64,000 bases of DNA. It comes from an uncultured Bacteroidota bacterium. GTDB lineage: Bacteria; Bacteroidota; Bacteroidia; Chitinophagales; Chitinophagaceae. Under the pieces are notes generated by a model. That model did no database searches, was not told the origin of the DNA, and saw only the letters and a program-made list of their open reading frames with translations. This document shows, piece by piece, positions 1 to 64,000 of this stretch (position 1 is the stretch's first letter; the number at the start of each line of letters is the position of its first letter). The stretch spans positions 1 to 64,000 of the forward strand of contig CAIRYK010000084.1 in NCBI GenBank assembly GCA_903882805.1, read 5' to 3'. A program made the position numbers and the translations under genes.

Positions 1-4
1 AATT

Positions 5-1351
5 ATGAAAAATATTATATTTATAATTTTTTGCTTTTTATTTTCGAACTATACATCTAATGCGCAATCGATAACAACAATTGCGGGCAAAGGAACAGTT
101 GGCTTTAGCGGAGATGGCGGACAAGCTACCAATGCAGAATTTAAAGGTTTAAGAGGCATTGCAATAGACCAATCAAGAAACATATATATAGCAGATGCCG
201 TAAATAATCGAATCCGGAAAATTAATACTTTAGGTGTTATTACAACGGTTGTGGGCAACGGAACTTCGGTTTACACTGGAGATGGTGGGCAAGCAACAGC
301 TGCTGGCCTGGTGTATCCAATAGGTATTGCTGTTGATAAATTCGGCAATCTTTATATTGGGGACGCAAACAATCATCGTGTTCGTAAAGTAAATGTATCC
401 GGCGTTATTTCAACTATTGCAGGGACAGGGTTTGGCTCACCAGGCCCTGGTGCCTATTCAGGCGATGGTGGTCTCGCAACTGCTGCGCAATTGAATGGAC
501 CTAATGGGATAGCAATAGATAGTAATGGGAATGTGTACATTATAGATATCGACAACTACAGAATACGAAAAATAAAACCCAATGGTATAATTTCAACGAT
601 TGCAGGAAATGGCAGCAGGGGTTACAGCGGAGATGGGGGTCTAGCGACTATGGCTCAAATATACCCAAATGGCGACCTTGTGGTAGACAAATACGGAAAT
701 GTTATTTTTTGCGATTATGGCAATTACTGCATTCGAAAAGTTGACACTATGGGAATTATTACCACAATTGCAGGTACAGGAATTGGTGGATATACAGGCG
801 ATAATGGTCCTGCAACTTTGGCAAAAGTAGGAAATCCAGCAGGTATAGATATCAATAAATACGGCGACATATATTTTAGCGATGGTCCCCAAAATCATAT
901 TCGCAAAATTAATACCGCAGGTATTATTACTACTGTAGCGGGCAATGGTACGGCCGGCTTTAGTGGCGACGGCGGACCTGCGATAGCTGCAGCATTAAAA
1001 AACGCATATGGTGTAGCGGTAGATAGTACCAGTGCTATCTACTTTGCTGATTTTGGCAATGTGCGTATCCGCAAAATCAGCTCTACAGTTTTCGTAAGCC
1101 CTGTAAATATTGTGCAGCAGACCATAAACCTATACCCTAACCCTGCAACCAACTACATAACAATTGATAACCCGGAGCATGCAGGTAACAGCTATGCTAT
1201 ATACAATTTGTTTGGGCAAAAGGTACTATCAGGGAGTTTGGGTATTGGTAAACAGGACATTGCTGTACGCGACCTTGCCAATGGCACGTATTGTATAAGT
1301 TTTTTTAATGAAAGTGGCGGTTTTGAAAATAAGTTTTTTGTTAAGCAATAA
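5..1351 (+). CDS. Secreted NHL-repeat beta-propeller with T9SS sorting domain
   Basis: Residues 1-20 form a Sec signal peptide ending in NAQS. Residues 22-375 are about six copies of a 55-60 residue unit with the hallmark blocks ITTIAGxG, GDGGxAT, GIAxD, GNxYIxD and RIRKI, which is the NHL-type beta-propeller pattern. From about residue 385 there is a type A T9SS C-terminal sorting domain (NLYPNPA, then YNLFGQKV, then FFVKQ at the end). The protein should therefore cross the outer membrane by type IX secretion and be released or anchored at the surface. NHL propellers usually bind proteins, sugars or nucleic acids; no catalytic residues are visible, so the ligand is unknown. The ATG lies four bases into the window, so the promoter is not seen. 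Confidence 0.9.
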   Translation: MKNIIFIIFCFLFSNYTSNAQSITTIAGKGTVGFSGDGGQATNAEFKGLRGIAIDQSRNIYIADAVNNRIRKINTLGVITTVVGNGTSVYTGDGGQATAAGLVYPIGIAVDKFGNLYIGDANNHRVRKVNVSGVISTIAGTGFGSPGPGAYSGDGGLATAAQLNGPNGIAIDSNGNVYIIDIDNYRIRKIKPNGIISTIAGNGSRGYSGDGGLATMAQIYPNGDLVVDKYGNVIFCDYGNYCIRKVDTMGIITTIAGTGIGGYTGDNGPATLAKVGNPAGIDINKYGDIYFSDGPQNHIRKINTAGIITTVAGNGTAGFSGDGGPAIAAALKNAYGVAVDSTSAIYFADFGNVRIRKISSTVFVSPVNIVQQTINLYPNPATNYITIDNPEHAGNSYAIYNLFGQKVLSGSLGIGKQDIAVRDLANGTYCISFFNESGGFENKFFVKQ

Positions 1352-1386
1352 AAAACCCACTACTTTGTTACTATTCCATAAAAGCA

Positions 1387-1418
1387 ATTGCCCGTAAGCT
1401 ACAGCCTACGGGCAATTA
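1387..1418. terminator. Bidirectional terminator hairpin between convergent genes
   Basis: A perfect 11-bp inverted repeat (AATTGCCCGTA at 1387-1397, TACGGGCAATT at 1408-1418) with a 10-base loop is followed by ACTTTTAT. It lies between the convergent NHL gene and pyrH and could end transcription from both sides. The T-run is modest. Confidence 0.6.
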
Positions 1419-1534
1419 CTTTTATAAACTAAATATATTAATGCAAGCAAAACAAAAAGTACGCTTTACAAACCACTAACTGCAACCACTCGCGACTATC
1501 TACTATATACAAACGACTAAATACTAAATAAAAT

Positions 1535-2245
1535 CTAACTCACCAATGTACCTATCTGGCTGCCGGTTACTACGCTCAGCAAATTGCCGGAAGTGTTCAT
1601 ATCAAACACTATTATAGGCAAGTTGTTTTCCTGACAAAGTGTAAACGCGGTCATATCCATTACTTTCAGGTTTTTACTGATTACTTCCTGAAAAGAAAGC
1701 GTTTCGAAACGGGTAGCAGTAGGGTCTTTCTCCGGGTCGGCTGTGTATATACCATCTACTCTTGTGCCCTTCAGTATCACCTTAGCGCCTATTTCTATTG
1801 CCCTAAGAGAGCCAGCAGTATCGGTAGTAAAATAGGGGTTGCCTGTGCCTGCGCCAAAGATAACCACCCTACCCTTTTCCAGGTGGCGAATGGCTCTGCG
1901 GCGAATGTATGGTTCGGCTACCTGCTCCATTTTTATAGCGCTCTGCAACCGGGTGTTTACACCTTCTTTTTCAAGGGCAGCCTGTAGCGCCATACCGTTT
2001 ATTACGGTAGCCAGCATACCCATATAGTCGCCCTGGGCGCGCTCTATACCGGTCTCGGCTTCGTTCATTCCCCTATATATATTTCCACCGCCTATTACTA
2101 TTGCCACCTGTACGCCTATATTTGTTATCATTTTAATCTCTCTGGCGTATTGTTCCAGCATTTTTGAATCAATACCATAGTTTTTGTCGCCCATCAGCGA
2201 CTCGCCGGAAAGCTTTAAAAGGATTCTGTTATACTTGGGGAGCAT
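1535..2245 (-). CDS. pyrH: UMP kinase PyrH
   Basis: This cytosolic amino-acid-kinase-fold enzyme phosphorylates UMP to UDP with ATP and commits pyrimidines to UTP/CTP synthesis. The start used here is the ATG at 2245 (236 aa, starting [15 protein letters not shown]), the usual family N-terminus. A longer version starting at 2284 would add 13 atypical residues and overlap the divergent neighbour. Diagnostic motifs are LKLSGESL near the N-terminus, [23 protein letters not shown] and the C-terminal [20 protein letters not shown]. Length matches bacterial PyrH (about 235-245 aa). In many bacteria pyrH sits with tsf, rpsB and frr; here it is alone, divergent from a membrane protein gene. Confidence 0.96.
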
Positions 2246-2311
2246 AAATTGCGTTGTTATTTTAATTGAAGAAACTGGGTGCAAAGTAAGAAAAAAAAGT
2301 CCACTGTTTTT

Positions 2312-3766
2312 ATGACCGAGCCGGGTAATGGTATTTTAAATTCAACGGCCAACAACATTTTATACCAAAAGTTGTACCGTTTCGGCTTCATTGCCTATGT
2401 GGTTATGTTGGTTCTTTCGGTGCTGTTTTTCAAAGAACGAACCATATTGCTGGATAGTGCATACACACTCTTTAATATAGCTAAAGACAGTTCTTTCGCC
2501 ATCAATATCTCGCGGCTCGGTTCGCTGTTCACACAGGTTTTCCCGTTGTTGGCAGTTAAGGCAGGCGGCTCGGTAGATGCGCTAATGATGAGTTATTCGG
2601 TCGGGTTCATAGTGTTTTATCTGCTCGGCTATATGGTTTGCGGCTCACTGCTACGCCGGTACGACTATGCTATTGCCCTACTGCTGTTTCATATATTGTT
2701 TGTATCCGAGACCTTCTATTACATACCATCCGAGCTACCACAGGGCGTTACTTTCTTGTTCATTGTATTTTCGCTACTGCCGCCCGGCAACTCGCTGCAG
2801 GTGCAAAACAAACTTCGATTGGCCATAACCGCAGTGTGCATTGTTATCGCTACCTTTTTTCATCCTATGGTAGCCGTAGTATGGCTGTATGCTGTAGTTT
2901 TCTTTTGGTTGCGGCAGCGGCAGGCCGCTATACCCAAATCGCTGGCGTTGGCGTCGGCGGTGTTTTTTGTAGCAGTTATCATCAAATCGGCCACACTGAA
3001 AACCCAGTATGATGCGCACTCCATGAGCGGCCTTAAAAATTTCTGGCTGCTTTTCCCAAACTATTTCACTACCTATTCTAATAAACTGTTTTTACAAAAC
3101 GTAGTCGCCAAATACTGCTGGATACCCCTGTGCACTACCCTGATTATAGCACACTACTACAGGAGCCGGCAATACCTACAAGGTCTGGTTTTTGCAGCGT
3201 CAATGATTGGGTACTTTTTTCTGGTAAACATCTCCTACCCTACGCCCGACACGCCCTCCTATTATCGCGAAAACCTTTATCTGCCGCTCGGCTTTTTTAT
3301 GGCTTTATCGCTCGTGTTCGATGTGCTTCCCTCGCTGCATGCGCGGCAAATGGCTTTGCCGTTTTTTATGCTTATTGTTGTTTCCGGCGGTATCCGCTTT
3401 TATACCAACCATAATGCATTTACCGACCGCCTCAACTGGCAGCGCGCATTTATGCAGCAAAACGGCGACAGAAAAGTAATAGCCGACGCACAAAAAACAA
3501 ACGCCGGCATACTGCAAATGCTGTGGGGTACCCCCTACGAATTTTGGCTGCTATCTACCAGCGAGCGCCGGCTATCGGCGTCCATCATCATAGATGCCGA
3601 CCCGCATCACCGCGATTGGGCTCGCGATGTAAACAAGTGCCTGATCGTAAACTGGAATATGTGGTACTACCACGACCTCAACCCTAAGTATTTCCGATAC
3701 CCGGATTCAGTATCTATCTATGTGGTAGACCCTGAAGTAATGCCTGTGCACATAAACCAACGCTAA
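2312..3766 (+). CDS. Polytopic membrane protein of unknown function
   Basis: The protein is about 484 aa from the ATG at 2312; a GTG at 2279 would add 11 Lys/Ser-rich residues. It has roughly ten hydrophobic segments spread over residues 20-380, followed by a soluble C-terminal part of about 100 residues. The overall shape (short N-terminal tail, first helix, then an extracytoplasmic loop rich in charged and Ser residues, many helices, soluble tail) resembles GT-C type membrane glycosyltransferases or O-antigen-related proteins, but no catalytic Asp motif can be pointed to with confidence. It is divergent from pyrH and ends 7 bases from the convergent map gene. Confidence 0.7.
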
Positions 3767-3773
3767 GCGCTGT

Positions 3774-4538
3774 TTAGTTCCAGATGCCGTTGTTTTCGGT
3801 AAGTATTATGGGCATGCCGTCTGTTACTACTATGGTATGTTCGTGTTGTGCCATATATCCACCCTTTTCGCCTACCATGATCCAGCCGTCGCGTAGTGTT
3901 TTAGCATACGACGAATTGGTAGATATAAATGTTTCTATAGCAACAACCGAGTTTTTCTTAAATCTGGTGAGGTTAAGGCGGTCAGGGTAATTGGCTATTT
4001 CGCTTGGCTCCTCGTGCAGGCTTCTACCCACTCCGTGTCCGGTAAGGTTTTTTATTACCTTGTAGCCCTGCTTTTTTGCTTCGGTTTCTATTAGATGTCC
4101 TATGTCCGATATCCGAACCCCGCCCCTAATATTTGTTATCGCTTTTTTCAATATTGCTTTCGATGTATCTACCAGCCGTTGATGCCCATTTGTATCCTCG
4201 CCCAGCACAAACGATGCGCCATTATCTGACCAAAAGCCATTCTTTTCAGCCGAAACGTCGATATTTATCAGGTCGCCTGTTTTTAGAATACGGCTTCGCG
4301 ATGGTATGCCATGGCAAAACTCATTGTCTACACTTATACAGGTGCAACCGGGAAACTTGTAGGTATAATAAGGAGCAGATTTTGCGCCATGCCGGTGTAA
4401 GATGTTAGCGCCATAATCGTCCAGTTCCTTGGTCGACATGCCGGGGCGCGCATATTCTTTCATTTGTTTCAGGGCATAAGCTACTACCTCGCTCACATCC
4501 TTCATTCCTGTCATTTCCGATTCTTTTGTTATCGACAT
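3774..4538 (-). CDS. map: Type I methionine aminopeptidase
   Basis: This enzyme removes the initiator methionine from nascent proteins using a two-metal (pita-bread fold) centre. The five metal ligands are visible: Asp in INIDVSAEKNG, Asp in WSDNGASF, His in GHGVGRSLHEEP, Glu in VAIETFIS and Glu in QHEHT. The substrate-binding His is in DNEFCHGIPS. The chosen ATG at 4538 gives 254 aa, the standard type Ia length; the open frame runs 33 codons further upstream but that stretch does not look like MAP. There is no N-terminal zinc-finger extension. It is a single gene convergent with the membrane protein gene. Confidence 0.95.
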   Translation of the reverse strand: MSITKESEMTGMKDVSEVVAYALKQMKEYARPGMSTKELDDYGANILHRHGAKSAPYYTYKFPGCTCISVDNEFCHGIPSRSRILKTGDLINIDVSAEKNGFWSDNGASFVLGEDTNGHQRLVDTSKAILKKAITNIRGGVRISDIGHLIETEAKKQGYKVIKNLTGHGVGRSLHEEPSEIANYPDRLNLTRFKKNSVVAIETFISTNSSYAKTLRDGWIMVGEKGGYMAQHEHTIVVTDGMPIILTENNGIWN

Positions 4539-4999
4539 AGTACTTGCAATATTTAGGCAGCCGTGATAATATGGGCGCCTATTTACGAATGGCAACCCAA
4601 AACCATTTACCTGCCAGGACGGTAAATTAAAGTACAAAGGTATTGAATAGCCGAAATAATAGCTCAGTACTGTGGTTTACCAGAAGTGCTGGGACCTGTA
4701 ACAATCTACCAGGAAGAAATGGCAACGAAAGACAGCAATAAAACAAAAATTGCGCTTAAGTAATACTATAGACCTATGACGCCAATAGCTCGATACACCT
4801 CATAGCAGCCAAATAACAAATTAACAGACACCTACAATTGACTGAGAGCGCTTCCCGATTTTGGTATGTTTGTGCGATAACACCATAAATATCAGATAAG
4901 CTACTGTCGCAAACTCACCGACATACGCACCTTACGCATTAACAATCTGTAAGTAAATAACATCTGTAAAATTAATGCCCAATTTACCGGTTTAAGTAT
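4539..4999. other. Intergenic region between map and pckA, no gene seen
   Basis: About 460 bases between divergent genes. It is AT-rich and holds only ORFs shorter than about 15 codons. No RNA gene or strong hairpin was recognised. It presumably holds the promoters of both neighbours. Confidence 0.5.
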
Positions 5000-5007
5000 T
5001 ATTTTTG
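5000..5007 (+). promoter_or_regulatory. Bacteroidota -7 box upstream of pckA
   Basis: TATTTTTG matches the TAnnTTTG consensus and lies 34 bases before the pckA ATG. No clear TTTG -33 element is present at the usual spacing. Confidence 0.45.
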
Positions 5008-5041
5008 CGCCCTGTAATTTTATTTCATAAAAAGATAACGT

Positions 5042-6649
5042 ATGCAAGAATTTGGCAAAAAAAATCCGTCGGTTAACTTAGCTGACCTGGGTATCAACGT
5101 TGCTGTCGCACATTGGAATCTCAGTCCCGATGAGCTGGTTGCAAAAACTTTGGAATTAGGACAAGGAACACTTAACGATACAGGCGCGCTATGTGTAAAT
5201 ACCGGAAAATTCACCGGACGCTCCCCCAAAGACAAGTTTACTGTAAAGGATGCAATAACAGAAGATAGCGTAGATTGGGGCGATGTAAACATCCCGTTTT
5301 CTCCGGAAGCCTTCGACAAGCTTTACGACAAAGTTTGCGCTTACATGGCTGGCAAAGAAGTTTGGGTGCGCGACTCGTATGCATGCGCAGCTCCTGAATT
5401 CCGCCTGAACGTGAGAGTTATTAACGAAACGCCATGGGCCAATTTGTTTTGCAACGATCTTTTCCTGCGCCCAACGGAAGCAGAAATAGAAACACAACAT
5501 CACGACTGGTTGATTCTGCAAGCTCCAGGCTTTGAAGCCGATCCAGCTGCAGACGGCACACGTCAGGGCAACTTCACCATCGTTAACTTCACCCGCAAAA
5601 TCATCATGATTGGCGGTTCAGCTTATACCGGCGAAATGAAGAAAGGCATCTTCGGCGTGCTCAACTTCATCCTCCCGCATCAGCACAAAGTACTCAGTAT
5701 GCACTGCTCTGCCAACGAAGGTAAAGACGGAGACGTAGCGCTGTTCTTTGGTCTTAGCGGCACTGGTAAAACTACACTAAGCGCAGACCCCGACAGAGCC
5801 CTGATAGGCGACGACGAACATGGCTGGGCTGAAAATCTGGTATTCAACTTCGAAGGCGGCTGCTATGCTAAATGTATAGACCTGACCGAAGAAAAAGAAC
5901 CGCAGATATATGCTGCTATCAAACCAGGCACACTGCTGGAAAACATCAAGTTCTTCCCTGACACTAAAACGGTCGACTATTCAGACGCAAGCATAACAGA
6001 AAACACCCGCGCTGCATATCCTATCGACTTCATCAGCAATTCTAAAGAGCCTTCTTATGGCGGACAGCCAAAGAATGTGTTCTTCCTTACCTGCGATGCG
6101 TTTGGTATACTGCCTCCTATTTCTAAGCTCACTAAGGCTCAGGCTATGTACCACTTCATTAGCGGCTATACTGCAAAGGTAGCAGGCACTGAAGTAGGCG
6201 TTACCGAACCACAGACAACATTCTCTGCTTGTTTTGGTCGCGTATTCCTGCCATTGCACCCAACCAAGTACGCTGAACTGCTGGGCAAGAAACTGGAAGA
6301 AGATGCTAACGTAAACGTATGGCTCATCAACACAGGTTGGAGCGGCGGCGCATATGGCACCGGTAGCCGTATGAAACTGAGATATACACGCTCAATGATT
6401 ACAGCAGCTATGACTGGCAAACTGGACGATGTAAACTTCCAGCCGCATCCGGTATTCGGCGTTATGATGCCAGATACAGTAGCTGATGTTCCGTCAGAAA
6501 TACTGAACCCACGCAACACATGGGCCGACAAAGAAGCCTACGACAAGAAAGCAAACGACCTCGCAAAACTGTTTGTGAAAAACTTTGCTAAGTATGCCGA
6601 TCAGGCAAACGACGAGATCCGTTCTGCGGCTCCGGTGGTATCTGAATAG
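5042..6649 (+). CDS. pckA: ATP-dependent phosphoenolpyruvate carboxykinase
   Basis: This enzyme converts oxaloacetate plus ATP to phosphoenolpyruvate and CO2, the entry step of gluconeogenesis; in some Bacteroidota it also runs in the carboxylating direction. The 535-aa length is normal for the ATP form. Visible motifs are TGRSPKDKF (oxaloacetate-binding Arg60), the kinase-1a P-loop GLSGTGKT at residues 237-244, the kinase-2 metal-binding Asp pair in IGDDEHGW (257-258), FEGGCYAK, and the Arg-containing ENTRAAYP adenine-binding region. The P-loop with GTGKT separates it from the GTP-type enzyme. It is monocistronic, with a strong hairpin just after the stop. Confidence 0.97.
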   Translation: MQEFGKKNPSVNLADLGINVAVAHWNLSPDELVAKTLELGQGTLNDTGALCVNTGKFTGRSPKDKFTVKDAITEDSVDWGDVNIPFSPEAFDKLYDKVCAYMAGKEVWVRDSYACAAPEFRLNVRVINETPWANLFCNDLFLRPTEAEIETQHHDWLILQAPGFEADPAADGTRQGNFTIVNFTRKIIMIGGSAYTGEMKKGIFGVLNFILPHQHKVLSMHCSANEGKDGDVALFFGLSGTGKTTLSADPDRALIGDDEHGWAENLVFNFEGGCYAKCIDLTEEKEPQIYAAIKPGTLLENIKFFPDTKTVDYSDASITENTRAAYPIDFISNSKEPSYGGQPKNVFFLTCDAFGILPPISKLTKAQAMYHFISGYTAKVAGTEVGVTEPQTTFSACFGRVFLPLHPTKYAELLGKKLEEDANVNVWLINTGWSGGAYGTGSRMKLRYTRSMITAAMTGKLDDVNFQPHPVFGVMMPDTVADVPSEILNPRNTWADKEAYDKKANDLAKLFVKNFAKYADQANDEIRSAAPVVSE

Positions 6650-6672
6650 TAAATACAATAGAACTATAATTA

Positions 6673-6708
6673 CAGCGGGCGCATCCTTAGGGTGCGCCCG
6701 CTGTTGTT
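6673..6708 (+). terminator. Terminator after pckA
   Basis: An 11-bp GC-rich perfect stem (CAGCGGGCGCA at 6673-6683, TGCGCCCGCTG at 6693-6703) is followed by TTGTTTG, 24 bases after the pckA stop codon. Confidence 0.7.
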
Positions 6709-6754
6709 TGGGTGGGCTTATACTGTGGGGCATAAAACCGCGCATTTATATGTC

Positions 6755-7042
6755 GATGGGCGTTGCCCATCGCTATGAGATTTTGCCCTTGCAGGGCGTC
6801 GTGGTTTTTTAAAAATCCTCATAATCCATTGGGCAAAGCCCAATAATCTCATAGAATAGGGCAACGCCCTATTAACCACGATACCCTAAATATATTTTCA
6901 CGATGGGCTTCACCCCAATGTCATTAAAATAATCTTTTCAGTAAGCCCGGAACGGGTGATAGAATTATCGAAATCAATGAGTTATAAGTGCAAAGCCCCG
7001 GAGATGTGATAGTATATTTTCCTTAAGTCAATGACATTGGGG
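6755..7042. repeat. Cluster of short palindromes within larger inverted repeats
   Basis: This non-coding patch holds a run of 13-17 nt near-perfect palindromes: GATGGGC-GTT-GCCCATC (6755-6771), GCCCT-TGC-AGGGC (6785-6797), ATTGGGC-AAA-GCCCAAT (6828-6844) and ATAGGGC-AAC-GCCCTAT (6856-6872). Larger inverted arms enclose or join them: CTATGAGATT (6773-6782) against AATCTCATAG (6845-6854), and the 13-bp pair CCCCAATGTCATT (6913-6925) against AATGACATTGGGG (7030-7042). Similar 'GATGGGCTTCACCCCAATGTCATT' type text is scattered in many Bacteroidota genomes and is often mis-called as short hypothetical proteins. No transposase is nearby. Confidence 0.7.
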
Positions 7043-7253
7043 ACAACACCTAAGGCGCATAAGCAATTATATATTAGGTGTTACAAACGGTTAAGCCTTT
7101 ACGTGGCAGCCCATAAATGGCTAGAACCGCTGAACATAAACAATAGCTAAGTACATCTAAAATAGAATTAGTCCTAAAACAAATAATCCGCTCGAGAATA
7201 AAAACTAAATATACTATTACACAACCAATCAAATTTACCGAATCTCGCTCCAA
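7043..7253. other. Intergenic stretch downstream of ctaA
   Basis: About 210 AT-rich bases with no gene. One imperfect hairpin at 7088-7129 (CGGTTaAGCC with GGCTagAACCG) is the only structure seen; its role is unknown. Confidence 0.35.
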
Positions 7254-8303
7254 CTAATTCGCCCATTTCCTTACCACATAAAGATTGATTACCAACCCCA
7301 TAAGCAGGAACATGGCTACCAACTGATGCAACTCGGCAAGGGTTTCAAAAACACCGAAACGACCATGCACTATCAGCGGTGCGCTAATAACGGTGATAAT
7401 ACCCAGCAAAACCTGCCCCGCAACCAAATACAAAGGCCAAACCCTTGTTTTGCGTAGCAAACTCTCTGTGTGAAACTTAGCGGCGGCTGTAGCCCTGAAG
7501 TACCAGCCTACAATCACTATAAGCAGCAGATAGGCCAGACTGCGGTGAATGAATTGCACATTGATTTTATCGCTTATATAGCTCTTATAAGCCAGATTCT
7601 CGGGCACCCACATTGTATTTATTGTCGGCCATGTTGGCGCGCTTATAGCGGCATGCAGCCCAGCCATAAAAGCGCCATAGGTGAGCTGCACAAACAGCAA
7701 TATAATAGCCGCTATGGTAAAATTGTGCAACCCCGGATCTACAATACAGCCTTCATCCGGTATGAGCAGATGTAGCGCAAACCACAAGGTATAACAAGCC
7801 AGTATCATTGCTGAAACGAAGTGCAGAGCAAGTTTGATATGATCTACATACAAGTGGCTATCATTGAGGCCGCTGGCCACCATTATCCAACCTATTAGGC
7901 CCTGTAACCCACCCAGTAAGAACAAAACGACAAAAGGCCGCACCATTTGTTTATCGAAGTATTTTTTGACCATGAAGTACACAAACCCTACCGCAAACAC
8001 AATACCCAGCATGCGGGCCCAAAAACGATGAAACCACTCCCAGAAAAAAATAAATTTAAAATCACTCATCGAGTAGTCGCTGTTCATAAACTTGAACTGC
8101 CCAATGCGTTTATACCCTTCAAAGGCTTCGTTCCACTGACCATCATTGAGGGGAGGTAAAATTCCGAATAACGGATTCCACTTTGTAATCGACAAGCCCG
8201 ACCCAGTCAGGCGCGTTACACCACCCAAAAGCGTTTGTATAATTATCATTATCACACCCGCTATCAACCACCTCGCTACCGCTTTTCTCTTGTGCTGTTC
8301 CAA
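7254..8303 (-). CDS. ctaA: Heme A synthase (COX15/CtaA family)
   Basis: This inner-membrane enzyme oxidises the C8 methyl of heme O to make heme A for aa3-type cytochrome oxidases. It has eight predicted helices. The family signature GGVTRLTGSGLSITKW follows helix 1, and the conserved heme-ligating His residues are in FHRFWAR, DHIKLALHF, IHRSLAY and LHQLVA. There is no ATG before helix 1, so the start must be non-canonical. TTG at 8303 (LEQHKRKAV) gives 349 aa, aligns with the short N-termini of relatives and lies 18 bases after a perfect TAAATTTG box. An alternative TTG at 8372 would place that box inside the gene. No other oxidase-assembly gene is in the window. Confidence 0.92.
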   Translation of the reverse strand: MEQHKRKAVARWLIAGVIMIIIQTLLGGVTRLTGSGLSITKWNPLFGILPPLNDGQWNEAFEGYKRIGQFKFMNSDYSMSDFKFIFFWEWFHRFWARMLGIVFAVGFVYFMVKKYFDKQMVRPFVVLFLLGGLQGLIGWIMVASGLNDSHLYVDHIKLALHFVSAMILACYTLWFALHLLIPDEGCIVDPGLHNFTIAAIILLFVQLTYGAFMAGLHAAISAPTWPTINTMWVPENLAYKSYISDKINVQFIHRSLAYLLLIVIVGWYFRATAAAKFHTESLLRKTRVWPLYLVAGQVLLGIITVISAPLIVHGRFGVFETLAELHQLVAMFLLMGLVINLYVVRKWAN

Positions 8304-8321
8304 AACAGGAATATTTTTTTG

Positions 8322-8329
8322 CAAATTTA
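8322..8329 (-). promoter_or_regulatory. -7 box of ctaA
   Basis: On the minus strand this reads TAAATTTG, an exact TAnnTTTG match 18 bases before the TTG at 8303. It supports the shorter ctaA start. Confidence 0.5.
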
Positions 8330-8735
8330 GTTGTTGTAGAGACACAGTTGCATGAAATATTTGCAAATACAAAAAGCGTGTACCTACCGCATCTTACGCA
8401 TTTACTAATTCTACAATCATAAAAGTGAAACAAAAAATTTGGGGAAATTTTTCCTCAACATATTCCCCACATTGTGCGTGGTTTATACATAGCAATCTAC
8501 GTTATGGAAAGCATAAAAAACGGTGCGAAAAACTAAAAATCGAAAAATAAAAACCGAAACCATTGATTAATAATCTCTTTTGCATAACTTTACAAAAAAT
8601 ACGTATTTTTTGGCTTTGCATGAAAAACAAAAAAAACACAACAAAAAAACATGGCTTAATTATTGGTCTTGTTGCGTTGTTAAGTTCTGATTTTTGTTCA
8701 AAATTTATTGTGCATCCCTAACATTTGAAATTATT
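8330..8735. other. Divergent AT-rich region between ctaA and the HU gene
   Basis: About 400 bases with several A-tracts (for example around 8505-8530 and 8620-8650). An ATG at 8620 opens a 33-codon frame ending at 8721 with a Lys/Thr-rich start and a short hydrophobic run; it has no homology I recognise and is more likely leader sequence than a gene. No RNA gene was seen. Confidence 0.35.
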
Positions 8736-9062
8736 ATGAGAAAAGCAGACATTGTAGGCACCATAGCCGAAAAAACGGGAATACCAAAGGTGGATATTTT
8801 AGTAGCGCTCGAAACTTTCTTCAAAGAGGTTAAAAACTCACTTGAGGAAGGCGAACCGGTGTACGTGCGTGGGTTTGGTAGCTTTATACTTAAAAAGCGC
8901 GCAGCAAAAATAGGACGAAATATAAAAAAGAACGTAGCTGTAGAAATACCTGAGCATTTTATACCAGCCTTTAAACCAGCGAAAGAATTTATACAAGCAG
9001 TTAAAGATTCCAAACACGAACTGGTAGCCCATGAAGACGGCGAACTGGTGGAAAATGATTAA
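8736..9062 (+). CDS. HU/IHF family DNA-binding protein
   Basis: This 108-aa nucleoid protein bends DNA as a dimer. It begins MRKADIVGTIAEKTG, the classic HU helix 1, and has the beta-arm block RGFGSFILKKRAAKIGRNIKKN followed by the conserved PAFKPAKEF. The usual Pro at the arm tip (RNP) is replaced by a Lys-rich IGRNIKKN, as in many Bacteroidota HU paralogs. A tail of about 18 residues after the HU fold is acidic (HEDGELVEND). The ATG at 8736 is chosen over an upstream GTG-type extension at 8694 because the family starts here. It precedes the TPR gene by about 50 bases. Confidence 0.93.
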   Translation: MRKADIVGTIAEKTGIPKVDILVALETFFKEVKNSLEEGEPVYVRGFGSFILKKRAAKIGRNIKKNVAVEIPEHFIPAFKPAKEFIQAVKDSKHELVAHEDGELVEND

Positions 9063-9087
9063 CTGATAAAGGCAAGCGTGGTTTTGC

Positions 9088-9095
9088 TACCTTTG
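9088..9095 (+). promoter_or_regulatory. -7 box of the TPR gene
   Basis: TACCTTTG is an exact TAnnTTTG match 20 bases before the TTG start at 9116 and 25 bases after the HU stop codon. It indicates separate transcription from the HU gene. Confidence 0.5.
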
Positions 9096-9115
9096 CATAG
9101 AAAAATCGAATTTCA

Positions 9116-9979
9116 TTGCGGGCAACACACTACATCACAATAGCTGTTTCAGTTTCATTAATAGCGCTACTTTACTTTGGCGGCAATACCATACCGCCTG
9201 TAAAAAAACAAGACGCTGCAATGCAGCGCCCTTCAGCCGGCGGTCAGCCTGCAGCTATGCCTAATACAAGAGTAGCGGCATCTGCCGACTCTATTATCAG
9301 CGCAGCGCGTTTGGCTGTTACTAAACCATCGGCCGACTCAATTGCATCATTAGAAAAACAATTGTCAACCATCCGCGACTCATCGCAGATGGTTGTTCTT
9401 TTTACGCGCATTTCGCGAGTATGGGAAAACGCCAAACAATTGCAGGCTGCAGCTTTTTTTACAGCAAAAGCTGCTAAATTGGAAAAGTCAGAAAAAAAGC
9501 TCACCTTTGCAGGCCAATTGTTTTTGGAGTTGATGGAGCACGAAAGTTCATCGTCAATTCAGGCATTTGATGCAGGGGAAGCGGTAAGCTGTCTGGAACA
9601 ATCACTTAAGATTAATCCGGACAACGAAGATACTAAATTGGCTTTGGCAACAGCTTTGATAGAAGGAGCAGGCGAACCAATGAAGGGCGTACAGATTCTT
9701 TTAGCCATAACAAAAGAAAAACCGGACGATATTCCAGCAAATATGTTGCTGGGCAGAATGTCGATACAATCCGGCCAGTTCGATAAAGCTATCGGACGTT
9801 TTGAAACGGTATTAAAAAAAGAACCTGAACACAAAGAAGCTTTATACTTCCTTTCTCAGGCATACGAAGGCAAAGGAGACAAGAAGAAAGCTATAGAATT
9901 GCTGGAGCAATGCAAAAAAGCGGTGAATAACCCCGAATTCAGCAGGGATATAGACGAACACATAAATTCATTAAAGTAA
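9116..9979 (+). CDS. Membrane-anchored TPR protein
   Basis: This 287-aa protein starts at TTG; no ATG suits the frame, and the promoter box just upstream supports it. Residues 5-22 are one hydrophobic helix, probably a signal anchor placing the rest in the periplasm. A Pro/Ala-rich linker follows, then a helical region (about 60-130), then about three to four tetratricopeptide repeats between 150 and 280 (for example SLKINPDNEDTKLALATAL, LGRMSIQSGQFDKAIGRFE and LSQAYEGKGDKKKAIELLE). TPRs mediate protein-protein contacts, and the partner is unknown. It lies directly upstream of the COX24-like peptide and RNase G, so a link to RNA metabolism is possible but not shown. Confidence 0.85.
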   Translation: MRATHYITIAVSVSLIALLYFGGNTIPPVKKQDAAMQRPSAGGQPAAMPNTRVAASADSIISAARLAVTKPSADSIASLEKQLSTIRDSSQMVVLFTRISRVWENAKQLQAAAFFTAKAAKLEKSEKKLTFAGQLFLELMEHESSSSIQAFDAGEAVSCLEQSLKINPDNEDTKLALATALIEGAGEPMKGVQILLAITKEKPDDIPANMLLGRMSIQSGQFDKAIGRFETVLKKEPEHKEALYFLSQAYEGKGDKKKAIELLEQCKKAVNNPEFSRDIDEHINSLK

Positions 9980-9999
9980 CATATAAATTAATTCAAATT

Positions 10000-10095
10000 A
10001 TGCCTTGCGGTAAAAAAAGAAAACGACATAAGATAGCCACTCACAAACGCAAAAAACGTCTGAGAAAGAACCGTCATAAGAAGAAGAACAAGTAG
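10000..10095 (+). CDS. COX24/AURKAIP1-like 31-aa basic protein
   Basis: The reading frame starts MPCGKKRKRHKIATHKRKKR and ends NRHKKKNK: 31 aa, about 60 percent Lys/Arg. The pattern (MPCGKKRKRHK.ATHKRKKRLRKNRHK) is conserved across Bacteroidota and carries the short AURKAIP1/COX24 C-terminal motif, the same motif as mitochondrial ribosomal protein mS38 and the mycobacterial small-subunit protein bS22. A ribosomal or rRNA-binding role is therefore likely. It begins 20 bases after the TPR gene stop and lies upstream of the RNase G gene, in keeping with an RNA-related role. It is too short for most gene callers. Confidence 0.85.
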   Translation: MPCGKKRKRHKIATHKRKKRLRKNRHKKKNK

Positions 10096-10140
10096 GCTAT
10101 TTACTACTGCTTCCTTACAAACGCTGCCGTAAAATCTTCG

Positions 10141-10183
10141 TACATCAACATTCAGCGCATAATGCGTATTGCATGTTGATGTA
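10141..10183 (+). terminator. Possible terminator hairpin before RNase G
   Basis: The 10-bp perfect arms TACATCAACA (10141-10150) and TGTTGATGTA (10174-10183) enclose a smaller palindromic loop (GCGCATAATGCGT) and are followed by a T-rich stretch GATTTATTTAT. It could end the upstream transcript or act as a leader structure for the RNase G gene. Confidence 0.4.
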
Positions 10184-10236
10184 TGACGATTTATTTATAC
10201 AGCCTAAAGGCCTCGCTGATACTATGGGGGCGAATG

Positions 10237-10267
10237 TAGCCGGCTGATCCGTTCGGACGGGGGGCTA
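10237..10267 (+). promoter_or_regulatory. GC-rich leader hairpin of RNase G
   Basis: TAGCC (10237-10241) pairs with GGCTA (10263-10267) around an inner CCG-TT-CGG stem (10249-10256), 15 bases before the RNase G ATG. RNase E is known in E. coli to control its own mRNA through 5' leader stem-loops; whether this hairpin does the same here is inference. Confidence 0.3.
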
Positions 10268-10282
10268 ACTGGTACACCAAGA

Positions 10283-11842
10283 ATGAACAAAGAACTTATT
10301 ATTAATGCATCTGACGAAGGTGTTGAGATTGCCCTATTGGAAGATAAGAAGCTTGTAGAGCTTCATTACGAAAGAGGACAAGATCATTTCGCAGTTGGAG
10401 ACCTGTATCTCGGCAAAGTTAAAAAACTGATGCCCGGTCTTAATGCAGTATTTGTAGATGTTGGCTACGAGAAAGATGCTTTTTTGCACTACACAGATCT
10501 CAGCCCTTACCTCAAGTCGCTCATTAAATTCAGCAAGCAAAGCGTAGACGGCAACACCACCTGGGGCGACGATTTCGGCAAATTCAAAAACGAACCCGAA
10601 ATTCTGAAATCAGGTAAAATAACAGAAGTCTTTACAGGCAAACCCGAAATTCTGGTTCAGATCCTAAAAGAACCTATCTCTTCAAAAGGTCCTCGACTGA
10701 GTTGTGAGGTTTCCTTACCGGGTCGGTTTGTTGTAGTTACTCCTTTTAATGATGTTGTAGCTATTTCGCGCAAGATTCACTCTGCCGAAGAGCGCAAACG
10801 ATTGCAGAAAATTGTTGAGAGCATTAAGCCAAAAAACTTTGGCGTAATAGTGCGTACTGCCGCAGAAGGGAAAAATACGGCAGAACTGCACAACGACATA
10901 CTGGAGCTGGAGAAAATGTGGATTTCGCTGCAACACAACCTGAAAGGAGCCAAAGCTCCGCAGATGGTGCTGAGCGAGCAGGATAAAACTACGTCCATAC
11001 TCCGCGATTTGCTAAGCGAAAGCTTCCAGAAAATTGTGGTCAATGACAAGAAAATACTGGCAGTAACCAAGGAATACATCTCGCGCATATCGCCCGACCA
11101 AGCCGATATTGTGAGCTTGCACACTAACAGCCAAAGCATTTTTGAAACTTATGGCGTAGCAAAACAGGTAAAATCATCGTTTGGCAAAACGGTAAACCTG
11201 AATAGCGGTGCATACCTGATTATTGAGCATACCGAAGCCCTGCATGTAATTGACGTAAACAGCGGTACGCGTAGCCCTGAGGCTGGACAAGAACAAAATG
11301 CGCTGGCTACCAATCTGGAAGCTGCAGCTGAAATAGTGCGCCAAATGCGCCTGCGCGATCTGGGAGGCATAATTATTATTGACTTCATAGACATGAAGCT
11401 GCCCGACAACAAAAAGCAGCTCTTCGATGCTATGGAAGGCTATATGGCCAACGACCGCGCACGGCATACACTTTTGCCACTATCAAAGTTTGGGTTGATG
11501 CAGATAACCCGCCAACGCCTTCGCCCTGAACTCAACATCAGCACTGCCGAAGTTTGCCCTACCTGCAATGGCACAGGCACTATAGGCCCCTCCATACTGC
11601 TTGCCGACGATCTTGAAAAGGACCTGAAGTATATTGTGAATCAGGGTATCAGAAAACTCACTTTGAAGGTACATCCCATTTTAGAGGCATGGCTCACTAA
11701 GGGAAACATTTTCAAACCCTCTATTGCAAAAAAGTGGGAGAAAGCGCATAAGGTAAAACTGACTGTGGTGGGAGATAATAATGCGCCAATCACCAAATAC
11801 AACTTCTACGACGACCAAACAGAAGACCTGATCAAATTATAG
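10283..11842 (+). CDS. rng: Ribonuclease E/G family endoribonuclease
   Basis: This single-strand-specific endoribonuclease acts in rRNA maturation and mRNA decay. Its 519-aa length fits RNase G rather than the long RNase E, as the C-terminal degradosome scaffold is absent. An S1 RNA-binding domain occupies about residues 35-130 (GDLYLGKVKKLMPGLNAVFVDVG). The DNase I-like catalytic part holds the two Mg-binding Asp residues in VIDVNSGTR (Asp324) and IIIIDFIDM (Asp367). The zinc-link CPTCNGTG is at 425-432, which joins protomers. It follows the COX24-like peptide after a structured 190-base leader. Confidence 0.95.
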   Translation: MNKELIINASDEGVEIALLEDKKLVELHYERGQDHFAVGDLYLGKVKKLMPGLNAVFVDVGYEKDAFLHYTDLSPYLKSLIKFSKQSVDGNTTWGDDFGKFKNEPEILKSGKITEVFTGKPEILVQILKEPISSKGPRLSCEVSLPGRFVVVTPFNDVVAISRKIHSAEERKRLQKIVESIKPKNFGVIVRTAAEGKNTAELHNDILELEKMWISLQHNLKGAKAPQMVLSEQDKTTSILRDLLSESFQKIVVNDKKILAVTKEYISRISPDQADIVSLHTNSQSIFETYGVAKQVKSSFGKTVNLNSGAYLIIEHTEALHVIDVNSGTRSPEAGQEQNALATNLEAAAEIVRQMRLRDLGGIIIIDFIDMKLPDNKKQLFDAMEGYMANDRARHTLLPLSKFGLMQITRQRLRPELNISTAEVCPTCNGTGTIGPSILLADDLEKDLKYIVNQGIRKLTLKVHPILEAWLTKGNIFKPSIAKKWEKAHKVKLTVVGDNNAPITKYNFYDDQTEDLIKL

Positions 11843-11873
11843 TATAGATTGATCGCTTCCAAAAAGACATTTA

Positions 11874-11905
11874 CACAGGCCGCATTTTGCGGCCTGTGCT
11901 ATTTA
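11874..11905 (+). terminator. Terminator after RNase G
   Basis: An 11-bp perfect stem (CACAGGCCGCA at 11874-11884, TGCGGCCTGTG at 11888-11898) with a 3-base loop is followed by CTATTTAT, 31 bases after the stop codon. Confidence 0.65.
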
Positions 11906-12080
11906 TAAGCAATAACCACACGCGTATCCTGCTATTAACCAGCAAATGATCTTTATACTACATAAAAGGTGATTCTAATCTTTTAATTGTCATTTTTTTG
12001 TTGGTTTTTCCCAATATCCTTACATTTACCAACTATATTATTAAAACCATCTTTTCCGTATCAAAAAAAACCACCCAAAA

Positions 12081-12968
12081 ATGAAGAAAAAATTTTTACT
12101 CCTTCCACTTGCAGCAGGCTTTGCATTTTTCTCTCTAACCAGCTATAACTCAGGCGCTGGAGCAAGCGGATTTAACGCCACTGGCGCAGAAACTGGCAGC
12201 GGCACTGCCTCGGGCTGCACTAACGGCGGTTGCCATAGCGCAGGAGCCGGTATTAACGTAACTATCGAACTTGATTCAGCAGGCGGCTTGGCTACTACAC
12301 ATTACAAGGCTGGTTTGACTTACACAGTTAAGATAACAGGTACCAACAGCACATCTTCTGTATATCCCAAATTTGGTTTACAGTTGGCTTGTATAAAAGG
12401 GTCTACTGCCTCTGCTACACCGGTTAACGCTGGAAACTGGGCATCTGGACTAAGTTCGCCATTGCGTAACACTCCGGGTGGCGGCAGTTTTGATTGCAAT
12501 CTTGTAGAACAAAGCACACCAATAAACGCGACAACTGGCACCGGCGGCACCGGCACTACCTACGTGCAATCGTTCCAATGGACTGCACCGGCTGCTGGCA
12601 CCGGCGACGTTTCTTTCTGGGGCGTGTTGAACGCTGTAAACGGCAACGGTAGCGATAATGGCGATGCTTGGAAAAAAGCTATGGTTACTATACAGGAATG
12701 GCCTTCACTGCCAACTGGCATAGACAACGTTGCTACATCAAGCGTTAAAGCTTATCCTGTTCCTTTCACTAATGTGTTGAATCTGGAATTGGGTAATGCC
12801 GCCGGAACTACTAACATAACAGTTACAGACATGAATGGTCGCGTAATAGCTAACCAAACCATTACTGGCAACACAGGCAGCATCAATACCGGCTCGTGGG
12901 CACAAGGTATATATGCAGTGTCTGTTGTAAACGAAGGTCGCCGTGAGGTGATAACTGTTGTTAAATAA
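12081..12968 (+). CDS. Secreted T9SS protein of the choice-of-anchor V type
   Basis: This 295-aa protein has a signal peptide at residues 1-21. Just after it is SGCTNGGCHSAG, a Cys-x4-Cys-His motif, then a beta-rich domain at about 55-205 (YKAGLTYTVKITGT, SFQWTAPAAGTGDVSFWGVLNAVNGNG) like the Reeler/choice-of-anchor V domains of Bacteroidota. A type A T9SS sorting domain follows from about 220 (VKAYPVPFTNVLNLEL, ITVTDMNGRVI, GIYAVSVV). It is probably exported to the cell surface by T9SS. It has no enzyme motif. The C-x4-CH could form a disulfide or an unusual heme c site; this cannot be settled from the sequence. It is monocistronic. Confidence 0.85.
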   Translation: MKKKFLLLPLAAGFAFFSLTSYNSGAGASGFNATGAETGSGTASGCTNGGCHSAGAGINVTIELDSAGGLATTHYKAGLTYTVKITGTNSTSSVYPKFGLQLACIKGSTASATPVNAGNWASGLSSPLRNTPGGGSFDCNLVEQSTPINATTGTGGTGTTYVQSFQWTAPAAGTGDVSFWGVLNAVNGNGSDNGDAWKKAMVTIQEWPSLPTGIDNVATSSVKAYPVPFTNVLNLELGNAAGTTNITVTDMNGRVIANQTITGNTGSINTGSWAQGIYAVSVVNEGRREVITVVK

Positions 12969-12999
12969 GCAACCAAATCAAATACCTACTTAAATAGTA

Positions 13000-13025
13000 C
13001 AAAGCTCCGGTTCTCCGGGGCTTTG
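13000..13025. terminator. Terminator between convergent genes
   Basis: CAAAGCTCCGG (13000-13010) pairs with CCGGGGCTTTG (13015-13025), with one G-T pair and a 4-base loop, followed by TTGTTTATAT. It lies between the convergent T9SS protein gene and the UbiA-like gene. Confidence 0.65.
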
Positions 13026-13042
13026 TTGTTTATATATATTGC

Positions 13043-13885
13043 TTAAATAAAAGCCACCAGTAGCGCATAAACGAGCATCAATCCATCAGCCAGACCATTA
13101 TAAGCTCTTTCCGATGGATTCTTCTTCAGGTACTGCACCACTACAAGCCCCAACGCTACGGTGATTATTGCGCCTTCCAGTCTCGACAGCAACATAAATC
13201 GCTCGTATTGCGCAAAACTCAGCGCTACGAACATGCCAAAGGCCGCATACACCACCTGATAGCTACGGCGCATACCCAATAGGGTTGGCAACGTTTTTAT
13301 GTTACTGCCTTTATCTTCCCGTAGGTCGCGTATATCAAACAGTACACATAAGGCAAAAATAAAAGCAAGGCGCGCTCCCACTTCTATAGGGTATTGGCGC
13401 AGGGTATGCCCCCAGTGCGCCATTGGCAATACAGCAGTTGCAATAGTCCACACAGCGCTCAACGCTATTATTTTCAACCAGCCTATATCTCTAATCCGCT
13501 TAAGCTCGCGAAAAGGAAGCAACGGTAATGAATAGGAAAAAGTAACTACGCCCAGCGCCATACACCACAACACCTCCCTGCCCGACAGGTAAAATGAAGC
13601 GCCGCAGGCCATAACACAACCTGCAAAAAAGAAAGCGAAATACCAAAACCTACGGCTATGCCAGATGCGCACTACCTGCGTTTCGCTGGTAAACGCCTTA
13701 CGCACAATGCGCGGAGCATTGTATACGGCCAGTAAGCTGCCTGCAATGAACATATGCAAAGCGCTAAGCAATGCAACAGGCGCGCCTATTAGCCGCTCTG
13801 TGGCCATGCAAAGGCCTACAGCGCAACAAGCGGTAAACAAGCTTGTGTATAAAAACCAGTCGGCAACACGGGTTATAATCCTCAC
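13043..13885 (-). CDS. UbiA-like polytopic membrane protein with only the second Asp motif
   Basis: This 280-aa protein starts at GTG, four bases after a perfect TAATTTTG box. It has about eight hydrophobic helices. The second catalytic motif of UbiA prenyltransferases is intact in VLFDIRDLREDKGSNIKT (DxxDxxxD), and the following KTLPTLLG is also family-like. At the position of the first motif (NDxxDxxxD) there is only YNAPRIVRK, with no Asp. Active UbiA enzymes need both to hold the prenyl diphosphate with Mg, so this may be a non-catalytic or divergent member. Divergent neighbour: an MFS transporter 65 bases away. Confidence 0.75.
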   Translation of the reverse strand: MRIITRVADWFLYTSLFTACCAVGLCMATERLIGAPVALLSALHMFIAGSLLAVYNAPRIVRKAFTSETQVVRIWHSRRFWYFAFFFAGCVMACGASFYLSGREVLWCMALGVVTFSYSLPLLPFRELKRIRDIGWLKIIALSAVWTIATAVLPMAHWGHTLRQYPIEVGARLAFIFALCVLFDIRDLREDKGSNIKTLPTLLGMRRSYQVVYAAFGMFVALSFAQYERFMLLSRLEGAIITVALGLVVVQYLKKNPSERAYNGLADGLMLVYALLVAFI

Positions 13886-13889
13886 TGTG

Positions 13890-13897
13890 CAAAATTA
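13890..13897 (-). promoter_or_regulatory. -7 box of the UbiA-like gene
   Basis: On the minus strand this is TAATTTTG, four bases from the GTG start, so the mRNA is probably leaderless or nearly so. Confidence 0.5.
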
Positions 13898-13950
13898 CTA
13901 AAATGCACCTACCTCAATCAATAGCCTTATCTTTATTGTGGTATTTACCC

Positions 13951-15135
13951 ATGAAAATTATAACCCGCTCCATATGGCTATTGTCGCTCGTTAGTCTGTT
14001 TACAGATGTGGCTAGCGAAATGCTGTATCCGGTAATACCCCTCTACCTGCAAAGTATAGCCATTCCCATAGTATTGATAGGCATACTTGAAGGTTTTGCC
14101 GAAGCGGTTGCCGGGTTGAGCAAGGGCTATTTTGGTAAGCTATCAGACTCCATGGGTCGAAGGCTCCCTTTTGTGCAATTAGGATACGGTATCAGCGCGA
14201 TAGCCAAACCGCTTATGGCGCTATGGCCCAATGCCGGCTGGATATTCGGCGTCCGCTCGCTCGACCGATTGGGTAAGGGCATACGCACCGGCGCACGAGA
14301 CGCCCTGCTGTCGGACGAGGCAACGCCCGAAACTAAGGGCGCGGTATTTGGTTTTCATCGGTCTATGGATACGCTGGGTGCGGTATTGGGTCCGGCAGTA
14401 GCGTTGGCTTACCTGTATTTCTACCCCGCCAATTACAAAACCCTGTTTGTAATTGCTTTTTTCCCGGGCCTAGCAGCTATTTTGTTCACGCTACTATTGC
14501 GCGAAAAAACGAGCATAAACAGCCGGCAACAACAAAAAAAATCTGTTCCCTTTGGCATCGCTATCGGTTACTGGAAAAACGGATCGCCGGCATTTAAAAG
14601 GCTCGCGGGTGGGCTGCTATTTTTTGCGCTCATCAATAGTTCAGATATGTTCTTATTGCTCCGCATAAAAGCCGGCGGCTGCACCGACACTCAGGCTATA
14701 GGCATGTACATTTTCTACAATCTTGTGTACGCTATAGCCTCCTACCCGCTTGGACTGCTGGCAGACAAAGTTGGCCTCAAAAAAATAATGCTTTTCGGAC
14801 TGGTTTGTTTTGCAATCACCTATGGCGGCTTTGCGCTAGGTTCCGGGCTCGGTCTTTATACTGGGTTATTCGCCATTTACGGACTATACGCCGCCGCAAC
14901 TGAAGGAATAAGCAAGGCATGGATAACCAATATCACGCCCAAAAGCGAAACTGCAACTGCCATAGGTTGTTATAGCGGGCTGCAAAGTATATGCGCACTT
15001 TTTGCCAGCGCAGCCGCTGGCGTGGTTTGGCGGATTGGTGGGGCTACACCGGTGTTTCTTATCAGTGGATTGACTACAGTGATAGCAATAATATACCTCG
15101 CTGCATATGCGCACTATACCCCTGCAAAAAATTAA
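13951..15135 (+). CDS. MFS transporter
   Basis: This 394-aa inner-membrane protein of the major facilitator superfamily has twelve hydrophobic segments in two halves. The loop 2-3 signature is seen as GKLSDSMGRRLP, and the equivalent loop of the second half is GLLADKVGLKK. The start RSIWLLSLVSLFTDVASEMLYPVIPLYL is typical of a large group of uncharacterised MFS permeases related to drug or sugar exporters. The substrate cannot be told. The ATG at 13951 is preferred over 13903 because the preceding 16 residues are atypical and a near-consensus box (TATCTTTA, 13928-13935) overlaps them. Confidence 0.9.
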   Translation: MKIITRSIWLLSLVSLFTDVASEMLYPVIPLYLQSIAIPIVLIGILEGFAEAVAGLSKGYFGKLSDSMGRRLPFVQLGYGISAIAKPLMALWPNAGWIFGVRSLDRLGKGIRTGARDALLSDEATPETKGAVFGFHRSMDTLGAVLGPAVALAYLYFYPANYKTLFVIAFFPGLAAILFTLLLREKTSINSRQQQKKSVPFGIAIGYWKNGSPAFKRLAGGLLFFALINSSDMFLLLRIKAGGCTDTQAIGMYIFYNLVYAIASYPLGLLADKVGLKKIMLFGLVCFAITYGGFALGSGLGLYTGLFAIYGLYAAATEGISKAWITNITPKSETATAIGCYSGLQSICALFASAAAGVVWRIGGATPVFLISGLTTVIAIIYLAAYAHYTPAKN

Positions 15136-15225
15136 TGCACTACTATTTACAATGGCGAAACAAAATGGCATGAATATTGCTCTACGTTTTTTAAGCATTC
15201 TTTAACCCTTATAAAAACCTTAGTT

Positions 15226-15297
15226 ATGAAACGCACCTTTCTGATTCTGTTGTTTGTGTATGCTGTTGTTATCTCGCTGACCATTACTGTACATTAG
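15226..15297 (+). CDS. Possible 23-aa single-helix membrane peptide
   Basis: The ATG opens MKRTFLILLFVYAVVISLTI and ends TVH: two basic residues, then one hydrophobic helix of about 18 residues. This is the usual build of small bacterial membrane proteins. It is followed by the 17-nt palindrome CTCCTGCA-G-TGCAGGAG (15314-15330). There is no homology I recognise, so this could be chance. Confidence 0.3.
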   Translation: MKRTFLILLFVYAVVISLTITVH

Positions 15298-15313
15298 TTT
15301 CACACGATACCCG

Positions 15314-15330
15314 CTCCTGCAGTGCAGGAG
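15314..15330 (+). terminator. Short palindromic hairpin, possible terminator
   Basis: CTCCTGCA-G-TGCAGGAG is a perfect 8-bp palindrome followed by TTATTTAC. The rest of the 395-base gap before the permease gene (15136-15531) shows nothing else clear apart from the possible peptide at 15226. Confidence 0.35.
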
Positions 15331-15531
15331 TTATTTACAAAGCAGTTGAAACGCCCCGGCTTTCTCCCCAAAGCAAAAGGCTTTTTGGCTGCTTTTTTAT
15401 TTTCCTCATCTATACCACCGGAAATTATGCATGGCCATTGCCTTACAAATTGCAATGCTCTGTTTTTTCGCTAACTTCACTTTGTATGCTATAAAACATT
15501 CAGCATACAACAATCAACTAAATTCATCATC

Positions 15532-16584
15532 GTGGCGCTTACAAAATCTATACGTGTACTTGTTTTCCTTTTCTTGCTTTGCGGCGGTCTTTACTACGCC
15601 AAACCTTTTTTAGTTCCGTTGGTTTTCGCAGGTCTGTTAGCTATGCTTTTACTGCCGCTCTCGGGCTGGATGGAAAAGCATAAAATACCTCGCGGCGTTG
15701 CTGTATTTGCTTGCGTGGCCTTGTTATTTGCACTAGTCAGCGGCATTATTGGCGTTTTATCGTGGCAGGTAGCTGGTATAGCGCAGGATGCCAGCATTGC
15801 AAACGAGGAAACATCTAATACCCTCACCGCAATACAAAAGTACATAGACGATGTACTGGGCATACCTATTGCCCAACAACACCAGCTAATAAAAGAGCAA
15901 TCGGCCGCGCTGTCGGCAAAAGTTGGCGGACAATTGGCCAACATCGCCGGCTCTACAGCTTCGTTTATAGGCACATCATTGCTGGTACTTATTTATGTAT
16001 TCCTGTTTATTTTTTACCGCGGCCACCTGAAAAACTTCGTACTGAAGCTAACCCCTCCCGACCATACTGCAACTGCCCGAACCATAATTTCTTCGGTGAC
16101 CAATGTTGCGCAGCAATACATTTCGGGACTGGGTATGATGGTAGGTATACTTTGGATTATGTACGGTATAGGCTTTTCTGTTATTGGCGTCAAGCATGCT
16201 TTGTTCTTTGCAGTATTATGCGGCCTGCTCGAGATAATGCCCTACATAGGCAACCTGATAGGCACGCTGCTCACGGCCGGCATGGCCTATACACATGGCG
16301 GCACAAGTATGGCGCTTTGGGTGCTGGTGGTATATGGCATTGTGCAGTTTACACAAACCTATTTCCTGGAACCTTTGGTTGTAGGTGCGCGCGTAAGCAT
16401 CAACCCGTTATGTACCATAATAGTGATTGTGCTTGGTGAAATGCTATGGGGGGTGCCTGGTATGATGCTGGCCATACCGGCGCTGGGCATTGTAAAAATC
16501 CTATGCGACAACATAGAGCCGCTACAACCCTACGGTTTTCTTATAGGCGAGGTAAAACAAAGGACGCCGCGTAAAAAGAAGTAA
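15532..16584 (+). CDS. AI-2E family transporter (PerM/TqsA-like permease)
   Basis: This 350-aa inner-membrane protein starts at GTG. Its layout is the AI-2E/PerM family one: a helix pair at residues 5-45 with KPFLVPLVFAGLLAMLLLPL, a helix near 60-80, a cytoplasmic or periplasmic helical region (about 85-140), then five helices from about 145 to 330. Family blocks are ALFFAVLCGLLEIMPYIGNLIGT, VQFTQTYFLEPLVVGARVSINPLCTII and GEMLWGVPGMMLAIPALGI. Members include the AI-2 exporter TqsA and Na+/H+ antiporters, so substrate is open. The C-terminus is basic (RTPRKKK). No partner gene is present. Confidence 0.88.
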   Translation: MALTKSIRVLVFLFLLCGGLYYAKPFLVPLVFAGLLAMLLLPLSGWMEKHKIPRGVAVFACVALLFALVSGIIGVLSWQVAGIAQDASIANEETSNTLTAIQKYIDDVLGIPIAQQHQLIKEQSAALSAKVGGQLANIAGSTASFIGTSLLVLIYVFLFIFYRGHLKNFVLKLTPPDHTATARTIISSVTNVAQQYISGLGMMVGILWIMYGIGFSVIGVKHALFFAVLCGLLEIMPYIGNLIGTLLTAGMAYTHGGTSMALWVLVVYGIVQFTQTYFLEPLVVGARVSINPLCTIIVIVLGEMLWGVPGMMLAIPALGIVKILCDNIEPLQPYGFLIGEVKQRTPRKKK

Positions 16585-16587
16585 AAA

Positions 16588-16615
16588 AGCGGCTACGCCG
16601 ATTGACGTAACCGCT
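16588..16615. terminator. Hairpin between convergent permease and carboxylase genes
   Basis: AGCGGCTACG (16588-16597) pairs with CGTAACCGCT (16606-16615), one mismatch, just after the permease stop. An A-run precedes it, which becomes a T-run for the minus-strand gene, so it suits the carboxylase gene end as well. Confidence 0.5.
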
Positions 16616-16639
16616 GTGAATAAATATGTGCTAGCCTGC

Positions 16640-18178
16640 CTAAAGCGGCATATTGCTATGCTTGCGCTTGGGCATATGCGCTACTTTGTTTTCCAGCATC
16701 TTAAAGCCTTTCAGCAGTTTCATGCGGGTTTCGGATGGCTCAATTACTTCGTCTATAAAGCCGCGGGCTGCCGCGCTATATGGATTGGCAAACTTCTCTA
16801 CGTATTCGGCTTCTTTTTCTTTCAGCTTTGCGGCAGGGTCGGCGGCTTCCGATATTTCTTTTTTGAAGATTATTTCAGCAGCGCCTTTAGCGCCCAAAAC
16901 GGCTATCTCTGCCGACGGCCATGCAAAATTGAGGTCGGCGCCTATGTGCTTAGAGTTCATTACATCGTATGCTCCGCCATATGCTTTACGGGTTATCACC
17001 GTTATTTTAGGCACTGTTGCCTCGCTGAGCGCATAGAGCAGTTTTGCGCCATTGATGATTATGCCATTCCATTCCTGATCGGTGCCGGGCAAGAAACCGG
17101 GTACGTCTACTATCACTAACAGCGGAATATTGAAGGCGTCGCAAAAACGCACAAAGCGAGCGCTTTTTATACTCGAATTGTTATCGAGCACACCGGCAAG
17201 ATACGTAGGCTGATTGGCTACTATACCTATGCTGCGGCCGCCCAACCGGGCAAAACCCACCACAATGTTCTCGGCATACTCGCGCTGTACCTCCAGAAAC
17301 GAATCTGAATCGGTAATCTCTGCTATCACTTCCTTAATGTCGTAAGGCTGATTAGGATTCTCTGGTATTATGTTGTTTAGTCCCGGCCGGTGTTCATCGG
17401 TAGTGGTGTATTCGTAGCAGGGCGCATCTTCCTCACAGTTTTGCGGCATAAAGCTGAGCAGCTTCTTTATATGCTCTATACACTCTACTTCATTGGCGCA
17501 GGCAAAGTGCGTAACGCCGGATTTTGTAGCATGGGTATGCGCGCCGCCCAGCTCCTCGCTGGTTACGTTTTCGTGGGTAACCGTTTTCAGTACGTTTGGC
17601 CCGGTTACAAACATATACGATGTGTTCTCCACCATCAGTATAAAATCGGTAAGCGCCGGCGAATAAACAGCGCCGCCTGCGCAGGGGCCCATTATAGCCG
17701 ATATCTGCGGCACCACGCCCGATGCTTTCACGTTTCTGTAAAAAATATCGGCATAGCCGCCCAGCGACACCACACCCTCTTGTATACGCGCGCCGCCGCT
17801 ATCGTTCAGCCCTATCACCGGCGCTCCATTCTGCATAGCCAGTTCCAGTATTTTCACTATTTTCTCCGCTTGTGTTTCAGAAAGGCTACCGCCAAAAACG
17901 GTAAAATCCTGCGAAAACACATAGGTAAGGCGGCCATTTACTGTGCCAAAACCTGTTACTACGCCATCGCCCGAATACACCTCTTTCTCCATACCGAAGT
18001 CGTGACTCCGGTGCCGCACCAGCATTCCTATTTCCTCAAAAGAGCCTTCATCCATAAGCAATTGCACACGCTCGCGCGCCGACAATTTACCTTTATTGTG
18101 TTGCGCATCAATACGCTTTTCGCCGCCGCCTTTCAGCGCTTCCTGTTTCTTTTGTTTTAATATCGACAACTTATCCAT
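16640..18178 (-). CDS. pccB: Acyl-CoA (propionyl-CoA) carboxylase, carboxyltransferase beta subunit
   Basis: This 512-aa crotonase-fold carboxyltransferase moves CO2 from carboxybiotin to propionyl-CoA (giving methylmalonyl-CoA) or a related acyl-CoA. Conserved blocks are [21 protein letters not shown], the N-domain oxyanion region [11 protein letters not shown] and [18 protein letters not shown], and the C-domain [18 protein letters not shown] and [11 protein letters not shown]. The same fold also serves methylmalonyl-CoA decarboxylase alpha (MmdA), and the two are hard to separate by eye. No biotin carboxylase or biotin carrier gene lies next to it, so the holoenzyme must be assembled from another locus. 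A TAAGTTTG box is 8 bases before the ATG. Confidence 0.92.
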
Positions 18179-18186
18179 AGCGGCAA

Positions 18187-18194
18187 CAAACTTA
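18187..18194 (-). promoter_or_regulatory. -7 box of pccB
   Basis: On the minus strand this reads TAAGTTTG, an exact consensus match 8 bases from the ATG, giving a very short leader. Confidence 0.5.
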
Positions 18195-18370
18195 GCGCAA
18201 AAACCTTAAACTATCAGCCAATATGTATCATGTTTGCAAGGCATACACCCGCCGCTGAGCATTTTTTTGGCAATTAAAATGATCATAGCAGGTCATTAAC
18301 TCGCACCGGTCAAATAATAATGCTTTGTTATAAGCTATGCTCGTTATAGTACAGGCAATGGTTTTTATGG

Positions 18371-18378
18371 TAGTTTTG
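18371..18378 (+). promoter_or_regulatory. -7 box of the thioredoxin gene
   Basis: TAGTTTTG, exact consensus, lies 18 bases before the ATG at 18397 and inside the longer open frame from 18337. It favours the shorter start. Confidence 0.5.
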
Positions 18379-18396
18379 CCTTCAAAAATCCCCCGT

Positions 18397-18879
18397 ATGA
18401 AAAAGCTGATGTTGTTAATTTTGTTGCTATCTACCGGGGTTGCCGCTAATGCGCAACAAATCCCCGCGCTTAGCGCCAAACAAATAATTGCCCGCACTAC
18501 AGCCCAGGACACTGTATACATCGTCAATTTTTGGGCTACATGGTGTCCGCCCTGCGTGGCCGAACTGCCTGAGTTTAATGCGCTGCAACAACGCTATGCC
18601 GGCAAGCCGGTAAAAATACTACTGGTAAGCCTCGACTTTAAAGAAGACTATCCGTTCAAACTCGCCCGGTTTCTGGAACGTAAGCGTATGACGCCGGAAG
18701 TAGTATGGATGACCGACACCAACCCGAATGTGTTTATTCCGCTTATCGAAGAAAGCTGGGAGGGCTCTATACCAGCCACAGCAATTGTGCATATGCGTAA
18801 TAAATACAAAAAATTTGTAGAAGGGTCTGTTACCGAACGACAGATAGCTACTGTAGTAGATAAGCTACTAACCGAGTAA
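18397..18879 (+). CDS. Periplasmic thioredoxin-like (TlpA/ResA type) protein
   Basis: This 160-aa exported redox protein has a signal peptide at residues 1-19 (LLILLLSTGVAANAQ), then a thioredoxin fold with the active site FWATWCPPCVAELPEF. The cis-Pro region is at GSIPATAIV. WCPPC is the hallmark of TlpA/ResA-type reductases that act on c-type cytochromes or other periplasmic cysteines; the partner is not known. The chosen start gives a proper signal peptide and fits the promoter box. The next gene (FUSC protein) begins 46 bases downstream on the same strand. Confidence 0.9.
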   Translation: MKKLMLLILLLSTGVAANAQQIPALSAKQIIARTTAQDTVYIVNFWATWCPPCVAELPEFNALQQRYAGKPVKILLVSLDFKEDYPFKLARFLERKRMTPEVVWMTDTNPNVFIPLIEESWEGSIPATAIVHMRNKYKKFVEGSVTERQIATVVDKLLTE

Positions 18880-18925
18880 TCAGCGCCTTACCCATAAAAG
18901 TTTAGTAACGAACCAATTATTTACC

Positions 18926-21106
18926 TTGTCTTACCTGCAATCATACAAACGTCTGAACCGGCTGTTGCAAAACGAGAGTTTTGAACCAATGATCAGTTGG
19001 GGTGTTCGTATGGCCCTTGCCGGCACGGTTCCTATTATCTGGGGGTTGGCCACCGGGCAACTCGATAATGCTGTTTGGGTAACGCTTACTGCCGAGGCGG
19101 TGTCGTGGGTAGAAATGAAGGGCTCGTTTGCTTGGCGTGTGCGCACTTTGTTGGCTGGCGCTGCCTTAGCGGTATTATTTGCACTGGCAGGCCAGTTAAC
19201 AGCATTCAATATGTGGCTCAGCCTGCCGGCTATGTTTGCGGTAGGTTTCCTGGCTACGCTGCTTAAAAACCTTGGCGATCGCGCCAGCGGATTGGCCATT
19301 TGTGTGTACCTGCTATTCATCATTGGCAACGCACTTCCCGAAACCAACACAGCCGCCATTGCGCTCCGACTGCAACTCATAGCCATAGGCGCTGGATGGG
19401 CTGTTTTTGTAGGGCTGACGTTATCGGCAGTAATGCCAGGGCAGGAGCCTTTCCGCAGACAGATAGCCCTCATCTGGCGCTCAATAGCTACACTGGTATA
19501 TACCATATCGCGCAGCGCAGCAGATACATCTTCGCGAAAACTGACCGGCGATGTGTATACTAAAGAAAACGATGTGCGCACGGCTATCGACAATTCGTAC
19601 GAGTTTTATAGCCGTATGGCCCATCAGGTGAGCCAAAAAGACAACCAGCAATATCAGCTGGCCATGTTACGCAAGGTAGCCGGGCTCGCAGCCGCCAATG
19701 TAATATCGATAGCCGGCGAAATGGAACACATAGATATTGCCGGCCTCGACGAAACGCTACGCATTAAAGCCGCTACATTGTTCAGCGCACTCAAGGAAGC
19801 CATCAACCGTATATCCATATTCGTCATTACCCTGAAGCCGGAGGAAAAACTGCTGGCCGGCTCACAGATCAACCGCCTGAAAAAACTGATAGTACTGATA
19901 AGACAATACCAGCTGCCGCAAGATGAAACTCAGCTTCGCGCCATAAACCGCATATTGCAACTGGTAGAGCGCACCATCCGCCTGCTCGAAAACGCAATAC
20001 TACGGGTAGATGCAATGGGCAAAGACATGCCTGTGTACCGGTCTTATTCGTTTCTTAAAACCCTGTTTCTGCTCAAGCCGCGCTACCTGCTCAGTAGCCT
20101 GCGTGTATTGTTCAACCTCGATACACTAACCACCCGCTATGCTTTGAGGTCGGCAATAGCGGTTACGCTGGCCCTGTTCCTTTCGCGGGCTTTACAAATA
20201 GACCATGGCTATTGGTTGCCGTTCAGCGTTATGATCATTATACAACCCTATTTCGGCGCTACATTCAAAAAAGCTATCGAACGGGTTACGGGCACGCTTA
20301 TGGGCGGCCTTGCAGGTAGTATGTTGCTACATGTGCCTACCGGCCTGCACATTACAGAGGGCATACTGTTTATCACTTTTGTACTTATGGTATACTATGT
20401 GCGTCGTAGTTATGCTATCGCGGCATTTTTCATCACGCTCAACCTTGTGCTGCTGTTCAACCTTGAGGCCGCCTACAATGACGAGCTGATGGTAACCCGC
20501 GCTCTGCTAACCATAGGCGGCGCCATGTTGGCTATATTCTCGGGCTTTGCACTGCTGCCCACCTGGGACAAGAAATGGCTGCCCGCTCATCTGGCAGCGG
20601 CCATACAATCGAACTACAGCTATTTCAGCAATACTTTTTTCGCACCGGAGCGTATTGTAAACTGGACACGCAACAAACGTCTTGCCGAATCGCAAAACAG
20701 CAATGTGTTCGACTCCTTCAACCGGTATATGGACGAACCCGGCGCCGACAAGTCGGAGGTGTATTACCAGATTATCACCTACAATGTGCGCATTACCCGC
20801 AACCTGAACAATATACACCTGGAGCAAGACGAAAAAAAGACAGACCACGCTACCAGCGCTTCCCCGGCTCAACAAGCCAAAATAGCTGAATGTCTGGATT
20901 GCTTCAATCACGTGATGCGGCTCCTCCCTATACTGGACGACCACGCTGCTATACCTAAATTGCTCGACCCATTTAGCTTACCCCCTACCCCGTTTGCGCT
21001 AAACGAGGCGCAAATGGTGTCGCTGGAGAAAGTAATAATAGAGCTCAAAACCATGAGCGAAGAAATAGCTCCGCTCCGGCCTGTGAAAGAGGTAGATACA
21101 CTGTAG
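18926..21106 (+). CDS. FUSC/YccS-like inner-membrane protein
   Basis: This 726-aa protein starts at TTG (start not certain; a later Met in MISWGVRMALA is possible). It has two sets of membrane helices, residues about 25-170 and 410-540, each followed by a long helical cytoplasmic part, which is the FUSC (fusaric acid resistance/YccS-YhfK) layout. Blocks such as YALRSAIAVTLALFLSRAL, YWLPFSVMIIIQPYFGATFKKAIERV and GTLMGGLAGSMLL are typical of the second half. Family members are linked to export of aromatic acids or to envelope functions, but most are uncharacterised. It may be co-transcribed with the thioredoxin gene. Confidence 0.87.
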   Translation: MSYLQSYKRLNRLLQNESFEPMISWGVRMALAGTVPIIWGLATGQLDNAVWVTLTAEAVSWVEMKGSFAWRVRTLLAGAALAVLFALAGQLTAFNMWLSLPAMFAVGFLATLLKNLGDRASGLAICVYLLFIIGNALPETNTAAIALRLQLIAIGAGWAVFVGLTLSAVMPGQEPFRRQIALIWRSIATLVYTISRSAADTSSRKLTGDVYTKENDVRTAIDNSYEFYSRMAHQVSQKDNQQYQLAMLRKVAGLAAANVISIAGEMEHIDIAGLDETLRIKAATLFSALKEAINRISIFVITLKPEEKLLAGSQINRLKKLIVLIRQYQLPQDETQLRAINRILQLVERTIRLLENAILRVDAMGKDMPVYRSYSFLKTLFLLKPRYLLSSLRVLFNLDTLTTRYALRSAIAVTLALFLSRALQIDHGYWLPFSVMIIIQPYFGATFKKAIERVTGTLMGGLAGSMLLHVPTGLHITEGILFITFVLMVYYVRRSYAIAAFFITLNLVLLFNLEAAYNDELMVTRALLTIGGAMLAIFSGFALLPTWDKKWLPAHLAAAIQSNYSYFSNTFFAPERIVNWTRNKRLAESQNSNVFDSFNRYMDEPGADKSEVYYQIITYNVRITRNLNNIHLEQDEKKTDHATSASPAQQAKIAECLDCFNHVMRLLPILDDHAAIPKLLDPFSLPPTPFALNEAQMVSLEKVIIELKTMSEEIAPLRPVKEVDTL

Positions 21107-21184
21107 CATGTCATCGGCCATAATATTTTAATTTATTTAACCTCTACCCTATCCACTTACCGGCTATTGCAGCGCCATTACACC

Positions 21185-21192
21185 TAACTTTG
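21185..21192 (+). promoter_or_regulatory. -7 box of the thioesterase gene
   Basis: TAACTTTG, exact consensus, lies only four bases before the ATG at 21197, so transcription should start at or within a few bases of the start codon. Confidence 0.55.
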
Positions 21193-21196
21193 CACC

Positions 21197-21658
21197 ATGA
21201 GTTACAAAGAAGTTCCGAGCGGCAGCGTGCTGCAATGGATAAAAGAAACTTTTGAAGGAAAAGAAGTAAAAGACTCTCGCTCGCCCGCAGGCAACTGGCT
21301 GGGATTTACGCTCGAAGAGATACAGCGCGGCTCGGCATCGCTGCTGGTTACAGTGCGCCACGACATGACCAACCCCTATGGCAACATACACGGCGGCATG
21401 ATGAGCCTGGTAATAGACGAGGCCATTGGCTGGTCTGTAGTCAGCCTCGACTCTGCTCAGCATTACACATCTATGTCGCTCAATGTCGACTTTCTGTATG
21501 CAATAAAAGAAGGCGAGCAAATGAGGGCAGTATCGAAAGTGCTGAGAGCTGGCAAAAAAATAATCAATGTAGAATGTCATGTTTACGACATGAAGGGACT
21601 CGTGTTGGCACGCGCCAACAGTAACCTGATTGTTACGCACATGGAATTTGTAAAATAA
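21197..21658 (+). CDS. PaaI-type hotdog-fold thioesterase
   Basis: This 153-aa cytosolic acyl-CoA thioesterase has the PaaI signature NPYGNIHGGMMSLVIDEAIGW, with the conserved HGG turn and the catalytic Asp/Glu on the central helix. A second strand block (YTSMSLNVDFLYAIKEGE) matches the family. Substrates in the family are phenylacetyl- or other aromatic- and medium-chain acyl-CoAs, and no phenylacetate genes are near. It probably forms a tetramer. The start is fixed by the promoter box just upstream. Confidence 0.9.
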   Translation: MSYKEVPSGSVLQWIKETFEGKEVKDSRSPAGNWLGFTLEEIQRGSASLLVTVRHDMTNPYGNIHGGMMSLVIDEAIGWSVVSLDSAQHYTSMSLNVDFLYAIKEGEQMRAVSKVLRAGKKIINVECHVYDMKGLVLARANSNLIVTHMEFVK

Positions 21659-21701
21659 GTAGCTACACAATTACTTTTATCTTCACGCAAAACAAAAAAA
21701 A

Positions 21702-22166
21702 ATGAAACTTACCGCATCAATTACCCTTGCTTCACTTGCACTGCTCACGTTAATAGCAGGATGTAAAAAAGAAGATAAAACTACTACCACAACCGCAGCC
21801 CCTACAATTTATATGACTGCAAAAGTGGGCGACTCAACCTTTACCGCTTATGGCGATACGCTAGCGTCTGCTTCCTATTCCTCATCGGGCGGTATGACCA
21901 CCACCTACATCAGAGGTACATCGTTTGCCGGTCGCGCCATCGTACTCAATATAAATGGAGCTATATCCACCGGTACAAAATCGATAGCCGCTGGCGATGC
22001 AGCTGCCCAATTTTACGCAACCGGCACATCGGGCTCATACACTTATGCTACCTCTGGCACAATAACCGTAACAGAAACAGCGCCTAAAATAAAAGGTACT
22101 TTCAGTTTCAATTGCGCCGATTCTACTGCCGTAACAAACGGAACTTTCTCGGTTAACGGGTTGTGA
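21702..22166 (+). CDS. Small lipoprotein, DUF6252-like
   Basis: This 154-aa protein has a lipoprotein signal with lipobox LIAGC at residues 17-21, followed by a Lys/Asp/Thr linker. The rest is a beta-rich domain with YMTAKVGDSTFTAYGDT at its start and KIKGTFSFNCADS near its end, the outline of Bacteroidota lipoproteins of the DUF6252 kind (F..A..., I.GTFSF...). Function unknown. It is probably at the inner face of the outer membrane or surface exposed. A near-consensus box (TACTTTTA) lies about 25 bases before the ATG. Confidence 0.8.
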   Translation: MKLTASITLASLALLTLIAGCKKEDKTTTTTAAPTIYMTAKVGDSTFTAYGDTLASASYSSSGGMTTTYIRGTSFAGRAIVLNINGAISTGTKSIAAGDAAAQFYATGTSGSYTYATSGTITVTETAPKIKGTFSFNCADSTAVTNGTFSVNGL

Positions 22167-22285
22167 TAGGCAGCAACAAGCAGTAAAACACCTACAAATA
22201 ACCATATGCAGAGCCATAATTTAAAGATAACGAGAAAGTAGTAATCAATTTTTCTTAACTTATCCCTATTTTTCGGGATTAATAT

Positions 22286-22293
22286 TACTTTTG
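22286..22293 (+). promoter_or_regulatory. -7 box of the GT2 gene
   Basis: TACTTTTG, exact consensus, lies 10 bases before the ATG at 22304. A small hairpin ATCCC-N8-GGGAT (22262-22279) lies just upstream of it. Confidence 0.5.
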
Positions 22294-22303
22294 CCCAATA
22301 ATT

Positions 22304-23062
22304 ATGCTCAACGGTAAGAAAATAGTTGTTGTATTGCCCGCATATAATGCGGCCCTAACACTGGAACGGACATATAAAGAGATCCCACTTGATATCGTGG
22401 ATGAAGTAGTGCTTGTAGACGATAACAGCCGCGACGATACAGTAGGAGAAGGAAAACGCCTGGGTATTAAACACATCGTAAAGCACGAAGTGAACAAAGG
22501 CTATGGCGGCAATCAGAAAAGTTGCTACAGAAAAGCGTTGGAACTGGGCGCAGACATTGTAATAATGTTGCACCCCGATTATCAGTACACCCCTAAACTA
22601 TTGCTTGCTATGTCTTCTATCATAGCAAACGATGTTTATCCGGTTGTGCTTGGATCGCGTATTTTGGGTCAGGGAGCGCTTCGCGGCGGCATGCCGATTT
22701 ACAAATATGTGTTCAATCGTTGCCTGACGCTGTTTGAAAACATTATGCTTCGCCAGAAACTCAGCGAATACCATACCGGCTACCGCGCCTTTAGCGCTGA
22801 GGTAATCCGTTCCATCGACTTCACTCATAACAGCGATGACTTCGTTTTCGATAACGAAATGATATCGCAGATATTTATGAACGGCTTTGAGATAGCAGAA
22901 GTTACGTGCCCTACCAAGTATTTTGAAGAGGCGTCAAGTATCAACTTCTCGCGTAGTATGAAGTATGGTCGCGGCGTGTTGCGCGTATCGCTCACCCACC
23001 GTTTCCACAAATGGGGACTCATAAAAAGCAAATTGTACGGCAACCCCTCAAAAGCCAAGTAA
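22304..23062 (+). CDS. Family 2 glycosyltransferase (DPM1/GtrB-like)
   Basis: This 252-aa GT-A enzyme has VVLPAYNAALTLERT at the nucleotide-binding N-terminus, VDDNSRDDT (UDP/GDP-sugar contact), the metal-binding acidic motif in MLHPDYQYTP (an HxD variant of DXD) and an acceptor region with HTGYRAFSAE and DNEMISQIF. There are no C-terminal membrane helices, so it is cytosolic or peripheral. This subgroup often transfers hexose to a lipid or lipid-phosphate carrier; here the acceptor is unknown. It is a single gene with its own promoter and a very strong terminator. Confidence 0.92.
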   Translation: MLNGKKIVVVLPAYNAALTLERTYKEIPLDIVDEVVLVDDNSRDDTVGEGKRLGIKHIVKHEVNKGYGGNQKSCYRKALELGADIVIMLHPDYQYTPKLLLAMSSIIANDVYPVVLGSRILGQGALRGGMPIYKYVFNRCLTLFENIMLRQKLSEYHTGYRAFSAEVIRSIDFTHNSDDFVFDNEMISQIFMNGFEIAEVTCPTKYFEEASSINFSRSMKYGRGVLRVSLTHRFHKWGLIKSKLYGNPSKAK

Positions 23063-23094
23063 AATACCAACCCTTTGGGTGCAGAAAATATAAT

Positions 23095-23134
23095 TTTCAG
23101 GAAAGGAAAAAGCATTATTTTTTCCTTTCCTGAA
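23095..23134 (+). terminator. Strong terminator after the GT2 gene
   Basis: A 17-bp perfect stem (23095-23111 with 23118-23134; core CAGGAAAGGAAAAA) with a 6-base loop, 32 bases after the stop codon. The stem ends in A/T runs and works as a terminator in either direction. Confidence 0.75.
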
Positions 23135-23177
23135 ATATAATAACTAAATTCGCTCCTACTTCAATAATTCGCAGGAA

Positions 23178-23399
23178 ATGAAAAAAGCCACATACTCATT
23201 AATTGTTATTATATTCAGCATTATTAGCTTGTCGTCTTTGTTTTCTTGCAAGAAACTGTACCATTGCACCTGCTCTTACAACAACGAAGTTGTCTTTGTA
23301 AAAGACCTTGGCAGTCAGGTATTCGACGATGCTAAAAAGCAATGCAACAGCTACGACACAACCCAACCGGGTGAGAAGTGGACTTGCACCGTCTATTAA
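23178..23399 (+). CDS. Small Cys-rich lipoprotein
   Basis: This 73-aa protein has an N-terminal hydrophobic signal and lipobox SLFSC (Cys24). The mature part is about 50 aa with four further Cys (YHCTCSY, KKQCNSY, WTCTVY), which could form disulfides in the periplasm. No family is recognised. It is followed by a terminator, so it is a single-gene unit. Confidence 0.7.
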   Translation: MKKATYSLIVIIFSIISLSSLFSCKKLYHCTCSYNNEVVFVKDLGSQVFDDAKKQCNSYDTTQPGEKWTCTVY

Positions 23400-23435
23400 A
23401 TCAGTAGCGCACATAGCTCAACTATATTATTTCAG

Positions 23436-23458
23436 ACCCGCGCAACTGCGGGTTTTTT
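23436..23458 (+). terminator. Rho-independent terminator
   Basis: ACCCGC (23436-23441) pairs with GCGGGT (23448-23453), followed by six T. It follows the small lipoprotein gene by about 35 bases. Confidence 0.7.
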
Positions 23459-23513
23459 AATTCTTAAAACGCTTCAGGCGCTTTTGTTAAGGCTTTTATA
23501 AACTTCTTTGCTT

Positions 23514-23696
23514 TTAATGACCGCCTAGGTTACGCAATACATTGCAAGAATACACACATAGTAAAACCAACATAAGTAAGGCATTGCGCCACAAAGCTCT
23601 TTTACGCTTTTCAATCAATGCTTTACGCACTTCAATATCCTTCATTAAGGTACGTTGAACGGATTTGCATTGAAGGTAGTGGCCGCTGACCAGCAT
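23514..23696 (-). CDS. Possible small membrane protein
   Basis: A 60-codon frame with a basic, helical N-terminal part (KDIEVRKALIEKRKRALWRN) followed by one hydrophobic helix (ALLMLVLLCVYSC). A start at the inner Met (MKDIEV, top at 23645) would give 43 aa. No homologue is recognised, there is no good promoter box, and it sits alone in a 500-base gap. The shape is protein-like but the call is weak. Confidence 0.3.
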   Translation of the reverse strand: MLVSGHYLQCKSVQRTLMKDIEVRKALIEKRKRALWRNALLMLVLLCVYSCNVLRNLGGH

Positions 23697-23812
23697 TTTA
23701 ATGCTCTATAGCCACAGATTATAGCTGATAAATCAATAAAAACAATACAGGTATGTACATCTGCTTTCCGGCTATTTGATACCTTTACAGTAGTAATTGC
23801 GCGATTGATGAA

Positions 23813-23874
23813 GCAAAATGCCTCGTTTTGCGCTCACAAAATGTTCCATTTTGTTGAGAATCACTCAATTGAGT
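23813..23874. promoter_or_regulatory. Candidate operator region of the RND efflux operon
   Basis: Three inverted repeats lie just upstream of the tolC-like gene: GCAAAA-N7-TTTTGC (23813-23831), ACAAAATG-TTC-CATTTTGT (23836-23854), and the perfect 12-bp palindrome ACTCAATTGAGT (23863-23874), which ends 32 bases before the ATG. The first two share the CAAAATG/CATTTTG half-sites. The position fits a repressor overlapping the promoter, but no regulator gene is adjacent. Confidence 0.4.
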
Positions 23875-23906
23875 AGCTGATTACAAAAAGACTGTATGAT
23901 GACTTT

Positions 23907-25235
23907 ATGCTGAACAAATCCATTGCCCCGCTCTTGTTGTTGTTTCTGCTTTCGGCTCGGGCGGCTGCGCAGCAAACGCCCACTGAACCGCTTACTCTTA
24001 CCCAATGCCTGCAATATGCGGTAAAAAACCAACCCGCGCTCAACCAGGCAACTATCGACGAATCGATTGCACGCACCAACAACGCAATTGCTTTTTCGGC
24101 ATGGATGCCGCAAATAAGCGCCAATGCTGGCCTGACCCACTATCTTGAACTGCCCACATCATTCCTTCCTATCAACGGTGTATCTACTCCGGTCCACACG
24201 GGTGTTTACAACACCTCTGTACCATCGCTGGCTGCCACGCAAACTATCTTTAATACCGATGTTATGCTTGCTGCAAAGGCGGCAAAACTCAATACGCAAG
24301 CGGCAAAACTCAACTCTGCAGAAACTAAAATAAATCTGGTAGCCAATGTCAGTAAGGCGTTTTACGATCTGCTGCTGAGTATAGAGCAAACAGGGGTATA
24401 CCGGGAAGACACTGCCCGGCTGAAAAAAAATCAGGCCGACGCATACAACCGGTACGTAAGCGGCATAGTAGACAAAGTAGATTACAAACAAGCGTCGATA
24501 GCCCTCAACAATTCTTTATCCCGACTAAAGTCGGCAACTGAAGTAGTGAACGCCAAGTATGCCACACTAAAACAAATGATGGGCTATCCTCCCGAGCAGC
24601 CGCTCAGTGTAAAGTTTGACACCGGGCAAATGATGCAGGAAGTATACGCCGACACTACTGCAGCCCTGCAATACGAAAAGCGTATAGAGTACCAACGCTA
24701 CCAAACAGCCAAACGAATACAGCACGAATCTACCCTTTATTATCAGCTCGGTTTTCTGCCCTCTCTCTCCGGTTTTTACAACTACAACTACCAGTTTCAG
24801 AACAATACATTCAGCGAGCTTTACTCGCGCGCATTCCCTTACTCACTCTTTGGTTTCTCGCTCAATATTCCACTGTTTACCGGCTTTAGGAGAGTAGAAA
24901 ATATGCATAAGGCGCAACTCCTTGAGCGCAGGCTCGACTGGGATGAAGTAAACCTTAAGTTGGGCATTTTCAGCCAGTACCAGCAGGCTCTGGCAGCGTA
25001 CAAAAGCAATCTGTATTTTCTGCGATCTCAGGGCGAAAATGTAGCCATGGCCAAGGAAGTGTATAACATAGTGAAACTACAATACAGCGAAGGGGTAAAA
25101 ACATACCTGGATGTGATTGTGGCCGAAAGCGATTTGCAAACAGCCGAAATAAACTATATCAATGCGCTTTTCCAGTTACTGACCAGCAAAATAGATCTGG
25201 AAAAAGCTATGGGCAACTTGCCAACCGAAATCTAA
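23907..25235 (+). CDS. TolC-family outer-membrane efflux protein
   Basis: This 442-aa protein has a signal peptide at residues 1-21 (LLLLFLLSARAAAQQ). The mature part is made of two repeated alpha-helical hairpin/beta units: LTLTQCLQYAVKNQPALNQA at the start of repeat 1, and FSLNIPLFTGFRRVENMHKAQL then YNIVKLQYSEGVKTYLDVIVAES in repeat 2. It forms the trimeric outer-membrane channel of a tripartite pump. It is the first gene of a three-gene operon with the adaptor (7 bases downstream) and the RND pump, the usual Bacteroidota order tolC-adaptor-pump. Confidence 0.93.
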   Translation: MLNKSIAPLLLLFLLSARAAAQQTPTEPLTLTQCLQYAVKNQPALNQATIDESIARTNNAIAFSAWMPQISANAGLTHYLELPTSFLPINGVSTPVHTGVYNTSVPSLAATQTIFNTDVMLAAKAAKLNTQAAKLNSAETKINLVANVSKAFYDLLLSIEQTGVYREDTARLKKNQADAYNRYVSGIVDKVDYKQASIALNNSLSRLKSATEVVNAKYATLKQMMGYPPEQPLSVKFDTGQMMQEVYADTTAALQYEKRIEYQRYQTAKRIQHESTLYYQLGFLPSLSGFYNYNYQFQNNTFSELYSRAFPYSLFGFSLNIPLFTGFRRVENMHKAQLLERRLDWDEVNLKLGIFSQYQQALAAYKSNLYFLRSQGENVAMAKEVYNIVKLQYSEGVKTYLDVIVAESDLQTAEINYINALFQLLTSKIDLEKAMGNLPTEI

Positions 25236-25241
25236 ACTTTA

Positions 25242-26432
25242 ATGCAAAACAAAAAAATGAACAGGTCTCTTATATACACGGGCATAGCATTAGTTACCAT
25301 TGCGGCGGCGGCTTGTGGCGGCAGTCAACCTGTTGCGCCAAACCCAGCTAATATGCCGATACCCGTAAACTTATACCAGGTGCAGGCTCAAAAAGCGCTT
25401 TACTTCGATAAGTTTCCGGGTGTTGTAACCGCTACCATGCAGGTAGAACTAAGACCGGTGGCAGAGGGATATGTGACCGGCATATTTTTCACAGAAGGAC
25501 AAAAGGTAGCCAAGGGACAAAGACTATATGCGATAGACGATAGCAAGTATCAGGCTACCTACAATCAGGCGCAGGCTAATGCGCGAGTAGCACAGGCAAA
25601 TCTGGAGCAAGCTCAAAAGGATGCCGACCGATACAACTACCTGAACCAACACGACGCTATAGCAAAACAAACGTTGGACCATGCGCTCACTACCCTGCAA
25701 AATGCCAAAAGTCAACTTGCGGCAGCCAATCAGGATTTGGCAAAGGCAGGTACAGACCTCAACTACTCTATAATAAAAGCGCCGTTCGATGGCACCATTG
25801 GTATATCGCAAGTTAAACTGGGCGCCAATGTAACCAAGGGCGTAACGGTATTCAATACCCTATCTACCGACGGACCGGTAATGGTAGATTTTGCCATAAA
25901 CGAAAAACAAATACCCCGCTTTGCAGAACTGCAACACGCCAAGCCAGCCGATTCAATATTCCATTTGCTGCTGCCCGACAATACACCGTATAAATACACA
26001 GGTGAAATAGCAGTAATAGACCGCGCAATAAATCCGCAAACAGGTACGCTGATTATACGACTAAAATTCCCTAATCCGGATGGCGCGCTCCGCGCAGGTA
26101 TGAGCTGCAACGTAAACGTGCGCAGCGCCGACACCTCTGCCCAATTGGTGGCCCCTATGAAAGCAGTAGTGGAACAAATGGGCGAATATTTTGTATATAC
26201 CGCGTTAGACACGCTCATACCTAACCTGCCAACGCAAAAAGATGCGCCGCCTGCCGTAAAAGGACTGCATGCTATGCAAAAGAAAGTAGTACTTGGGCAA
26301 ACCATTGGCGATAAAGTGATTGTAAAAAGCGGACTACAGCCGGGCGAAGAAATAATAGTAGAAGGCGTGCAAAAACTGCACGACGGCTCGCTGATAACCA
26401 CTAAAGCCCCTGGCGCCGCCGATAAAAAATAA
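25242..26432 (+). CDS. RND efflux periplasmic adaptor (membrane fusion lipoprotein)
   Basis: This 396-aa AcrA/MexA-type protein has a lipoprotein signal with a lipobox ending AAAC (start either at 25242 or at the second Met, MNRSLIY). The order of parts is: beta-barrel/lipoyl half (ELRPVAEGYVTGIFFTEGQKVAKGQ), long alpha hairpin (about 115-185, rich in Ala/Gln: QAQANARVAQANLEQAQKD), second lipoyl half (YSIIKAPFDGTIGISQVKLG), beta-barrel and membrane-proximal domain. It bridges the pump in the inner membrane and the TolC channel. Substrate range cannot be read from it. Confidence 0.93.
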   Translation: MQNKKMNRSLIYTGIALVTIAAAACGGSQPVAPNPANMPIPVNLYQVQAQKALYFDKFPGVVTATMQVELRPVAEGYVTGIFFTEGQKVAKGQRLYAIDDSKYQATYNQAQANARVAQANLEQAQKDADRYNYLNQHDAIAKQTLDHALTTLQNAKSQLAAANQDLAKAGTDLNYSIIKAPFDGTIGISQVKLGANVTKGVTVFNTLSTDGPVMVDFAINEKQIPRFAELQHAKPADSIFHLLLPDNTPYKYTGEIAVIDRAINPQTGTLIIRLKFPNPDGALRAGMSCNVNVRSADTSAQLVAPMKAVVEQMGEYFVYTALDTLIPNLPTQKDAPPAVKGLHAMQKKVVLGQTIGDKVIVKSGLQPGEEIIVEGVQKLHDGSLITTKAPGAADKK

Positions 26433-26524
26433 TCCTAACCCACTACCCTATCATATTGTCAAGTGCGGCGCATTTAGTGTTCAGTCTGGTCTGGCTTGTT
26501 ATTTTGACCTTATATCTATAACAA

Positions 26525-29500
26525 ATGATTGCAAATACTTTTATTAAGCGGCCAGTTACGGCCATTGTCATATCGATAGTGCTGCTATTGGTGGGCTCTA
26601 TATGCATCATGAATTTGTCGGTAGGGCAATATCCCGAGATTACGCCGCCGGTAGTGCAGGTAACGGGGCAGTTTACGGGAGCCGATGCGCAAACGGTGGA
26701 GCAAACCATGGCCACGCCTGTAGAGACACAAATAAACGGCACCCCGGGCATGCAATACCTGCAAAGCAACAGCACCGGTAATGGATCAATGTCTATAAAC
26801 GTAACCTTTGGTATAGGCACCAATATAGACGTGGCCACGCTGGATGTACAAAACAGAGTAAGCATTGCCACACCTCAACTACCCGATGTGGTGAAACGCC
26901 TTGGCCTGACCGTGCGCAAACGCAACCCGAGTATATTAATGCTGGTTGCGCTGTATTCGCCAAACGGAACCCACAATGTAACTTTTGTAGACAATTACAC
27001 GAATATCTTCATTAAAGATGCTTTGCTACGCGTAAAAGGTGTAGGCGATGTGGTGCAACGCACCGACGACTTCAGCATGCGCGTATGGCTGAAACCCGAT
27101 AAACTTGCTGAGTACGGCCTCACCGCCGGCGACATAAACGCAGCCATTGCCGAACAAAACGTACAGGTATCGGCAGGGTCGGTGGGCACGCCGCCGCAGC
27201 TTAGCGATCAGGTATTTGAATACAGCCTGCTGGTAAACGGCCGACTGAATAAAACATCGGATTTTGAGAACATAGTGGTAAAAACCCTACCGGCTACGGG
27301 GGCGCTTGTGTACCTGAAAGATGTAGCGCGCATAGAGCTGGGCAAGTTTTCGTATGCCAGCAATTCTTATGTAGACGGCAAGCGCGCAAGCTACATGCTC
27401 ATTTATCAGGCGCCCGGCAGCAATGCCCTCGACATTGCCGAAGGCGTATATGCAAAAATGGAAGAACTGAAAAAGACCTTCCCTAAAGACATAGATTATA
27501 GCGTACCGTTTGAATCAGTAACGGTTATCAAGGTGTCGCTGCACGAGGTGGTGGTAACGCTGTTTGAGGCATTGGGACTTGTGGCAATAGTGGTATTTCT
27601 GTTTTTGCAAAACTGGCGCGCTACACTTATACCCATGTTGGCGATACCGGTATCTATCATTGGCACATTCATTTTCTTTATACCGCTGGGCTTTACCATC
27701 AATACACTTACTATGTTTGGTTTTGTACTGGCTATAGGTATAGTGGTAGACGATGCCATAGTAGTTGTAGAGGCTGTGCAACACTACATAGATCATCAGA
27801 AAATGAGCGCCCGCGAAGCCACCTACCATGCCATGAAAGACATATCGGGCCCGGTAATAGCCATTGCGCTCATACTGGCTGCGGTATTTGTGCCGGTGGG
27901 ATTTGTACCCGGCATAGTGGGCAGGCTGTATCAGCAATTTGCTATCACCATAGCCATATCGGTATTGCTATCGGCATTTGTGGCGCTATCGCTTACTCCT
28001 GCTCTGTGTATTTTGCTGCTCAAGCCATCGGCAATAAACAAGGATGCAAAAGGCCTCAACCAATTCTTCTATCGGTTTAATGAATGGTTTGGACGATTTA
28101 CCAACAGCTACGCACGCGGCGTTAGCGCCAGTATTAAAGCATCTAAACTGGCAATTATATTGCTGATATGCCTAGGCGTGGGTACTACGCTGTTGTTCAA
28201 AGCCAAACCTACCGGCTTTATACCCCTGGAAGATGATGGCCGTATGTTCATCACCTTCGAGCTGCCCGAGGCATCGTCAACTTCCAGCACGCTCGAGGTA
28301 TTGCATAAGCTGATGAAGGTGATAGGCGAAACGCCCGGTATAGGCCACTATGCGGCTCTGGGCGGACTAAATGTGGTGAACTTCTCTACAAAATCGAACA
28401 GCGGAACTGTGTTTTGCCAGCTAAAACCCTGGGACGAGCGCACTAAGCCCGAAGAGCAGGTGCCTATGCTGATAGACGTACTGAAAAAACGCATTGCCGC
28501 TGCCGGACTTAAACAAGCCAATGTAATTGTCATTCCGCCGCCGCCTATACCCGGCCTCGGACAAACTGCAGGATTCAGCATACAGATACAACAACGCCAG
28601 ACAACCGACGATGTGAAGGCATTTGAAAAAGTAGTGCGCGGCTTTTTGGCCGAAGCCAACAAGCACCCGGCTATAGGTTCGGCGTTCAGCTTTTATGGCG
28701 CGCATACTCCGGCCTACAGCGTAACAGTAGACCGGGAAAAATGCAAAAAAATGGGTGTGTCCATCGCCGATGTTTTTTCTGCCATACAAACCTACATGGG
28801 TAGCTTTTATGTAAACGACATATCTATCTACAACCGCAACTTCCACGTAGTGGTGCAAGCCGATACTACCTACCGCACACTGATAGGAGAAATGGACAAA
28901 TACTATGTGCGCAACCAAACCGGCCAGATGATACCGCTGGGTTCGTTTATTACCTATACCCCCATAGAAACCGCTCCACTCATATCGCACTTCAATATAT
29001 TCAGGTCGGCACAGGTAGACGGCTCGCCAAAGGCAGGCTATAGTAGCGGCCAAGCGCTGGATGCACTCAAAGAAGTAGCTGCCAAAACACTGCCACAAGG
29101 CTATGGCTACGAATTTTCGGGGTTGAGTTATGAGGAACTGCAGGCAGGGTCTAAGACCGTGTACATATTTATATTGTCTATTGTGTTTGTGTTCTTGTTT
29201 TTGGCAGCCTTGTACGAGAGTTGGTCGGTACCGTTCTCAGTATTGCTGTCGGTGCCGGTGGGCGCTTTTGGCGCTATACTTACCCTTACATTGGTACCCT
29301 CGCTCACCAACAATGTGTATGCCCAGATAGGCCTTATAACCCTGATAGGCCTTGCCGCCAAAAACGCCATACTTATAGTAGAGTTTGCCAAAGAAAGTGT
29401 AGACAATGGCGAGGAGTTGATAGCCGCCACCATAAGAGCAGTTACTCTGCGCCTGCGCCCTATCCTGATGACCTCGCTGGCCTTTATACTGGGTGTTATG

Positions 29501-29713
29501 CCATTGGTACTGGCATCGGGCGCCGGAGCAGTGGCGCGCCGCACCATAGGCTTTACTGTGCTGGGCGGCATGGTAGCAGCAAGCTCACTGGCCATATTTA
29601 TAGTACCCGTATTGTTTGTACTCATCACACGCATGTCATATGGCAAACAACGGCTGGCTGAGTTGCAAGCTAATAGAGCGAGCAATGATAAGGGAGGGGG
29701 AAATCCGTCATAG
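26525..29713 (+). CDS. RND multidrug efflux pump, HAE1 family (AcrB-like)
   Basis: This 1062-aa inner-membrane pump starts MIANTFIKRPVTAIVISI, the standard HAE1 N-terminus. It has twelve helices and two large periplasmic loops. The proton-relay Asp pair of helix 4 is in AIGIVVDDAIVVVEAV, and the helix 10 region GLAAKNAILIVEFAKE carries the partner Lys. Other conserved blocks are YPEITPPVVQVTGQFTGADA and GFIPLEDDGRMFI. It uses the proton gradient to export hydrophobic or amphiphilic compounds. It is the last gene of the tolC-adaptor-pump operon, with a 92-base gap after the adaptor. Confidence 0.95.
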   Translation: MIANTFIKRPVTAIVISIVLLLVGSICIMNLSVGQYPEITPPVVQVTGQFTGADAQTVEQTMATPVETQINGTPGMQYLQSNSTGNGSMSINVTFGIGTNIDVATLDVQNRVSIATPQLPDVVKRLGLTVRKRNPSILMLVALYSPNGTHNVTFVDNYTNIFIKDALLRVKGVGDVVQRTDDFSMRVWLKPDKLAEYGLTAGDINAAIAEQNVQVSAGSVGTPPQLSDQVFEYSLLVNGRLNKTSDFENIVVKTLPATGALVYLKDVARIELGKFSYASNSYVDGKRASYMLIYQAPGSNALDIAEGVYAKMEELKKTFPKDIDYSVPFESVTVIKVSLHEVVVTLFEALGLVAIVVFLFLQNWRATLIPMLAIPVSIIGTFIFFIPLGFTINTLTMFGFVLAIGIVVDDAIVVVEAVQHYIDHQKMSAREATYHAMKDISGPVIAIALILAAVFVPVGFVPGIVGRLYQQFAITIAISVLLSAFVALSLTPALCILLLKPSAINKDAKGLNQFFYRFNEWFGRFTNSYARGVSASIKASKLAIILLICLGVGTTLLFKAKPTGFIPLEDDGRMFITFELPEASSTSSTLEVLHKLMKVIGETPGIGHYAALGGLNVVNFSTKSNSGTVFCQLKPWDERTKPEEQVPMLIDVLKKRIAAAGLKQANVIVIPPPPIPGLGQTAGFSIQIQQRQTTDDVKAFEKVVRGFLAEANKHPAIGSAFSFYGAHTPAYSVTVDREKCKKMGVSIADVFSAIQTYMGSFYVNDISIYNRNFHVVVQADTTYRTLIGEMDKYYVRNQTGQMIPLGSFITYTPIETAPLISHFNIFRSAQVDGSPKAGYSSGQALDALKEVAAKTLPQGYGYEFSGLSYEELQAGSKTVYIFILSIVFVFLFLAALYESWSVPFSVLLSVPVGAFGAILTLTLVPSLTNNVYAQIGLITLIGLAAKNAILIVEFAKESVDNGEELIAATIRAVTLRLRPILMTSLAFILGVMPLVLASGAGAVARRTIGFTVLGGMVAASSLAIFIVPVLFVLITRMSYGKQRLAELQANRASNDKGGGNPS

Positions 29714-29759
29714 ATTCCGACAGGAAAGAAAGAGAAAAAGCCATACCCCCATTTCCAAT

Positions 29760-30025
29760 AACTACTGTGTACACACAAGTATTTGGTCACAAAATGGTCT
29801 ACCTACGTATGATATTTTTTGCACAATTGGTTATTAACCAATAAACATTTATAAAAAAATAAAATGAAGGTCATTGCAAGGCACGAAGCAACCTCACGAA
29901 GAGTTTCTTGCGCGAAATTATCAGCGTGAGGTTGCTTCGTGCCTCGCAATGACCCCTTTTTTATGAATATTTTGCCTCGGAAGATTGACATTTCAATATT
30001 ATATACTTGTGTGTACACGGTAGTT
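29760..30025. mobile_element. MITE/REPIN-like element with nested inverted repeats
   Basis: Outer arms of 23 bp (29760-29782, with core GTGTACACACAAGTAT, and 30003-30025) match with one mismatch. Between them is a second inverted repeat of 30 bp (29869-29898 and 29925-29954, one mismatch) with core GGCACGAAGCAACCTCACG and a 26-base loop; its ends read GGTCATTGC / GCAATGACC. A 17-nt perfect palindrome ATTGGTTA-T-TAACCAAT lies at 29826-29842. The inner text resembles the widespread GTCATTGCGAGGCACGAAGCAATCTC repeat of many bacterial genomes. There is no transposase inside; the element would be non-autonomous. Confidence 0.6.
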
Positions 30026-30039
30026 TCCCCATAATCAAC

Positions 30040-30068
30040 AAGTCCCCGGTCATCACTGCCGGGGACTT
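30040..30068. terminator. Terminator between RND pump and formate dehydrogenase
   Basis: AAGTCCCCGG (30040-30049) pairs perfectly with CCGGGGACTT (30059-30068) around a 9-base loop. It lies 26 bases past the formate dehydrogenase stop on the minus strand and can also serve plus-strand transcription. Confidence 0.65.
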
Positions 30069-30093
30069 ATTATTATCGTTAAAAACGTAATCA

Positions 30094-32901
30094 TTACGCC
30101 ATTACCCCGGCATTCTTATACTGCCCCTTACTCTTGCGTATGTTTACCGCTACTACTTTATACTCGGGGCATAGCGCTTCGCTATCGCATACGCTACTGG
30201 TTATGTTGTTCAGCGATATCTCGGGAAAGTGGAAGGTGCTACTTAGCACGCCGGGCTTAACCTCGTCGGTTATTCTGGCTTTTACATCTACCTTGCCTCT
30301 TACCGATTCTACACAAACCATATCGCCTTCGCTAATATTATGTTTTGCGGCATCGGCTGGGTTTATCAGCAATACGTCGTCGGTTATTATAAGTGCATTG
30401 TTGGTTCTGCGGGTCATGGCGCCACAATTATAGTGCTCCAGTTCGCGGTTGGTGGTGATGATGTAGGGATACTCCTTGCCGTTTTTCACCAGCTCTTCCG
30501 ACTCGCGCCAGTCGTTGTACACAAACTTACCCAACCCTCTTTTAAAGGCGCCTATGTGCAGAATATCTGTACCCTTGCCATCTTTGTTTACCGGCCATTG
30601 CTTACCATTCGTGCCCAGCTCGTTCCATTTTACACCCTCAAAGAAGGGGATTATCTGCGAAATTTCCTCCAATACCCATTCTGGATTGTATTCGGGCTGC
30701 GTATAGCCCATACGGTTCATAATATCCACTATTATTTGCCCGTCCGATTTTACGCCCGGTATTGGCTCTACTACTTTATTTACGCGCTGTATCCTTCTTT
30801 CGCCATTGGTAAACGTGCCGCTCTTCTCCAAAAACGACGCTGCAGGCAGCACCACGTCCGCCAATTTAGCGGTCTCGGTCATAAACAATTCCTGCACCAC
30901 AAACAAGTCCAACTTGCCCAATGCCGCTTTTACGTGGTGTGTGTTGGGGTCGGTTTGTGCCATGTCCTCGCCTATCACCCACATAGCTTTCAGCTTGCCA
31001 TTAAGGGCAGCATCATACATTTGCGGTATTTTGTAGCCTACGTAGTTGGGCAGTTTGGCGTTGTAAAAATCTTCATACTTTTTGTGGTATTCGGGTACCG
31101 TTACATCAAAGTATCCGGCGCCCTGATGGGGCTGGCAACCCATATCGGCAGCGCCCTGAACATTGTTTTGTCCGCGCAGTGGGTTTACGCCTACTCCTGG
31201 ACGACCTATGTTGCCGGTTATCATGGCCAGGTCGGTTATCTGCATTATAGCAAATGTGCCTTGCGAATGCTCGGTAACACCCAGTCCGTGAAAACTCATG
31301 GCGTTGGTGGCTGTGGCATAGGCAATAGCAGCCTTGCGCACCAACTCCCTGTCTACACCCGAAACGCGCTCCATTTCATCAATGTCCAGCTTCAGTATGT
31401 TGGCTTTAAATTCTTCGTAGCCCTCTGTGCGGCTGGCTATAAAATTCTTGTCCTCCAGACCCTCTACTATAATATAGTACAGCATCATGTTCAGCACCGC
31501 CACATTAGTGCCGGGGCGTAACTGCAGGTGGTAGGTGGCATATTCTGCCAGCTCAGTGCGCCTTGGGTCTATTACTATACTTGTGCGTCCGCTTATGGCT
31601 ACCTGTTTCAGCTTGGCACCCGTAACCGGATGGCCCGATGTTGGGTTAGCGCCTATCACCATGATACAGTCGGTCAGTTTCAGGTCTTTAATAGAGTTGG
31701 TAGCGGCGCCGGTGCCAAAAGTGCGCTGCATACCCAATGCCGTAGGCGAATGGCATACCCTTGCGCAACTGTCTATATTGTTGGTGCCTATTACTGCCCT
31801 GATGAATTTCTGCATCAGGTAGTTCTCTTCATTCGTTCCGCGCGCGCTCGACACGGCGGCTATGAAATCAGGTCCATTTTCTTGTTTTATCTGGGTAAGC
31901 TTGGCGGCAATATATTCGTAGGCTTCGTCCCATGTGGCGGGCTCAAATACGCCATTGCGCTTTATGAGCGGCGTTTTTAATCGCTCCGGATGATTGTAGA
32001 ACGAGAACGCAAACCGCCCCTTCAGGCAAGTATGACCCTGATTTACATCGGCATCGTAGGGAGCTTGTATAGATTTTACCTTGCCGCCCTTTACCGCTAC
32101 TTCCAGGTTGCAACCCACTCCGCAATAGGTGCATATGGTACGCACCTTTTCGTCTACGGCTATAGATTTAGATTCAAAAATATCTGATATTGCCGAGGTA
32201 GGACATGCCTGAGCACAAGCGCCGCAACTCACACAGTCGGACTGCTCAAAGTTTACTTCCAGACTCTTGATAATGTGGCTGTCGAAACCACGACCGCCCA
32301 TGCTGAGTACAAATTGCCCCTGTACCTCGTCGCACGCGCGCACACAACGGAAACAGTTGATGCACTTCGAGAAATCGGAGGTCATATAGGCATGGCTCTT
32401 GTCTTTTTTGCGGTCGAGGTGGTTTTTGCCTTCGGGGTAGCGCACATCGCGTATGCCCACACGGGCAGCCACTGTTTGCAACTCGCAGTTGTTGTTTACC
32501 TCACAGGTCAGGCAGTCCAGCGGATGGTCGGTGAGCACCAGCTCCACTATGTTTTTACGTAGTTTCTGCACCCTGTCGCTTTCGGGATACACAAACCAGC
32601 CCGGCATAATGGGCGTATGGCACGATGCCATAGTTTTTACAGAGCCGCCCTTAGCCACAGCCACATCTACGCTACACACCCTGCACGACCCAAACGGATC
32701 GAGATTAGGCGCATCGCACAGCGTGGGCGGAGCATATTCGCCAAAATGCCTGCGCAGCAGCGACAATATTGTGTCTCCTTCCAGAATCTCGTAGGGTTCG
32801 TCGTTTACGTAGGCATACTTACCCGTAGCCGGCGCAGGCGCCTTACCACTCCCCATACCGCCCGTATTGGGCTTGCTCTCCACATAATATTGCTTGCTCA
32901 T
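30094..32901 (-). CDS. Formate dehydrogenase alpha subunit (Cys-type, FdhF/FdsA-like)
   Basis: This 935-aa molybdopterin enzyme oxidises formate to CO2. The N-terminus carries a chain of iron-sulfur sites: [2Fe-2S] with Cys62, 73, 76 and 94; a NuoG-like His126-Cys130-133-139 site; two ferredoxin [4Fe-4S] motifs (CINCFRCVRAC at 180-190, CVSCGACAQAC at 223-233); and the Mo-domain [4Fe-4S] CTYCGVGC with Cys292. The metal ligand is Cys383 in SCARVCHSPT, so it is not a selenoprotein. The domain order is that of NAD-linked FdsA enzymes, yet no NuoEF-like FdsB/FdsG, FdhD or molybdenum genes are adjacent. The electron acceptor is thus unknown. Confidence 0.93.
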   Translation of the reverse strand: MSKQYYVESKPNTGGMGSGKAPAPATGKYAYVNDEPYEILEGDTILSLLRRHFGEYAPPTLCDAPNLDPFGSCRVCSVDVAVAKGGSVKTMASCHTPIMPGWFVYPESDRVQKLRKNIVELVLTDHPLDCLTCEVNNNCELQTVAARVGIRDVRYPEGKNHLDRKKDKSHAYMTSDFSKCINCFRCVRACDEVQGQFVLSMGGRGFDSHIIKSLEVNFEQSDCVSCGACAQACPTSAISDIFESKSIAVDEKVRTICTYCGVGCNLEVAVKGGKVKSIQAPYDADVNQGHTCLKGRFAFSFYNHPERLKTPLIKRNGVFEPATWDEAYEYIAAKLTQIKQENGPDFIAAVSSARGTNEENYLMQKFIRAVIGTNNIDSCARVCHSPTALGMQRTFGTGAATNSIKDLKLTDCIMVIGANPTSGHPVTGAKLKQVAISGRTSIVIDPRRTELAEYATYHLQLRPGTNVAVLNMMLYYIIVEGLEDKNFIASRTEGYEEFKANILKLDIDEMERVSGVDRELVRKAAIAYATATNAMSFHGLGVTEHSQGTFAIMQITDLAMITGNIGRPGVGVNPLRGQNNVQGAADMGCQPHQGAGYFDVTVPEYHKKYEDFYNAKLPNYVGYKIPQMYDAALNGKLKAMWVIGEDMAQTDPNTHHVKAALGKLDLFVVQELFMTETAKLADVVLPAASFLEKSGTFTNGERRIQRVNKVVEPIPGVKSDGQIIVDIMNRMGYTQPEYNPEWVLEEISQIIPFFEGVKWNELGTNGKQWPVNKDGKGTDILHIGAFKRGLGKFVYNDWRESEELVKNGKEYPYIITTNRELEHYNCGAMTRRTNNALIITDDVLLINPADAAKHNISEGDMVCVESVRGKVDVKARITDEVKPGVLSSTFHFPEISLNNITSSVCDSEALCPEYKVVAVNIRKSKGQYKNAGVMA

Positions 32902-33203
32902 AGCTCTTTATTTAAAAGCGTTTCTGATTAGTTGATAGTACATAGCACGCCCAAAAACACAAGGCAGCGCAATAGAACGCAACGCGGCTATCAGCCCCGC
33001 AAAACGTTCTAACGATCAAATTTAATTAATATTCCTGAAAAAGTGCAATGTGAATTTGTGATAGGAATGGTGGGGTTACCGAGATATCTTAGCCTTTTAA
33101 TACTGAGGATCAAAGACCTAAAATATTTGCTAAAAGCTGTTTGAACCTATATTAAATACAAAATAGGCAGTTTTATTATTCGCACACCTTAATGCACTGC
33201 TAC
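32902..33203. other. Intergenic region upstream of formate dehydrogenase
   Basis: About 300 bases with no gene. One composite hairpin is seen (TAGAACG near 32973 with CGTTCTA near 33014, inner GCGG/CCGC pairing). No promoter box matching TAnnTTTG was found near the formate dehydrogenase start. Confidence 0.35.
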
Positions 33204-33413
33204 TCATACGACCTCATCTTCATACCATAGTACTTCTTCTATTTGCATACCGAATACCTTTGCAATATCGTAAGCCAGTTTTAACGATGGGTTATACTTA
33301 TTATTTTCCAGATGGCCGATGGTTTCCCTGCGAATAGATACTTTCTGTGCAAGTTCGTCTTGGGTAAGATTATGACGCGCTCTCAACTCTTTAATTCGGT
33401 TTTTTAACACCAT
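33204..33413 (-). CDS. XRE-family helix-turn-helix regulator
   Basis: This 69-aa single-domain DNA-binding protein (Cro/C1 type) has an HTH in [40 protein letters not shown]. It ends with the acidic tail [11 protein letters not shown], as in the YozG/small-HTH group. The ATG is 10 bases after the stop of the membrane protein gene upstream, so the two are co-transcribed. In this arrangement the HTH protein commonly represses its own operon. Confidence 0.92.
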
Positions 33414-33423
33414 CAGCTACAGG

Positions 33424-33765
33424 TTATTGCGCAAATTTATCATAAACAGTAAAGGAAATGGACGCAACTATGGATATTGTTGCTAATGATATTTCGAGAG
33501 CGAACACTATTCTATCGGTAGAGGGCGAAGAAGTAACATAAAACATAAGCGCAGACAGACACACCAGCGAAGCGATAAATCCATTTCGTGCGGCCCGGTC
33601 AATATTCGTTTTCATTCGCTCATCCATATTTACTTTTATAAAACTATAGAAAGATAAAAAAGAGAGGAACGTTAGCCAATCGTTATTTCCAGTAATTGGC
33701 GCAAGGGCCGCCAATGCGCTTAGCGCTGTGAGGGATGCGATAATTTTGTTTTTCTCGATCTTCAT
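33424..33765 (-). CDS. Small membrane protein, DUF3796-like
   Basis: From the ATG at 33765 this is 113 aa with about four hydrophobic segments: two in the first half (ASLTALSALAALAPI and LTFLSFLSFYSFI), then a polar stretch VNMDERMKTNIDRAARNGFIAS, then two more helices. The order 'two helices - DER...N..KAARNGF - two helices' resembles DUF3796 proteins, which are usually paired with a small XRE regulator as here. Role unknown. The start at 33765 is preferred over 33804 because a perfect promoter covers the stretch upstream. Confidence 0.7.
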   Translation of the reverse strand: MKIEKNKIIASLTALSALAALAPITGNNDWLTFLSFLSFYSFIKVNMDERMKTNIDRAARNGFIASLVCLSALMFYVTSSPSTDRIVFALEISLATISIVASISFTVYDKFAQ

Positions 33766-33790
33766 GCTATATATTTTTATCATTTTGCTA

Positions 33791-33821
33791 CAAATATATA
33801 ACATTTAGGCAGTGTTGCAAA
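33791..33821 (-). promoter_or_regulatory. Full-consensus Bacteroidota promoter
   Basis: On the minus strand: TTTG (33818-33821), exactly 19 bases, then TATATTTG (33791-33798). This matches TTTG-N19-TAnnTTTG and lies 25 bases before the ATG of the DUF3796-like gene. It is the best complete promoter in the window. Confidence 0.7.
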
Positions 33822-33881
33822 TTATTTCAACCTACTTGAGCTTAATTTCTTATTCAAGTTGTGCACATAAATACTCCCCCA

Positions 33882-35516
33882 CTACCACACCTTCCTACCC
33901 CCAACCCATGTCCCCAGCGCCTTTACCCCCAATAACTCGCTCTCTGCTACGGTCATCAAATCTTTGTCCAGTATTATAAAATCGGCTTTTTTGCCGGGCT
34001 CTAGGCTGCCGGTTTCGCGCTCTAAGAAGCAGCCCTTGGCTGCCCATATGGTCATGCCGCGTAGGGCTTGCAGGCGGGTTAGGGAGTTCTCTTTCTGAAA
34101 ACCGCTGTCGGGGCGGCCTTTGGCGTCTTTGCGCACTACGGCGGCATAAAATGTTTTAAACGGAGATATATCCTCAACGGGAAAGTCGGTACCCAATGAC
34201 AGCCAGCCGTTTTGCTGTAGTAGCTGTTTGTAGGCATAGCCACCCTTTAGCCTGTCGGGGCCTATGCGGTCTATAGCCCACAGCATATCGCTGGTGGCAT
34301 GGGTGGGCTGCACCGAGGGTATTATGGCTGCCTTGCCAAAGGCATCAAAATCGGCAGGGTTTACTATCTGGGCGTGCTCTATGCGCCAGCGGCGGTCGTT
34401 GCCGGGGGTGAGGTATTTGCTGTATATGCCCAATACCATGCGGTTGCCGCTGTCGCCAATGGCATGGGTGCATAGCTGAAAGTCGGTAGCCAGCAGCAGC
34501 TTTGCCAGCGAGTCGAAATGGCTCTGCGGACTCAGCAAAAAACCATACGAACCGGGTTTGTCGTTGTAGGGGTGCAGCAGGCAGGCGCCACGGCTGCCCA
34601 GTGCGCCATCGGCATAGGCTTTTATGCCTTTTATATACAGGCGGTCTGTTTTGTAAGGACCGCCGGGGAGGTAGCGGCGGTAGTTGGCAGTGTCATCGCT
34701 AAGCAATACATAGAGGCGCATTTGCAGCACATCCTGCCGTTGCAGGGTATCTATCATGGCTGCCTCGTAGTGCATCAGTCCGCAGTCGGCAACCGTTGTA
34801 AGCCCCTGTGCAAAACAATTTTTTTGCGCAGCCGTCAGCCACTTAGTGTAGTCGGCTTGTGTGGGGGCTGGTATTATTTTGGTTACCAGATCTACAGCAT
34901 TATCTATCAGTAGTCCGGTAAGTTGTCCGTTTTTAACTTCAATCTCACCACCGCTAATTTTAGTGTCGGGCGTTATGTCAGCCAGTCGCAGGGCTTCGGC
35001 ATTAGCTATGGCGGCATGGCCATCTACGCGCTGCAGCAGTATAGGCCGTGTGGGGTACAGTTTGTTGAGGGCTGCATTATCCGGATAGTTTTTACCCGGC
35101 CAGGCGTTCTGGTCCCACCCACGCCCGCGGATCCAGGGTTCGGCGGGGTGCTTTTTGCCAAAATCGTCTATACGCGCCACCGCATCATCCCAGTTGGCAC
35201 AGTCGTACAGCCCTACCTCAAACAAACCACGACCATAACCCAAAAAATGTGCATGAGCATCTATAAACCCCGGATAAACCGCCTTGCCACCGGCATCGGT
35301 AACACTATCGGCAGTGTAGGCATTCAGTATTTTATCGTTAGCGCCTATGGCCAATATCTTGCCATCTTTTACCGCCATGGCTTCGGTAATGGTAAAAGCG
35401 CTATCTACAGTATAGATGCGCGCATGGTGCACTATGAGGTCGGCTTTTATTTTGGCATTACCACAACCGGCAACTACCGCAGCAGCAACCAACAATAAAC
35501 ACAAACGACTAAACAT
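33882..35516 (-). CDS. Lipoprotein amidohydrolase (YtcJ/LAF3-like)
   Basis: This 544-aa metal-dependent hydrolase of the amidohydrolase superfamily (amidohydrolase 3 group) has a lipobox VAGC at residues 14-17, so it is lipid-anchored in the envelope. The metal site starts with GFIDAHAHFLGYG; further ligands lie in THAIGDSGN, IEHAQIV and GTDFPVED. The tail GSLEPGKKADFIILDKD is typical of the small beta domain that closes these enzymes. Members hydrolyse amide or N-formyl bonds of varied substrates, so the substrate cannot be told. It follows the heptose kinase gene on the same strand after a terminator-like hairpin. Confidence 0.9.
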   Translation of the reverse strand: MFSRLCLLLVAAAVVAGCGNAKIKADLIVHHARIYTVDSAFTITEAMAVKDGKILAIGANDKILNAYTADSVTDAGGKAVYPGFIDAHAHFLGYGRGLFEVGLYDCANWDDAVARIDDFGKKHPAEPWIRGRGWDQNAWPGKNYPDNAALNKLYPTRPILLQRVDGHAAIANAEALRLADITPDTKISGGEIEVKNGQLTGLLIDNAVDLVTKIIPAPTQADYTKWLTAAQKNCFAQGLTTVADCGLMHYEAAMIDTLQRQDVLQMRLYVLLSDDTANYRRYLPGGPYKTDRLYIKGIKAYADGALGSRGACLLHPYNDKPGSYGFLLSPQSHFDSLAKLLLATDFQLCTHAIGDSGNRMVLGIYSKYLTPGNDRRWRIEHAQIVNPADFDAFGKAAIIPSVQPTHATSDMLWAIDRIGPDRLKGGYAYKQLLQQNGWLSLGTDFPVEDISPFKTFYAAVVRKDAKGRPDSGFQKENSLTRLQALRGMTIWAAKGCFLERETGSLEPGKKADFIILDKDLMTVAESELLGVKALGTWVGGRKVW

Positions 35517-35576
35517 AACAATGGCTTTGCGTAAAAATACGCAATATGTGGGAGGTATGGTAGTGGGGGAAATGCA

Positions 35577-35616
35577 AAGGCCGTCTGTTGGGCAATATTA
35601 CCCAACCAAACAGCCT
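35577..35616 (-). terminator. Hairpin downstream of the heptose kinase gene
   Basis: On the minus strand, AAGGCTGTTTGGTTGGG pairs with CCCAACAGACGGCCTT (some G-T pairs and a bulge), followed by TTTGC. It lies between the kinase stop and the amidohydrolase start. Confidence 0.45.
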
Positions 35617-35640
35617 TGAAAATTTAAATCACAGTTAACG

Positions 35641-36660
35641 CTACACACACAACAACGCCTCGGTCTCTCTGCGCAGTTTTTCTTTTTTCACACTTACTAC
35701 GCCTACTTCTTCGCATACCAATCCGCCGGCAAGGTTAGATATTTCGGCCATTAGCTCCACATCCTTGGTAAGTGCATACACCAGCGTTGCGGTAGCAATC
35801 ACGGTATCGCCCGCGCCCGACACATCGGCTATGTTACGGATACGCGAGGGAATAATAGCCGATGAAAAGCCATTGTTGAAAAACACTCCGCGTTCGCTAA
35901 GCGTTATAAATGTGATTTCGTGATGCAATTCCTCATTCAATTTGCGGTGCACACTGTCCAGTTCCGGTAAGTCGCAGGTTTCCAGCTCCATGTTTAGTCC
36001 TTCGCGCACTTCTTTCAGGTTGGGCTTAAAAATGGTAACGTCTTTGTAAGAAAGGAAGTTCTTGCGTTTGGGGTCTACGGCTGTGATAATGCCAATTTCT
36101 TTGCAGTGTGCCACTATGCGCTTTATCACATTGTCTTTCAGCACGCCTTTGTTGTAGTCTTCAAATATCAGCACATCTGGTTTTACCCTTTGCAGGTAGC
36201 GCAGCGTCATGTCTATAAACGGATGTTCCTCTTCCAGATACAGTTCGTCGGTCACCTCATCATCTATACGCATCATTTGCTGATTGCGGCTTATGACGCG
36301 TGTTTTTGTAGTGGTTGGCCTGCGCCAGCTTTTCATTATTAGGCTGGTATCTATACCGGCATCGGTAGCCAGTTTTATGAGCAGCGTCGCCGATGTGTCT
36401 TCGCCCGTTACGCTTGCCAGCGTTACCTTTGCGCCCAATGCGCGGCAGTTGAGCGCCACATTTGCGGCGCCGCCAAGGCGGCTCTCATGACGGGTAAGCG
36501 CCACCACAGGCACCGGAGCCTCTGGCGATATACGATCTACATTGCCCCACCAGTAGTTATCCAGCATCACATCGCCCACAACTACCACGTGCAGGCCATC
36601 CATACGATCAAATATATTTTGTACTTCTGCTTTGTTCATAATCATTTTGCCATCTGGCAT
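35641..36660 (-). CDS. rfaE1: D-glycero-beta-D-manno-heptose-7-phosphate kinase (PfkB family)
   Basis: This cytosolic PfkB/ribokinase-fold enzyme phosphorylates heptose 7-phosphate at C1 for ADP-heptose and LPS core synthesis. The N-terminal signature GDVMLDNYWWGNVDRISPEAPVPV is specific to the RfaE/HldE kinase domain. The sugar-binding GGAANVALN and the C-terminal catalytic/anion-hole motif DVSGAGDTVIATATLVY are present. At 339 aa it is the kinase domain alone; the cytidylyltransferase half of HldE is not fused. Three in-frame Met codons (36660, 36645, 36639) compete as start; MNKAEVQNIF at 36639 is equally credible. Confidence 0.92.
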   Translation of the reverse strand: MPDGKMIMNKAEVQNIFDRMDGLHVVVVGDVMLDNYWWGNVDRISPEAPVPVVALTRHESRLGGAANVALNCRALGAKVTLASVTGEDTSATLLIKLATDAGIDTSLIMKSWRRPTTTKTRVISRNQQMMRIDDEVTDELYLEEEHPFIDMTLRYLQRVKPDVLIFEDYNKGVLKDNVIKRIVAHCKEIGIITAVDPKRKNFLSYKDVTIFKPNLKEVREGLNMELETCDLPELDSVHRKLNEELHHEITFITLSERGVFFNNGFSSAIIPSRIRNIADVSGAGDTVIATATLVYALTKDVELMAEISNLAGGLVCEEVGVVSVKKEKLRRETEALLCV

Positions 36661-36726
36661 TGCTTAGGGCAATGATAAATGGCTGTTTTAAATTTGTAAA
36701 CAATACGCCCTGCCCAATGCTGTGCA

Positions 36727-38181
36727 TTATGCAGCCTTTACTTTATGACGGCTTTCGAGAAAAAAGTAAACCGGTATACCCAACAACACAATAATCAGAC
36801 CAGGCCAGGTATAAGTGGGCTTATATTTCAGCAAAACTACGCAAACAGTAGATGCCAATATTATATACACCATAGGTATTATCGGATAACCAAATGCCTT
36901 GTACGGGCGAGGTAGGTTTGGCTGGGTGCGGCGCAACTTAAAAATACCGGCTATGGTAAGTATATAAAACAGCAATACGGTGAAAATGATAAAATCGAGC
37001 AGGTCGCCATACTTGCCGCTGAGGCACAGCACAGATGCCCACACAAACTGCATCCACAAAGCGGCTGCGGGTACACCCTGACCGTTGAGACGTGCGGCAG
37101 CAGGCAGGAAAAGTCCATCGTTGGCCATGGTATAGTACACCCTTGCCCCAGACAGAATAAGACCATTGTTGCAACCAAAGGTGGACACCATGATCATAAG
37201 CGCAATAAATACGGTACCGCCCGAGCCGAATATTTTGAGCGCTGCCGCCAAAGCTACCCTGTCCGAAGGAGCATTGGCAATTTCGGTCAATGTCAGAACG
37301 TTCAGGTACATGAGGTTCATGGCTATATATATCACGGTTACCACTACGGTACCTATCAGCAAGCTCAGGCCAATATTGCGCTCCGGACGTTTTATTTCGC
37401 CTGCTATAAAGGTTACATTGTTCCAGGCATCGCTCGAGAATAGCGCGCCCACCATTGCCGCACACAGCGGCCCCATAACAGATAGCCCTATCAGGCTTTC
37501 GCGGGTTATTACGCCCGTATCCGACTTGCTGGTTGTTACCGCCATCCAGGCATTTTGCCAGTTCATTTGCCAAATACTATGGTCTTTAACCAGTAGTATG
37601 CCAAAAATAATGAGCGCTGCCATTGCCGCCATCTTGGCAAACGTAAAGAAAAACTGAATCCACTTTCCGCTTTTTATGCCGCGGGTGTTGATATAGGTGA
37701 GTAGAAAAATAATGCCAATACCCAATAATTGCGCTGCCGAAATACTAAAGCCTTTAGTGTCGCCATACAGAATATTGCCATCGCCCAACGATGGAATAAG
37801 GTAGCCGGTAAACTTAGCGAAACCCACGCCTACAGCTGCTATGGTGCCCGTTTGTATAACCGCAAAAAACGACCACCCATAAAGGAAGCCATAGAGCTTT
37901 CCAAAAGCCTCGCGGAGGTATACGTACTGCCCGCCGGCATTGGGGTACATACCGCTGAGCTCGCCATAACTCAGGGCCGCTGCCAACGTTATAAAGCCCG
38001 ACAACAGCCACACCGCCACCAGCCACCCGGCGCTGCCCAACTGTCGGGTGATATCGGCAGAAACAATAAAAATGCCCGACCCTATCATAGAGCCTATAAC
38101 CAACAAAGCCCCGTCGAGGAGGCTTAGCGAACGGCTGAAAGAACCGTTGGTATCAGTTTTATTTGTGTTGTTGTTTTCCAA
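36727..38181 (-). CDS. APC-family amino acid permease
   Basis: This 484-aa inner-membrane transporter has twelve helices. The consensus APC helix 1 motif is GALLVIGSMIGSGIFIVSADI, followed by WLVAVWLLSGFITLAAALSYGELSGMYPNAGGQYVYLREAFG, the helix 2-3 signature. The helix 6 region has FSSDAWNNVTFIAGEIKRPERNIG. This pattern is closest to the LAT-type (serine/threonine or neutral amino acid exchanger) subgroup. The start is the ATG of MENNNTNKTD, and the first 25 residues are polar and Asn-rich. It is the gene downstream of the OmpH-like lipoprotein, 23 bases apart. Confidence 0.9.
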   Translation of the reverse strand: MENNNTNKTDTNGSFSRSLSLLDGALLVIGSMIGSGIFIVSADITRQLGSAGWLVAVWLLSGFITLAAALSYGELSGMYPNAGGQYVYLREAFGKLYGFLYGWSFFAVIQTGTIAAVGVGFAKFTGYLIPSLGDGNILYGDTKGFSISAAQLLGIGIIFLLTYINTRGIKSGKWIQFFFTFAKMAAMAALIIFGILLVKDHSIWQMNWQNAWMAVTTSKSDTGVITRESLIGLSVMGPLCAAMVGALFSSDAWNNVTFIAGEIKRPERNIGLSLLIGTVVVTVIYIAMNLMYLNVLTLTEIANAPSDRVALAAALKIFGSGGTVFIALMIMVSTFGCNNGLILSGARVYYTMANDGLFLPAAARLNGQGVPAAALWMQFVWASVLCLSGKYGDLLDFIIFTVLLFYILTIAGIFKLRRTQPNLPRPYKAFGYPIIPMVYIILASTVCVVLLKYKPTYTWPGLIIVLLGIPVYFFLESRHKVKAA

Positions 38182-38204
38182 ATGAAGCGATTTTCAGAAA
38201 AATA

Positions 38205-38819
38205 CTATTTATTTTTCTTATCGCCGCCATTTTTTGCTGCCGCATTCATACCGTCTACCACATCCTTTGTAATATCCATCTGCTTATTTACATACAGTAT
38301 AGACGATCCTGCGGCTGAATAGGAGAGTATATAATCAAATCCATGCGCCTTGTTGTATTCCTCCAAAAACGCATCGAGGCTCGATTTCAGTTCCTTATTA
38401 AATTTTTCCTGCTCGGCCATCAATTGCTCGGTCAGGGTTTGTTTGCGGGTTTCCAAACTCTGCTGCATTTGCATCAGTCTTTTCTGCGCCGATTCATATT
38501 CGCTTTGTGTCAGCGTATTGGCTTGAGCTTTTTTCTGCACTTCAGCCGCATCGGCCTGCATTTGCTGAAAAGAGCGTTGCAGTTCTGCTTCCATCTGCCC
38601 CTGCCGGCTCCTGAAGTCGGTGCGCTTTGTCTTCAATAGCTCGTATTTATCCTCGAGGGTGTCTATGTTTACATAGGCTATTTTAGCGCCTGCGCCGGGA
38701 GTAGCCGCAGTAGTAGTAGCTGCCGCCACCACAGCCGCCTTGGGCGTAGAGGGGGTGCAGCTATACAGAAAAGAACCTAACACAGACATAGAAATAAACA
38801 AAAGCGCAGAATTTCTCAT
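38205..38819 (-). CDS. OmpH/Skp-family lipoprotein chaperone
   Basis: This 204-aa protein (start at the second Met, MRNSALLF) has lipobox FLYSC, so unlike classic soluble Skp it is lipid-anchored. After an Ala/Thr-rich linker, IAYVNIDTLEDKYELLK matches the OmpH core start. Residues about 70-150 form the long charged coiled coil of the Skp tentacles (QMEAELQRSFQQMQADAAEVQKKA). The C-terminal FDYILSYSAAGSSILYVN completes the body domain. Skp-type trimers hold unfolded outer-membrane proteins in the periplasm. The gene has its own TACTTTTG box and precedes the APC permease. Confidence 0.9.
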   Translation of the reverse strand: MRNSALLFISMSVLGSFLYSCTPSTPKAAVVAAATTTAATPGAGAKIAYVNIDTLEDKYELLKTKRTDFRSRQGQMEAELQRSFQQMQADAAEVQKKAQANTLTQSEYESAQKRLMQMQQSLETRKQTLTEQLMAEQEKFNKELKSSLDAFLEEYNKAHGFDYILSYSAAGSSILYVNKQMDITKDVVDGMNAAAKNGGDKKNK

Positions 38820-38846
38820 TTCAATTTGTTTTACAACTTTAAGCTC

Positions 38847-38854
38847 CAAAAGTA
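38847..38854 (-). promoter_or_regulatory. -7 box of the OmpH-like gene
   Basis: Minus-strand TACTTTTG, exact consensus, 27 bases before the ATG at 38819. It lies inside the longer open frame, supporting the shorter start. Confidence 0.5.
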
Positions 38855-38956
38855 ATATCTAAAAGATTATACCGCTATGGTTTTCTTTCATAAAGTTGTC
38901 ATAATAAAACTAGCGCACGCCGTGTATTGACGACCTTACACCTACAGATAATTCAC

Positions 38957-38976
38957 TGTTACAATGGCTTGTAACA
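38957..38976. promoter_or_regulatory. Inverted repeat TGTTACAA-TGGC-TTGTAACA
   Basis: An 8-bp perfect inverted repeat with a 4-base spacer in the divergent region between the OmpH-like gene and the tandem lipoprotein array. It has the form of an operator half-site pair; no binding protein can be named. Confidence 0.35.
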
Positions 38977-39092
38977 ATTACGAAGCGAGGTGAAAAGCAA
39001 TACCGAAAAAAAAATCAATTTTTTTTCAGAAACGCGGGTTACCTTTTTTTGTGTGTAGTATAAATGTGCATAACCAACTAAAAACGAACAAT

Positions 39093-39329
39093 ATGAAACT
39101 TGTAAAATTATCTATGCTCGCTCTTACAATGAGCCTTTTTGTAGTATCATGCGGTGGTGGCGAAGGCGAAAAGCCAGCTGCTGACACAGTTGCTGCTGCT
39201 CCTGCTACTCCAGCTGCTGAACCAACTCCAGCTCCTGCTCCAGCCGACACTACTGCTAAGCCAGCTACCGACACTGCTAAAGCTGCCGCTCCAGCCGCTG
39301 CTCCAAAAGCTGAAGAAAAGAAAAAATAA
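39093..39329 (+). CDS. Ala/Pro/Thr-rich small lipoprotein, copy 1
   Basis: This 78-aa protein has a signal MKLVKLSMLALTMSLFVVSC with the lipobox Cys at residue 20, then GGGEGEKPAADTV and a low-complexity tail of AAPATPAAEPTPAPA type ending in AEEKKK. The mature 58 residues are probably an unstructured, extended chain anchored in the outer membrane, perhaps a spacer or periplasm-filling tether. Function unknown. It starts 43 codons-worth of bases after a conserved TACCTTTTT box and is the first of three tandem paralogs. The frame is fixed by the signal peptide, while Leu-rich frames on the same strand are shadows of GCT repeats. Confidence 0.85.
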   Translation: MKLVKLSMLALTMSLFVVSCGGGEGEKPAADTVAAAPATPAAEPTPAPAPADTTAKPATDTAKAAAPAAAPKAEEKKK

Positions 39330-39352
39330 TTTGCTGATAAGCAAAACGATAG

Positions 39353-39387
39353 AAAGGCTGTTTCCTAAACCGGAAACAGCCTTTTTT
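39353..39387 (+). terminator. Terminator of lipoprotein copy 1
   Basis: A 13-bp perfect stem AAAGGCTGTTTCC / GGAAACAGCCTTT followed by a T-run. Confidence 0.75.
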
Positions 39388-39576
39388 CTTTTGTACTATC
39401 AGGTTGTTTATCCCCTCATTATTGAAGTGTCTGTCTACTAAGCTTGGATTACTAAGCGATAACGCCGGCATTTAGGGCAAAAAACCTAACCGAAAAAGTG
39501 AAAAATATTATCAAACAGCGGGTTACCTTTTTCTGCTTAGGGTATGAATATGCATAACCAACTAAAAAAATAGAAA

Positions 39577-39801
39577 ATGAAATTTGTAAAATTATCAATG
39601 CTTGCTTTGACAATGAGTCTGTTTGTAGTATCATGCGGTGGTGGCGAAGGCGAAAAGCCAGCTGCTGACACAGTTGCTGCTGCTCCTGCTACTCCAGCTG
39701 CTGAACCAACTCCAGCTCCTGCTGCTCCAGCTGATTCTACAGCTAAGCCAGCTACAGATACTGCTAAAGCTGCTGCTCCTGCTACTGAAGCAAAAAAATA
39801 A
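39577..39801 (+). CDS. Ala/Pro/Thr-rich small lipoprotein, copy 2
   Basis: This 74-aa paralog of the preceding gene has the signal MKFVKLSMLALTMSLFVVSC and the same GGGEGEKPAADTV start of the mature chain. The tail differs slightly (APAAPADSTAKPATDTAKAA, ending TEAKK). A leader nearly identical to that of copy 3 precedes it (GGGTTACCTTTTTCTGCTTAG), so the three copies probably share regulation. Confidence 0.85.
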   Translation: MKFVKLSMLALTMSLFVVSCGGGEGEKPAADTVAAAPATPAAEPTPAPAAPADSTAKPATDTAKAAAPATEAKK

Positions 39802-39826
39802 TTATCTACAATCAGATAGTCTTTTC

Positions 39827-39863
39827 AAAAGGGCTGTTTTCCATACGGGGAAACAGCTCTTTT
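39827..39863 (+). terminator. Terminator of lipoprotein copy 2
   Basis: AAAAGGGCTGTTTTCC pairs with GGGGAAACAGCTCTTTT with wobble pairs, followed by CCTTTTC. It is related to the terminators of copies 1 and 3. Confidence 0.6.
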
Positions 39864-40017
39864 CCTTTTCAAAAAAGCCACTGCATTGTTGCAAAGTTGC
39901 CGCCAAATAGCATAGTAGAGAAACTAAGCAAAAAATCCTAAAAATAATTTTCAGAAGCGTGGGTTACCTTTTTCTGCTTAGAGTATAAATGTGCATAACC
40001 AACTAAAAAAATAGAAA

Positions 40018-40236
40018 ATGAAATTTGTAAAATTATCAATGCTTGCTTTGACGATGAGTTTGTTTGTAGTATCATGCGGTGGCGGCGAAGGCGAAAAGCC
40101 AGCTGCTGACACAGTTGCTGCTGCTCCTGCTACTCCAGCCGCTGAACCAACTCCTGCTCCAGCTCCAGCTGACACTACTGCTAAGCCAGCAACTGATACT
40201 GCTAAAGCTGCACCAGCAACTGAAACTAAGAAATAA
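40018..40236 (+). CDS. Ala/Pro/Thr-rich small lipoprotein, copy 3
   Basis: This 72-aa paralog's signal peptide and first 30 mature residues match copy 2 exactly at protein level, with only scattered synonymous base changes. The tail is the shortest of the three (APAPADTTAKPATDTAKAAP, ending TETKK). Length variation among copies is confined to the Ala/Pro repeat and the C-terminal end. Confidence 0.85.
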   Translation: MKFVKLSMLALTMSLFVVSCGGGEGEKPAADTVAAAPATPAAEPTPAPAPADTTAKPATDTAKAAPATETKK

Positions 40237-40263
40237 TTATCTGTAGATAATAATTTGCTTTTG

Positions 40264-40298
40264 AATAGGGCTGTTTCCAAACCGGAAACAGCCCTATT
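40264..40298. terminator. Terminator of lipoprotein copy 3
   Basis: A 15-bp perfect stem AATAGGGCTGTTTCC / GGAAACAGCCCTATT with a 5-base loop. It lies between this gene and the convergent M28 peptidase gene. Confidence 0.7.
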
Positions 40299-40384
40299 GC
40301 ATTTTGTAACACAACCTCGCAAAGCGCCAAATAAAAAACGGCTCCCCTTTTCAGGAAAGCCGCTTACAATACAATCGCTTATTG

Positions 40385-42052
40385 TTATTTCGCCATCATC
40401 TCTATCGGCAGGGTCATTTCCTGACCTGCGCGGATTATGGTTACCTGTGTTTTGTCGCCGGGTGCAAATTTGCCCAGAGCCTCCATGTAGCTGCCCATTC
40501 CCAGTATTTTCACATCGCCCAGCTTAGTGATAATGTCTCCAGCTTTTACGCCTGCTTTTGCAGCCGGGCGATTATCGGTTACGCCATCTACTTTCAGACC
40601 GCCATCCTGATAAGTATAGTCGGGCATAACGCCAAGCGTTACTTTAAAATTAGAGCGCCCGCCACTAGATTTTTGTTTGGTTACTGTATAGGTGGGCTTT
40701 ATTTTCTCCTTATCCATTTTACTTACCACATTACTTATATAGGTAAGTATCTTGGCTTCGCCATCGTAGTTTATCAGGTCAGCCACATCGGTAGGTTTGT
40801 GGTAGTCTTTGTGGGTGCCAGAGAAGAAGAACAATACGGGTATACCCGCATTGTAAAAGCTGGTATGATCGGATGGACCAATACCCGAACTATCAATCAC
40901 CACCTTAAAATCCGGACCTGCCATATTCACCACCTCGCCCCATGCAGGCGATGTACCTATACCGCCTACAGTAAGAGCGTGCGTGCTGTCGTTTAATCTG
41001 CCCACCATATCCATGTTCACCATGTAAGCAATCTGATTGCTGTCCAGCGCCTGCTCTTTTACAAACATCTTAGAGCCAAACAGGCCCAATTCCTCGCCCG
41101 AGAAATTGAGAAACAAATAGTTGTAGTTGTGCAACTTCTTGCTTTTTATCCACTTTGCCATGGCCAGCACTGCAGCCGTGCCGCTTGCGTTGTCGTCGGC
41201 GCCGTGGTGTATCTGGTGTTCCTTTGTAGCGTTGGCATGCAGGCTGTTGCCGTCTTCGCCATAGCCCAGGTGGTCGTAATGACCTCCCAATACTACTGTG
41301 TATTTTGCTTTGTTATCTATATATGCCGCTAGGTTGGCACCCGAGCGTTCTGCTTTTTTCAGCGTTATGTTTAGCTCTATACTTATCTGGTTTTTACCTT
41401 CAGCAATATGTTGCTTATAACCCTTGTGCAACAAAAATGCTACTGGTATGCCTAATGATTCGTATTCTGAATGGCGGTTATAGCTGGGTTCGTACTTACT
41501 GCCAAAGTTGTCGTAAAACAGCACGCCCGATGCGCCCTGTTTTTCTGCTTCTTTTGCACGTTCGAACATAGCTTTCTCCCAGTTGAAGTGCGCGTCTTTT
41601 GCCTGCTCAGGATCGCTGTACAGCGGCACCATCCACACACTGCCCTGCTCCATTACGTCGGGCAATATTTCGCTGGTTACTCGCTTGCTGGCGCTAAAAG
41701 GCAGCGGGAAACATTCTTCGTTTATTACCAGCGCAACGCCTCCTAAGCGAATAGCGCTGCCTGCTACCACCTCTTTGCCATATATAAACTGAAACGGATG
41801 ACGATACTGGCTCTTGTACGGACCAATTTTCAACGCCTTGTACCTGCTTTCTATATAGTTGGCTGCCTTGGTCTCGCCTTCCATGCCAGTGCGGCGACCT
41901 TCGAGCGAGTCGGAGGCCAACAGCGTTATATCTGCCCTGATTTGCTTTTCCATTTTACGGAATGCCTTGCTTTGCGCCATAACCTGCGTACAAAAACTAC
42001 TGGCAACCAAAGCTGTAAACAACGCGCCTGAACGAATATGCATAAATAACAT
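40385..42052 (-). CDS. M28 family aminopeptidase with PA and PDZ domains
   Basis: This 555-aa exported zinc peptidase has a signal peptide at residues 1-26 (start possibly at the second Met, 42043). A PA (protease-associated) insert spans about 100-240. The M28 di-zinc site is complete: His258 (GGHYDHLG), Asp286 (HHGADDNASG), the catalytic Glu320-Glu321 (SGEELGLFGS), Asp348 (VNMDMVGR) and His418 (KDYHKPTD). A C-terminal PDZ-like domain (about 465-550: GLKVDGVTDNRPAAKAGVKAGDIITKLGDV) follows. It probably trims peptides in the periplasm or outside the cell. Convergent with the lipoprotein array. Confidence 0.93.
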   Translation of the reverse strand: MLFMHIRSGALFTALVASSFCTQVMAQSKAFRKMEKQIRADITLLASDSLEGRRTGMEGETKAANYIESRYKALKIGPYKSQYRHPFQFIYGKEVVAGSAIRLGGVALVINEECFPLPFSASKRVTSEILPDVMEQGSVWMVPLYSDPEQAKDAHFNWEKAMFERAKEAEKQGASGVLFYDNFGSKYEPSYNRHSEYESLGIPVAFLLHKGYKQHIAEGKNQISIELNITLKKAERSGANLAAYIDNKAKYTVVLGGHYDHLGYGEDGNSLHANATKEHQIHHGADDNASGTAAVLAMAKWIKSKKLHNYNYLFLNFSGEELGLFGSKMFVKEQALDSNQIAYMVNMDMVGRLNDSTHALTVGGIGTSPAWGEVVNMAGPDFKVVIDSSGIGPSDHTSFYNAGIPVLFFFSGTHKDYHKPTDVADLINYDGEAKILTYISNVVSKMDKEKIKPTYTVTKQKSSGGRSNFKVTLGVMPDYTYQDGGLKVDGVTDNRPAAKAGVKAGDIITKLGDVKILGMGSYMEALGKFAPGDKTQVTIIRAGQEMTLPIEMMAK

Positions 42053-42147
42053 TTAATGCAAAAGTAGTAAAAAAGGGCTTAAGCGGTTGATATGATTTTA
42101 AATGCCTATTTTTCGCCGTCAATCTGCCGCAACAACGGCAGCTGCTG

Positions 42148-43236
42148 CTATGCCGCTTCAGCTCTCTGCAACCGGTATTCGTCTGTAAAATACGGCGTCA
42201 CATCTATTTTTTGCGTCAGCTTTTTCATTCTTGCTATCAGGTCTTGTTCGGTAGCATAGCGGTCGCCCAGGTTTACAAAGTGTTTTGCCAGCAAATCATA
42301 GCGGCCACGCATCAGGTACACAAACACGTGCAGGAAGTGTATTTTATCAAACACCATAGCATCGTTGTCTATATATAGTTGCAATGTTTGCTGAAAATAG
42401 CCGGGATGTTCTGTCCAGTGCATGGTGGGCTTCAGGTGATGGCTGATATGGTAACCATCGTTCCAGCACTTCACATTATACTTAGTGTTTATGCAGGTCA
42501 CGCTGTTTTTGTAGGCATTATCTGGGTCGGTAGGGTCTATAAATGCGTGTTGCGCCCAGTTGCCGGTCATAGCTATGATGCGGAAGGTGAAAAACGGTAT
42601 AATAAACACCACCAGTGTTGCCGGCCAGTTTACAAAACAAAGAGCAACACACATTGCTATAAACAAAAACTCGCCCCTGACCGACCTGTAGAGCAACCTT
42701 GTTCGCTTTTTTCTGAAAAAATAACTGCACAAATGATAAATACCCATAAACAAAAAAGTACCCAGATAAATAGTAAAGTCTATTATTGAATCGCGCTGAA
42801 ACTTCATGGTTGAGCTTTCATCGTCGGGCATATTATTTTCTGGATGGTGCATGCCTACATGGTGCGTGTAGTAGGTCTCCGGCGTTTGCCCGAAAAAAGG
42901 TCCTATTACCCAGGGCAGATAATGATTGAGCGCCTGATACTCTTGCCTGAAAAATGGCCGGTGACTGGTGCAGTGCATCATTAGTCCGTATGGGCCTTTA
43001 AACACTACATTGTTCAGGTATTGGTAGGTTACTACCGCCAACCACCATGCCCAGCCCGGCAAACCCGGCACAAAGAGCAGGGCGGCAAGCGGCAGTAGCG
43101 AACAAGTAATTTTCAGGGTAAGGTACACATAAGGCAGGTCGCGCTGATCGCGGATGATACTGGCAAAAAAAAGATCGACAGGCGTTGTAGGTGGCGCAAC
43201 GCTCACCGGATCTGAAATAGAAGTTAGTTTTTTCAT
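42148..43236 (-). CDS. Membrane fatty acid desaturase
   Basis: This 362-aa di-iron integral membrane enzyme starts at the ATG at 43236 (MKKLTSISDP). The three histidine boxes of the FADS-like family are visible: HCTSH, HHVGMHH and GYHISHH, placed between about four hydrophobic segments. Such enzymes insert double bonds into acyl chains of lipids using O2 and a ferredoxin or cytochrome b5-type donor. The box spacing suits an acyl-lipid or carotenoid-type desaturase/hydroxylase; regiospecificity is unknown. It lies downstream of the kinase gene of the TerY triad, 171 bases away, and may or may not be part of that transcript. Confidence 0.9.
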   Translation of the reverse strand: MKKLTSISDPVSVAPPTTPVDLFFASIIRDQRDLPYVYLTLKITCSLLPLAALLFVPGLPGWAWWLAVVTYQYLNNVVFKGPYGLMMHCTSHRPFFRQEYQALNHYLPWVIGPFFGQTPETYYTHHVGMHHPENNMPDDESSTMKFQRDSIIDFTIYLGTFLFMGIYHLCSYFFRKKRTRLLYRSVRGEFLFIAMCVALCFVNWPATLVVFIIPFFTFRIIAMTGNWAQHAFIDPTDPDNAYKNSVTCINTKYNVKCWNDGYHISHHLKPTMHWTEHPGYFQQTLQLYIDNDAMVFDKIHFLHVFVYLMRGRYDLLAKHFVNLGDRYATEQDLIARMKKLTQKIDVTPYFTDEYRLQRAEAA

Positions 43237-43407
43237 CGGTTGTCGATAAAGAAATTCAAACGGCAAATGCAACGTTATGAAAATTTAGCCATTTAGCGGC
43301 TTAAACAATGTGCTCCATTTTTCCGGTCGATAGTTTGGCCTATTTTGAACTCTATAGCCATTCTATGAATTTGGCATCTCTGGCAAATCGCACTTCATGC
43401 AAAAAAA

Positions 43408-45330
43408 TCATGCCGCAAACTTCCTAAATGCATCCAGATCTATACGCGCCTGATACGTTTTTTGAGATAGGTCGTTGATATGGCGTTCCAGCAGCCCCGA
43501 GCGGTTGCTGATGGTGTGTTTTATGTAGTTGAGCGACTGGTACTCTTTGCGGATGGAGGTTTCCAGATTGGCTTTTACTATGGTTATATCGGCATTTACC
43601 TTTTGCTGGGCTGCGGCTATAGCGGCATTGTCTGGCACATACACAAAGCCCGATGCCATTTGTCGCTGCCAGCTTTGCAGTATCTGCATGTTTTTGGGAC
43701 CTATACCGGGCGCTTTTACCGTTTGTAGTTTGGCTATGTCGGCTGCGGTGGCAATGCCCAGCGCTAGCAGCGTTGTTTTGCGGGCAGGTCCTACCGATGG
43801 TATGGTATAGTCGGCAAGGGGAAACTGGTTGAGGTAGTGTTGTAGTTGCTCATTATACAAGCGTTCCTCCTCGTTTTTGCGTATACGCTCCAGTTCTATA
43901 GGCAGGTTCTTAAAGTCGAATACCAGCTTTTGTAACGCTTGCAAGCATTTGTTGTACACCTCCAGATCTTTAGGCTCGTCATATTCGCGGATAGCTACAT
44001 TCAGTTTTTGCTGCATCATCAGGTATTCCATGTCTTTGCGATGCAGCTCAGCCAGTATATTTTTCTTCCAGGGCGAGTGTCGCTGAATAAACCAAATGAG
44101 CGCTACTGCAACCGGTATAGCCACAAAATTTACCCAAGCGAGCAGCAACCCCAATACGCCCACCGTCATGCTGGCGCTGGTTATCTTTGACTTATACTTG
44201 CGGTATTCGGCTGCAGGCTGCACCGGGAATAGCGCTGAAAATGTATGCTGTCCGTTCCATTTCTTCAACTCCAGCCGCTCTATACGGAAGCCGTTTACAA
44301 AGCTATCCATGTCGCCCAGTACTGCGGTTGCCTGTATATAGCTGTCGTCGAGGAAGTAGAGAATGCCCCGTTTCTTTTTGAAATAGCACCAGGGGCATTC
44401 CGTCATCTGTGCCGGATAGGTATGTATTTTAGATTCGCCGCAGGTAATAATATTGGCCAACTGCCCATCCAGCTCGCGTATCCATTCGGCAGGCGTAGGG
44501 CGCTGGTCGGTTTCAAAGGCACGATGAAACAGTGCTACCAGCGGCTCGGTAAGGTTGGTTATGTCGAAACTATCGTTGGGCGGCATCAACCGCTTTTTCT
44601 TGTTGGAAAGCGAGTAGGCAAATTCGTGGTTGCGGATGGCTGTTTCTTCGTCTATATCTGCCGCTGTTCGGTTCTTGCCGGCAAACGGATGCCTGCCCAA
44701 AAACAGCAACTGAAATATAAGCACAGCCAGCGAAAAACTATCGGTATTTACAGAGCGCAGCACATTAGTAAAGGTGCCGGCTTCCAGTAGCTCTGGCGGT
44801 GTGTAGCGGGGCACACCCACCTCGCAATAATAGTGGTCGTCGCCCTTTACCTGAAACGAATCGCAATCTATAAACGCCACCAATCCGGTTGAGCTTATCA
44901 GTATATTGCCCTCGTTTACGTCGCCCACCACCAGTCCGGCCTCGTGTAGCTTGTAGAATGCTGTTGCCAGATTGCGTGCTACATGCGCCAGAAAATGGTA
45001 CCCTTTGTCGGGAAACATCTTCTTGCGATCCATGGGGCTAAAAATCATGTGCAGCGGCACATAGCCCTGCAGCTTTTTCATTACAAACCCTGCCACTACG
45101 CCGTTTTGCTCCACAAGGTCTGTTGGCCATGCAGCATAGCTTTCCAGCGCCGGCGTACGCATGCTTACCATGTGGCGCAGCTTTTCTGTTTTTTCAGCAG
45201 TCAGGGTTTCGGTATATAGCTTCACCACAAAGCCATAGTGGCTTTGCAGCTCATACACGGCGCCTTCGCCGCCCCGGCCCAGTTCGCGGCCGGTTGTGTA
45301 TGCTATATCGTTTAGTCCCTTTAGCGTCAT
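43408..45330 (-). CDS. Atypical protein kinase with zinc knuckle, membrane hairpin and HhH domain (TerY-P triad kinase)
   Basis: This 640-aa protein has a kinase domain at residues 10-290: Gly loop ELGRGGEGAVYEL, Lys37 in VVKLY, catalytic loop VVGDVNEGN (Asp137, Asn142; the usual His-Arg of HRD is Val-Gly) and a metal site IDCDSF in place of DFG (Asp155). Cys297 plus CPWC (312-315) suggest a zinc knuckle. Residues 383-415 are hydrophobic, one long or two short helices. After a helical stretch, two helix-hairpin-helix units follow (505-555: IPSVGPARKTTLLALGI, VKAPGIGPKNMQIL), a DNA-binding type fold. Its ATG overlaps the phosphatase stop by 4 bases, so it is translated with the PP2C and vWA genes. 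Confidence 0.88.
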   Translation of the reverse strand: MTLKGLNDIAYTTGRELGRGGEGAVYELQSHYGFVVKLYTETLTAEKTEKLRHMVSMRTPALESYAAWPTDLVEQNGVVAGFVMKKLQGYVPLHMIFSPMDRKKMFPDKGYHFLAHVARNLATAFYKLHEAGLVVGDVNEGNILISSTGLVAFIDCDSFQVKGDDHYYCEVGVPRYTPPELLEAGTFTNVLRSVNTDSFSLAVLIFQLLFLGRHPFAGKNRTAADIDEETAIRNHEFAYSLSNKKKRLMPPNDSFDITNLTEPLVALFHRAFETDQRPTPAEWIRELDGQLANIITCGESKIHTYPAQMTECPWCYFKKKRGILYFLDDSYIQATAVLGDMDSFVNGFRIERLELKKWNGQHTFSALFPVQPAAEYRKYKSKITSASMTVGVLGLLLAWVNFVAIPVAVALIWFIQRHSPWKKNILAELHRKDMEYLMMQQKLNVAIREYDEPKDLEVYNKCLQALQKLVFDFKNLPIELERIRKNEEERLYNEQLQHYLNQFPLADYTIPSVGPARKTTLLALGIATAADIAKLQTVKAPGIGPKNMQILQSWQRQMASGFVYVPDNAAIAAAQQKVNADITIVKANLETSIRKEYQSLNYIKHTISNRSGLLERHINDLSQKTYQARIDLDAFRKFAA

Positions 45331-46094
45331 GGGGTTATTCTTGTTGCCAGAAACAGCGTTTTGTCGTCGTCTGTGCGTTCGTTTATTTTGGGGCTGTTCA
45401 GGTATTCTTCCAGTTTGCGGTTCAGTATGCTTGTTTTTTCGTCGTCGGTAGCCAATTTCAGAAACCGGAAAAGGTCGGCAAAAAATGGCTGGTGTGCATT
45501 GTAGCCTTCCATATTCAGCGCCAGCATTTGCAGTCCGTCGGTAAACAGGGCAACCTCGCCTACCGGCTCATCGAGCAGCAACACATTCAGGTGACTGAAA
45601 GCTGCATCGTCTATTACAAATGCGGTCGAGTTTTGGTATTCGCCATTGTGCGGCCACCATACCGCTGTGTAAAAACCGCTGCCATCGTTGCGCACTATAG
45701 CGCCATCGCCTATCTGAAAAAAAGCCGCTCTGTTTTTTGCCACCAGGCAGCCCAGCATGGTGCACGAATATTCGTTTGCCGGTACACCCTGCTCTTCCGC
45801 CTGCACTGTCAATCCGGCATATATAGTTTCAGCAATCGCAAATAGGTCGGCCTCTGTAATGTCTTCGGGATAAGTGGCTAACTTAGCCAGCTCATCTACT
45901 GCGGTTGCTACCGTAAATGCCGATGCCGCCGCCGCATACTGCGCACTGCCTGCGCCATCGCTAATGCAGCACAGCAACACGTTGTCGCCATCGGCGTCTG
46001 TCGCTATCCAGTATAGTATGGCGTCTTCGCAACCCTTGCCGCCGGCCATGTGCGATGTGCCTGCTACGCTGCAGCCTATTGCGCTCCACATCAT
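45327..46094 (-). CDS. PP2C-type protein phosphatase (TerY-P triad)
   Basis: This 255-aa cytosolic Ser/Thr phosphatase of the PPM family (PP2C_2-like) shows the metal-binding acidic motifs in order: GKGCEDA (Glu23-Asp24), ISDGAGSA (Asp46-Gly47), QIGDGAIV (Asp130), LFTDGLQML (Asp186-Gly187) and TDDDKTLFL (Asp242-244). There is no signal peptide or membrane helix. The gene overlaps the vWA gene and the kinase gene by 4 bases each, so the three are a translationally coupled operon. It is expected to reverse phosphorylation made by the neighbouring kinase. Confidence 0.9.
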
Positions 46095-46765
46095 AGTTCA
46101 GACCAGCCGCTGGGAGGTAACAAATTGACCGCAGTACCGGGGTTCTTACTCGACACCATTTTCATGGATGCCGACAACCACATAAAGAACTCGCGAAACA
46201 TAAGCCCTTTAAGCTTCAGTGGCGCTCGCACCGATATTTGTTTCAGCGCATCCATATTGGCGCCTTCTATACCTATAGCAAAAAAAGCAAACGATTTATT
46301 GTTTTCGCCATCGCGCACTCCCATGGCTGCTTTTGTCCAGTCGTCGGTGGGGGCTCCGTCAGTTATCAGTATTATCCAGGGCTTGTAGTACGCAATGCCG
46401 TGATCTTTATATTCTTTTTTTCTGCGCTTCACCATGTCTATAGCGGTGGTAATGGCTGCGCCTATGGGTGTATCGCCATTGGCATCCAGCTCGCGTGGGT
46501 GGAAATTTGGGACTGTATGAAAATCCGACTCCACACTTACCGGCCCAAAAGTAACTACCGCCACCTCCACTCGCTTGGTAGCCAACGGGTCGGACAGCAA
46601 TTCCTGACGGAAGGTTTTCACACCCTCGTTAAGCTGCATTATTGGCAATCCGCCCATAGAGCCCGAAGTATCGAGCAGCAGCACACAGGGGCAGCGCGGC
46701 TCGGGATTGTCGGCAAAGTTATCGCTGCCAAAAGGTATCTGTTCAAATGAAATATACTCGTCCAT
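46091..46765 (-). CDS. TerY-like von Willebrand factor A protein
   Basis: This 224-aa vWA protein has the metal-ion-dependent adhesion site complete: DTSGSMGG (Asp32, Ser34, Ser36), Thr99 in GDTPIG, and Asp136 in [10 protein letters not shown]. The sequence matches the TerY group found beside tellurium-resistance genes ([31 protein letters not shown]). No signal peptide is present, so it acts in the cytoplasm, probably as a protein-binding module that scaffolds the kinase and phosphatase. First gene of the three-gene operon; a near-consensus box (TAACTTTA, minus strand 46797-46804) lies upstream. Confidence 0.9.
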
Positions 46766-46950
46766 GATGCGAAAAATTATGCCTGATAATAATCTATAAA
46801 GTTAGCCAGTTTACAGCTACCTGCAAAGGTCGGCATTATGGTGTGTTACTAAGGTGTGGATTGCGGGATTTTAGGGATAGGTTAACGGATGGGAGTGGGG
46901 TGGATAAAACCACTTCATTTTTCCTTAAATTTGTATCAAACACAAGGTTT
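46766..46950. other. Shared divergent promoter region of the TerY triad and the toxin-antitoxin pair
   Basis: About 185 bases between the two divergent operons. On the plus side there is an exact box for the antitoxin gene; on the minus side only TAACTTTA (46797-46804). The middle is G-rich (GGATGGGAGTGGGGTGG near 46888-46904) with no clear inverted repeat. Confidence 0.4.
46926..46933 (+). promoter_or_regulatory. -7 box of the antitoxin gene
   Basis: TAAATTTG, exact consensus, lies 17 bases before the ATG at 46951 and inside the longer open frame from 46843; it supports the shorter start. Confidence 0.5.
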
Positions 46951-47214
46951 ATGACAGTCGCAGCAATTAGGCAGCAGCTACATCAGTTTATAGAGGTTGC
47001 AAGCAATAAAGATATTGAGGCAGTTTATCAATATATAGCAGCGAGCGATATGGATATGCCTCAAACCAACACTGTGAATTCAAAAAATGACAAATGGGAA
47101 GACTCCGCTTTTTTTGCTGAAATGGAGCGTAGGGCTAGTGCCTTTGAAAACGGCGCCGAAACCGGATACTCTTGGGAAGAGGTAAAAACAAAGGCAAGAA
47201 AACTGAACAAATAA
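46951..47214 (+). CDS. Putative antitoxin of a RelE/ParE-type pair
   Basis: This 87-aa protein starts MTVAAIRQQLHQFIEVASNKDIEAVYQYI, a helical N-terminal part of the kind found in Bacteroidota antitoxins paired with ParE-like toxins, followed by a Ser/Asn-rich linker and a C-terminal amphipathic part WEDSAFFAEMERR...GYSWEEVKTKAR, which probably wraps the toxin. The recurrent 'YSWEEVK..AR' ending is seen in many such antitoxins. It is followed after 21 bases by the toxin gene. Confidence 0.8.
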   Translation: MTVAAIRQQLHQFIEVASNKDIEAVYQYIAASDMDMPQTNTVNSKNDKWEDSAFFAEMERRASAFENGAETGYSWEEVKTKARKLNK

Positions 47215-47235
47215 ACCAATGTTTAAGAATATTTA

Positions 47236-47535
47236 ATGGCCTACCAAATTCGCTTTCATCCCGAAGCGCTTAGTGAGTATAGCGATGCGTACAACTGGTA
47301 TGAGCAACAGTCAATTGGCTTGGGAGACAAATTCGAGTTAGCAGTAGAAGATAAACTTGAAAAATTAGTCAAAAACCCAGAGTTATATCATTTTACTAAA
47401 GGTATTTTCAGGGAGTGTGCAATTCCCTCCTTACCGTATGTTGTTGTTTACTCAATATATCCAAACAAGAATGTAATATTTATATCCGCATTGCATCACA
47501 CAGGTCGGAACTCGAAAACTAAGTTTCGGGTTTAG
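47236..47535 (+). CDS. RelE/ParE-family toxin
   Basis: This 99-aa small basic protein starts MAYQIRFHPEALSEYSDAYNWYEQQ, the ParE/RelE superfamily beginning (strand, then long helix). The later blocks GIFRECAIPSLPYVVVYSI and VIFISALHHTGRNSKTK give the four-strand sheet and the C-terminal His/Arg region. RelE members cut mRNA on ribosomes and ParE members poison gyrase; the His-His near the C-terminus does not settle which. It is paired with the antitoxin just upstream, a type II toxin-antitoxin module. Confidence 0.9.
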   Translation: MAYQIRFHPEALSEYSDAYNWYEQQSIGLGDKFELAVEDKLEKLVKNPELYHFTKGIFRECAIPSLPYVVVYSIYPNKNVIFISALHHTGRNSKTKFRV

Positions 47536-47577
47536 TTTTAGGAAATATAGTTTTTTTGATTTTAGTTTGAAAGGTAA

Positions 47578-48624
47578 CTACTCCTCCTCATCAAAATATA
47601 TCTTATAAAAGTGCTTGCCCGTAACCGGGTCGAAGCCCTTTTCTATGAGGCTTTTGTCGCCGTGAATGTATACGTGGAAGTTTTTGTCGAGTTTCAGTAC
47701 GCTTTTAAACACTTTGGCTTGCTTTTTCACAGCTTGTAGCGATATGTCGAAATTATCGGCTACCTCTATATCCTTGGCTTCGGAATACGAGGTCTCGAAA
47801 TTGCGGAAAGCGCTGATCACCCCTGGGTCGTGAAACACTTCTTCTTCAAACTTCTTTTTATCAAACGATTCATTGCCTTTGAAGTACTCTACTGTTTTGT
47901 TGAGGAGGTCTATCTGGTCGGTTTTGGTTATTTCGCGCTCTTCGGGTAGCTGCTTGGCTATAAACTGCTTGGTGAGCGTAAGGAACTGATTGGTTTGAAA
48001 GTAGGCGGTGGCTTGTGGGAGTACGTTCAAAAATGTTTCGCGCCAAAACACTGCTTCCTCGCCTTTGTTAGCGCTGTCGAAAAGCAGCACATCAAATCCG
48101 TTTTCTGCATTGGTAGGAAACACAAGGCAGCCTTTATCAAACTTGGCTACATCTACACCCACGCGCAGCTCAAACTTAAATTCTTTATTATCGCCCAGCT
48201 CCAGATCCAGAAAGTTGCTCTTGGTCTCGGTTTTAAATATGCCAATGGCATCAACAAAAGCTCCTTCTACTTCGCAGTTTTCGAAATAGCATATATACAA
48301 GTCGCCTGCCTTTATCTTGGGGTGTTCGGTGGCCTCGTACAGGCATTTGGCAATGTTTATGGCATTTTGCTGAAACGTCTCCGTTTCGGCAAGGGTATTG
48401 AGGCAATAGTTGTACACCTCGTTGTAGTCGAGCGACACCAGATGATTAAAAGCATATCGCTCCGACTCCAGACTGAACCGACTGAGAAACGAGCTGCGCA
48501 TTATCAGGCGTTCATCGTCGCGCAGTTCAATCGGAGCTTTAGAGTTTATGAGCTCGTCGCCATTGCCTTTATTGCCTACATAATGCACAGAAACCCTTTG
48601 TAGCACTGCATCGCTAAGATCCAT
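47578..48624 (-). CDS. Nucleoid-associated protein, NdpA/YejK family
   Basis: This 348-aa cytosolic protein starts at the ATG at 48624 (MDLSDAVLQRVSVHYVGNKGNG), 18 bases after a perfect TAACTTTG box; the open frame extends further upstream but without a family-like sequence. The conserved NdpA pattern is seen in SVHYVGNKGNGDEL near the start, FENCEVEGAFVDAIGIFKTE and FDISLQAVKKQAKVFKSVLKLDKNFHVYIHGD near the end. The E. coli member YejK binds nucleoid DNA; the exact role is unclear. Some members occur in accessory gene clusters, as here beside the toxin-antitoxin pair, with which it is convergent. Confidence 0.85.
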   Translation of the reverse strand: MDLSDAVLQRVSVHYVGNKGNGDELINSKAPIELRDDERLIMRSSFLSRFSLESERYAFNHLVSLDYNEVYNYCLNTLAETETFQQNAINIAKCLYEATEHPKIKAGDLYICYFENCEVEGAFVDAIGIFKTETKSNFLDLELGDNKEFKFELRVGVDVAKFDKGCLVFPTNAENGFDVLLFDSANKGEEAVFWRETFLNVLPQATAYFQTNQFLTLTKQFIAKQLPEEREITKTDQIDLLNKTVEYFKGNESFDKKKFEEEVFHDPGVISAFRNFETSYSEAKDIEVADNFDISLQAVKKQAKVFKSVLKLDKNFHVYIHGDKSLIEKGFDPVTGKHFYKIYFDEEE

Positions 48625-48642
48625 CCGGTTAATTTTTTTGGG

Positions 48643-48650
48643 CAAAGTTA
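48643..48650 (-). promoter_or_regulatory. -7 box of the NdpA-like gene
   Basis: Minus-strand TAACTTTG, exact consensus, 18 bases before the ATG at 48624. Confidence 0.5.
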
Positions 48651-48780
48651 GCGCGTATTGTGGGTTATTTATTGCGCGTAAAAGTATTGGCGTAGCAGCA
48701 ACTACTAGTGAAATAGGCAATATTTGGCCGTCGTTTGCCTGTTGGCTCTGTCATTAACTTATTATACCGATAAATTGGCC

Positions 48781-48788
48781 TATTTTTG
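48781..48788 (+). promoter_or_regulatory. -7 box of lptE
   Basis: TATTTTTG, exact consensus, 8 bases before the ATG at 48797, so the leader is very short. It should drive lptE, the TPR protein gene and secG. Confidence 0.5.
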
Positions 48789-48796
48789 CGAAACGT

Positions 48797-49303
48797 ATGT
48801 TTGCAAATCGTCTTTTGATAGTGTTGCTTCCCTTGATGCTGTTTGCATTGAGCGGATGCGGTATTTACAGTTTTTCGGGCGCTACCATAGAGGGCAAGAA
48901 TATCAACATACACCAAATAGAAAATAGGGCGCGCAATATTGTGCCCAGTCTGAGTAGCACGATTACGGATAAAGTAAGAAGCCGCATACTATCGCAAACA
49001 GGCCTTAAGCCGGTGACAAAGGATGATGCCGATTACGACCTGTCGGGCGCTGTAACGGGCTACGAGGTTACTGTTACCGGAGCCCAAAGCGTGCAGGTGG
49101 CCACCAAGAACAGATTGACCATTAGCGTGCAGATAGAATTTAAGAACAAACTGAACGAAAAGGCCAATTTTACCCAGACATTTACCCGCTTTTCCGATTT
49201 CGACGCCTCGCAAATATTGCAGAACGTTGAAAATGCGCTGATACAAGATATAGGAAATCAATTAGCAGATGATATTTTTAACAAAGCTTTTGTAAATTGG
49301 TAG
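48797..49303 (+). CDS. lptE: LptE-family outer-membrane LPS assembly lipoprotein
   Basis: This 168-aa lipoprotein has lipobox ALSGC at residues 17-21, directly followed by GIYSFSGATI, the characteristic start of Bacteroidota LptE. It plugs the LptD barrel and helps insert lipopolysaccharide in the outer leaflet. The core IENRARNIVPSLSSTITDKVRSRIL...LSGAVTGYEVT matches the alpha/beta LptE fold. First gene of an operon with a TPR protein (13 bases downstream) and secG. Confidence 0.9.
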   Translation: MFANRLLIVLLPLMLFALSGCGIYSFSGATIEGKNINIHQIENRARNIVPSLSSTITDKVRSRILSQTGLKPVTKDDADYDLSGAVTGYEVTVTGAQSVQVATKNRLTISVQIEFKNKLNEKANFTQTFTRFSDFDASQILQNVENALIQDIGNQLADDIFNKAFVNW

Positions 49304-49316
49304 CCTCGTTCATACA

Positions 49317-51488
49317 ATGACAAATCAATCGTCTATACAATACATCACCACCCTGCTGGATAGCCCGGATACACTCACCGAAGGCGATCAGAGTAGTATT
49401 GCTTTGTTTCGGCAAACCTTTCCCTACTTTGTTCCGGTTAGGTATCTGGCTGCGCTCGAGGTACATAAAAAGACCGAGTTTGCACCCGAAATGTTGTCGG
49501 CGATAAAGCCCTACCTAGGCAACTGGATATTGTTTTGCGATTTTCTGGATGCTGGAGCCAATGCGCGCCCGCTACCTATGTCGAAGCCCGCCACTGCTGA
49601 ACAGGATGACACCGTTATAGCGACTGAACAGGAAGAAGAACCGATAATAAAAGTAGTAGATAAAAAGAAAGTAGAAGTAAAACCGGCCGATGAGCCTGCG
49701 CCGCAAAGCACAAACAACAATAACAATACTAACGGCAATAATAATAACAGAAACAGGGATAGGCGCGACAACAACAGGCGCGATAACAGAAACCAACGCC
49801 GCGACTATAAAGAGCCAACGCCGCCCCTTACGACAGTACCAATACCCAATACCGAACGCTTAGAATTTGCTGAATCGGAGGAAGTTTCTTCAAGCTTGTT
49901 GAGTACGACATTGGAGACAGAGGCGGTTCAGGAAACGGCTATGGACAATAAGCCGAAACTGGTGAGCTCCTTTGACGCTGACATGTCGAAACTAGCTGCG
50001 GAAGAAGCCAGCGACGCCAAAGAATGGGTAATGGAATCGACTGTGCAGGTGCTGACGCCTGTACACGATGTAGAGGCCGTAGCCGGCACAGCTACAAGCT
50101 GGCTGGATAGGGTGAATAGCGATATGGATGAACCTATAGACCATGCCGTAACCAACGATGTTGCCGCTAGTGCGCCGGTTGGCTCATTTTTGTCTTCTAT
50201 TCAGGATTCGCCCGACAATACCGTAACTCCGATTTTCGATAGCAGAAGCTCGAACGACTCTTCTGTATTGCATGAAGTAACTATTCCTTTGCCGGAAATG
50301 GAGCTGTCCTTACCGGCAGAGGTGGAAAGTATGACGCAGGTGGCAGAAGTGTTTGCAGCGCCGCCCGTAGAACCTGCGCCTGCGCCGCTGGCGCCATACA
50401 AGGTGGTGGTGGAAGAACCTGCGCCTGTAGAGATGCAAATAGAAAATGCAGTTGAAAAAAGCGCACCGTTTGTGCCAGAAGAGCTACCTGTGCCCATTGC
50501 GCCATACAAGGTACATATAGGTCCAGATGAACTACCCGCCGTCATAGTAGCAGATAACATAGCGCCAGAACCAGTGGCTATAATACCGCAAAAAGTAGTA
50601 TACGAGCCCTTGCCCGAACTGCTGCCTTATTCGGCCGCGGCACAAACAACGCCCTACAATGTGATAGTGAGCGCCCACGACCATGAACCTACTCCGGATG
50701 ACAACAAGAATGCCTGGCAGAATGTAGCATTTGGCCCTGGTATACTGATGATGGAGCTGGATAGTAGAAAGCCCGCGGAAGAGGCTATAACTACAGAAAC
50801 GCCCGTTGCAGCGCCTGAGCCAATAACTGAAACACAGCCCGATATCGCCGCTGTATATACTGCCCCACTTGCAGAAATTACTGAGCAGGAAGCTGCGGTG
50901 ATAGCTGCGCCGGAAAATGAGGTTGCAACAGAAGTGAAACAAAGCGACGTTGAGGCGACCCCGGCTGCAGAGGAAGAACAACGCACGGGTAATAAAATAG
51001 CTGAGGAACAACTGATATACCCTATCTATACGGAAGATTACTTCCTGCATCAGGGTATACCTGCTTCGCCCGATATACCGGATGAAATAGACGAGCTAAT
51101 ACAAGATGACATGACGGAGGAAGAAAAATCGCTGATGGTAGTGATGAGTTTCACCGAATGGTTGCTGCATTTTAAGAAAACCGCTCAAAAGCAGAAAGAA
51201 GAAAAGAAAGACCAGAAAGCGCTGAAAACCATGTGGCAAAAAGAAAAACTGGCTGCCGCTATGGAGGAGGAAAATGAAGAAATTCCGGAGAATGTCTTTG
51301 AAATGGCGGTCAATTCTATAACAAAAGAAGATGGGCTGGCAAGCGAGTCGCTGGCAGATATATATATAAAACAGGGAAAATACGACAAGGCAATTGAAAT
51401 GTATCGCAAATTAAGTTTGCGAAATCCTAAAAAAAATGTTTACTTTGCCCGTAAAATTGAGGAAATTTTAAAGGAAAAACAATCATGA
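49317..51488 (+). CDS. Large low-complexity protein with N-terminal helical domain and C-terminal TPR
   Basis: This 723-aa protein has an N-terminal folded domain at residues 1-80 (YITTLLDSPDTLTEGDQSSIALFRQTFPYF). Residues 131-163 are very rich in Asn, Arg and Asp (NNNNN, RNRDRRDNNRRDN). Residues 170-590 are acidic, Pro/Ala/Glu/Thr-rich and mostly disordered, with a recurring PYKV/PYNV motif at about 360, 396 and 446. Residues 590-660 are helical and highly charged. A single TPR lies at about 675-715 (LADIYIKQGKYDKAIEMYRKL). No signal peptide. The gene sits between lptE and secG and overlaps secG by 4 bases, a location conserved in many Bacteroidota. Function unknown. Confidence 0.85.
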   Translation: MTNQSSIQYITTLLDSPDTLTEGDQSSIALFRQTFPYFVPVRYLAALEVHKKTEFAPEMLSAIKPYLGNWILFCDFLDAGANARPLPMSKPATAEQDDTVIATEQEEEPIIKVVDKKKVEVKPADEPAPQSTNNNNNTNGNNNNRNRDRRDNNRRDNRNQRRDYKEPTPPLTTVPIPNTERLEFAESEEVSSSLLSTTLETEAVQETAMDNKPKLVSSFDADMSKLAAEEASDAKEWVMESTVQVLTPVHDVEAVAGTATSWLDRVNSDMDEPIDHAVTNDVAASAPVGSFLSSIQDSPDNTVTPIFDSRSSNDSSVLHEVTIPLPEMELSLPAEVESMTQVAEVFAAPPVEPAPAPLAPYKVVVEEPAPVEMQIENAVEKSAPFVPEELPVPIAPYKVHIGPDELPAVIVADNIAPEPVAIIPQKVVYEPLPELLPYSAAAQTTPYNVIVSAHDHEPTPDDNKNAWQNVAFGPGILMMELDSRKPAEEAITTETPVAAPEPITETQPDIAAVYTAPLAEITEQEAAVIAAPENEVATEVKQSDVEATPAAEEEQRTGNKIAEEQLIYPIYTEDYFLHQGIPASPDIPDEIDELIQDDMTEEEKSLMVVMSFTEWLLHFKKTAQKQKEEKKDQKALKTMWQKEKLAAAMEEENEEIPENVFEMAVNSITKEDGLASESLADIYIKQGKYDKAIEMYRKLSLRNPKKNVYFARKIEEILKEKQS

Positions 51489-51778
51489 TACCACTACTCA
51501 CATTACTGATCCTGTTGGCCTGCGTTATTTTGGCGTTCTTTATTCTTATACAAAACCCCAAAGGCGGCGGTCTTACTGGTAGCTTCGGAGCCATGAGCTC
51601 ACAGGTTATGGGCGTAAAGCAGACTACCGATGTAATGGAAAAAGGCACCTGGACAATGATAGGCGTTATAGGCGGACTGTGCATTATTTCTGTAATGTTT
51701 TTCAGCAAGCCAGCTGGCGCCGATAAAACAAGCAAAGCGGCTCCTTCAAAATCTGCTCCTGCTAAGAAGTCTAAATAG
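51485..51778 (+). CDS. secG: Preprotein translocase subunit SecG
   Basis: This 97-aa inner-membrane subunit of SecYEG has two hydrophobic helices (LLTLLILLACVILAFFILIQNPKGGGLTGSFG and WTMIGVIGGLCIISVMFF). The block IQNPKGGGLTGSFG between them is the SecG signature. A basic, Ala/Ser-rich tail follows (KSAPAKKSK). Its ATG overlaps the stop of the TPR protein by 4 bases (ATGA), so it is translationally coupled to it. Confidence 0.93.
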   Translation: MIPLLTLLILLACVILAFFILIQNPKGGGLTGSFGAMSSQVMGVKQTTDVMEKGTWTMIGVIGGLCIISVMFFSKPAGADKTSKAAPSKSAPAKKSK

Positions 51779-51808
51779 TACTGTTTAGTTGCATATAAAG
51801 TTAATTTT

Positions 51809-51842
51809 ACATCCTGTTCCCGCAACAGGATGTTATTTTTTT
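51809..51842 (+). terminator. Terminator of the lptE-secG operon
   Basis: ACATCCTGTT (51809-51818) and AACAGGATGT (51824-51833) form a perfect 10-bp stem followed by TATTTTTTTTT. Confidence 0.8.
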
Positions 51843-51969
51843 TGTCCCTACCCTGCCTAATAAGAAAGTACAGCGCTGAGCATGCCGAAAGCCAAGGTCT
51901 GAAAAGTAGGTTATGGGCGCTTATCGCTACAACTTGTTTGTAAGCTAATAGAAGACGTACAAGGAGGCA

Positions 51970-52842
51970 TTAATTTAATTTAAACCGAATAGGGAGCGTG
52001 AAGAACACTTTCACAGGTTTATCATCTTGAATGCCCGGTTTCCAGTCAGGAAATTTCCTGACAACCCGGAGCGCTTCGGCGTCCAACTCGTCCGACACAT
52101 GATTAGTCACCACTGCATCACGTATTTCACCTTCCTCGGTCACTACAAATTTTACCATTACCCGCCCCTCGATGTTATTTTTTGCTGCGCTTGCCGGATA
52201 CCTAAGGTTTTTGCTTAGAAACTTGCCCAGGTCATATCCAGAATAAGGCATTTTCTCGAAGGTAGTAAAAGATATTTCCTTACCGGTTGGGCTGTAACAA
52301 TGACCTTCAATTATGTTGTCTTTTTCGATGGTTTTGTCGGGTGCATTAGGCGCAGGGACCTGATCAAACCGATGTTTTTCCGTTCTTTTTAGTTCGCCGG
52401 TAGCATAATAGCTTTTTAGTTCGCTGATATGACTGACCGAATCGAACTTGCTTGTATACCAAATTGGCGATGATGGCAGGTCGTAAAAATGCTCCCACGT
52501 TCCTGTTTTTTTATTGTTGTGGTAACTGCCCTTCGAACTCATCCTACCATTTTCCAAATAATATACAAAAGGACCTTGTCTATCGAGCGAGTCGGGATTG
52601 GTGCAATGTCCGCTACGCTCCAGCTGATTGTTCTTGACGTAGTAGTAGTCTATTTTGTAATAATTATCATTTTCCTTTTTACAAAGGATGTAATAAAACG
52701 CAGCTTCACGCTTGGCGAAATTGCCATTTGCATCGCAAAATAGAGTATCTACATTTGTAGTCGGCATTGGCGCAGCGGCTGCACGTGCGGCGGTAACAGA
52801 CAAGCAAAATGCAGCAAGCGCTACAGATAGAAATGGCTTCAT
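51970..52842 (-). CDS. Exported TonB-domain protein with MORN-like repeats
   Basis: This 290-aa protein starts at MKPFLSV (52842); the open frame has an earlier start at 52851. It has a signal peptide at residues 1-23. The middle part (about 70-150) has MORN/antitoxin-like blocks (GPFVYYLENGRMSSKGSYHNNKKTGTWEHFYD, LKSYYATGELKRTEKH). Residues 210-290 are a TonB C-terminal domain: LRYPASAAKNNIEGRVMVKFVVTEEGEIRD, then EALRVVRKFPDWKPGIQDDKPVKVFFTLPIRF. There is no N-terminal membrane anchor typical of energizing TonB, so it is more likely a periplasmic binding relative. Single gene. Confidence 0.87.
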   Translation of the reverse strand: MKPFLSVALAAFCLSVTAARAAAAPMPTTNVDTLFCDANGNFAKREAAFYYILCKKENDNYYKIDYYYVKNNQLERSGHCTNPDSLDRQGPFVYYLENGRMSSKGSYHNNKKTGTWEHFYDLPSSPIWYTSKFDSVSHISELKSYYATGELKRTEKHRFDQVPAPNAPDKTIEKDNIIEGHCYSPTGKEISFTTFEKMPYSGYDLGKFLSKNLRYPASAAKNNIEGRVMVKFVVTEEGEIRDAVVTNHVSDELDAEALRVVRKFPDWKPGIQDDKPVKVFFTLPIRFKLN

Positions 52843-53212
52843 AAAATTCACTTGGTTAGAAACAGGATGTTTATCCTGCTAAGGTAGTGATAGGCCAGTA
52901 ATAAGTTATTTTCGTTACCATTATTGTTAATTAATTTACATAAGCAATAGTATTTTAGTGTTTCGTCAACCTAGCGCTTACTACCATTGTCATATCAATT
53001 TATTACAAGTTCGCTAATGACACCTTCTTTTTTGTAAACTTTAACGACAGAACAACTTTGGGTATCACAGCGCCTGTTCGCTTAATTCGAGTTTAATTGC
53101 TACATTTAACCTTCAATCCGTAATAGGATTGCAAATGGAGGCGGTCGCAAGTGTGTAGACGCCTACCGCAAAAGGCATATAACTTTATCCTACTTAGAAA
53201 CAGAAAAACATT
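52843..53212. other. Divergent intergenic region
   Basis: About 370 bases with no gene. It holds a 6-bp inverted repeat CAATCC-GTAATA-GGATTG (53114-53131) and a near-consensus box TAACTTTA about 20 bases before the DUF695 gene. Confidence 0.35.
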
Positions 53213-53710
53213 ATGGCGTCATTCTTTTCCGCATTATTTAACCGCAGCGAGAAAAAAGCAGAACCAGAAACAAGGTCAGGGCTTTACCCGCGCGATAGTT
53301 TTTCGCTACTGCAGTCTGAAAGAGATGGAAGGGCGGTAGTGGGCACTATAAATAAAGCCTATGCTACCTACGACCGGAAAAATCAGTTTCCGTGGTTGCT
53401 GCATATAGAGGTGAAACTGGAGCCGGCTTATGTGCAGGAAAATGGTCTGCCCAATGATGCCGAAAACGAAGTGGCCAACGATTTTGAAGAGTACCTGATG
53501 TCGGAAATAAAAAAGCGCACCACCGCTCACTATATTGGACATGTGTTTTTCGATGGCTACCTCGATATATACATATACCTCCCCGAACCAAAAGTGATAC
53601 ACGAATACCTTCAAACACAGATAAATAAAGAGGGATTAATCCGTGGGTTTGGCTACGAGATAAACGAAGACCCTACATGGCGCGGGGTTGAAATGTTTTT
53701 CGATCGCTAA
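53213..53710 (+). CDS. DUF695 domain protein
   Basis: This 165-aa cytosolic protein starts MASFFSALFNRSEKK. The DUF695-type pattern is visible: SLLQSERDGRAVVGTINKAYATYDRKNQFPWLLHIEVKLE, then a beta-strand block with a conserved GHVFFDGYLDIYIYLPEP. The C-terminus FGYEINEDPTWRGVEMFF is also family-like. Proteins of this family are widespread in Bacteroidota, usually alone; their function is unknown. Convergent with the cytochrome peroxidase gene, 15 bases apart. Confidence 0.85.
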   Translation: MASFFSALFNRSEKKAEPETRSGLYPRDSFSLLQSERDGRAVVGTINKAYATYDRKNQFPWLLHIEVKLEPAYVQENGLPNDAENEVANDFEEYLMSEIKKRTTAHYIGHVFFDGYLDIYIYLPEPKVIHEYLQTQINKEGLIRGFGYEINEDPTWRGVEMFFDR

Positions 53711-53725
53711 GCGCGTTTATTCCGT

Positions 53726-54757
53726 TTATTCCCGATATCGCTTGTCTGTCAGAAATACGTCGTCGGTAAGGGTTTTAAGGAAAGCAATCAGGTTTGTTTT
53801 GTCTTGTTCGCTGAGCGCTATCGGCGTTTTATATTCCTTTGCCAATGTAGGCCCGTCTGTTATACCGGTCACGTAATGGTCTACAGCCTGCCGCAGGGTA
53901 CGAAACCGACCGTCGTGCATATAGGGGTAGCTCATGCCTACATTGCGCAGCGATGGTGTTTTAAACTTTAGCGAGTCGCCGCAGTTTCCCGTAATCGTCA
54001 TTCTACCAAAATCTTTTATATCTGCATCCAGCGTTAGTCCGGTATTTTTATAACTATAGTCCGTAAACAGCGGTTCGGGATGGCACGATGCGCAGTTTTT
54101 GCGAAACAACTGTAGCCCGTTTTTTTCTTCCGCAGTAAAATCACCGCCTGTTTCGCCGCGAATATATTTGTCGTACTTCGAGTTGTACGATTCCAGCATT
54201 GCCAAAAACTGCGCCATTGCTTTAAGTACCCGTTGACCGGTTACTGCGCTGTCGCCAAACGCGGCAAAGAAACGCGCCTTGTATCCGGCGGCGGTATCCA
54301 GTTTCCGCACAATTTCGGCCAGCGTTGTGCCCATTTCTGCGCTGTTGGTTATCGGCCCCAGCGGTTGCACCTCCAGATTGTTGATGCCGCCATCCCACAT
54401 AAACGAGGGATTCCATGCCAGGTTAAAAATAGTCATAGAGTTACGCCGCCCCTTCATACCGTTAATACCATGACTTAGCCCGTGGTCTACGTGCGTAAAT
54501 GCCGACCATTGCGTATGGCAGCTGGCACATGAGATAGAGCCGTCGGCCGAAAGTAGCGGATCGTAAAACAGCTTGCGACCGAGGTAGAACCCCGATTCGG
54601 TCAGTTTATTTTTCGCAAAATTATATATAGGCTTAGGCCATCCCTTTGGCCGCACAAACCGTATGGTTTCCTCCTTAGGACCAAAACTCAATGATGCCGC
54701 AATAACCGAAAAGGCAACAACTACAGGAAATAGATATTTGAGTAAAGCCGTTTTCAA
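53726..54757 (-). CDS. Di-heme cytochrome c peroxidase (MauG/CcpA family)
   Basis: This 343-aa exported enzyme reduces H2O2 in the periplasm with electrons from small cytochromes. Residues 1-24 form a hydrophobic signal. The two c-type heme motifs are CASCH at 77-81 and CASCH at 222-226. Other conserved blocks are GRKLFYDPLLSADGSISCASCH (high-potential/low-potential heme 1), RNSMTIFNLAWNPSFMWDGG, and TPSLRNVGMSYPYMHDGRFRTL with the distal His/Met region. Same strand as, and 56 bases downstream of, the GNAT-like gene. Confidence 0.93.
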   Translation of the reverse strand: MKTALLKYLFPVVVAFSVIAASLSFGPKEETIRFVRPKGWPKPIYNFAKNKLTESGFYLGRKLFYDPLLSADGSISCASCHTQWSAFTHVDHGLSHGINGMKGRRNSMTIFNLAWNPSFMWDGGINNLEVQPLGPITNSAEMGTTLAEIVRKLDTAAGYKARFFAAFGDSAVTGQRVLKAMAQFLAMLESYNSKYDKYIRGETGGDFTAEEKNGLQLFRKNCASCHPEPLFTDYSYKNTGLTLDADIKDFGRMTITGNCGDSLKFKTPSLRNVGMSYPYMHDGRFRTLRQAVDHYVTGITDGPTLAKEYKTPIALSEQDKTNLIAFLKTLTDDVFLTDKRYRE

Positions 54758-54813
54758 CTATAATGAAATATGGCTGATGAAAGTACGCAATAAACGCTAC
54801 CATGCAAAACCCG

Positions 54814-56061
54814 TTAGGCCGCCGGTTTCAGCGGATTGCGCAATTTCCACTGCGCATCTTCGAGCGATGAAAAATAACAAACAAACCATTTTACTGCAAA
54901 GTCGGGCAGGTTGGCCAGTTTAATGATATAGTCGAGCGGCTTGGGTTGCGCGCCCAGGCTGGCCTTGGCATCAAAAGAGGTGCGACCCAGTTTCAGTTTC
55001 GTTTTCTGCAGCGTTATAGCTTTTTCCAGTCCGGTAAAAAGCAAATTAAAGTACAAACTATAGTCTCTGTTCAACTCCTGTTCGTAGCCCACATAATGAA
55101 TATCGTAGGCTTCGCCGCTAATGAATGCGCTATAAAATGCCACCAGCTTATCGCCCTTAAAAAAACCTATAACTTCAAACTTGTCCTGATACAGTTTTTT
55201 GAGCATGGTAAAATAATCGGGACCGCAATTAGTAAGCGTAAACGACTGCGTATTGACGAGCGATGCAAACAAAAGGTGCATATCGTTTTTTTGCTCTTCG
55301 AGCATAGCGGCACCTATAGGCTTTATGGTCAGTTCATTGCGCAGCGCCAGCGCTTTGTTTGCGCGCGTTTTGTATTTGCGCGACAGCGCAGCCGTGTAGT
55401 CGTTAAGTTTAGTCCACCGGGCATCAAGCTGCATTTCCATCACAGAGTCTGTCCATGGTGTTTTATAGCCTGTTTCGGCCAGTTGCTGCCTGCCTTTCGT
55501 CGCTGTCTCCATGTCTTTAATAATCAGCGCTGTGGCGTTTTCTTCGTCGGCTATCTTTTCACCTACAGCGGCTATTGCTTCAAGGGCTTCGTCGGCTGTC
55601 ATTAGTGTCGCGTCGTAGCAATAACTAGGCGTTTCGGTGCGTATGGCATTGCCGCATATCAGCGCCTTGGCCTTTTTCAGATCGAGAAAGAAACGAAAAA
55701 TGCCGCGAACAAATTTCTTGTTTTGCGACAGATTGAAATTTTGCGAGGTAAGGGTAAACAACTGAAAGTAAACAAACAGTGCAGGTCGGTTGTTTTTATG
55801 GATAATAGCATACCTGAAGGTTGCCCCGGGCAGGCTTTGCTCTATAGCGTGCAGATAAGGATAAGAAAGCTCCAAAGCGTTGTGCTCATTAAGCTGTTCG
55901 AGGTCTGACTTAATGTCTGCAACTTTCTGTTTAATAATAATGTCGAAAGCAGATTTTTCCTCGGCGTTTTTAACAAAGACTTTCCGAAGCACGTTTGATA
56001 ACAAACAGCCATCGTAACTATATCCCTGCTCATAAAACCCCAGATTATTGTGGTTGTTCAT
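54814..56061 (-). CDS. GNAT/FemAB-like putative acyltransferase
   Basis: From MNNHNNLGF (56061) this is 415 aa; an earlier Met at 56091 adds 10 residues. The second half (about 255-400) has the GNAT/FemX-like arrangement: VIGFFKGDKLVAFYSAFISGEAYDIHYVGYEQELNRDYSLYFNLLFTGLEKAI, then LKLGRTSFDAKASLGAQPKPLDYIIKL. It has no signal peptide. Relatives include peptidoglycan interpeptide ligases and other N-acyltransferases; the substrate is unknown. The first half is rich in Lys/Phe and shows no known domain. Confidence 0.7.
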   Translation of the reverse strand: MNNHNNLGFYEQGYSYDGCLLSNVLRKVFVKNAEEKSAFDIIIKQKVADIKSDLEQLNEHNALELSYPYLHAIEQSLPGATFRYAIIHKNNRPALFVYFQLFTLTSQNFNLSQNKKFVRGIFRFFLDLKKAKALICGNAIRTETPSYCYDATLMTADEALEAIAAVGEKIADEENATALIIKDMETATKGRQQLAETGYKTPWTDSVMEMQLDARWTKLNDYTAALSRKYKTRANKALALRNELTIKPIGAAMLEEQKNDMHLLFASLVNTQSFTLTNCGPDYFTMLKKLYQDKFEVIGFFKGDKLVAFYSAFISGEAYDIHYVGYEQELNRDYSLYFNLLFTGLEKAITLQKTKLKLGRTSFDAKASLGAQPKPLDYIIKLANLPDFAVKWFVCYFSSLEDAQWKLRNPLKPAA

Positions 56062-56343
56062 ACCTGCTTCTTTCACCCAAAAATAAGGCAAAATACATAG
56101 GGTGCGACTATACGCCTATATTTAACTTACCAACAACTAATGCCCTATGCATCCAATAAAAATGCACTGTAAAATGCTGAATGTATTGCTGTATTGCTCA
56201 ACCACACCACCCTATTTTTTTGAAAACGTATTATTTCCCTGTAATTTGAATAATTTTGATGAAATTCCGTTAAAGGAACAGACAAAGCAACAGTACGGTT
56301 CGTGATTCATCTTAATGCCCGTGTGTTATTTGCTTACCATATT

Positions 56344-56928
56344 ATGAGTACCATGCGCTATTTTTCTTTTGTTGTAATAATGCTGGGCGTTGGCGCGCTT
56401 ACGTTGTTTTCGTGCGCAAAATGGAAGGACCCTGCGCCCATTACCGACCCTCGCCTGACCAATCCTTACTGCAACGATCCGGATGCGGTGAACTATAACC
56501 GTGGCTTTCCGGGAAAACCGGATAATTCCATTTGTTTTTACCCTACTGATTTATTTAAGGGTGTGTACCTGTTTAAAGATTCTGTTTATCGCGACACCTT
56601 GTTTATTTCGGCCGATTCGTTTTACCTGACAATAGAACCTCAGCAAAACTCGCACACTAAAATGCTGGTGTCGGGTATGTGTCGGGGCGGCGACCCGCTG
56701 ATAATGACAGCAGGAGCTTCATTTATCGCAACGCTCGATACCACTATCGGCGATACCACCACACTCAATTTAGGTCAGTTTTTGTGCCGCAGCGCCGACA
56801 CAATAGCCGGCACCATCACCAAGCCAGTTACAGACACCAATATCCAGTTCCCAACGTTGCTGATCAATTTTAAGGTAGCCAGCGACACTGGCGTAACTAC
56901 CCATATAGGTAAAGCAAAAAAGCAATAG
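56344..56928 (+). CDS. Lipoprotein with YCNDPxAVNYNxG motif
   Basis: The start is likely MSTMRYFSF (56344) or MRYFSF (56353), giving about 194 aa. The lipobox is LFSC. Early in the mature chain is NPYCNDPDAVNYNRGFPG then PDNSICFYP, a Cys-bearing block I associate with a family of Bacteroidota lipoproteins, followed by a beta-rich domain with five or so predicted strands (GVYLFKDSVYRDTLFIS, TTLNLGQFLC). Function unknown. It ends right in the promoter box of ribE. Confidence 0.72.
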   Translation: MSTMRYFSFVVIMLGVGALTLFSCAKWKDPAPITDPRLTNPYCNDPDAVNYNRGFPGKPDNSICFYPTDLFKGVYLFKDSVYRDTLFISADSFYLTIEPQQNSHTKMLVSGMCRGGDPLIMTAGASFIATLDTTIGDTTTLNLGQFLCRSADTIAGTITKPVTDTNIQFPTLLINFKVASDTGVTTHIGKAKKQ

Positions 56929-56933
56929 TTTTG
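56926..56933 (+). promoter_or_regulatory. -7 box of ribE overlapping the upstream stop codon
   Basis: TAGTTTTG, exact consensus. Its first three bases are the TAG stop of the upstream lipoprotein gene, and it ends four bases before the ribE ATG. The ribE mRNA made from it should be leaderless or nearly so. Confidence 0.5.
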
Positions 56934-56937
56934 CGGC

Positions 56938-57543
56938 ATGTTTACAGGCATTATTGAGACTATGGCTACCATAGCAGGGGTGGATAGGGAAGGTACAAAT
57001 GTGCATTTTCATATGGATAGCGCATTGACGCCAGAGTTATCTGTAGACCAAAGTCTTGCACATAATGGCGTATGCCTTACCGTGGTGGCTGTAGAAGGTA
57101 ACAGGTATACGGTAACAGCTGTAGAAGAAACGCTAAAAAAAACCAATCTGGGCTCCTGGACTCCCGGCTATAAAGTAAATCTGGAACGCGCGCTACAACT
57201 CGGCGACCGGCTCGACGGCCATTTTGTGCAGGGGCATGTAGACGCCACTGCCACATGTATAGAAAAACAAACGCTGGAAGGTAGCTGGTTGTATCGTTTT
57301 CGTTTTCCGGCTGGTTTTGCCGCATTGGTTATCGAGAAGGGCTCAATTTGCATTAATGGCGTCAGCCTTACAGTATTCAATGTAGGCGCAGACGAATTTA
57401 CTGTAACCATCATACCATATACCTACAACCATACCAACTTTCATGCACTGGAGGAAGGCCATGTGGTGAATATAGAGTTTGATGCACTGGGCAAGTACAT
57501 ACTACGTAATATAGAAGTTAGCGGGGGTATTGTAGCCCAGTAA
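56938..57543 (+). CDS. ribE: Riboflavin synthase alpha chain
   Basis: This 201-aa cytosolic enzyme joins two lumazine molecules to make riboflavin. It starts MFTGIIETMATI, the diagnostic N-terminus, and has two homologous lumazine-binding barrels: residues 1-95 (SLAHNGVCLTVVAV, VNLERALQLGDRLDGHFVQGHVD) and 98-190 (SICINGVSLTVFNV, FDALGKYILRN). Catalytic Cys is in NGVCLTV. The gene is not with other rib genes; no FMN riboswitch is seen upstream. Confidence 0.96.
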   Translation: MFTGIIETMATIAGVDREGTNVHFHMDSALTPELSVDQSLAHNGVCLTVVAVEGNRYTVTAVEETLKKTNLGSWTPGYKVNLERALQLGDRLDGHFVQGHVDATATCIEKQTLEGSWLYRFRFPAGFAALVIEKGSICINGVSLTVFNVGADEFTVTIIPYTYNHTNFHALEEGHVVNIEFDALGKYILRNIEVSGGIVAQ

Positions 57544-58227
57544 TCAGCCGCCTATAGTTTTCGTAATGCTCACGATGCTTCTTGCTTCGTCGAGATCTGC
57601 AATCTGTCCCGATGCCCGCGACACTATGCAGGAGCTGTGGTATTCTTGAGCGTTTGTCTGGGAAATCAATTCACTAATATTGGTCGATCGCACGCCGCCG
57701 CCCGGCATTATAATAATGCGCCCTGCAGCCTGCGCTATCAGTTGGCGCAGTACTTCGGCTCCCTCAATTGCTGTTTTGGCTAGGCCAGATGTCAGGATGC
57801 GTGTGCAGCCGGCGGCTATTACTGCTTCCAGCGCTTCGGCTGCGTCGGGCGAGCCATCAAAAACTTTATGGCAGGTTACCTGCATAGGGTAAGCCCATTC
57901 CACCAGGCGTTTTAGCTGTTCTGTAGCAATTCTGCCATCTACATTTTGCATACCCGTGGCTATGCCGGGACAACCCATTTCCCTACACAGCAGTATGTCG
58001 CGTTTCATAATATCCAGTTCGTCGGCATCGTAAATAAAATTCCCGCCGCGAGGCCGAATCATAGGGAATATAGGAATATTAATGTGTTGCAGCGCAAATT
58101 GTATGGCGCCAAGGCTGGGCGTTACGCCTCCCTGCAACGGATCGAAACAAAACTCTATGCGTCCGGCTCCCGCCTGCTCTGCTATGCGGCAAGATTGAAT
58201 ATTGAATGCGCAAACTTCTAAAACCAA
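57544..58227 (-). CDS. cutC: Copper homeostasis protein CutC
   Basis: This 227-aa TIM-barrel protein has conserved blocks CRIAEQAGAGRIEFCFDPLQGGVTPSLG, IPIFPMIRPRGGNFIYDADEL, QVTCHKVFDGSPDAAEALEAVIAAGCTRILTSG and IIIMPGGGVRS. Its stop abuts the ribE stop (convergent). The CutC name comes from copper-tolerance phenotypes in E. coli; the actual reaction is not firmly established. Confidence 0.93.
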   Translation of the reverse strand: MVLEVCAFNIQSCRIAEQAGAGRIEFCFDPLQGGVTPSLGAIQFALQHINIPIFPMIRPRGGNFIYDADELDIMKRDILLCREMGCPGIATGMQNVDGRIATEQLKRLVEWAYPMQVTCHKVFDGSPDAAEALEAVIAAGCTRILTSGLAKTAIEGAEVLRQLIAQAAGRIIIMPGGGVRSTNISELISQTNAQEYHSSCIVSRASGQIADLDEARSIVSITKTIGG

Positions 58228-58287
58228 GGCTCTGAGTATTTTGTGTGTAAAAATGTAGCGCTCTGCCCTGCCAGCTTAGGGGGCACG

Positions 58288-59316
58288 TTAAAACAGTGAT
58301 TTTGAATCGTACACGGTATCTACTGCCCCATTGCGCACGGCATAGGTAAAACCCTTTTGCAGGGCATATGCGCCAAATTCGCCATGCTTGTTCAGCGCCA
58401 GGAAGCCGACCTGTACATCTTTTGCCATGTTAGGGTTTTTAGCAACAATACGCTGCACCGCTTTTTTGCAGGCCTCTTCCGGCGAGTGCCCTCGCCGCAT
58501 CAGCTCAACAACAAGGTGGCTGCCTACTATCCTTATCACTTCTTCTCCCACACCGCTGCTGGTAGCTGCGCCAATCTCGTTATCTACATACAACCCTGCG
58601 CCTATTATGGGCGAGTCGCCTATGCGGCCGCGTAGTTTGTAAGCCATACCGCTTGTGGTGCAGGCGCCGCTCAGGTTGCCTTTTTTGTCCATGGCCAGCA
58701 TACCTATGGTGTCGTGGTTACGGGCATCGCCTGGCCGGCTATTGGGTAGTTTCAGGTTTTCAATATTGTTATGCGGCTTATATTTGGCTGTTTTTAGCCA
58801 TTCTTTCCATTCCTTCAGGCTTTCGGCGGTTAGCAAGTTGGCTTTTTTCATACCATTGGCCAGCGCCAATTGTTGTGCGCCTTCGCCCGCCAGCATCACA
58901 TGCGGCGTTTTTTCCATCACCAGTCGGGCTACAGATATGGCATGCACTATCTCTTCCAGGCAGGCGACAGCGCCGCAGCGGGCATCTTCGTCCATAATAC
59001 AGGCGTCGAGCGTTACGTGGCCGTCGCGGTCGGGCCGGCCGCCCAGTCCCACCGATTGGTTTTTGGGGTCGGCTTCAGGTACTTTTACGCCAGCTTCTAC
59101 AGCATCGAGGGCTCGCTCGCCTTTTGTTAGCAGTTTCCACGCCGCCGCATTAGCTTCCTGCCCAAAATCCCAGGTGGAAATAACAACAGGCGCATCTTTT
59201 TTTGTGTCGTAAGTTCTATCTTTTAGTTCGTCGGTTTGCGCCAGCACATTCTTTCCGGCAAGCAAAGCTGCAGAAGACAATAAGGTTAATTTTACAAAAT
59301 TTCTGCGATCAGACAT
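58288..59316 (-). CDS. Glycosylasparaginase/isoaspartyl peptidase-like Ntn hydrolase
   Basis: This 342-aa N-terminal-nucleophile hydrolase precursor has a Tat-like or Sec signal in residues 1-26 (SDRRNFVKLTLLSSAALLAGKNVLAQ, with a twin Arg), which predicts export. The precursor self-cleaves before the nucleophile Thr203 in RNHDTIGMLA, the glycosylasparaginase (aspartylglucosaminidase) type site. The alpha part has VPEADPKNQSVGLGGRPDRDG, and the beta part has SGMAYKLRGRIGDSPIIGAGLYVDNEIGAATSSGVGE. Such enzymes release Asn-linked GlcNAc or hydrolyse isoaspartyl peptides. A near-consensus box precedes it. Confidence 0.92.
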   Translation of the reverse strand: MSDRRNFVKLTLLSSAALLAGKNVLAQTDELKDRTYDTKKDAPVVISTWDFGQEANAAAWKLLTKGERALDAVEAGVKVPEADPKNQSVGLGGRPDRDGHVTLDACIMDEDARCGAVACLEEIVHAISVARLVMEKTPHVMLAGEGAQQLALANGMKKANLLTAESLKEWKEWLKTAKYKPHNNIENLKLPNSRPGDARNHDTIGMLAMDKKGNLSGACTTSGMAYKLRGRIGDSPIIGAGLYVDNEIGAATSSGVGEEVIRIVGSHLVVELMRRGHSPEEACKKAVQRIVAKNPNMAKDVQVGFLALNKHGEFGAYALQKGFTYAVRNGAVDTVYDSKSLF

Positions 59317-59599
59317 TGGTAAATTACATTGAAACTACAAGGTAAAGATTTAGGAATAAATTGCCCTGTTTTACCTATTAATTTGTACGAAAATCACCCG
59401 ATATCTATCAATTTAACGCTCAACCATATATGTATATCCTTATTTTCCAGTTCTTTTTTTTCAATAGTTTAGTTTTGGAGTCGGCAATAGTTTAATGCTA
59501 ACGCCATAGAGTTTTGCTCAGCGGTAAAGCGTATCTACCAGAACCGAGCCCACAGTTATCATATTTTCTTTGTATCTTTACTTTTTGGATAAATATAAT

Positions 59600-61066
59600 A
59601 TGAGAGAAATATTTGCCCTATTGCTGCTGTTGATGTATACGTCTGGGTTTGCACAAAATAAAGTAATATGGTACGACCCGATTACTGTTGCAGACAAAAC
59701 CTACGGCAATCTGCATCCGCGAATAGCGCTCGATAAAAACTACAAACCCATAGTGTTGTGGGGCGACCCTAATGGCAATGCTTATATGAGCAAAATGACA
59801 CCCAAAGGTTTTGCAGAACCTGTACAGATCAATGAACCGGGACAACATGTATTTACAGAATCATGGGCCGGACCCGAAATGACCAACCACGGAGATACGG
59901 TTTATGTCGTGTACAAGCATTTGCCCGAGGAACGCAGCCATATTTTTCTGAAACACTCGTACGATGGAGGAGCTACGTTTTCTATAGAAACCATGGTAGA
60001 CGATAGCGACGGATTTATATCGCGTTTTCCTACGGTAGCTATAGATCCCTACGGTAATCCGTTGGTGGCCTATATGAGGCTCAATGCTGGTTTTAAAGAC
60101 CCAAGATATGTGGTAGTAAAATCGAAGGATCTGGGCGAAACCTTTACCAGCGATGCCGTAGTCAATAATTTTTCGGGCGGGCTTGTTTCCGATTGTTGCC
60201 CGGCTACTGTGGTAGAATCGGGCAATGCAACAGTGATCGTTTACCGCGACAACCTGAGCGATGTGCGTAATGTTTGGGCAGGCATATCTACCAATATGGG
60301 CAACTCATTTCGTAAAGGACTGCAACTCGACACCACAAACTGGAGTACAAAGGCGTGCCCGGCGCATCCGCCGCACGGCATTATCATCAGCGATACGCTA
60401 TACTCTGTTTACTCCAGCGGCGCCGGCGATAGTATGCTGGTATATTTGAGCAAGGCATCGTTACATGGCCTTGCAGCTATTACCAACCCGCTTACAGGCA
60501 ATTTTGTGGGTCTTACCAGTCAGAATTTCCCACGCATTGCCAATGCCGGAAATGCAGCCGCCATAGTATGGGAACAAAGCAGAGGTGTGAATAATGAAAT
60601 ATGCATGCTGTTCACCAACGAAATAACCAATGGTTTTCCGGCGTTGCACGATGTGATGAAAGTTGGCTCCCCGGCAAATGCTGATGTGGCGCTGGCCGAT
60701 GGCCATGTGCATGTAGTTTGGCAAGACGATTCATCGGGTAATATATACTACCGCACAGGTAGCTATCAGCAAACAGTAGCCAATAAACTATTGGCCGAAA
60801 ACACAACTGTTTATTTGCAACCAACAAAGTCGGGTAAATACTTTACCGTAACGCTGCCGGATATAGTGAGCTGCATGATGGTAGATATGCAGGGTAAGGA
60901 GCTGGAAATGGATATGAAATGCAAGAAGGGTAGCTGCAAAGTATTTACAGAAGAGCTGGACCCCGGGCTGTATGTAGTAAAGATGATTTGTAAGGACGAA
61001 AAAATATACACCTACAAGTATGAGGTGAAGGAAGAAGTAGAAAAAGAAGAAAAGGAGAAAAAGTAA
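59600..61066 (+). CDS. Exported BNR-type beta-propeller protein
   Basis: This 488-aa protein starts at MREIFALLLLLMYTSG (59600); the signal peptide ends at FAQ. The body is a sialidase-like propeller with Asp-box type turns (FLKHSYDGGATFS, VVVKSKDLGETFTS, WAGISTNMGNSFRKG). The catalytic Tyr/Glu/Arg-triad residues of sialidases are not evident, so it is probably a binding propeller rather than an enzyme. The C-terminal 80 residues (TVYLQPTKSGKYFTVTLP, MMVDMQGKELEMDM, LDPGLYVVKMI) look like a T9SS sorting domain variant, followed by a charged EEVEKEEKEKK tail that is unusual for such domains. Confidence 0.8.
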   Translation: MREIFALLLLLMYTSGFAQNKVIWYDPITVADKTYGNLHPRIALDKNYKPIVLWGDPNGNAYMSKMTPKGFAEPVQINEPGQHVFTESWAGPEMTNHGDTVYVVYKHLPEERSHIFLKHSYDGGATFSIETMVDDSDGFISRFPTVAIDPYGNPLVAYMRLNAGFKDPRYVVVKSKDLGETFTSDAVVNNFSGGLVSDCCPATVVESGNATVIVYRDNLSDVRNVWAGISTNMGNSFRKGLQLDTTNWSTKACPAHPPHGIIISDTLYSVYSSGAGDSMLVYLSKASLHGLAAITNPLTGNFVGLTSQNFPRIANAGNAAAIVWEQSRGVNNEICMLFTNEITNGFPALHDVMKVGSPANADVALADGHVHVVWQDDSSGNIYYRTGSYQQTVANKLLAENTTVYLQPTKSGKYFTVTLPDIVSCMMVDMQGKELEMDMKCKKGSCKVFTEELDPGLYVVKMICKDEKIYTYKYEVKEEVEKEEKEKK

Positions 61067-61072
61067 AATCGC

Positions 61073-61621
61073 TTATGGGTGCGTGTATTCGTATAGTTGT
61101 TTTACGGTTGTTTCGCCTTCAAATAGTTTGATGAACTGTTTTTTCTCGTCATAAAGCGCAATATCGGGTACTACTCGCGTGCCATAGAAGCCGGCAAAGA
61201 AAAACTCATGATCACGACCCACAATTTTTATATTGTCGAAATCGGCAAGGTGGTGTTCTTCATAAAATTTCTTCAACTCAGTCATGCTGTGTACCGATGT
61301 CATCAGGTAAAACTGTACATTCTTCAGCGAATCCATGCCGCTTATCAGGTTTTTCATGGTGCGTTTACAGTGTTTGCAATCTGGGAAAAACAGCATCAGG
61401 ATCGTTTTCTTGCCCTTGGGTATGTTGTAGGTATTGAATATCGTTACGCTATCCATGAGCTGGATATTGAAGGTAGGTAGCTTTGGCGATTTCTGGTAGG
61501 GACGCAAAGTATCTTTTACTTCGGGCTGAGCAGGTTGCATATCTTTTTGCTGCCCTTGCGCTATAGCAGAAGCAGCAGACAAAAAAAGCGCACCGGCTAC
61601 AAGCATAAATATCTTTCTCAT
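61073..61621 (-). CDS. Exported thioredoxin-like protein
   Basis: This 182-aa protein has a signal peptide at residues 1-21 (MLVAGALFLSAASAIAQG). After a Gln/Pro linker, the AhpC/TSA-type or redoxin fold follows: KKTILMLFFPDCKHCKRTMKNL with a CKHC active site, then VRVVPDIALYDEKK with the cis-Pro in the RVVPD position. CxxC with KH resembles redoxins acting on periplasmic disulfides in Bacteroidota. Convergent with the BNR gene, 6 bases apart. Confidence 0.88.
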   Translation of the reverse strand: MRKIFMLVAGALFLSAASAIAQGQQKDMQPAQPEVKDTLRPYQKSPKLPTFNIQLMDSVTIFNTYNIPKGKKTILMLFFPDCKHCKRTMKNLISGMDSLKNVQFYLMTSVHSMTELKKFYEEHHLADFDNIKIVGRDHEFFFAGFYGTRVVPDIALYDEKKQFIKLFEGETTVKQLYEYTHP

Positions 61622-61751
61622 ACAGGCAAAGGAACAAAAAAATGTTGAGTCGCCAACGGCGGCTATGATAGATTATATTATGATTAGCAATTACCAATGA
61701 AGCTGCTACGGCTTGCGCCCATTGTTCCAAAACATTTGCATACCGAAAGTG

Positions 61752-62090
61752 TTACTTAGTTTGGGTATATCCCCATTCTTTCAGCCAGCCAATAACTTTC
61801 TCTTTGTATTCGCCCTGCAAAATGATGAGGCCATCTTTTGCGCTGCCGCCCACACCGCATTTTGTTTTTAGTTGTTTGCCCAGCGCCTCCAGGTCGTCGC
61901 CTGTGCCTACAAAACCATCTACCAGCGTCACCACCTTCCCGGCGCGTTGCTTGCTGTCCAGTTTCACCCGCAGTTTTTGTTTGTCTTTCGGCAGCGTTTC
62001 TACCGGCTCGTCGTCGGGGTAGTCGTTGAAAAAGTCTTTATTTGTGGAATATGCCAGCCCGTCGGGGCGGGCAGTATGTTTTTTAGACAT
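61752..62090 (-). CDS. SUI1/eIF1-family translation factor
   Basis: This 112-aa cytosolic protein has a SUI1 domain at residues 38-110 (LRVKLDSKQRAGKVVTLVDGFVG, LGKQLKTKCGVGGSAKDGLIILQGEYKEKVIGWLKEWGY), which is the bacterial YciH type. The N-terminal 35 residues are polar and acidic. YciH affects initiation fidelity in E. coli. The ATG is 20 bases after a perfect TATTTTTG box. Confidence 0.93.
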   Translation of the reverse strand: MSKKHTARPDGLAYSTNKDFFNDYPDDEPVETLPKDKQKLRVKLDSKQRAGKVVTLVDGFVGTGDDLEALGKQLKTKCGVGGSAKDGLIILQGEYKEKVIGWLKEWGYTQTK

Positions 62091-62110
62091 AGCGTTAGTT
62101 TGTAAAAGTT

Positions 62111-62118
62111 CAAAAATA
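62111..62118 (-). promoter_or_regulatory. -7 box of the SUI1 gene
   Basis: Minus-strand TATTTTTG, exact consensus, 20 bases before the ATG at 62090. Confidence 0.5.
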
Positions 62119-62246
62119 CTACAAAGCCATCAGCCTGTGCTGTAAATCTGTTTATTGTGTTTTAATAGCTTCCGGTTAAAAGTTTTTAATTTTAGGTCGC
62201 TAATAGATTGCGCAAAAAAGATTTATTTATTTATCTTGGCGCTTGA

Positions 62247-62486
62247 ATGAGAAACAAGATCATTTTACTGGCCGGCCTTTTTTTGCTGATACTCAGTTTC
62301 GGTAGTTGCCGTATGCGCGATGTTAAAGGAACGCCTTATCGTATCATTGGTTCGCCGGGCGGCCGTACCTACAATCACTTTGGTAAAGAACGCCACCACA
62401 ACATTCGCACAGCCTATTGGGGCAAGCACAAAAACGGCATGCGCCCGCACAGGTATCGTGGTCGTTACCGCTCACAGTTGTATTAA
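62247..62486 (+). CDS. Small basic lipoprotein
   Basis: This 79-aa protein has the signal MRNKIILLAGLFLLILSFGSC, with the lipobox Cys at residue 21. The mature part is strongly basic and His/Arg/Tyr-rich (HHNIRTAYWGKHKNG, HRYRGRYRSQLY). No family is recognised. A near-consensus box (TATCTTGG) lies about 9 bases upstream. It sits between the divergent SUI1 gene and the convergent ruvB gene. Confidence 0.65.
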   Translation: MRNKIILLAGLFLLILSFGSCRMRDVKGTPYRIIGSPGGRTYNHFGKERHHNIRTAYWGKHKNGMRPHRYRGRYRSQLY

Positions 62487-62507
62487 TAGTTTTGCGCTTT
62501 CTATTGC

Positions 62508-63527
62508 CTAAAACAGCAGTCCGCCGGTTTCTTTCTTGCGACCGAGGTGTTTGTAGGCTTTTTCTGTAGCCTCACGTCCACGGGGTGTGCGCATTATATA
62601 TCCTTCTTGTATCAAAAAAGGCTCGTACACTTCCTCAATAGTGCCCGCTTCTTCGCTCACTGCCGACGCAATGTTGTTGATGCCTGTTGGTCCGCCTTTA
62701 AATTTATCTATCAGCGTGGTCAGTATGCGGTTGTCCATATCGTCCAGTCCGCTTTCGTCTACATTTAGCGCGCGCAATCCGTGTTCCACTATGGCCATGT
62801 CTATCACTCCGTTGCCCAGCACCTGAGCAAAGTCGCGCATGCGGCGCAGCAATCCATTGGCAATACGCGGCGTACCGCGGCTGCGCTTGGCGATTTCCAT
62901 AGCGGCGTCCGACGTGATACGAACATGAAGCACCGTCGCCGCCCGCATAAGTATGCGTTGCAACACCTCGGCCGAATAATAGTCGAGACGAGATTTTATA
63001 CCAAAGCGGGAAAGTAATGGCGAAGTAAGTAGTCCGCTACGGGTAGTAGCGCCTACCAGCGTAAAAGGCTCCAGCGTTAGCTGCACCGATCGGGCTGCCG
63101 GGCCGCTATCTATCATTATATCTATCTTAAAATCTTCCATGGCCGAGTAGAGGTACTCCTCCACTACCGAACTCAGTCTATGTATCTCGTCAATAAACAG
63201 CACATCGCGTTTCTCCAGACTGGTGAGCAGGCCAGCAAGGTCGCCGGGTTTTTCTATTACCGGACCGCTGGTCTCTTTTATGTTTACGCCCAGCTCGTTG
63301 GCCACAATACGCGACAGCGTGGTTTTCCCCAAGCCGGGAGGACCATGAAACAACACATGATCCAACGTGTCGCCCCTCATATTGGCCGCTTTGATAAATA
63401 TGCGCAGGTTTTCCACCAGCTTTGGCTGCCCCGAGAAATCCTCGATAGACTGCGGTCTTATGGTGTTTTCGTATTCTTTTTCCTGTTTTGATAAGTCTGT
63501 AGACGGTCGTACGTTGGAATTCGCCAT
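62508..63527 (-). CDS. ruvB: Holliday junction branch-migration ATPase RuvB
   Basis: This 339-aa AAA+ hexameric motor drives branch migration of Holliday junctions with RuvA. The N-terminal [11 protein letters not shown] is family-specific. Walker A is GPPGLGKT at 62-69, Walker B is LFIDEIHRL at about 110-118, sensor I is in LVGATTR, and the Arg-finger region and the C-terminal winged helix ([23 protein letters not shown]) are present. It is separate from ruvA and ruvC, which are not in the window. Confidence 0.97.
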
Positions 63528-63658
63528 TGGCTAAAATTAAGAAAAGTGGGGGGATTTGCAGCAATTCGGTTATAATTACCTGAATTCCGCGCGTTGCAAG
63601 ACCGATAGCGTTAATAAGTATTAACACCCGATTTAGGAGCTATGTGGCGGGAATATCA

Positions 63659-63666
63659 TAATTTTG
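63659..63666 (+). promoter_or_regulatory. -7 box of the M48 peptidase gene
   Basis: TAATTTTG, exact consensus, five bases before the ATG at 63672, so a leaderless or near-leaderless transcript is expected. Confidence 0.5.
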
Positions 63667-63671
63667 CATTT

Positions 63672-64000
63672 ATGAAGAAAATACTCTCTACACTATTATT
63701 ACCTGCATTATTGCTAAGCATTGGCAGCTTTTTTAGCTCTTGCGAGAAAAATGCCAATGGTCGTACAACGCTGAATCTTGTGGACGACGCCTCGGTTACC
63801 TCGCTGGCCAGCACAGAATACACGAGTTTTTTGACCGCCAATCCACCTATTACCGGCACACCTGCCGCCGAGATGGTGCAGCGCGTAGGCGCACGAATGG
63901 TTACCGCAGTGGGAACTTACCTATCTGGAATAAACAAAAGCAGCTTGGTGAGCAGCTACCAGTGGGAATACCACCTGGTAAACAATGCTGAACTGAATGC
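63672..64000 (+). CDS. M48-family metallopeptidase lipoprotein (N-terminal fragment)
   Basis: The frame runs to the end of the window (109 codons seen). It starts MKKILSTLLLPALLLSIGS with lipobox FSSC. The rest reads GRTTLNLVDDASVTSLASTEYTSF, MVQRVGARMVTAVGTYL, YQWEYHLVNNAELNA, the usual pro-region of BepA/LoiP-type M48 peptidases just before the NA(F/W)xxPGG block and the HExxH zinc motif, which lie beyond the window. Such peptidases take part in outer-membrane protein quality control. Confidence 0.85.
   Translation, partial: MKKILSTLLLPALLLSIGSFFSSCEKNANGRTTLNLVDDASVTSLASTEYTSFLTANPPITGTPAAEMVQRVGARMVTAVGTYLSGINKSSLVSSYQWEYHLVNNAELN

Follow-up and report, generated by a model that had tools for sequence, protein, structure and literature searches.

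A vWA, PP2C and kinase gene triad in a Chitinophagaceae genome, best described as a counterpart of E. coli YegL-PphC-YegI

The triad and its counterpart in E. coli

The window, by which we mean the whole 64,000-nt stretch of DNA that was analysed, carries three overlapping genes on its minus strand, which encode a vWA protein, a PP2C phosphatase and a protein kinase.

46091..46765, minus strand: YegL-type vWA protein of 224 aa, first gene of the operon, with a complete MIDAS
45327..46094, minus strand: PphC-type PP2C Ser/Thr phosphatase of 255 aa, identified by Pfam and by 36% identity to PphC
43408..45330, minus strand: YegI-type kinase of 640 aa, identified by Pfam and by 32% identity to YegI

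The open reading frame coordinates agree with an earlier, sequence-only reading of this locus, which had described three genes overlapping by 4 bases each: the overlaps lie at 45327-45330 (kinase/PP2C) and 46091-46094 (PP2C/vWA). Each product matches its Pfam profile above the curated cut-off—VWA with E 4.6e-11, PP2C_2 with E 3.4e-41 and Pkinase with E 2.2e-12—and these matches, together with the modelled kinase fold described below, bear out the same reading's comparison of the triad with TerY-P. In the accessible text of PMC11090510, TerY-P is defined by a vWA protein, a PP2C phosphatase and a kinase whose catalytic domain is followed by a zinc site. The window set has a TerY-like vWA protein, a PP2C, a Ser/Thr kinase and, behind the kinase domain, a putative zinc site, as in the TerY-P triad in general.

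While the TerY-P label fits the composition, it missed a direct counterpart. In E. coli K-12, the genes of YegL-PphC-YegI (b2073-b2072-b2070) have the same order, and all three proteins are homologous near full length to those of the window, with identities of 62% over 217 aa for vWA/YegL, 36% over 252 aa for PP2C/PphC and 32% over 636 aa for kinase/YegI (phmmer E 3.2e-91, 1.1e-40 and 3.4e-93, respectively). The 4-nt overlap of yegL and pphC in K-12 is found likewise between the vWA and PP2C genes of the window, and a C-H-CPWC site, a hydrophobic stretch and an HhH-type segment occupy the same places in YegI and the window kinase. There are also differences: yegJ lies between pphC and yegI in K-12, whereas the PP2C and kinase genes of the window overlap, and the catalytic-loop N142 of the window kinase is a Ser in K-12 YegI. 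No YegD homologue is found within the window, and no ter gene is among the 13 annotated features in 14 kb around the E. coli set. At 80% coverage, yegL-pphC is present in 5357 and yegI in 5351 of 5426 E. coli genomes, nearly always on the chromosome. According to the accessible text of PMC13232886, the kinase YegI is bound to the membrane and phosphorylates itself, and PphC dephosphorylates it; for YegL, the accessible parts of the literature searched give no role. Judged by homology and shared gene order, the description that suits the triad best is that of a Bacteroidota equivalent of E. coli YegL-PphC-YegI.

Conserved residues and the architecture of the kinase

The complete MIDAS and the complete PP2C metal-binding motifs that had been claimed for the first two proteins are borne out by their homologues. 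D32, S34, S36, T99 and D136 of the vWA protein show no variation across 16 sequences, and neither do D24, D46-G47, D186-G187 and D243-D244 of the PP2C across 15. Among 18 carriers of the triad, mean pairwise identity is 0.86 for the vWA protein, 0.76 for PfkB, 0.57 for the kinase and 0.53 for the PP2C. The PP2C and the kinase evolve much faster than the vWA protein, which is a new point of this analysis.

The 640-aa kinase is built from several parts.

About residues 10-290: kinase domain
C297-H303-C312-C315: putative zinc site
About residues 374-418: hydrophobic helix pair
Between the helix pair and the HhH-type segment: coiled coil
About residues 510-560: HhH-type segment
C-terminal end: long helix

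Its AlphaFold2 model has a mean pLDDT of 89.7 and a pTM of 0.57, the latter making the mutual placement of the parts unsure. When the model is compared with the PDB, all 50 matches listed are protein kinases, with PknB at rank 2. In a comparison of 31 kinases that span several phyla, no change is seen in the glycine loop, K37, D137, N139, D155 or D157, and N142 is conserved in 29, with S in the other 2. By alignment to standard motifs, we take K37 to be the ATP-site lysine and D137 and D155 to be the catalytic and metal-binding Asp. Lack of a kinase fold had been named by the sequence-only reading as something that would overturn it; the kinase-type model, the PDB matches and the conserved residues show instead that the fold is real. 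C297, H303, C312 and C315 are invariant in the 31 kinases as well and probably bind zinc. The hydrophobic helices, modelled at residues 374-398 and 404-418 with a hydropathy peak near residue 394, are placed between the putative zinc site and the HhH part as in the YegL-PphC-YegI type, and a hydrophobic peak falls within the 384-413 region in 31/31 kinases, being weakest in L070. The predicted helix pair and the shared peak would fit a membrane protein.

Of the earlier description of this protein as a divergent kinase with an HhH domain, the kinase stands, while the HhH part is weak in Pfam. Neither the window kinase nor YegI has an HHH score above the Pfam cut-off (16.8 and 20.1 bits, respectively, for HHH_5, against a cut-off of 27), and HHH_5 matches 2 of the 31 kinases at E 0.01. 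Nevertheless, the segment is kept in all 31, with G544 invariant and G542 present in 29, and the conserved residues and modelled helices agree with an HhH.

Joint inheritance, chromosomal descent and neighbourhood

A survey of 195 genomes of the family (cut-offs of E 1e-80 for the vWA protein and kinase, and E 1e-60 for the PP2C) found the vWA protein in 22, the PP2C in 22 and the kinase in 23, and it is the same 22 genomes that have all three (Fisher 3.7e-28, without correction for common ancestry). The remaining genome, G618, has the kinase with no vWA or PP2C match at these cut-offs; at 99% completeness, in 490 contigs, it is a small argument against strictly joint occurrence. The genome of kinase locus L062, apparently the same one, has a weak vWA match elsewhere. 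In a species collection, 68 of 80 kinase loci (the best 80 of 112) have the three genes contiguous in the order vWA-PP2C-kinase, with gaps of less than 600 nt. The 12 others comprise two split by 0.8-1.0 kb, three cut by a contig end and seven that are not contiguous; the PP2C-kinase gap in L059 and L060 holds no recognisable ORF. Six of the seven noncontiguous genomes have the vWA gene elsewhere, with the PP2C gene beside it in five and beside the kinase gene in the sixth. These counts and those of the family survey are not independent, several genomes being common to both. The triad is inherited jointly, in some genomes although its genes are no longer adjacent, which is another new point, and this persistence of all three even where unlinked suggests that all three are needed.

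A near-full-length kinase is present in 20 of 35 genomes of the genus, including that of the window, and in G036 of another genus, while a sample of the phylum gave a near-full-length match in 5 of 395 genomes, the window's included. On a PfkB tree with 35 rows (33 genus genomes, G035 and G036, with carrier G030 and non-carrier G027 left out because no PfkB was found in them), presence requires 5 changes, compared with 11.5 on average after shuffling, and none of the 500 shuffles comes as low, although near-copy genomes contribute to this clustering. Distances between kinases correlate with those between PfkB proteins (r 0.83, p 0.001, n=19). The window has an OmpH-permease-PfkB block on the same strand as the triad, about 4.6-8 kb away, and the triad follows such a block in 7 of 19 other genus carriers, some contigs being too short to tell. 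PfkB is also present in 14 of 15 non-carriers, in whose 14 PfkB stretches, some of them cut by contig ends, there are no triad genes. Within the genus, the triad has descended with the chromosome.

Recurrent neighbours of the triad, identified partly by eye, are genes for SDR, GNAT, integrase-family, adenine deaminase, PfkB and permease proteins, among which no Ter or defence gene and, by eye, no McrBC-like or helicase partner was recognised. An SDR gene follows the kinase gene in one genus block, a TetR-like gene (by eye) comes after it in 7 proteobacterial loci, and the integrase-family neighbour, seen in one syntenic block, is presumably XerD-like. By eye, no fourth gene recurs across lineages, and the neighbours common to several loci look like lineage synteny. 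A ParE-type toxin pair, identified by Pfam, adjoins the window's own triad. The sequence-only reading had held that housekeeping neighbours with no mobile or stress link would count against a stress or defence role, and such neighbours are largely what we find, the exceptions being this ParE-type pair, a TerC-family gene upstream in four loci (see below), an OsmC-family gene upstream of the triad in two genus loci, and matches on plasmids. In a tblastn search with the kinase, 790 of 72,556 plasmid records match, 599 of them called conjugative, and among the matches listed two are annotated as yegI on E. coli plasmids. Coverage of the kinase reaches 80% in six plasmid records, and three phage records match it over at most 40%; the idea of a mobile element was rejected.

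Ter loci, defence models and a proposed signalling switch

The earlier statement that the window has no ter gene is confirmed for TerD and TerC: phmmer searches at E 0.01, run with TerD and TerC of this genome and with TerC of one relative, detect no homologue there. PF02342 (TerD) matches in the same genome are on contigs C21 and C56, while the window is on contig C84. The Ter locus on C56 (L042) comprises genes for two TerD, three vWA proteins, a 467-aa PP2C, a 502-aa kinase and TerC. It thus has vWA, PP2C and kinase genes together, as the window does, but its kinase has a CPFC ribbon and neither the predicted helix pair nor the HhH-type segment, its vWA proteins are 28-30% identical to that of the window and lack the YegL-type N-terminal segment of the latter, and it has TerD and TerC alongside, unlike the window triad. 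Two triad types coexist in one genome, which is a further point added by this analysis. G018 carries a Ter locus similar to that on C56, and G012, which is without the window-type kinase, has a third type, whose kinase of 743 aa lacks a predicted helix pair. The description of the triad as outside any ter locus is therefore correct but ordinary, since most kinase-carrying genomes of the family are without TerD, and its description as a stand-alone module holds in the window, although elsewhere in the genome a Ter locus comes with a different triad.

We consider it likely that the triad is a signalling switch resident on the chromosome, that its parts correspond one by one to those of YegL-PphC-YegI, and that it acts by reversible Ser/Thr phosphorylation. 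This explanation builds on the gene set, the modelled kinase fold, the conserved catalytic and metal-binding residues, joint inheritance and chromosomal descent. By analogy with YegI and PphC of E. coli, the chemistry of the window triad would be the same: the kinase would phosphorylate itself and its targets, and the PP2C partner would reverse this phosphorylation. The kinase would be anchored in the inner membrane through the helix pair, a predicted topology in which the catalytic domain and the coiled-coil/HhH part are both probably on the cytoplasmic side. The vWA protein, to judge from its conservation, may serve both enzymes as an adaptor or output hub that depends on metal. Beyond reversible phosphorylation, this mechanism is one that we infer. 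Points that weigh against the explanation are the modest identity of the PP2C and kinase to PphC and YegI (36% and 32%), the HhH score under the Pfam cut-off, the pTM of 0.57 and the lone kinase of G618.

A very unlikely alternative, in our estimate, is that the triad is a stand-alone anti-phage TerY-P in which infection triggers the switch and phage growth is stopped. Stand-alone TerY-P triads do defend against phage (Gao et al. 2020, as cited in the accessible text of PMC11090510 and PMC7699616), as does a Pseudomonas aeruginosa variant (accessible text of PMC10889362), and the window triad is likewise three-part and stand-alone. Presence of the kinase in only part of the genus and its matches on plasmids, many of them called conjugative, would suit this alternative, as would the PADLOC models that match the kinase (PD-T4-6, E 5e-10; mad6, E 4e-9), although kinases in general may do so. 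A PADLOC comparison of 50 of the 55 non-overlapping ORFs of the window gave these two kinase-matching models again, with one protein each. By contrast, the PADLOC TerY model, which we took from its name to stand for anti-phage TerY-P, matches neither the window vWA protein at E 0.01 nor, at E 0.001, any place in the genome, although 1 of the 35 genomes does have a match; for E. coli YegL it gives E 0.03. A C-terminal OB-fold is reported for the defence TerY-P kinase in the accessible text of PMC11090510, whereas the model of the window kinase shows none at its C terminus and is helical beyond about residue 330, so that the two triads are set apart by this description and by the PADLOC model. 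A defence island would not be expected to follow clades or to be nearly fixed in E. coli, and the scarcity of near-complete plasmid and phage matches and the absence of recognised defence genes among recurrent neighbours also argue against defence. We also compared with PADLOC 150 of 720 candidate neighbours, one per sequence cluster and no more than about 1.1 kb from the triad. At E 1e-10 they match 49 families, each of those listed (25 of 49) in 1 of the 150, and DndA/SspA, RtcR, BrxH and PD-T4-6, which are among the matches listed, are read as cross-matches of common families; one neighbour, L059:8440-9198, is the PP2C itself. Two Mrr-type matches occur among the 150 neighbours. On the triad, the window ORFs and these neighbours, PADLOC leaves a defence role unsupported, and the stress or defence module that had been suggested is not upheld by neighbours that resemble lineage synteny or by the TerY model.

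There is a slim chance that the triad is a metal or tellurite stress module working with Ter proteins from other loci of the genome. The metal site of the vWA protein and the Ter loci on other contigs of the window genome and of G018 are in keeping with this, as is a TerC-family gene 0.44-0.57 kb upstream of the triad in four genus loci (L032, L033, L034 and L036), with a YHS-domain gene in between in three of the four; TerC-family proteins are, however, common outside ter loci. Across the family, TerD and the window-type kinase co-occur in slight excess (Fisher 0.034, uncorrected), the kinase being present in 5 of 17 TerD genomes, yet 18 of 23 kinase carriers are without TerD and 12 of 17 TerD genomes without the kinase. 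TerD is found in 2 of 22 genus genomes (2 of 35 in all), and 11 of the 13 window-type kinase carriers among the 22 are without it. Moreover, no TerD homologue is near the triad in any of the 80 loci at E 1e-4, and the triad of the Ter locus itself includes a different kinase. Compatible with a signalling switch, to which it would add an input, is the possibility that the HhH/coiled-coil part binds incoming or damaged DNA and activates the kinase, making the triad a nucleic-acid-sensing membrane switch. The conservation of the HhH-type segment with its invariant glycine and the similar segment in the G012 kinase, which has no helix pair, point in this direction, but HhH segments also mediate protein contacts, the Pfam evidence is weak, and the integrase-family gene of one syntenic block is the only DNA-related recurrent neighbour recognised. 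We therefore hold nucleic-acid sensing to be unlikely. It recurs in a broader and quite unlikely scenario, in which the triad is an old signalling unit whose near-invariant vWA protein is the true output hub, docking on a conserved component of the cell under the control of a membrane kinase that senses nucleic acid through its HhH, with the anti-phage and Ter-linked triads as offshoots of this housekeeping switch.

The triad belongs to a known kind of gene set, to which our analysis adds joint inheritance, the slow evolution of the vWA protein and the presence of two triad types in one genome. More than 98% of 5,426 E. coli genomes have yegL-pphC and yegI, yet no condition that promotes expression of yegI or pphC is known according to the accessible text of a 2026 paper (PMC13232886). 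The Bacteroidota members contribute the joint presence of the three genes even when unlinked, and the vWA protein as the most constrained of the three.

Other features of the window

Besides the vWA, PP2C and YegI-type kinase genes, the window holds a toxin-antitoxin pair beside the triad, an NA37-family gene near it and a direct repeat; the gene entries were assigned by profile matches.

46843-47535, plus strand: ParE-type toxin gene and antitoxin gene (the latter a weak match)
47578-48720, minus strand: gene for an NA37-family (37-kD nucleoid-associated) protein
39023-40211: direct repeat, three copies of a 264-nt unit

The putative toxin-antitoxin pair is oriented divergently relative to the triad, and no relative of either protein was found in the loci of the 20 relatives examined. 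In the direct repeat, the other two copies share 77% and 89% identity with the first, at spacings of 484 and 441, and the units span small Ala/Pro-rich open reading frames with lipoprotein-like starts.

TerD loci elsewhere in the genome and a third triad type

The genome to which the window belongs carries TerD genes on two other contigs, the TerD pair on C21 being apart from the Ter locus on C56. A third type of triad is found in G012, a genome without the window-type kinase.

L042 7799-16901 (contig C56): Ter locus comprising genes for two TerD, three vWA and one AIM24-family protein, a PP2C, a kinase and TerC
L043 8327-9506 (contig C21): second TerD pair
L045 6957-12078 (G012): third triad type, with a 743-aa kinase

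This kinase contains a coiled coil and an HhH-like segment, and its triad is preceded by a DUF2851 gene.

YegI-type kinase loci in Proteobacteria

In seven proteobacterial loci (L094, L095, L099, L101, L102, L104 and L119), the YegI-type kinase gene is abutted at its 3' end by a gene judged TetR-like by eye, which possibly encodes a regulator. In an Escherichia record (L116), the kinase as read is split over two open reading frames (462 and 172 aa).
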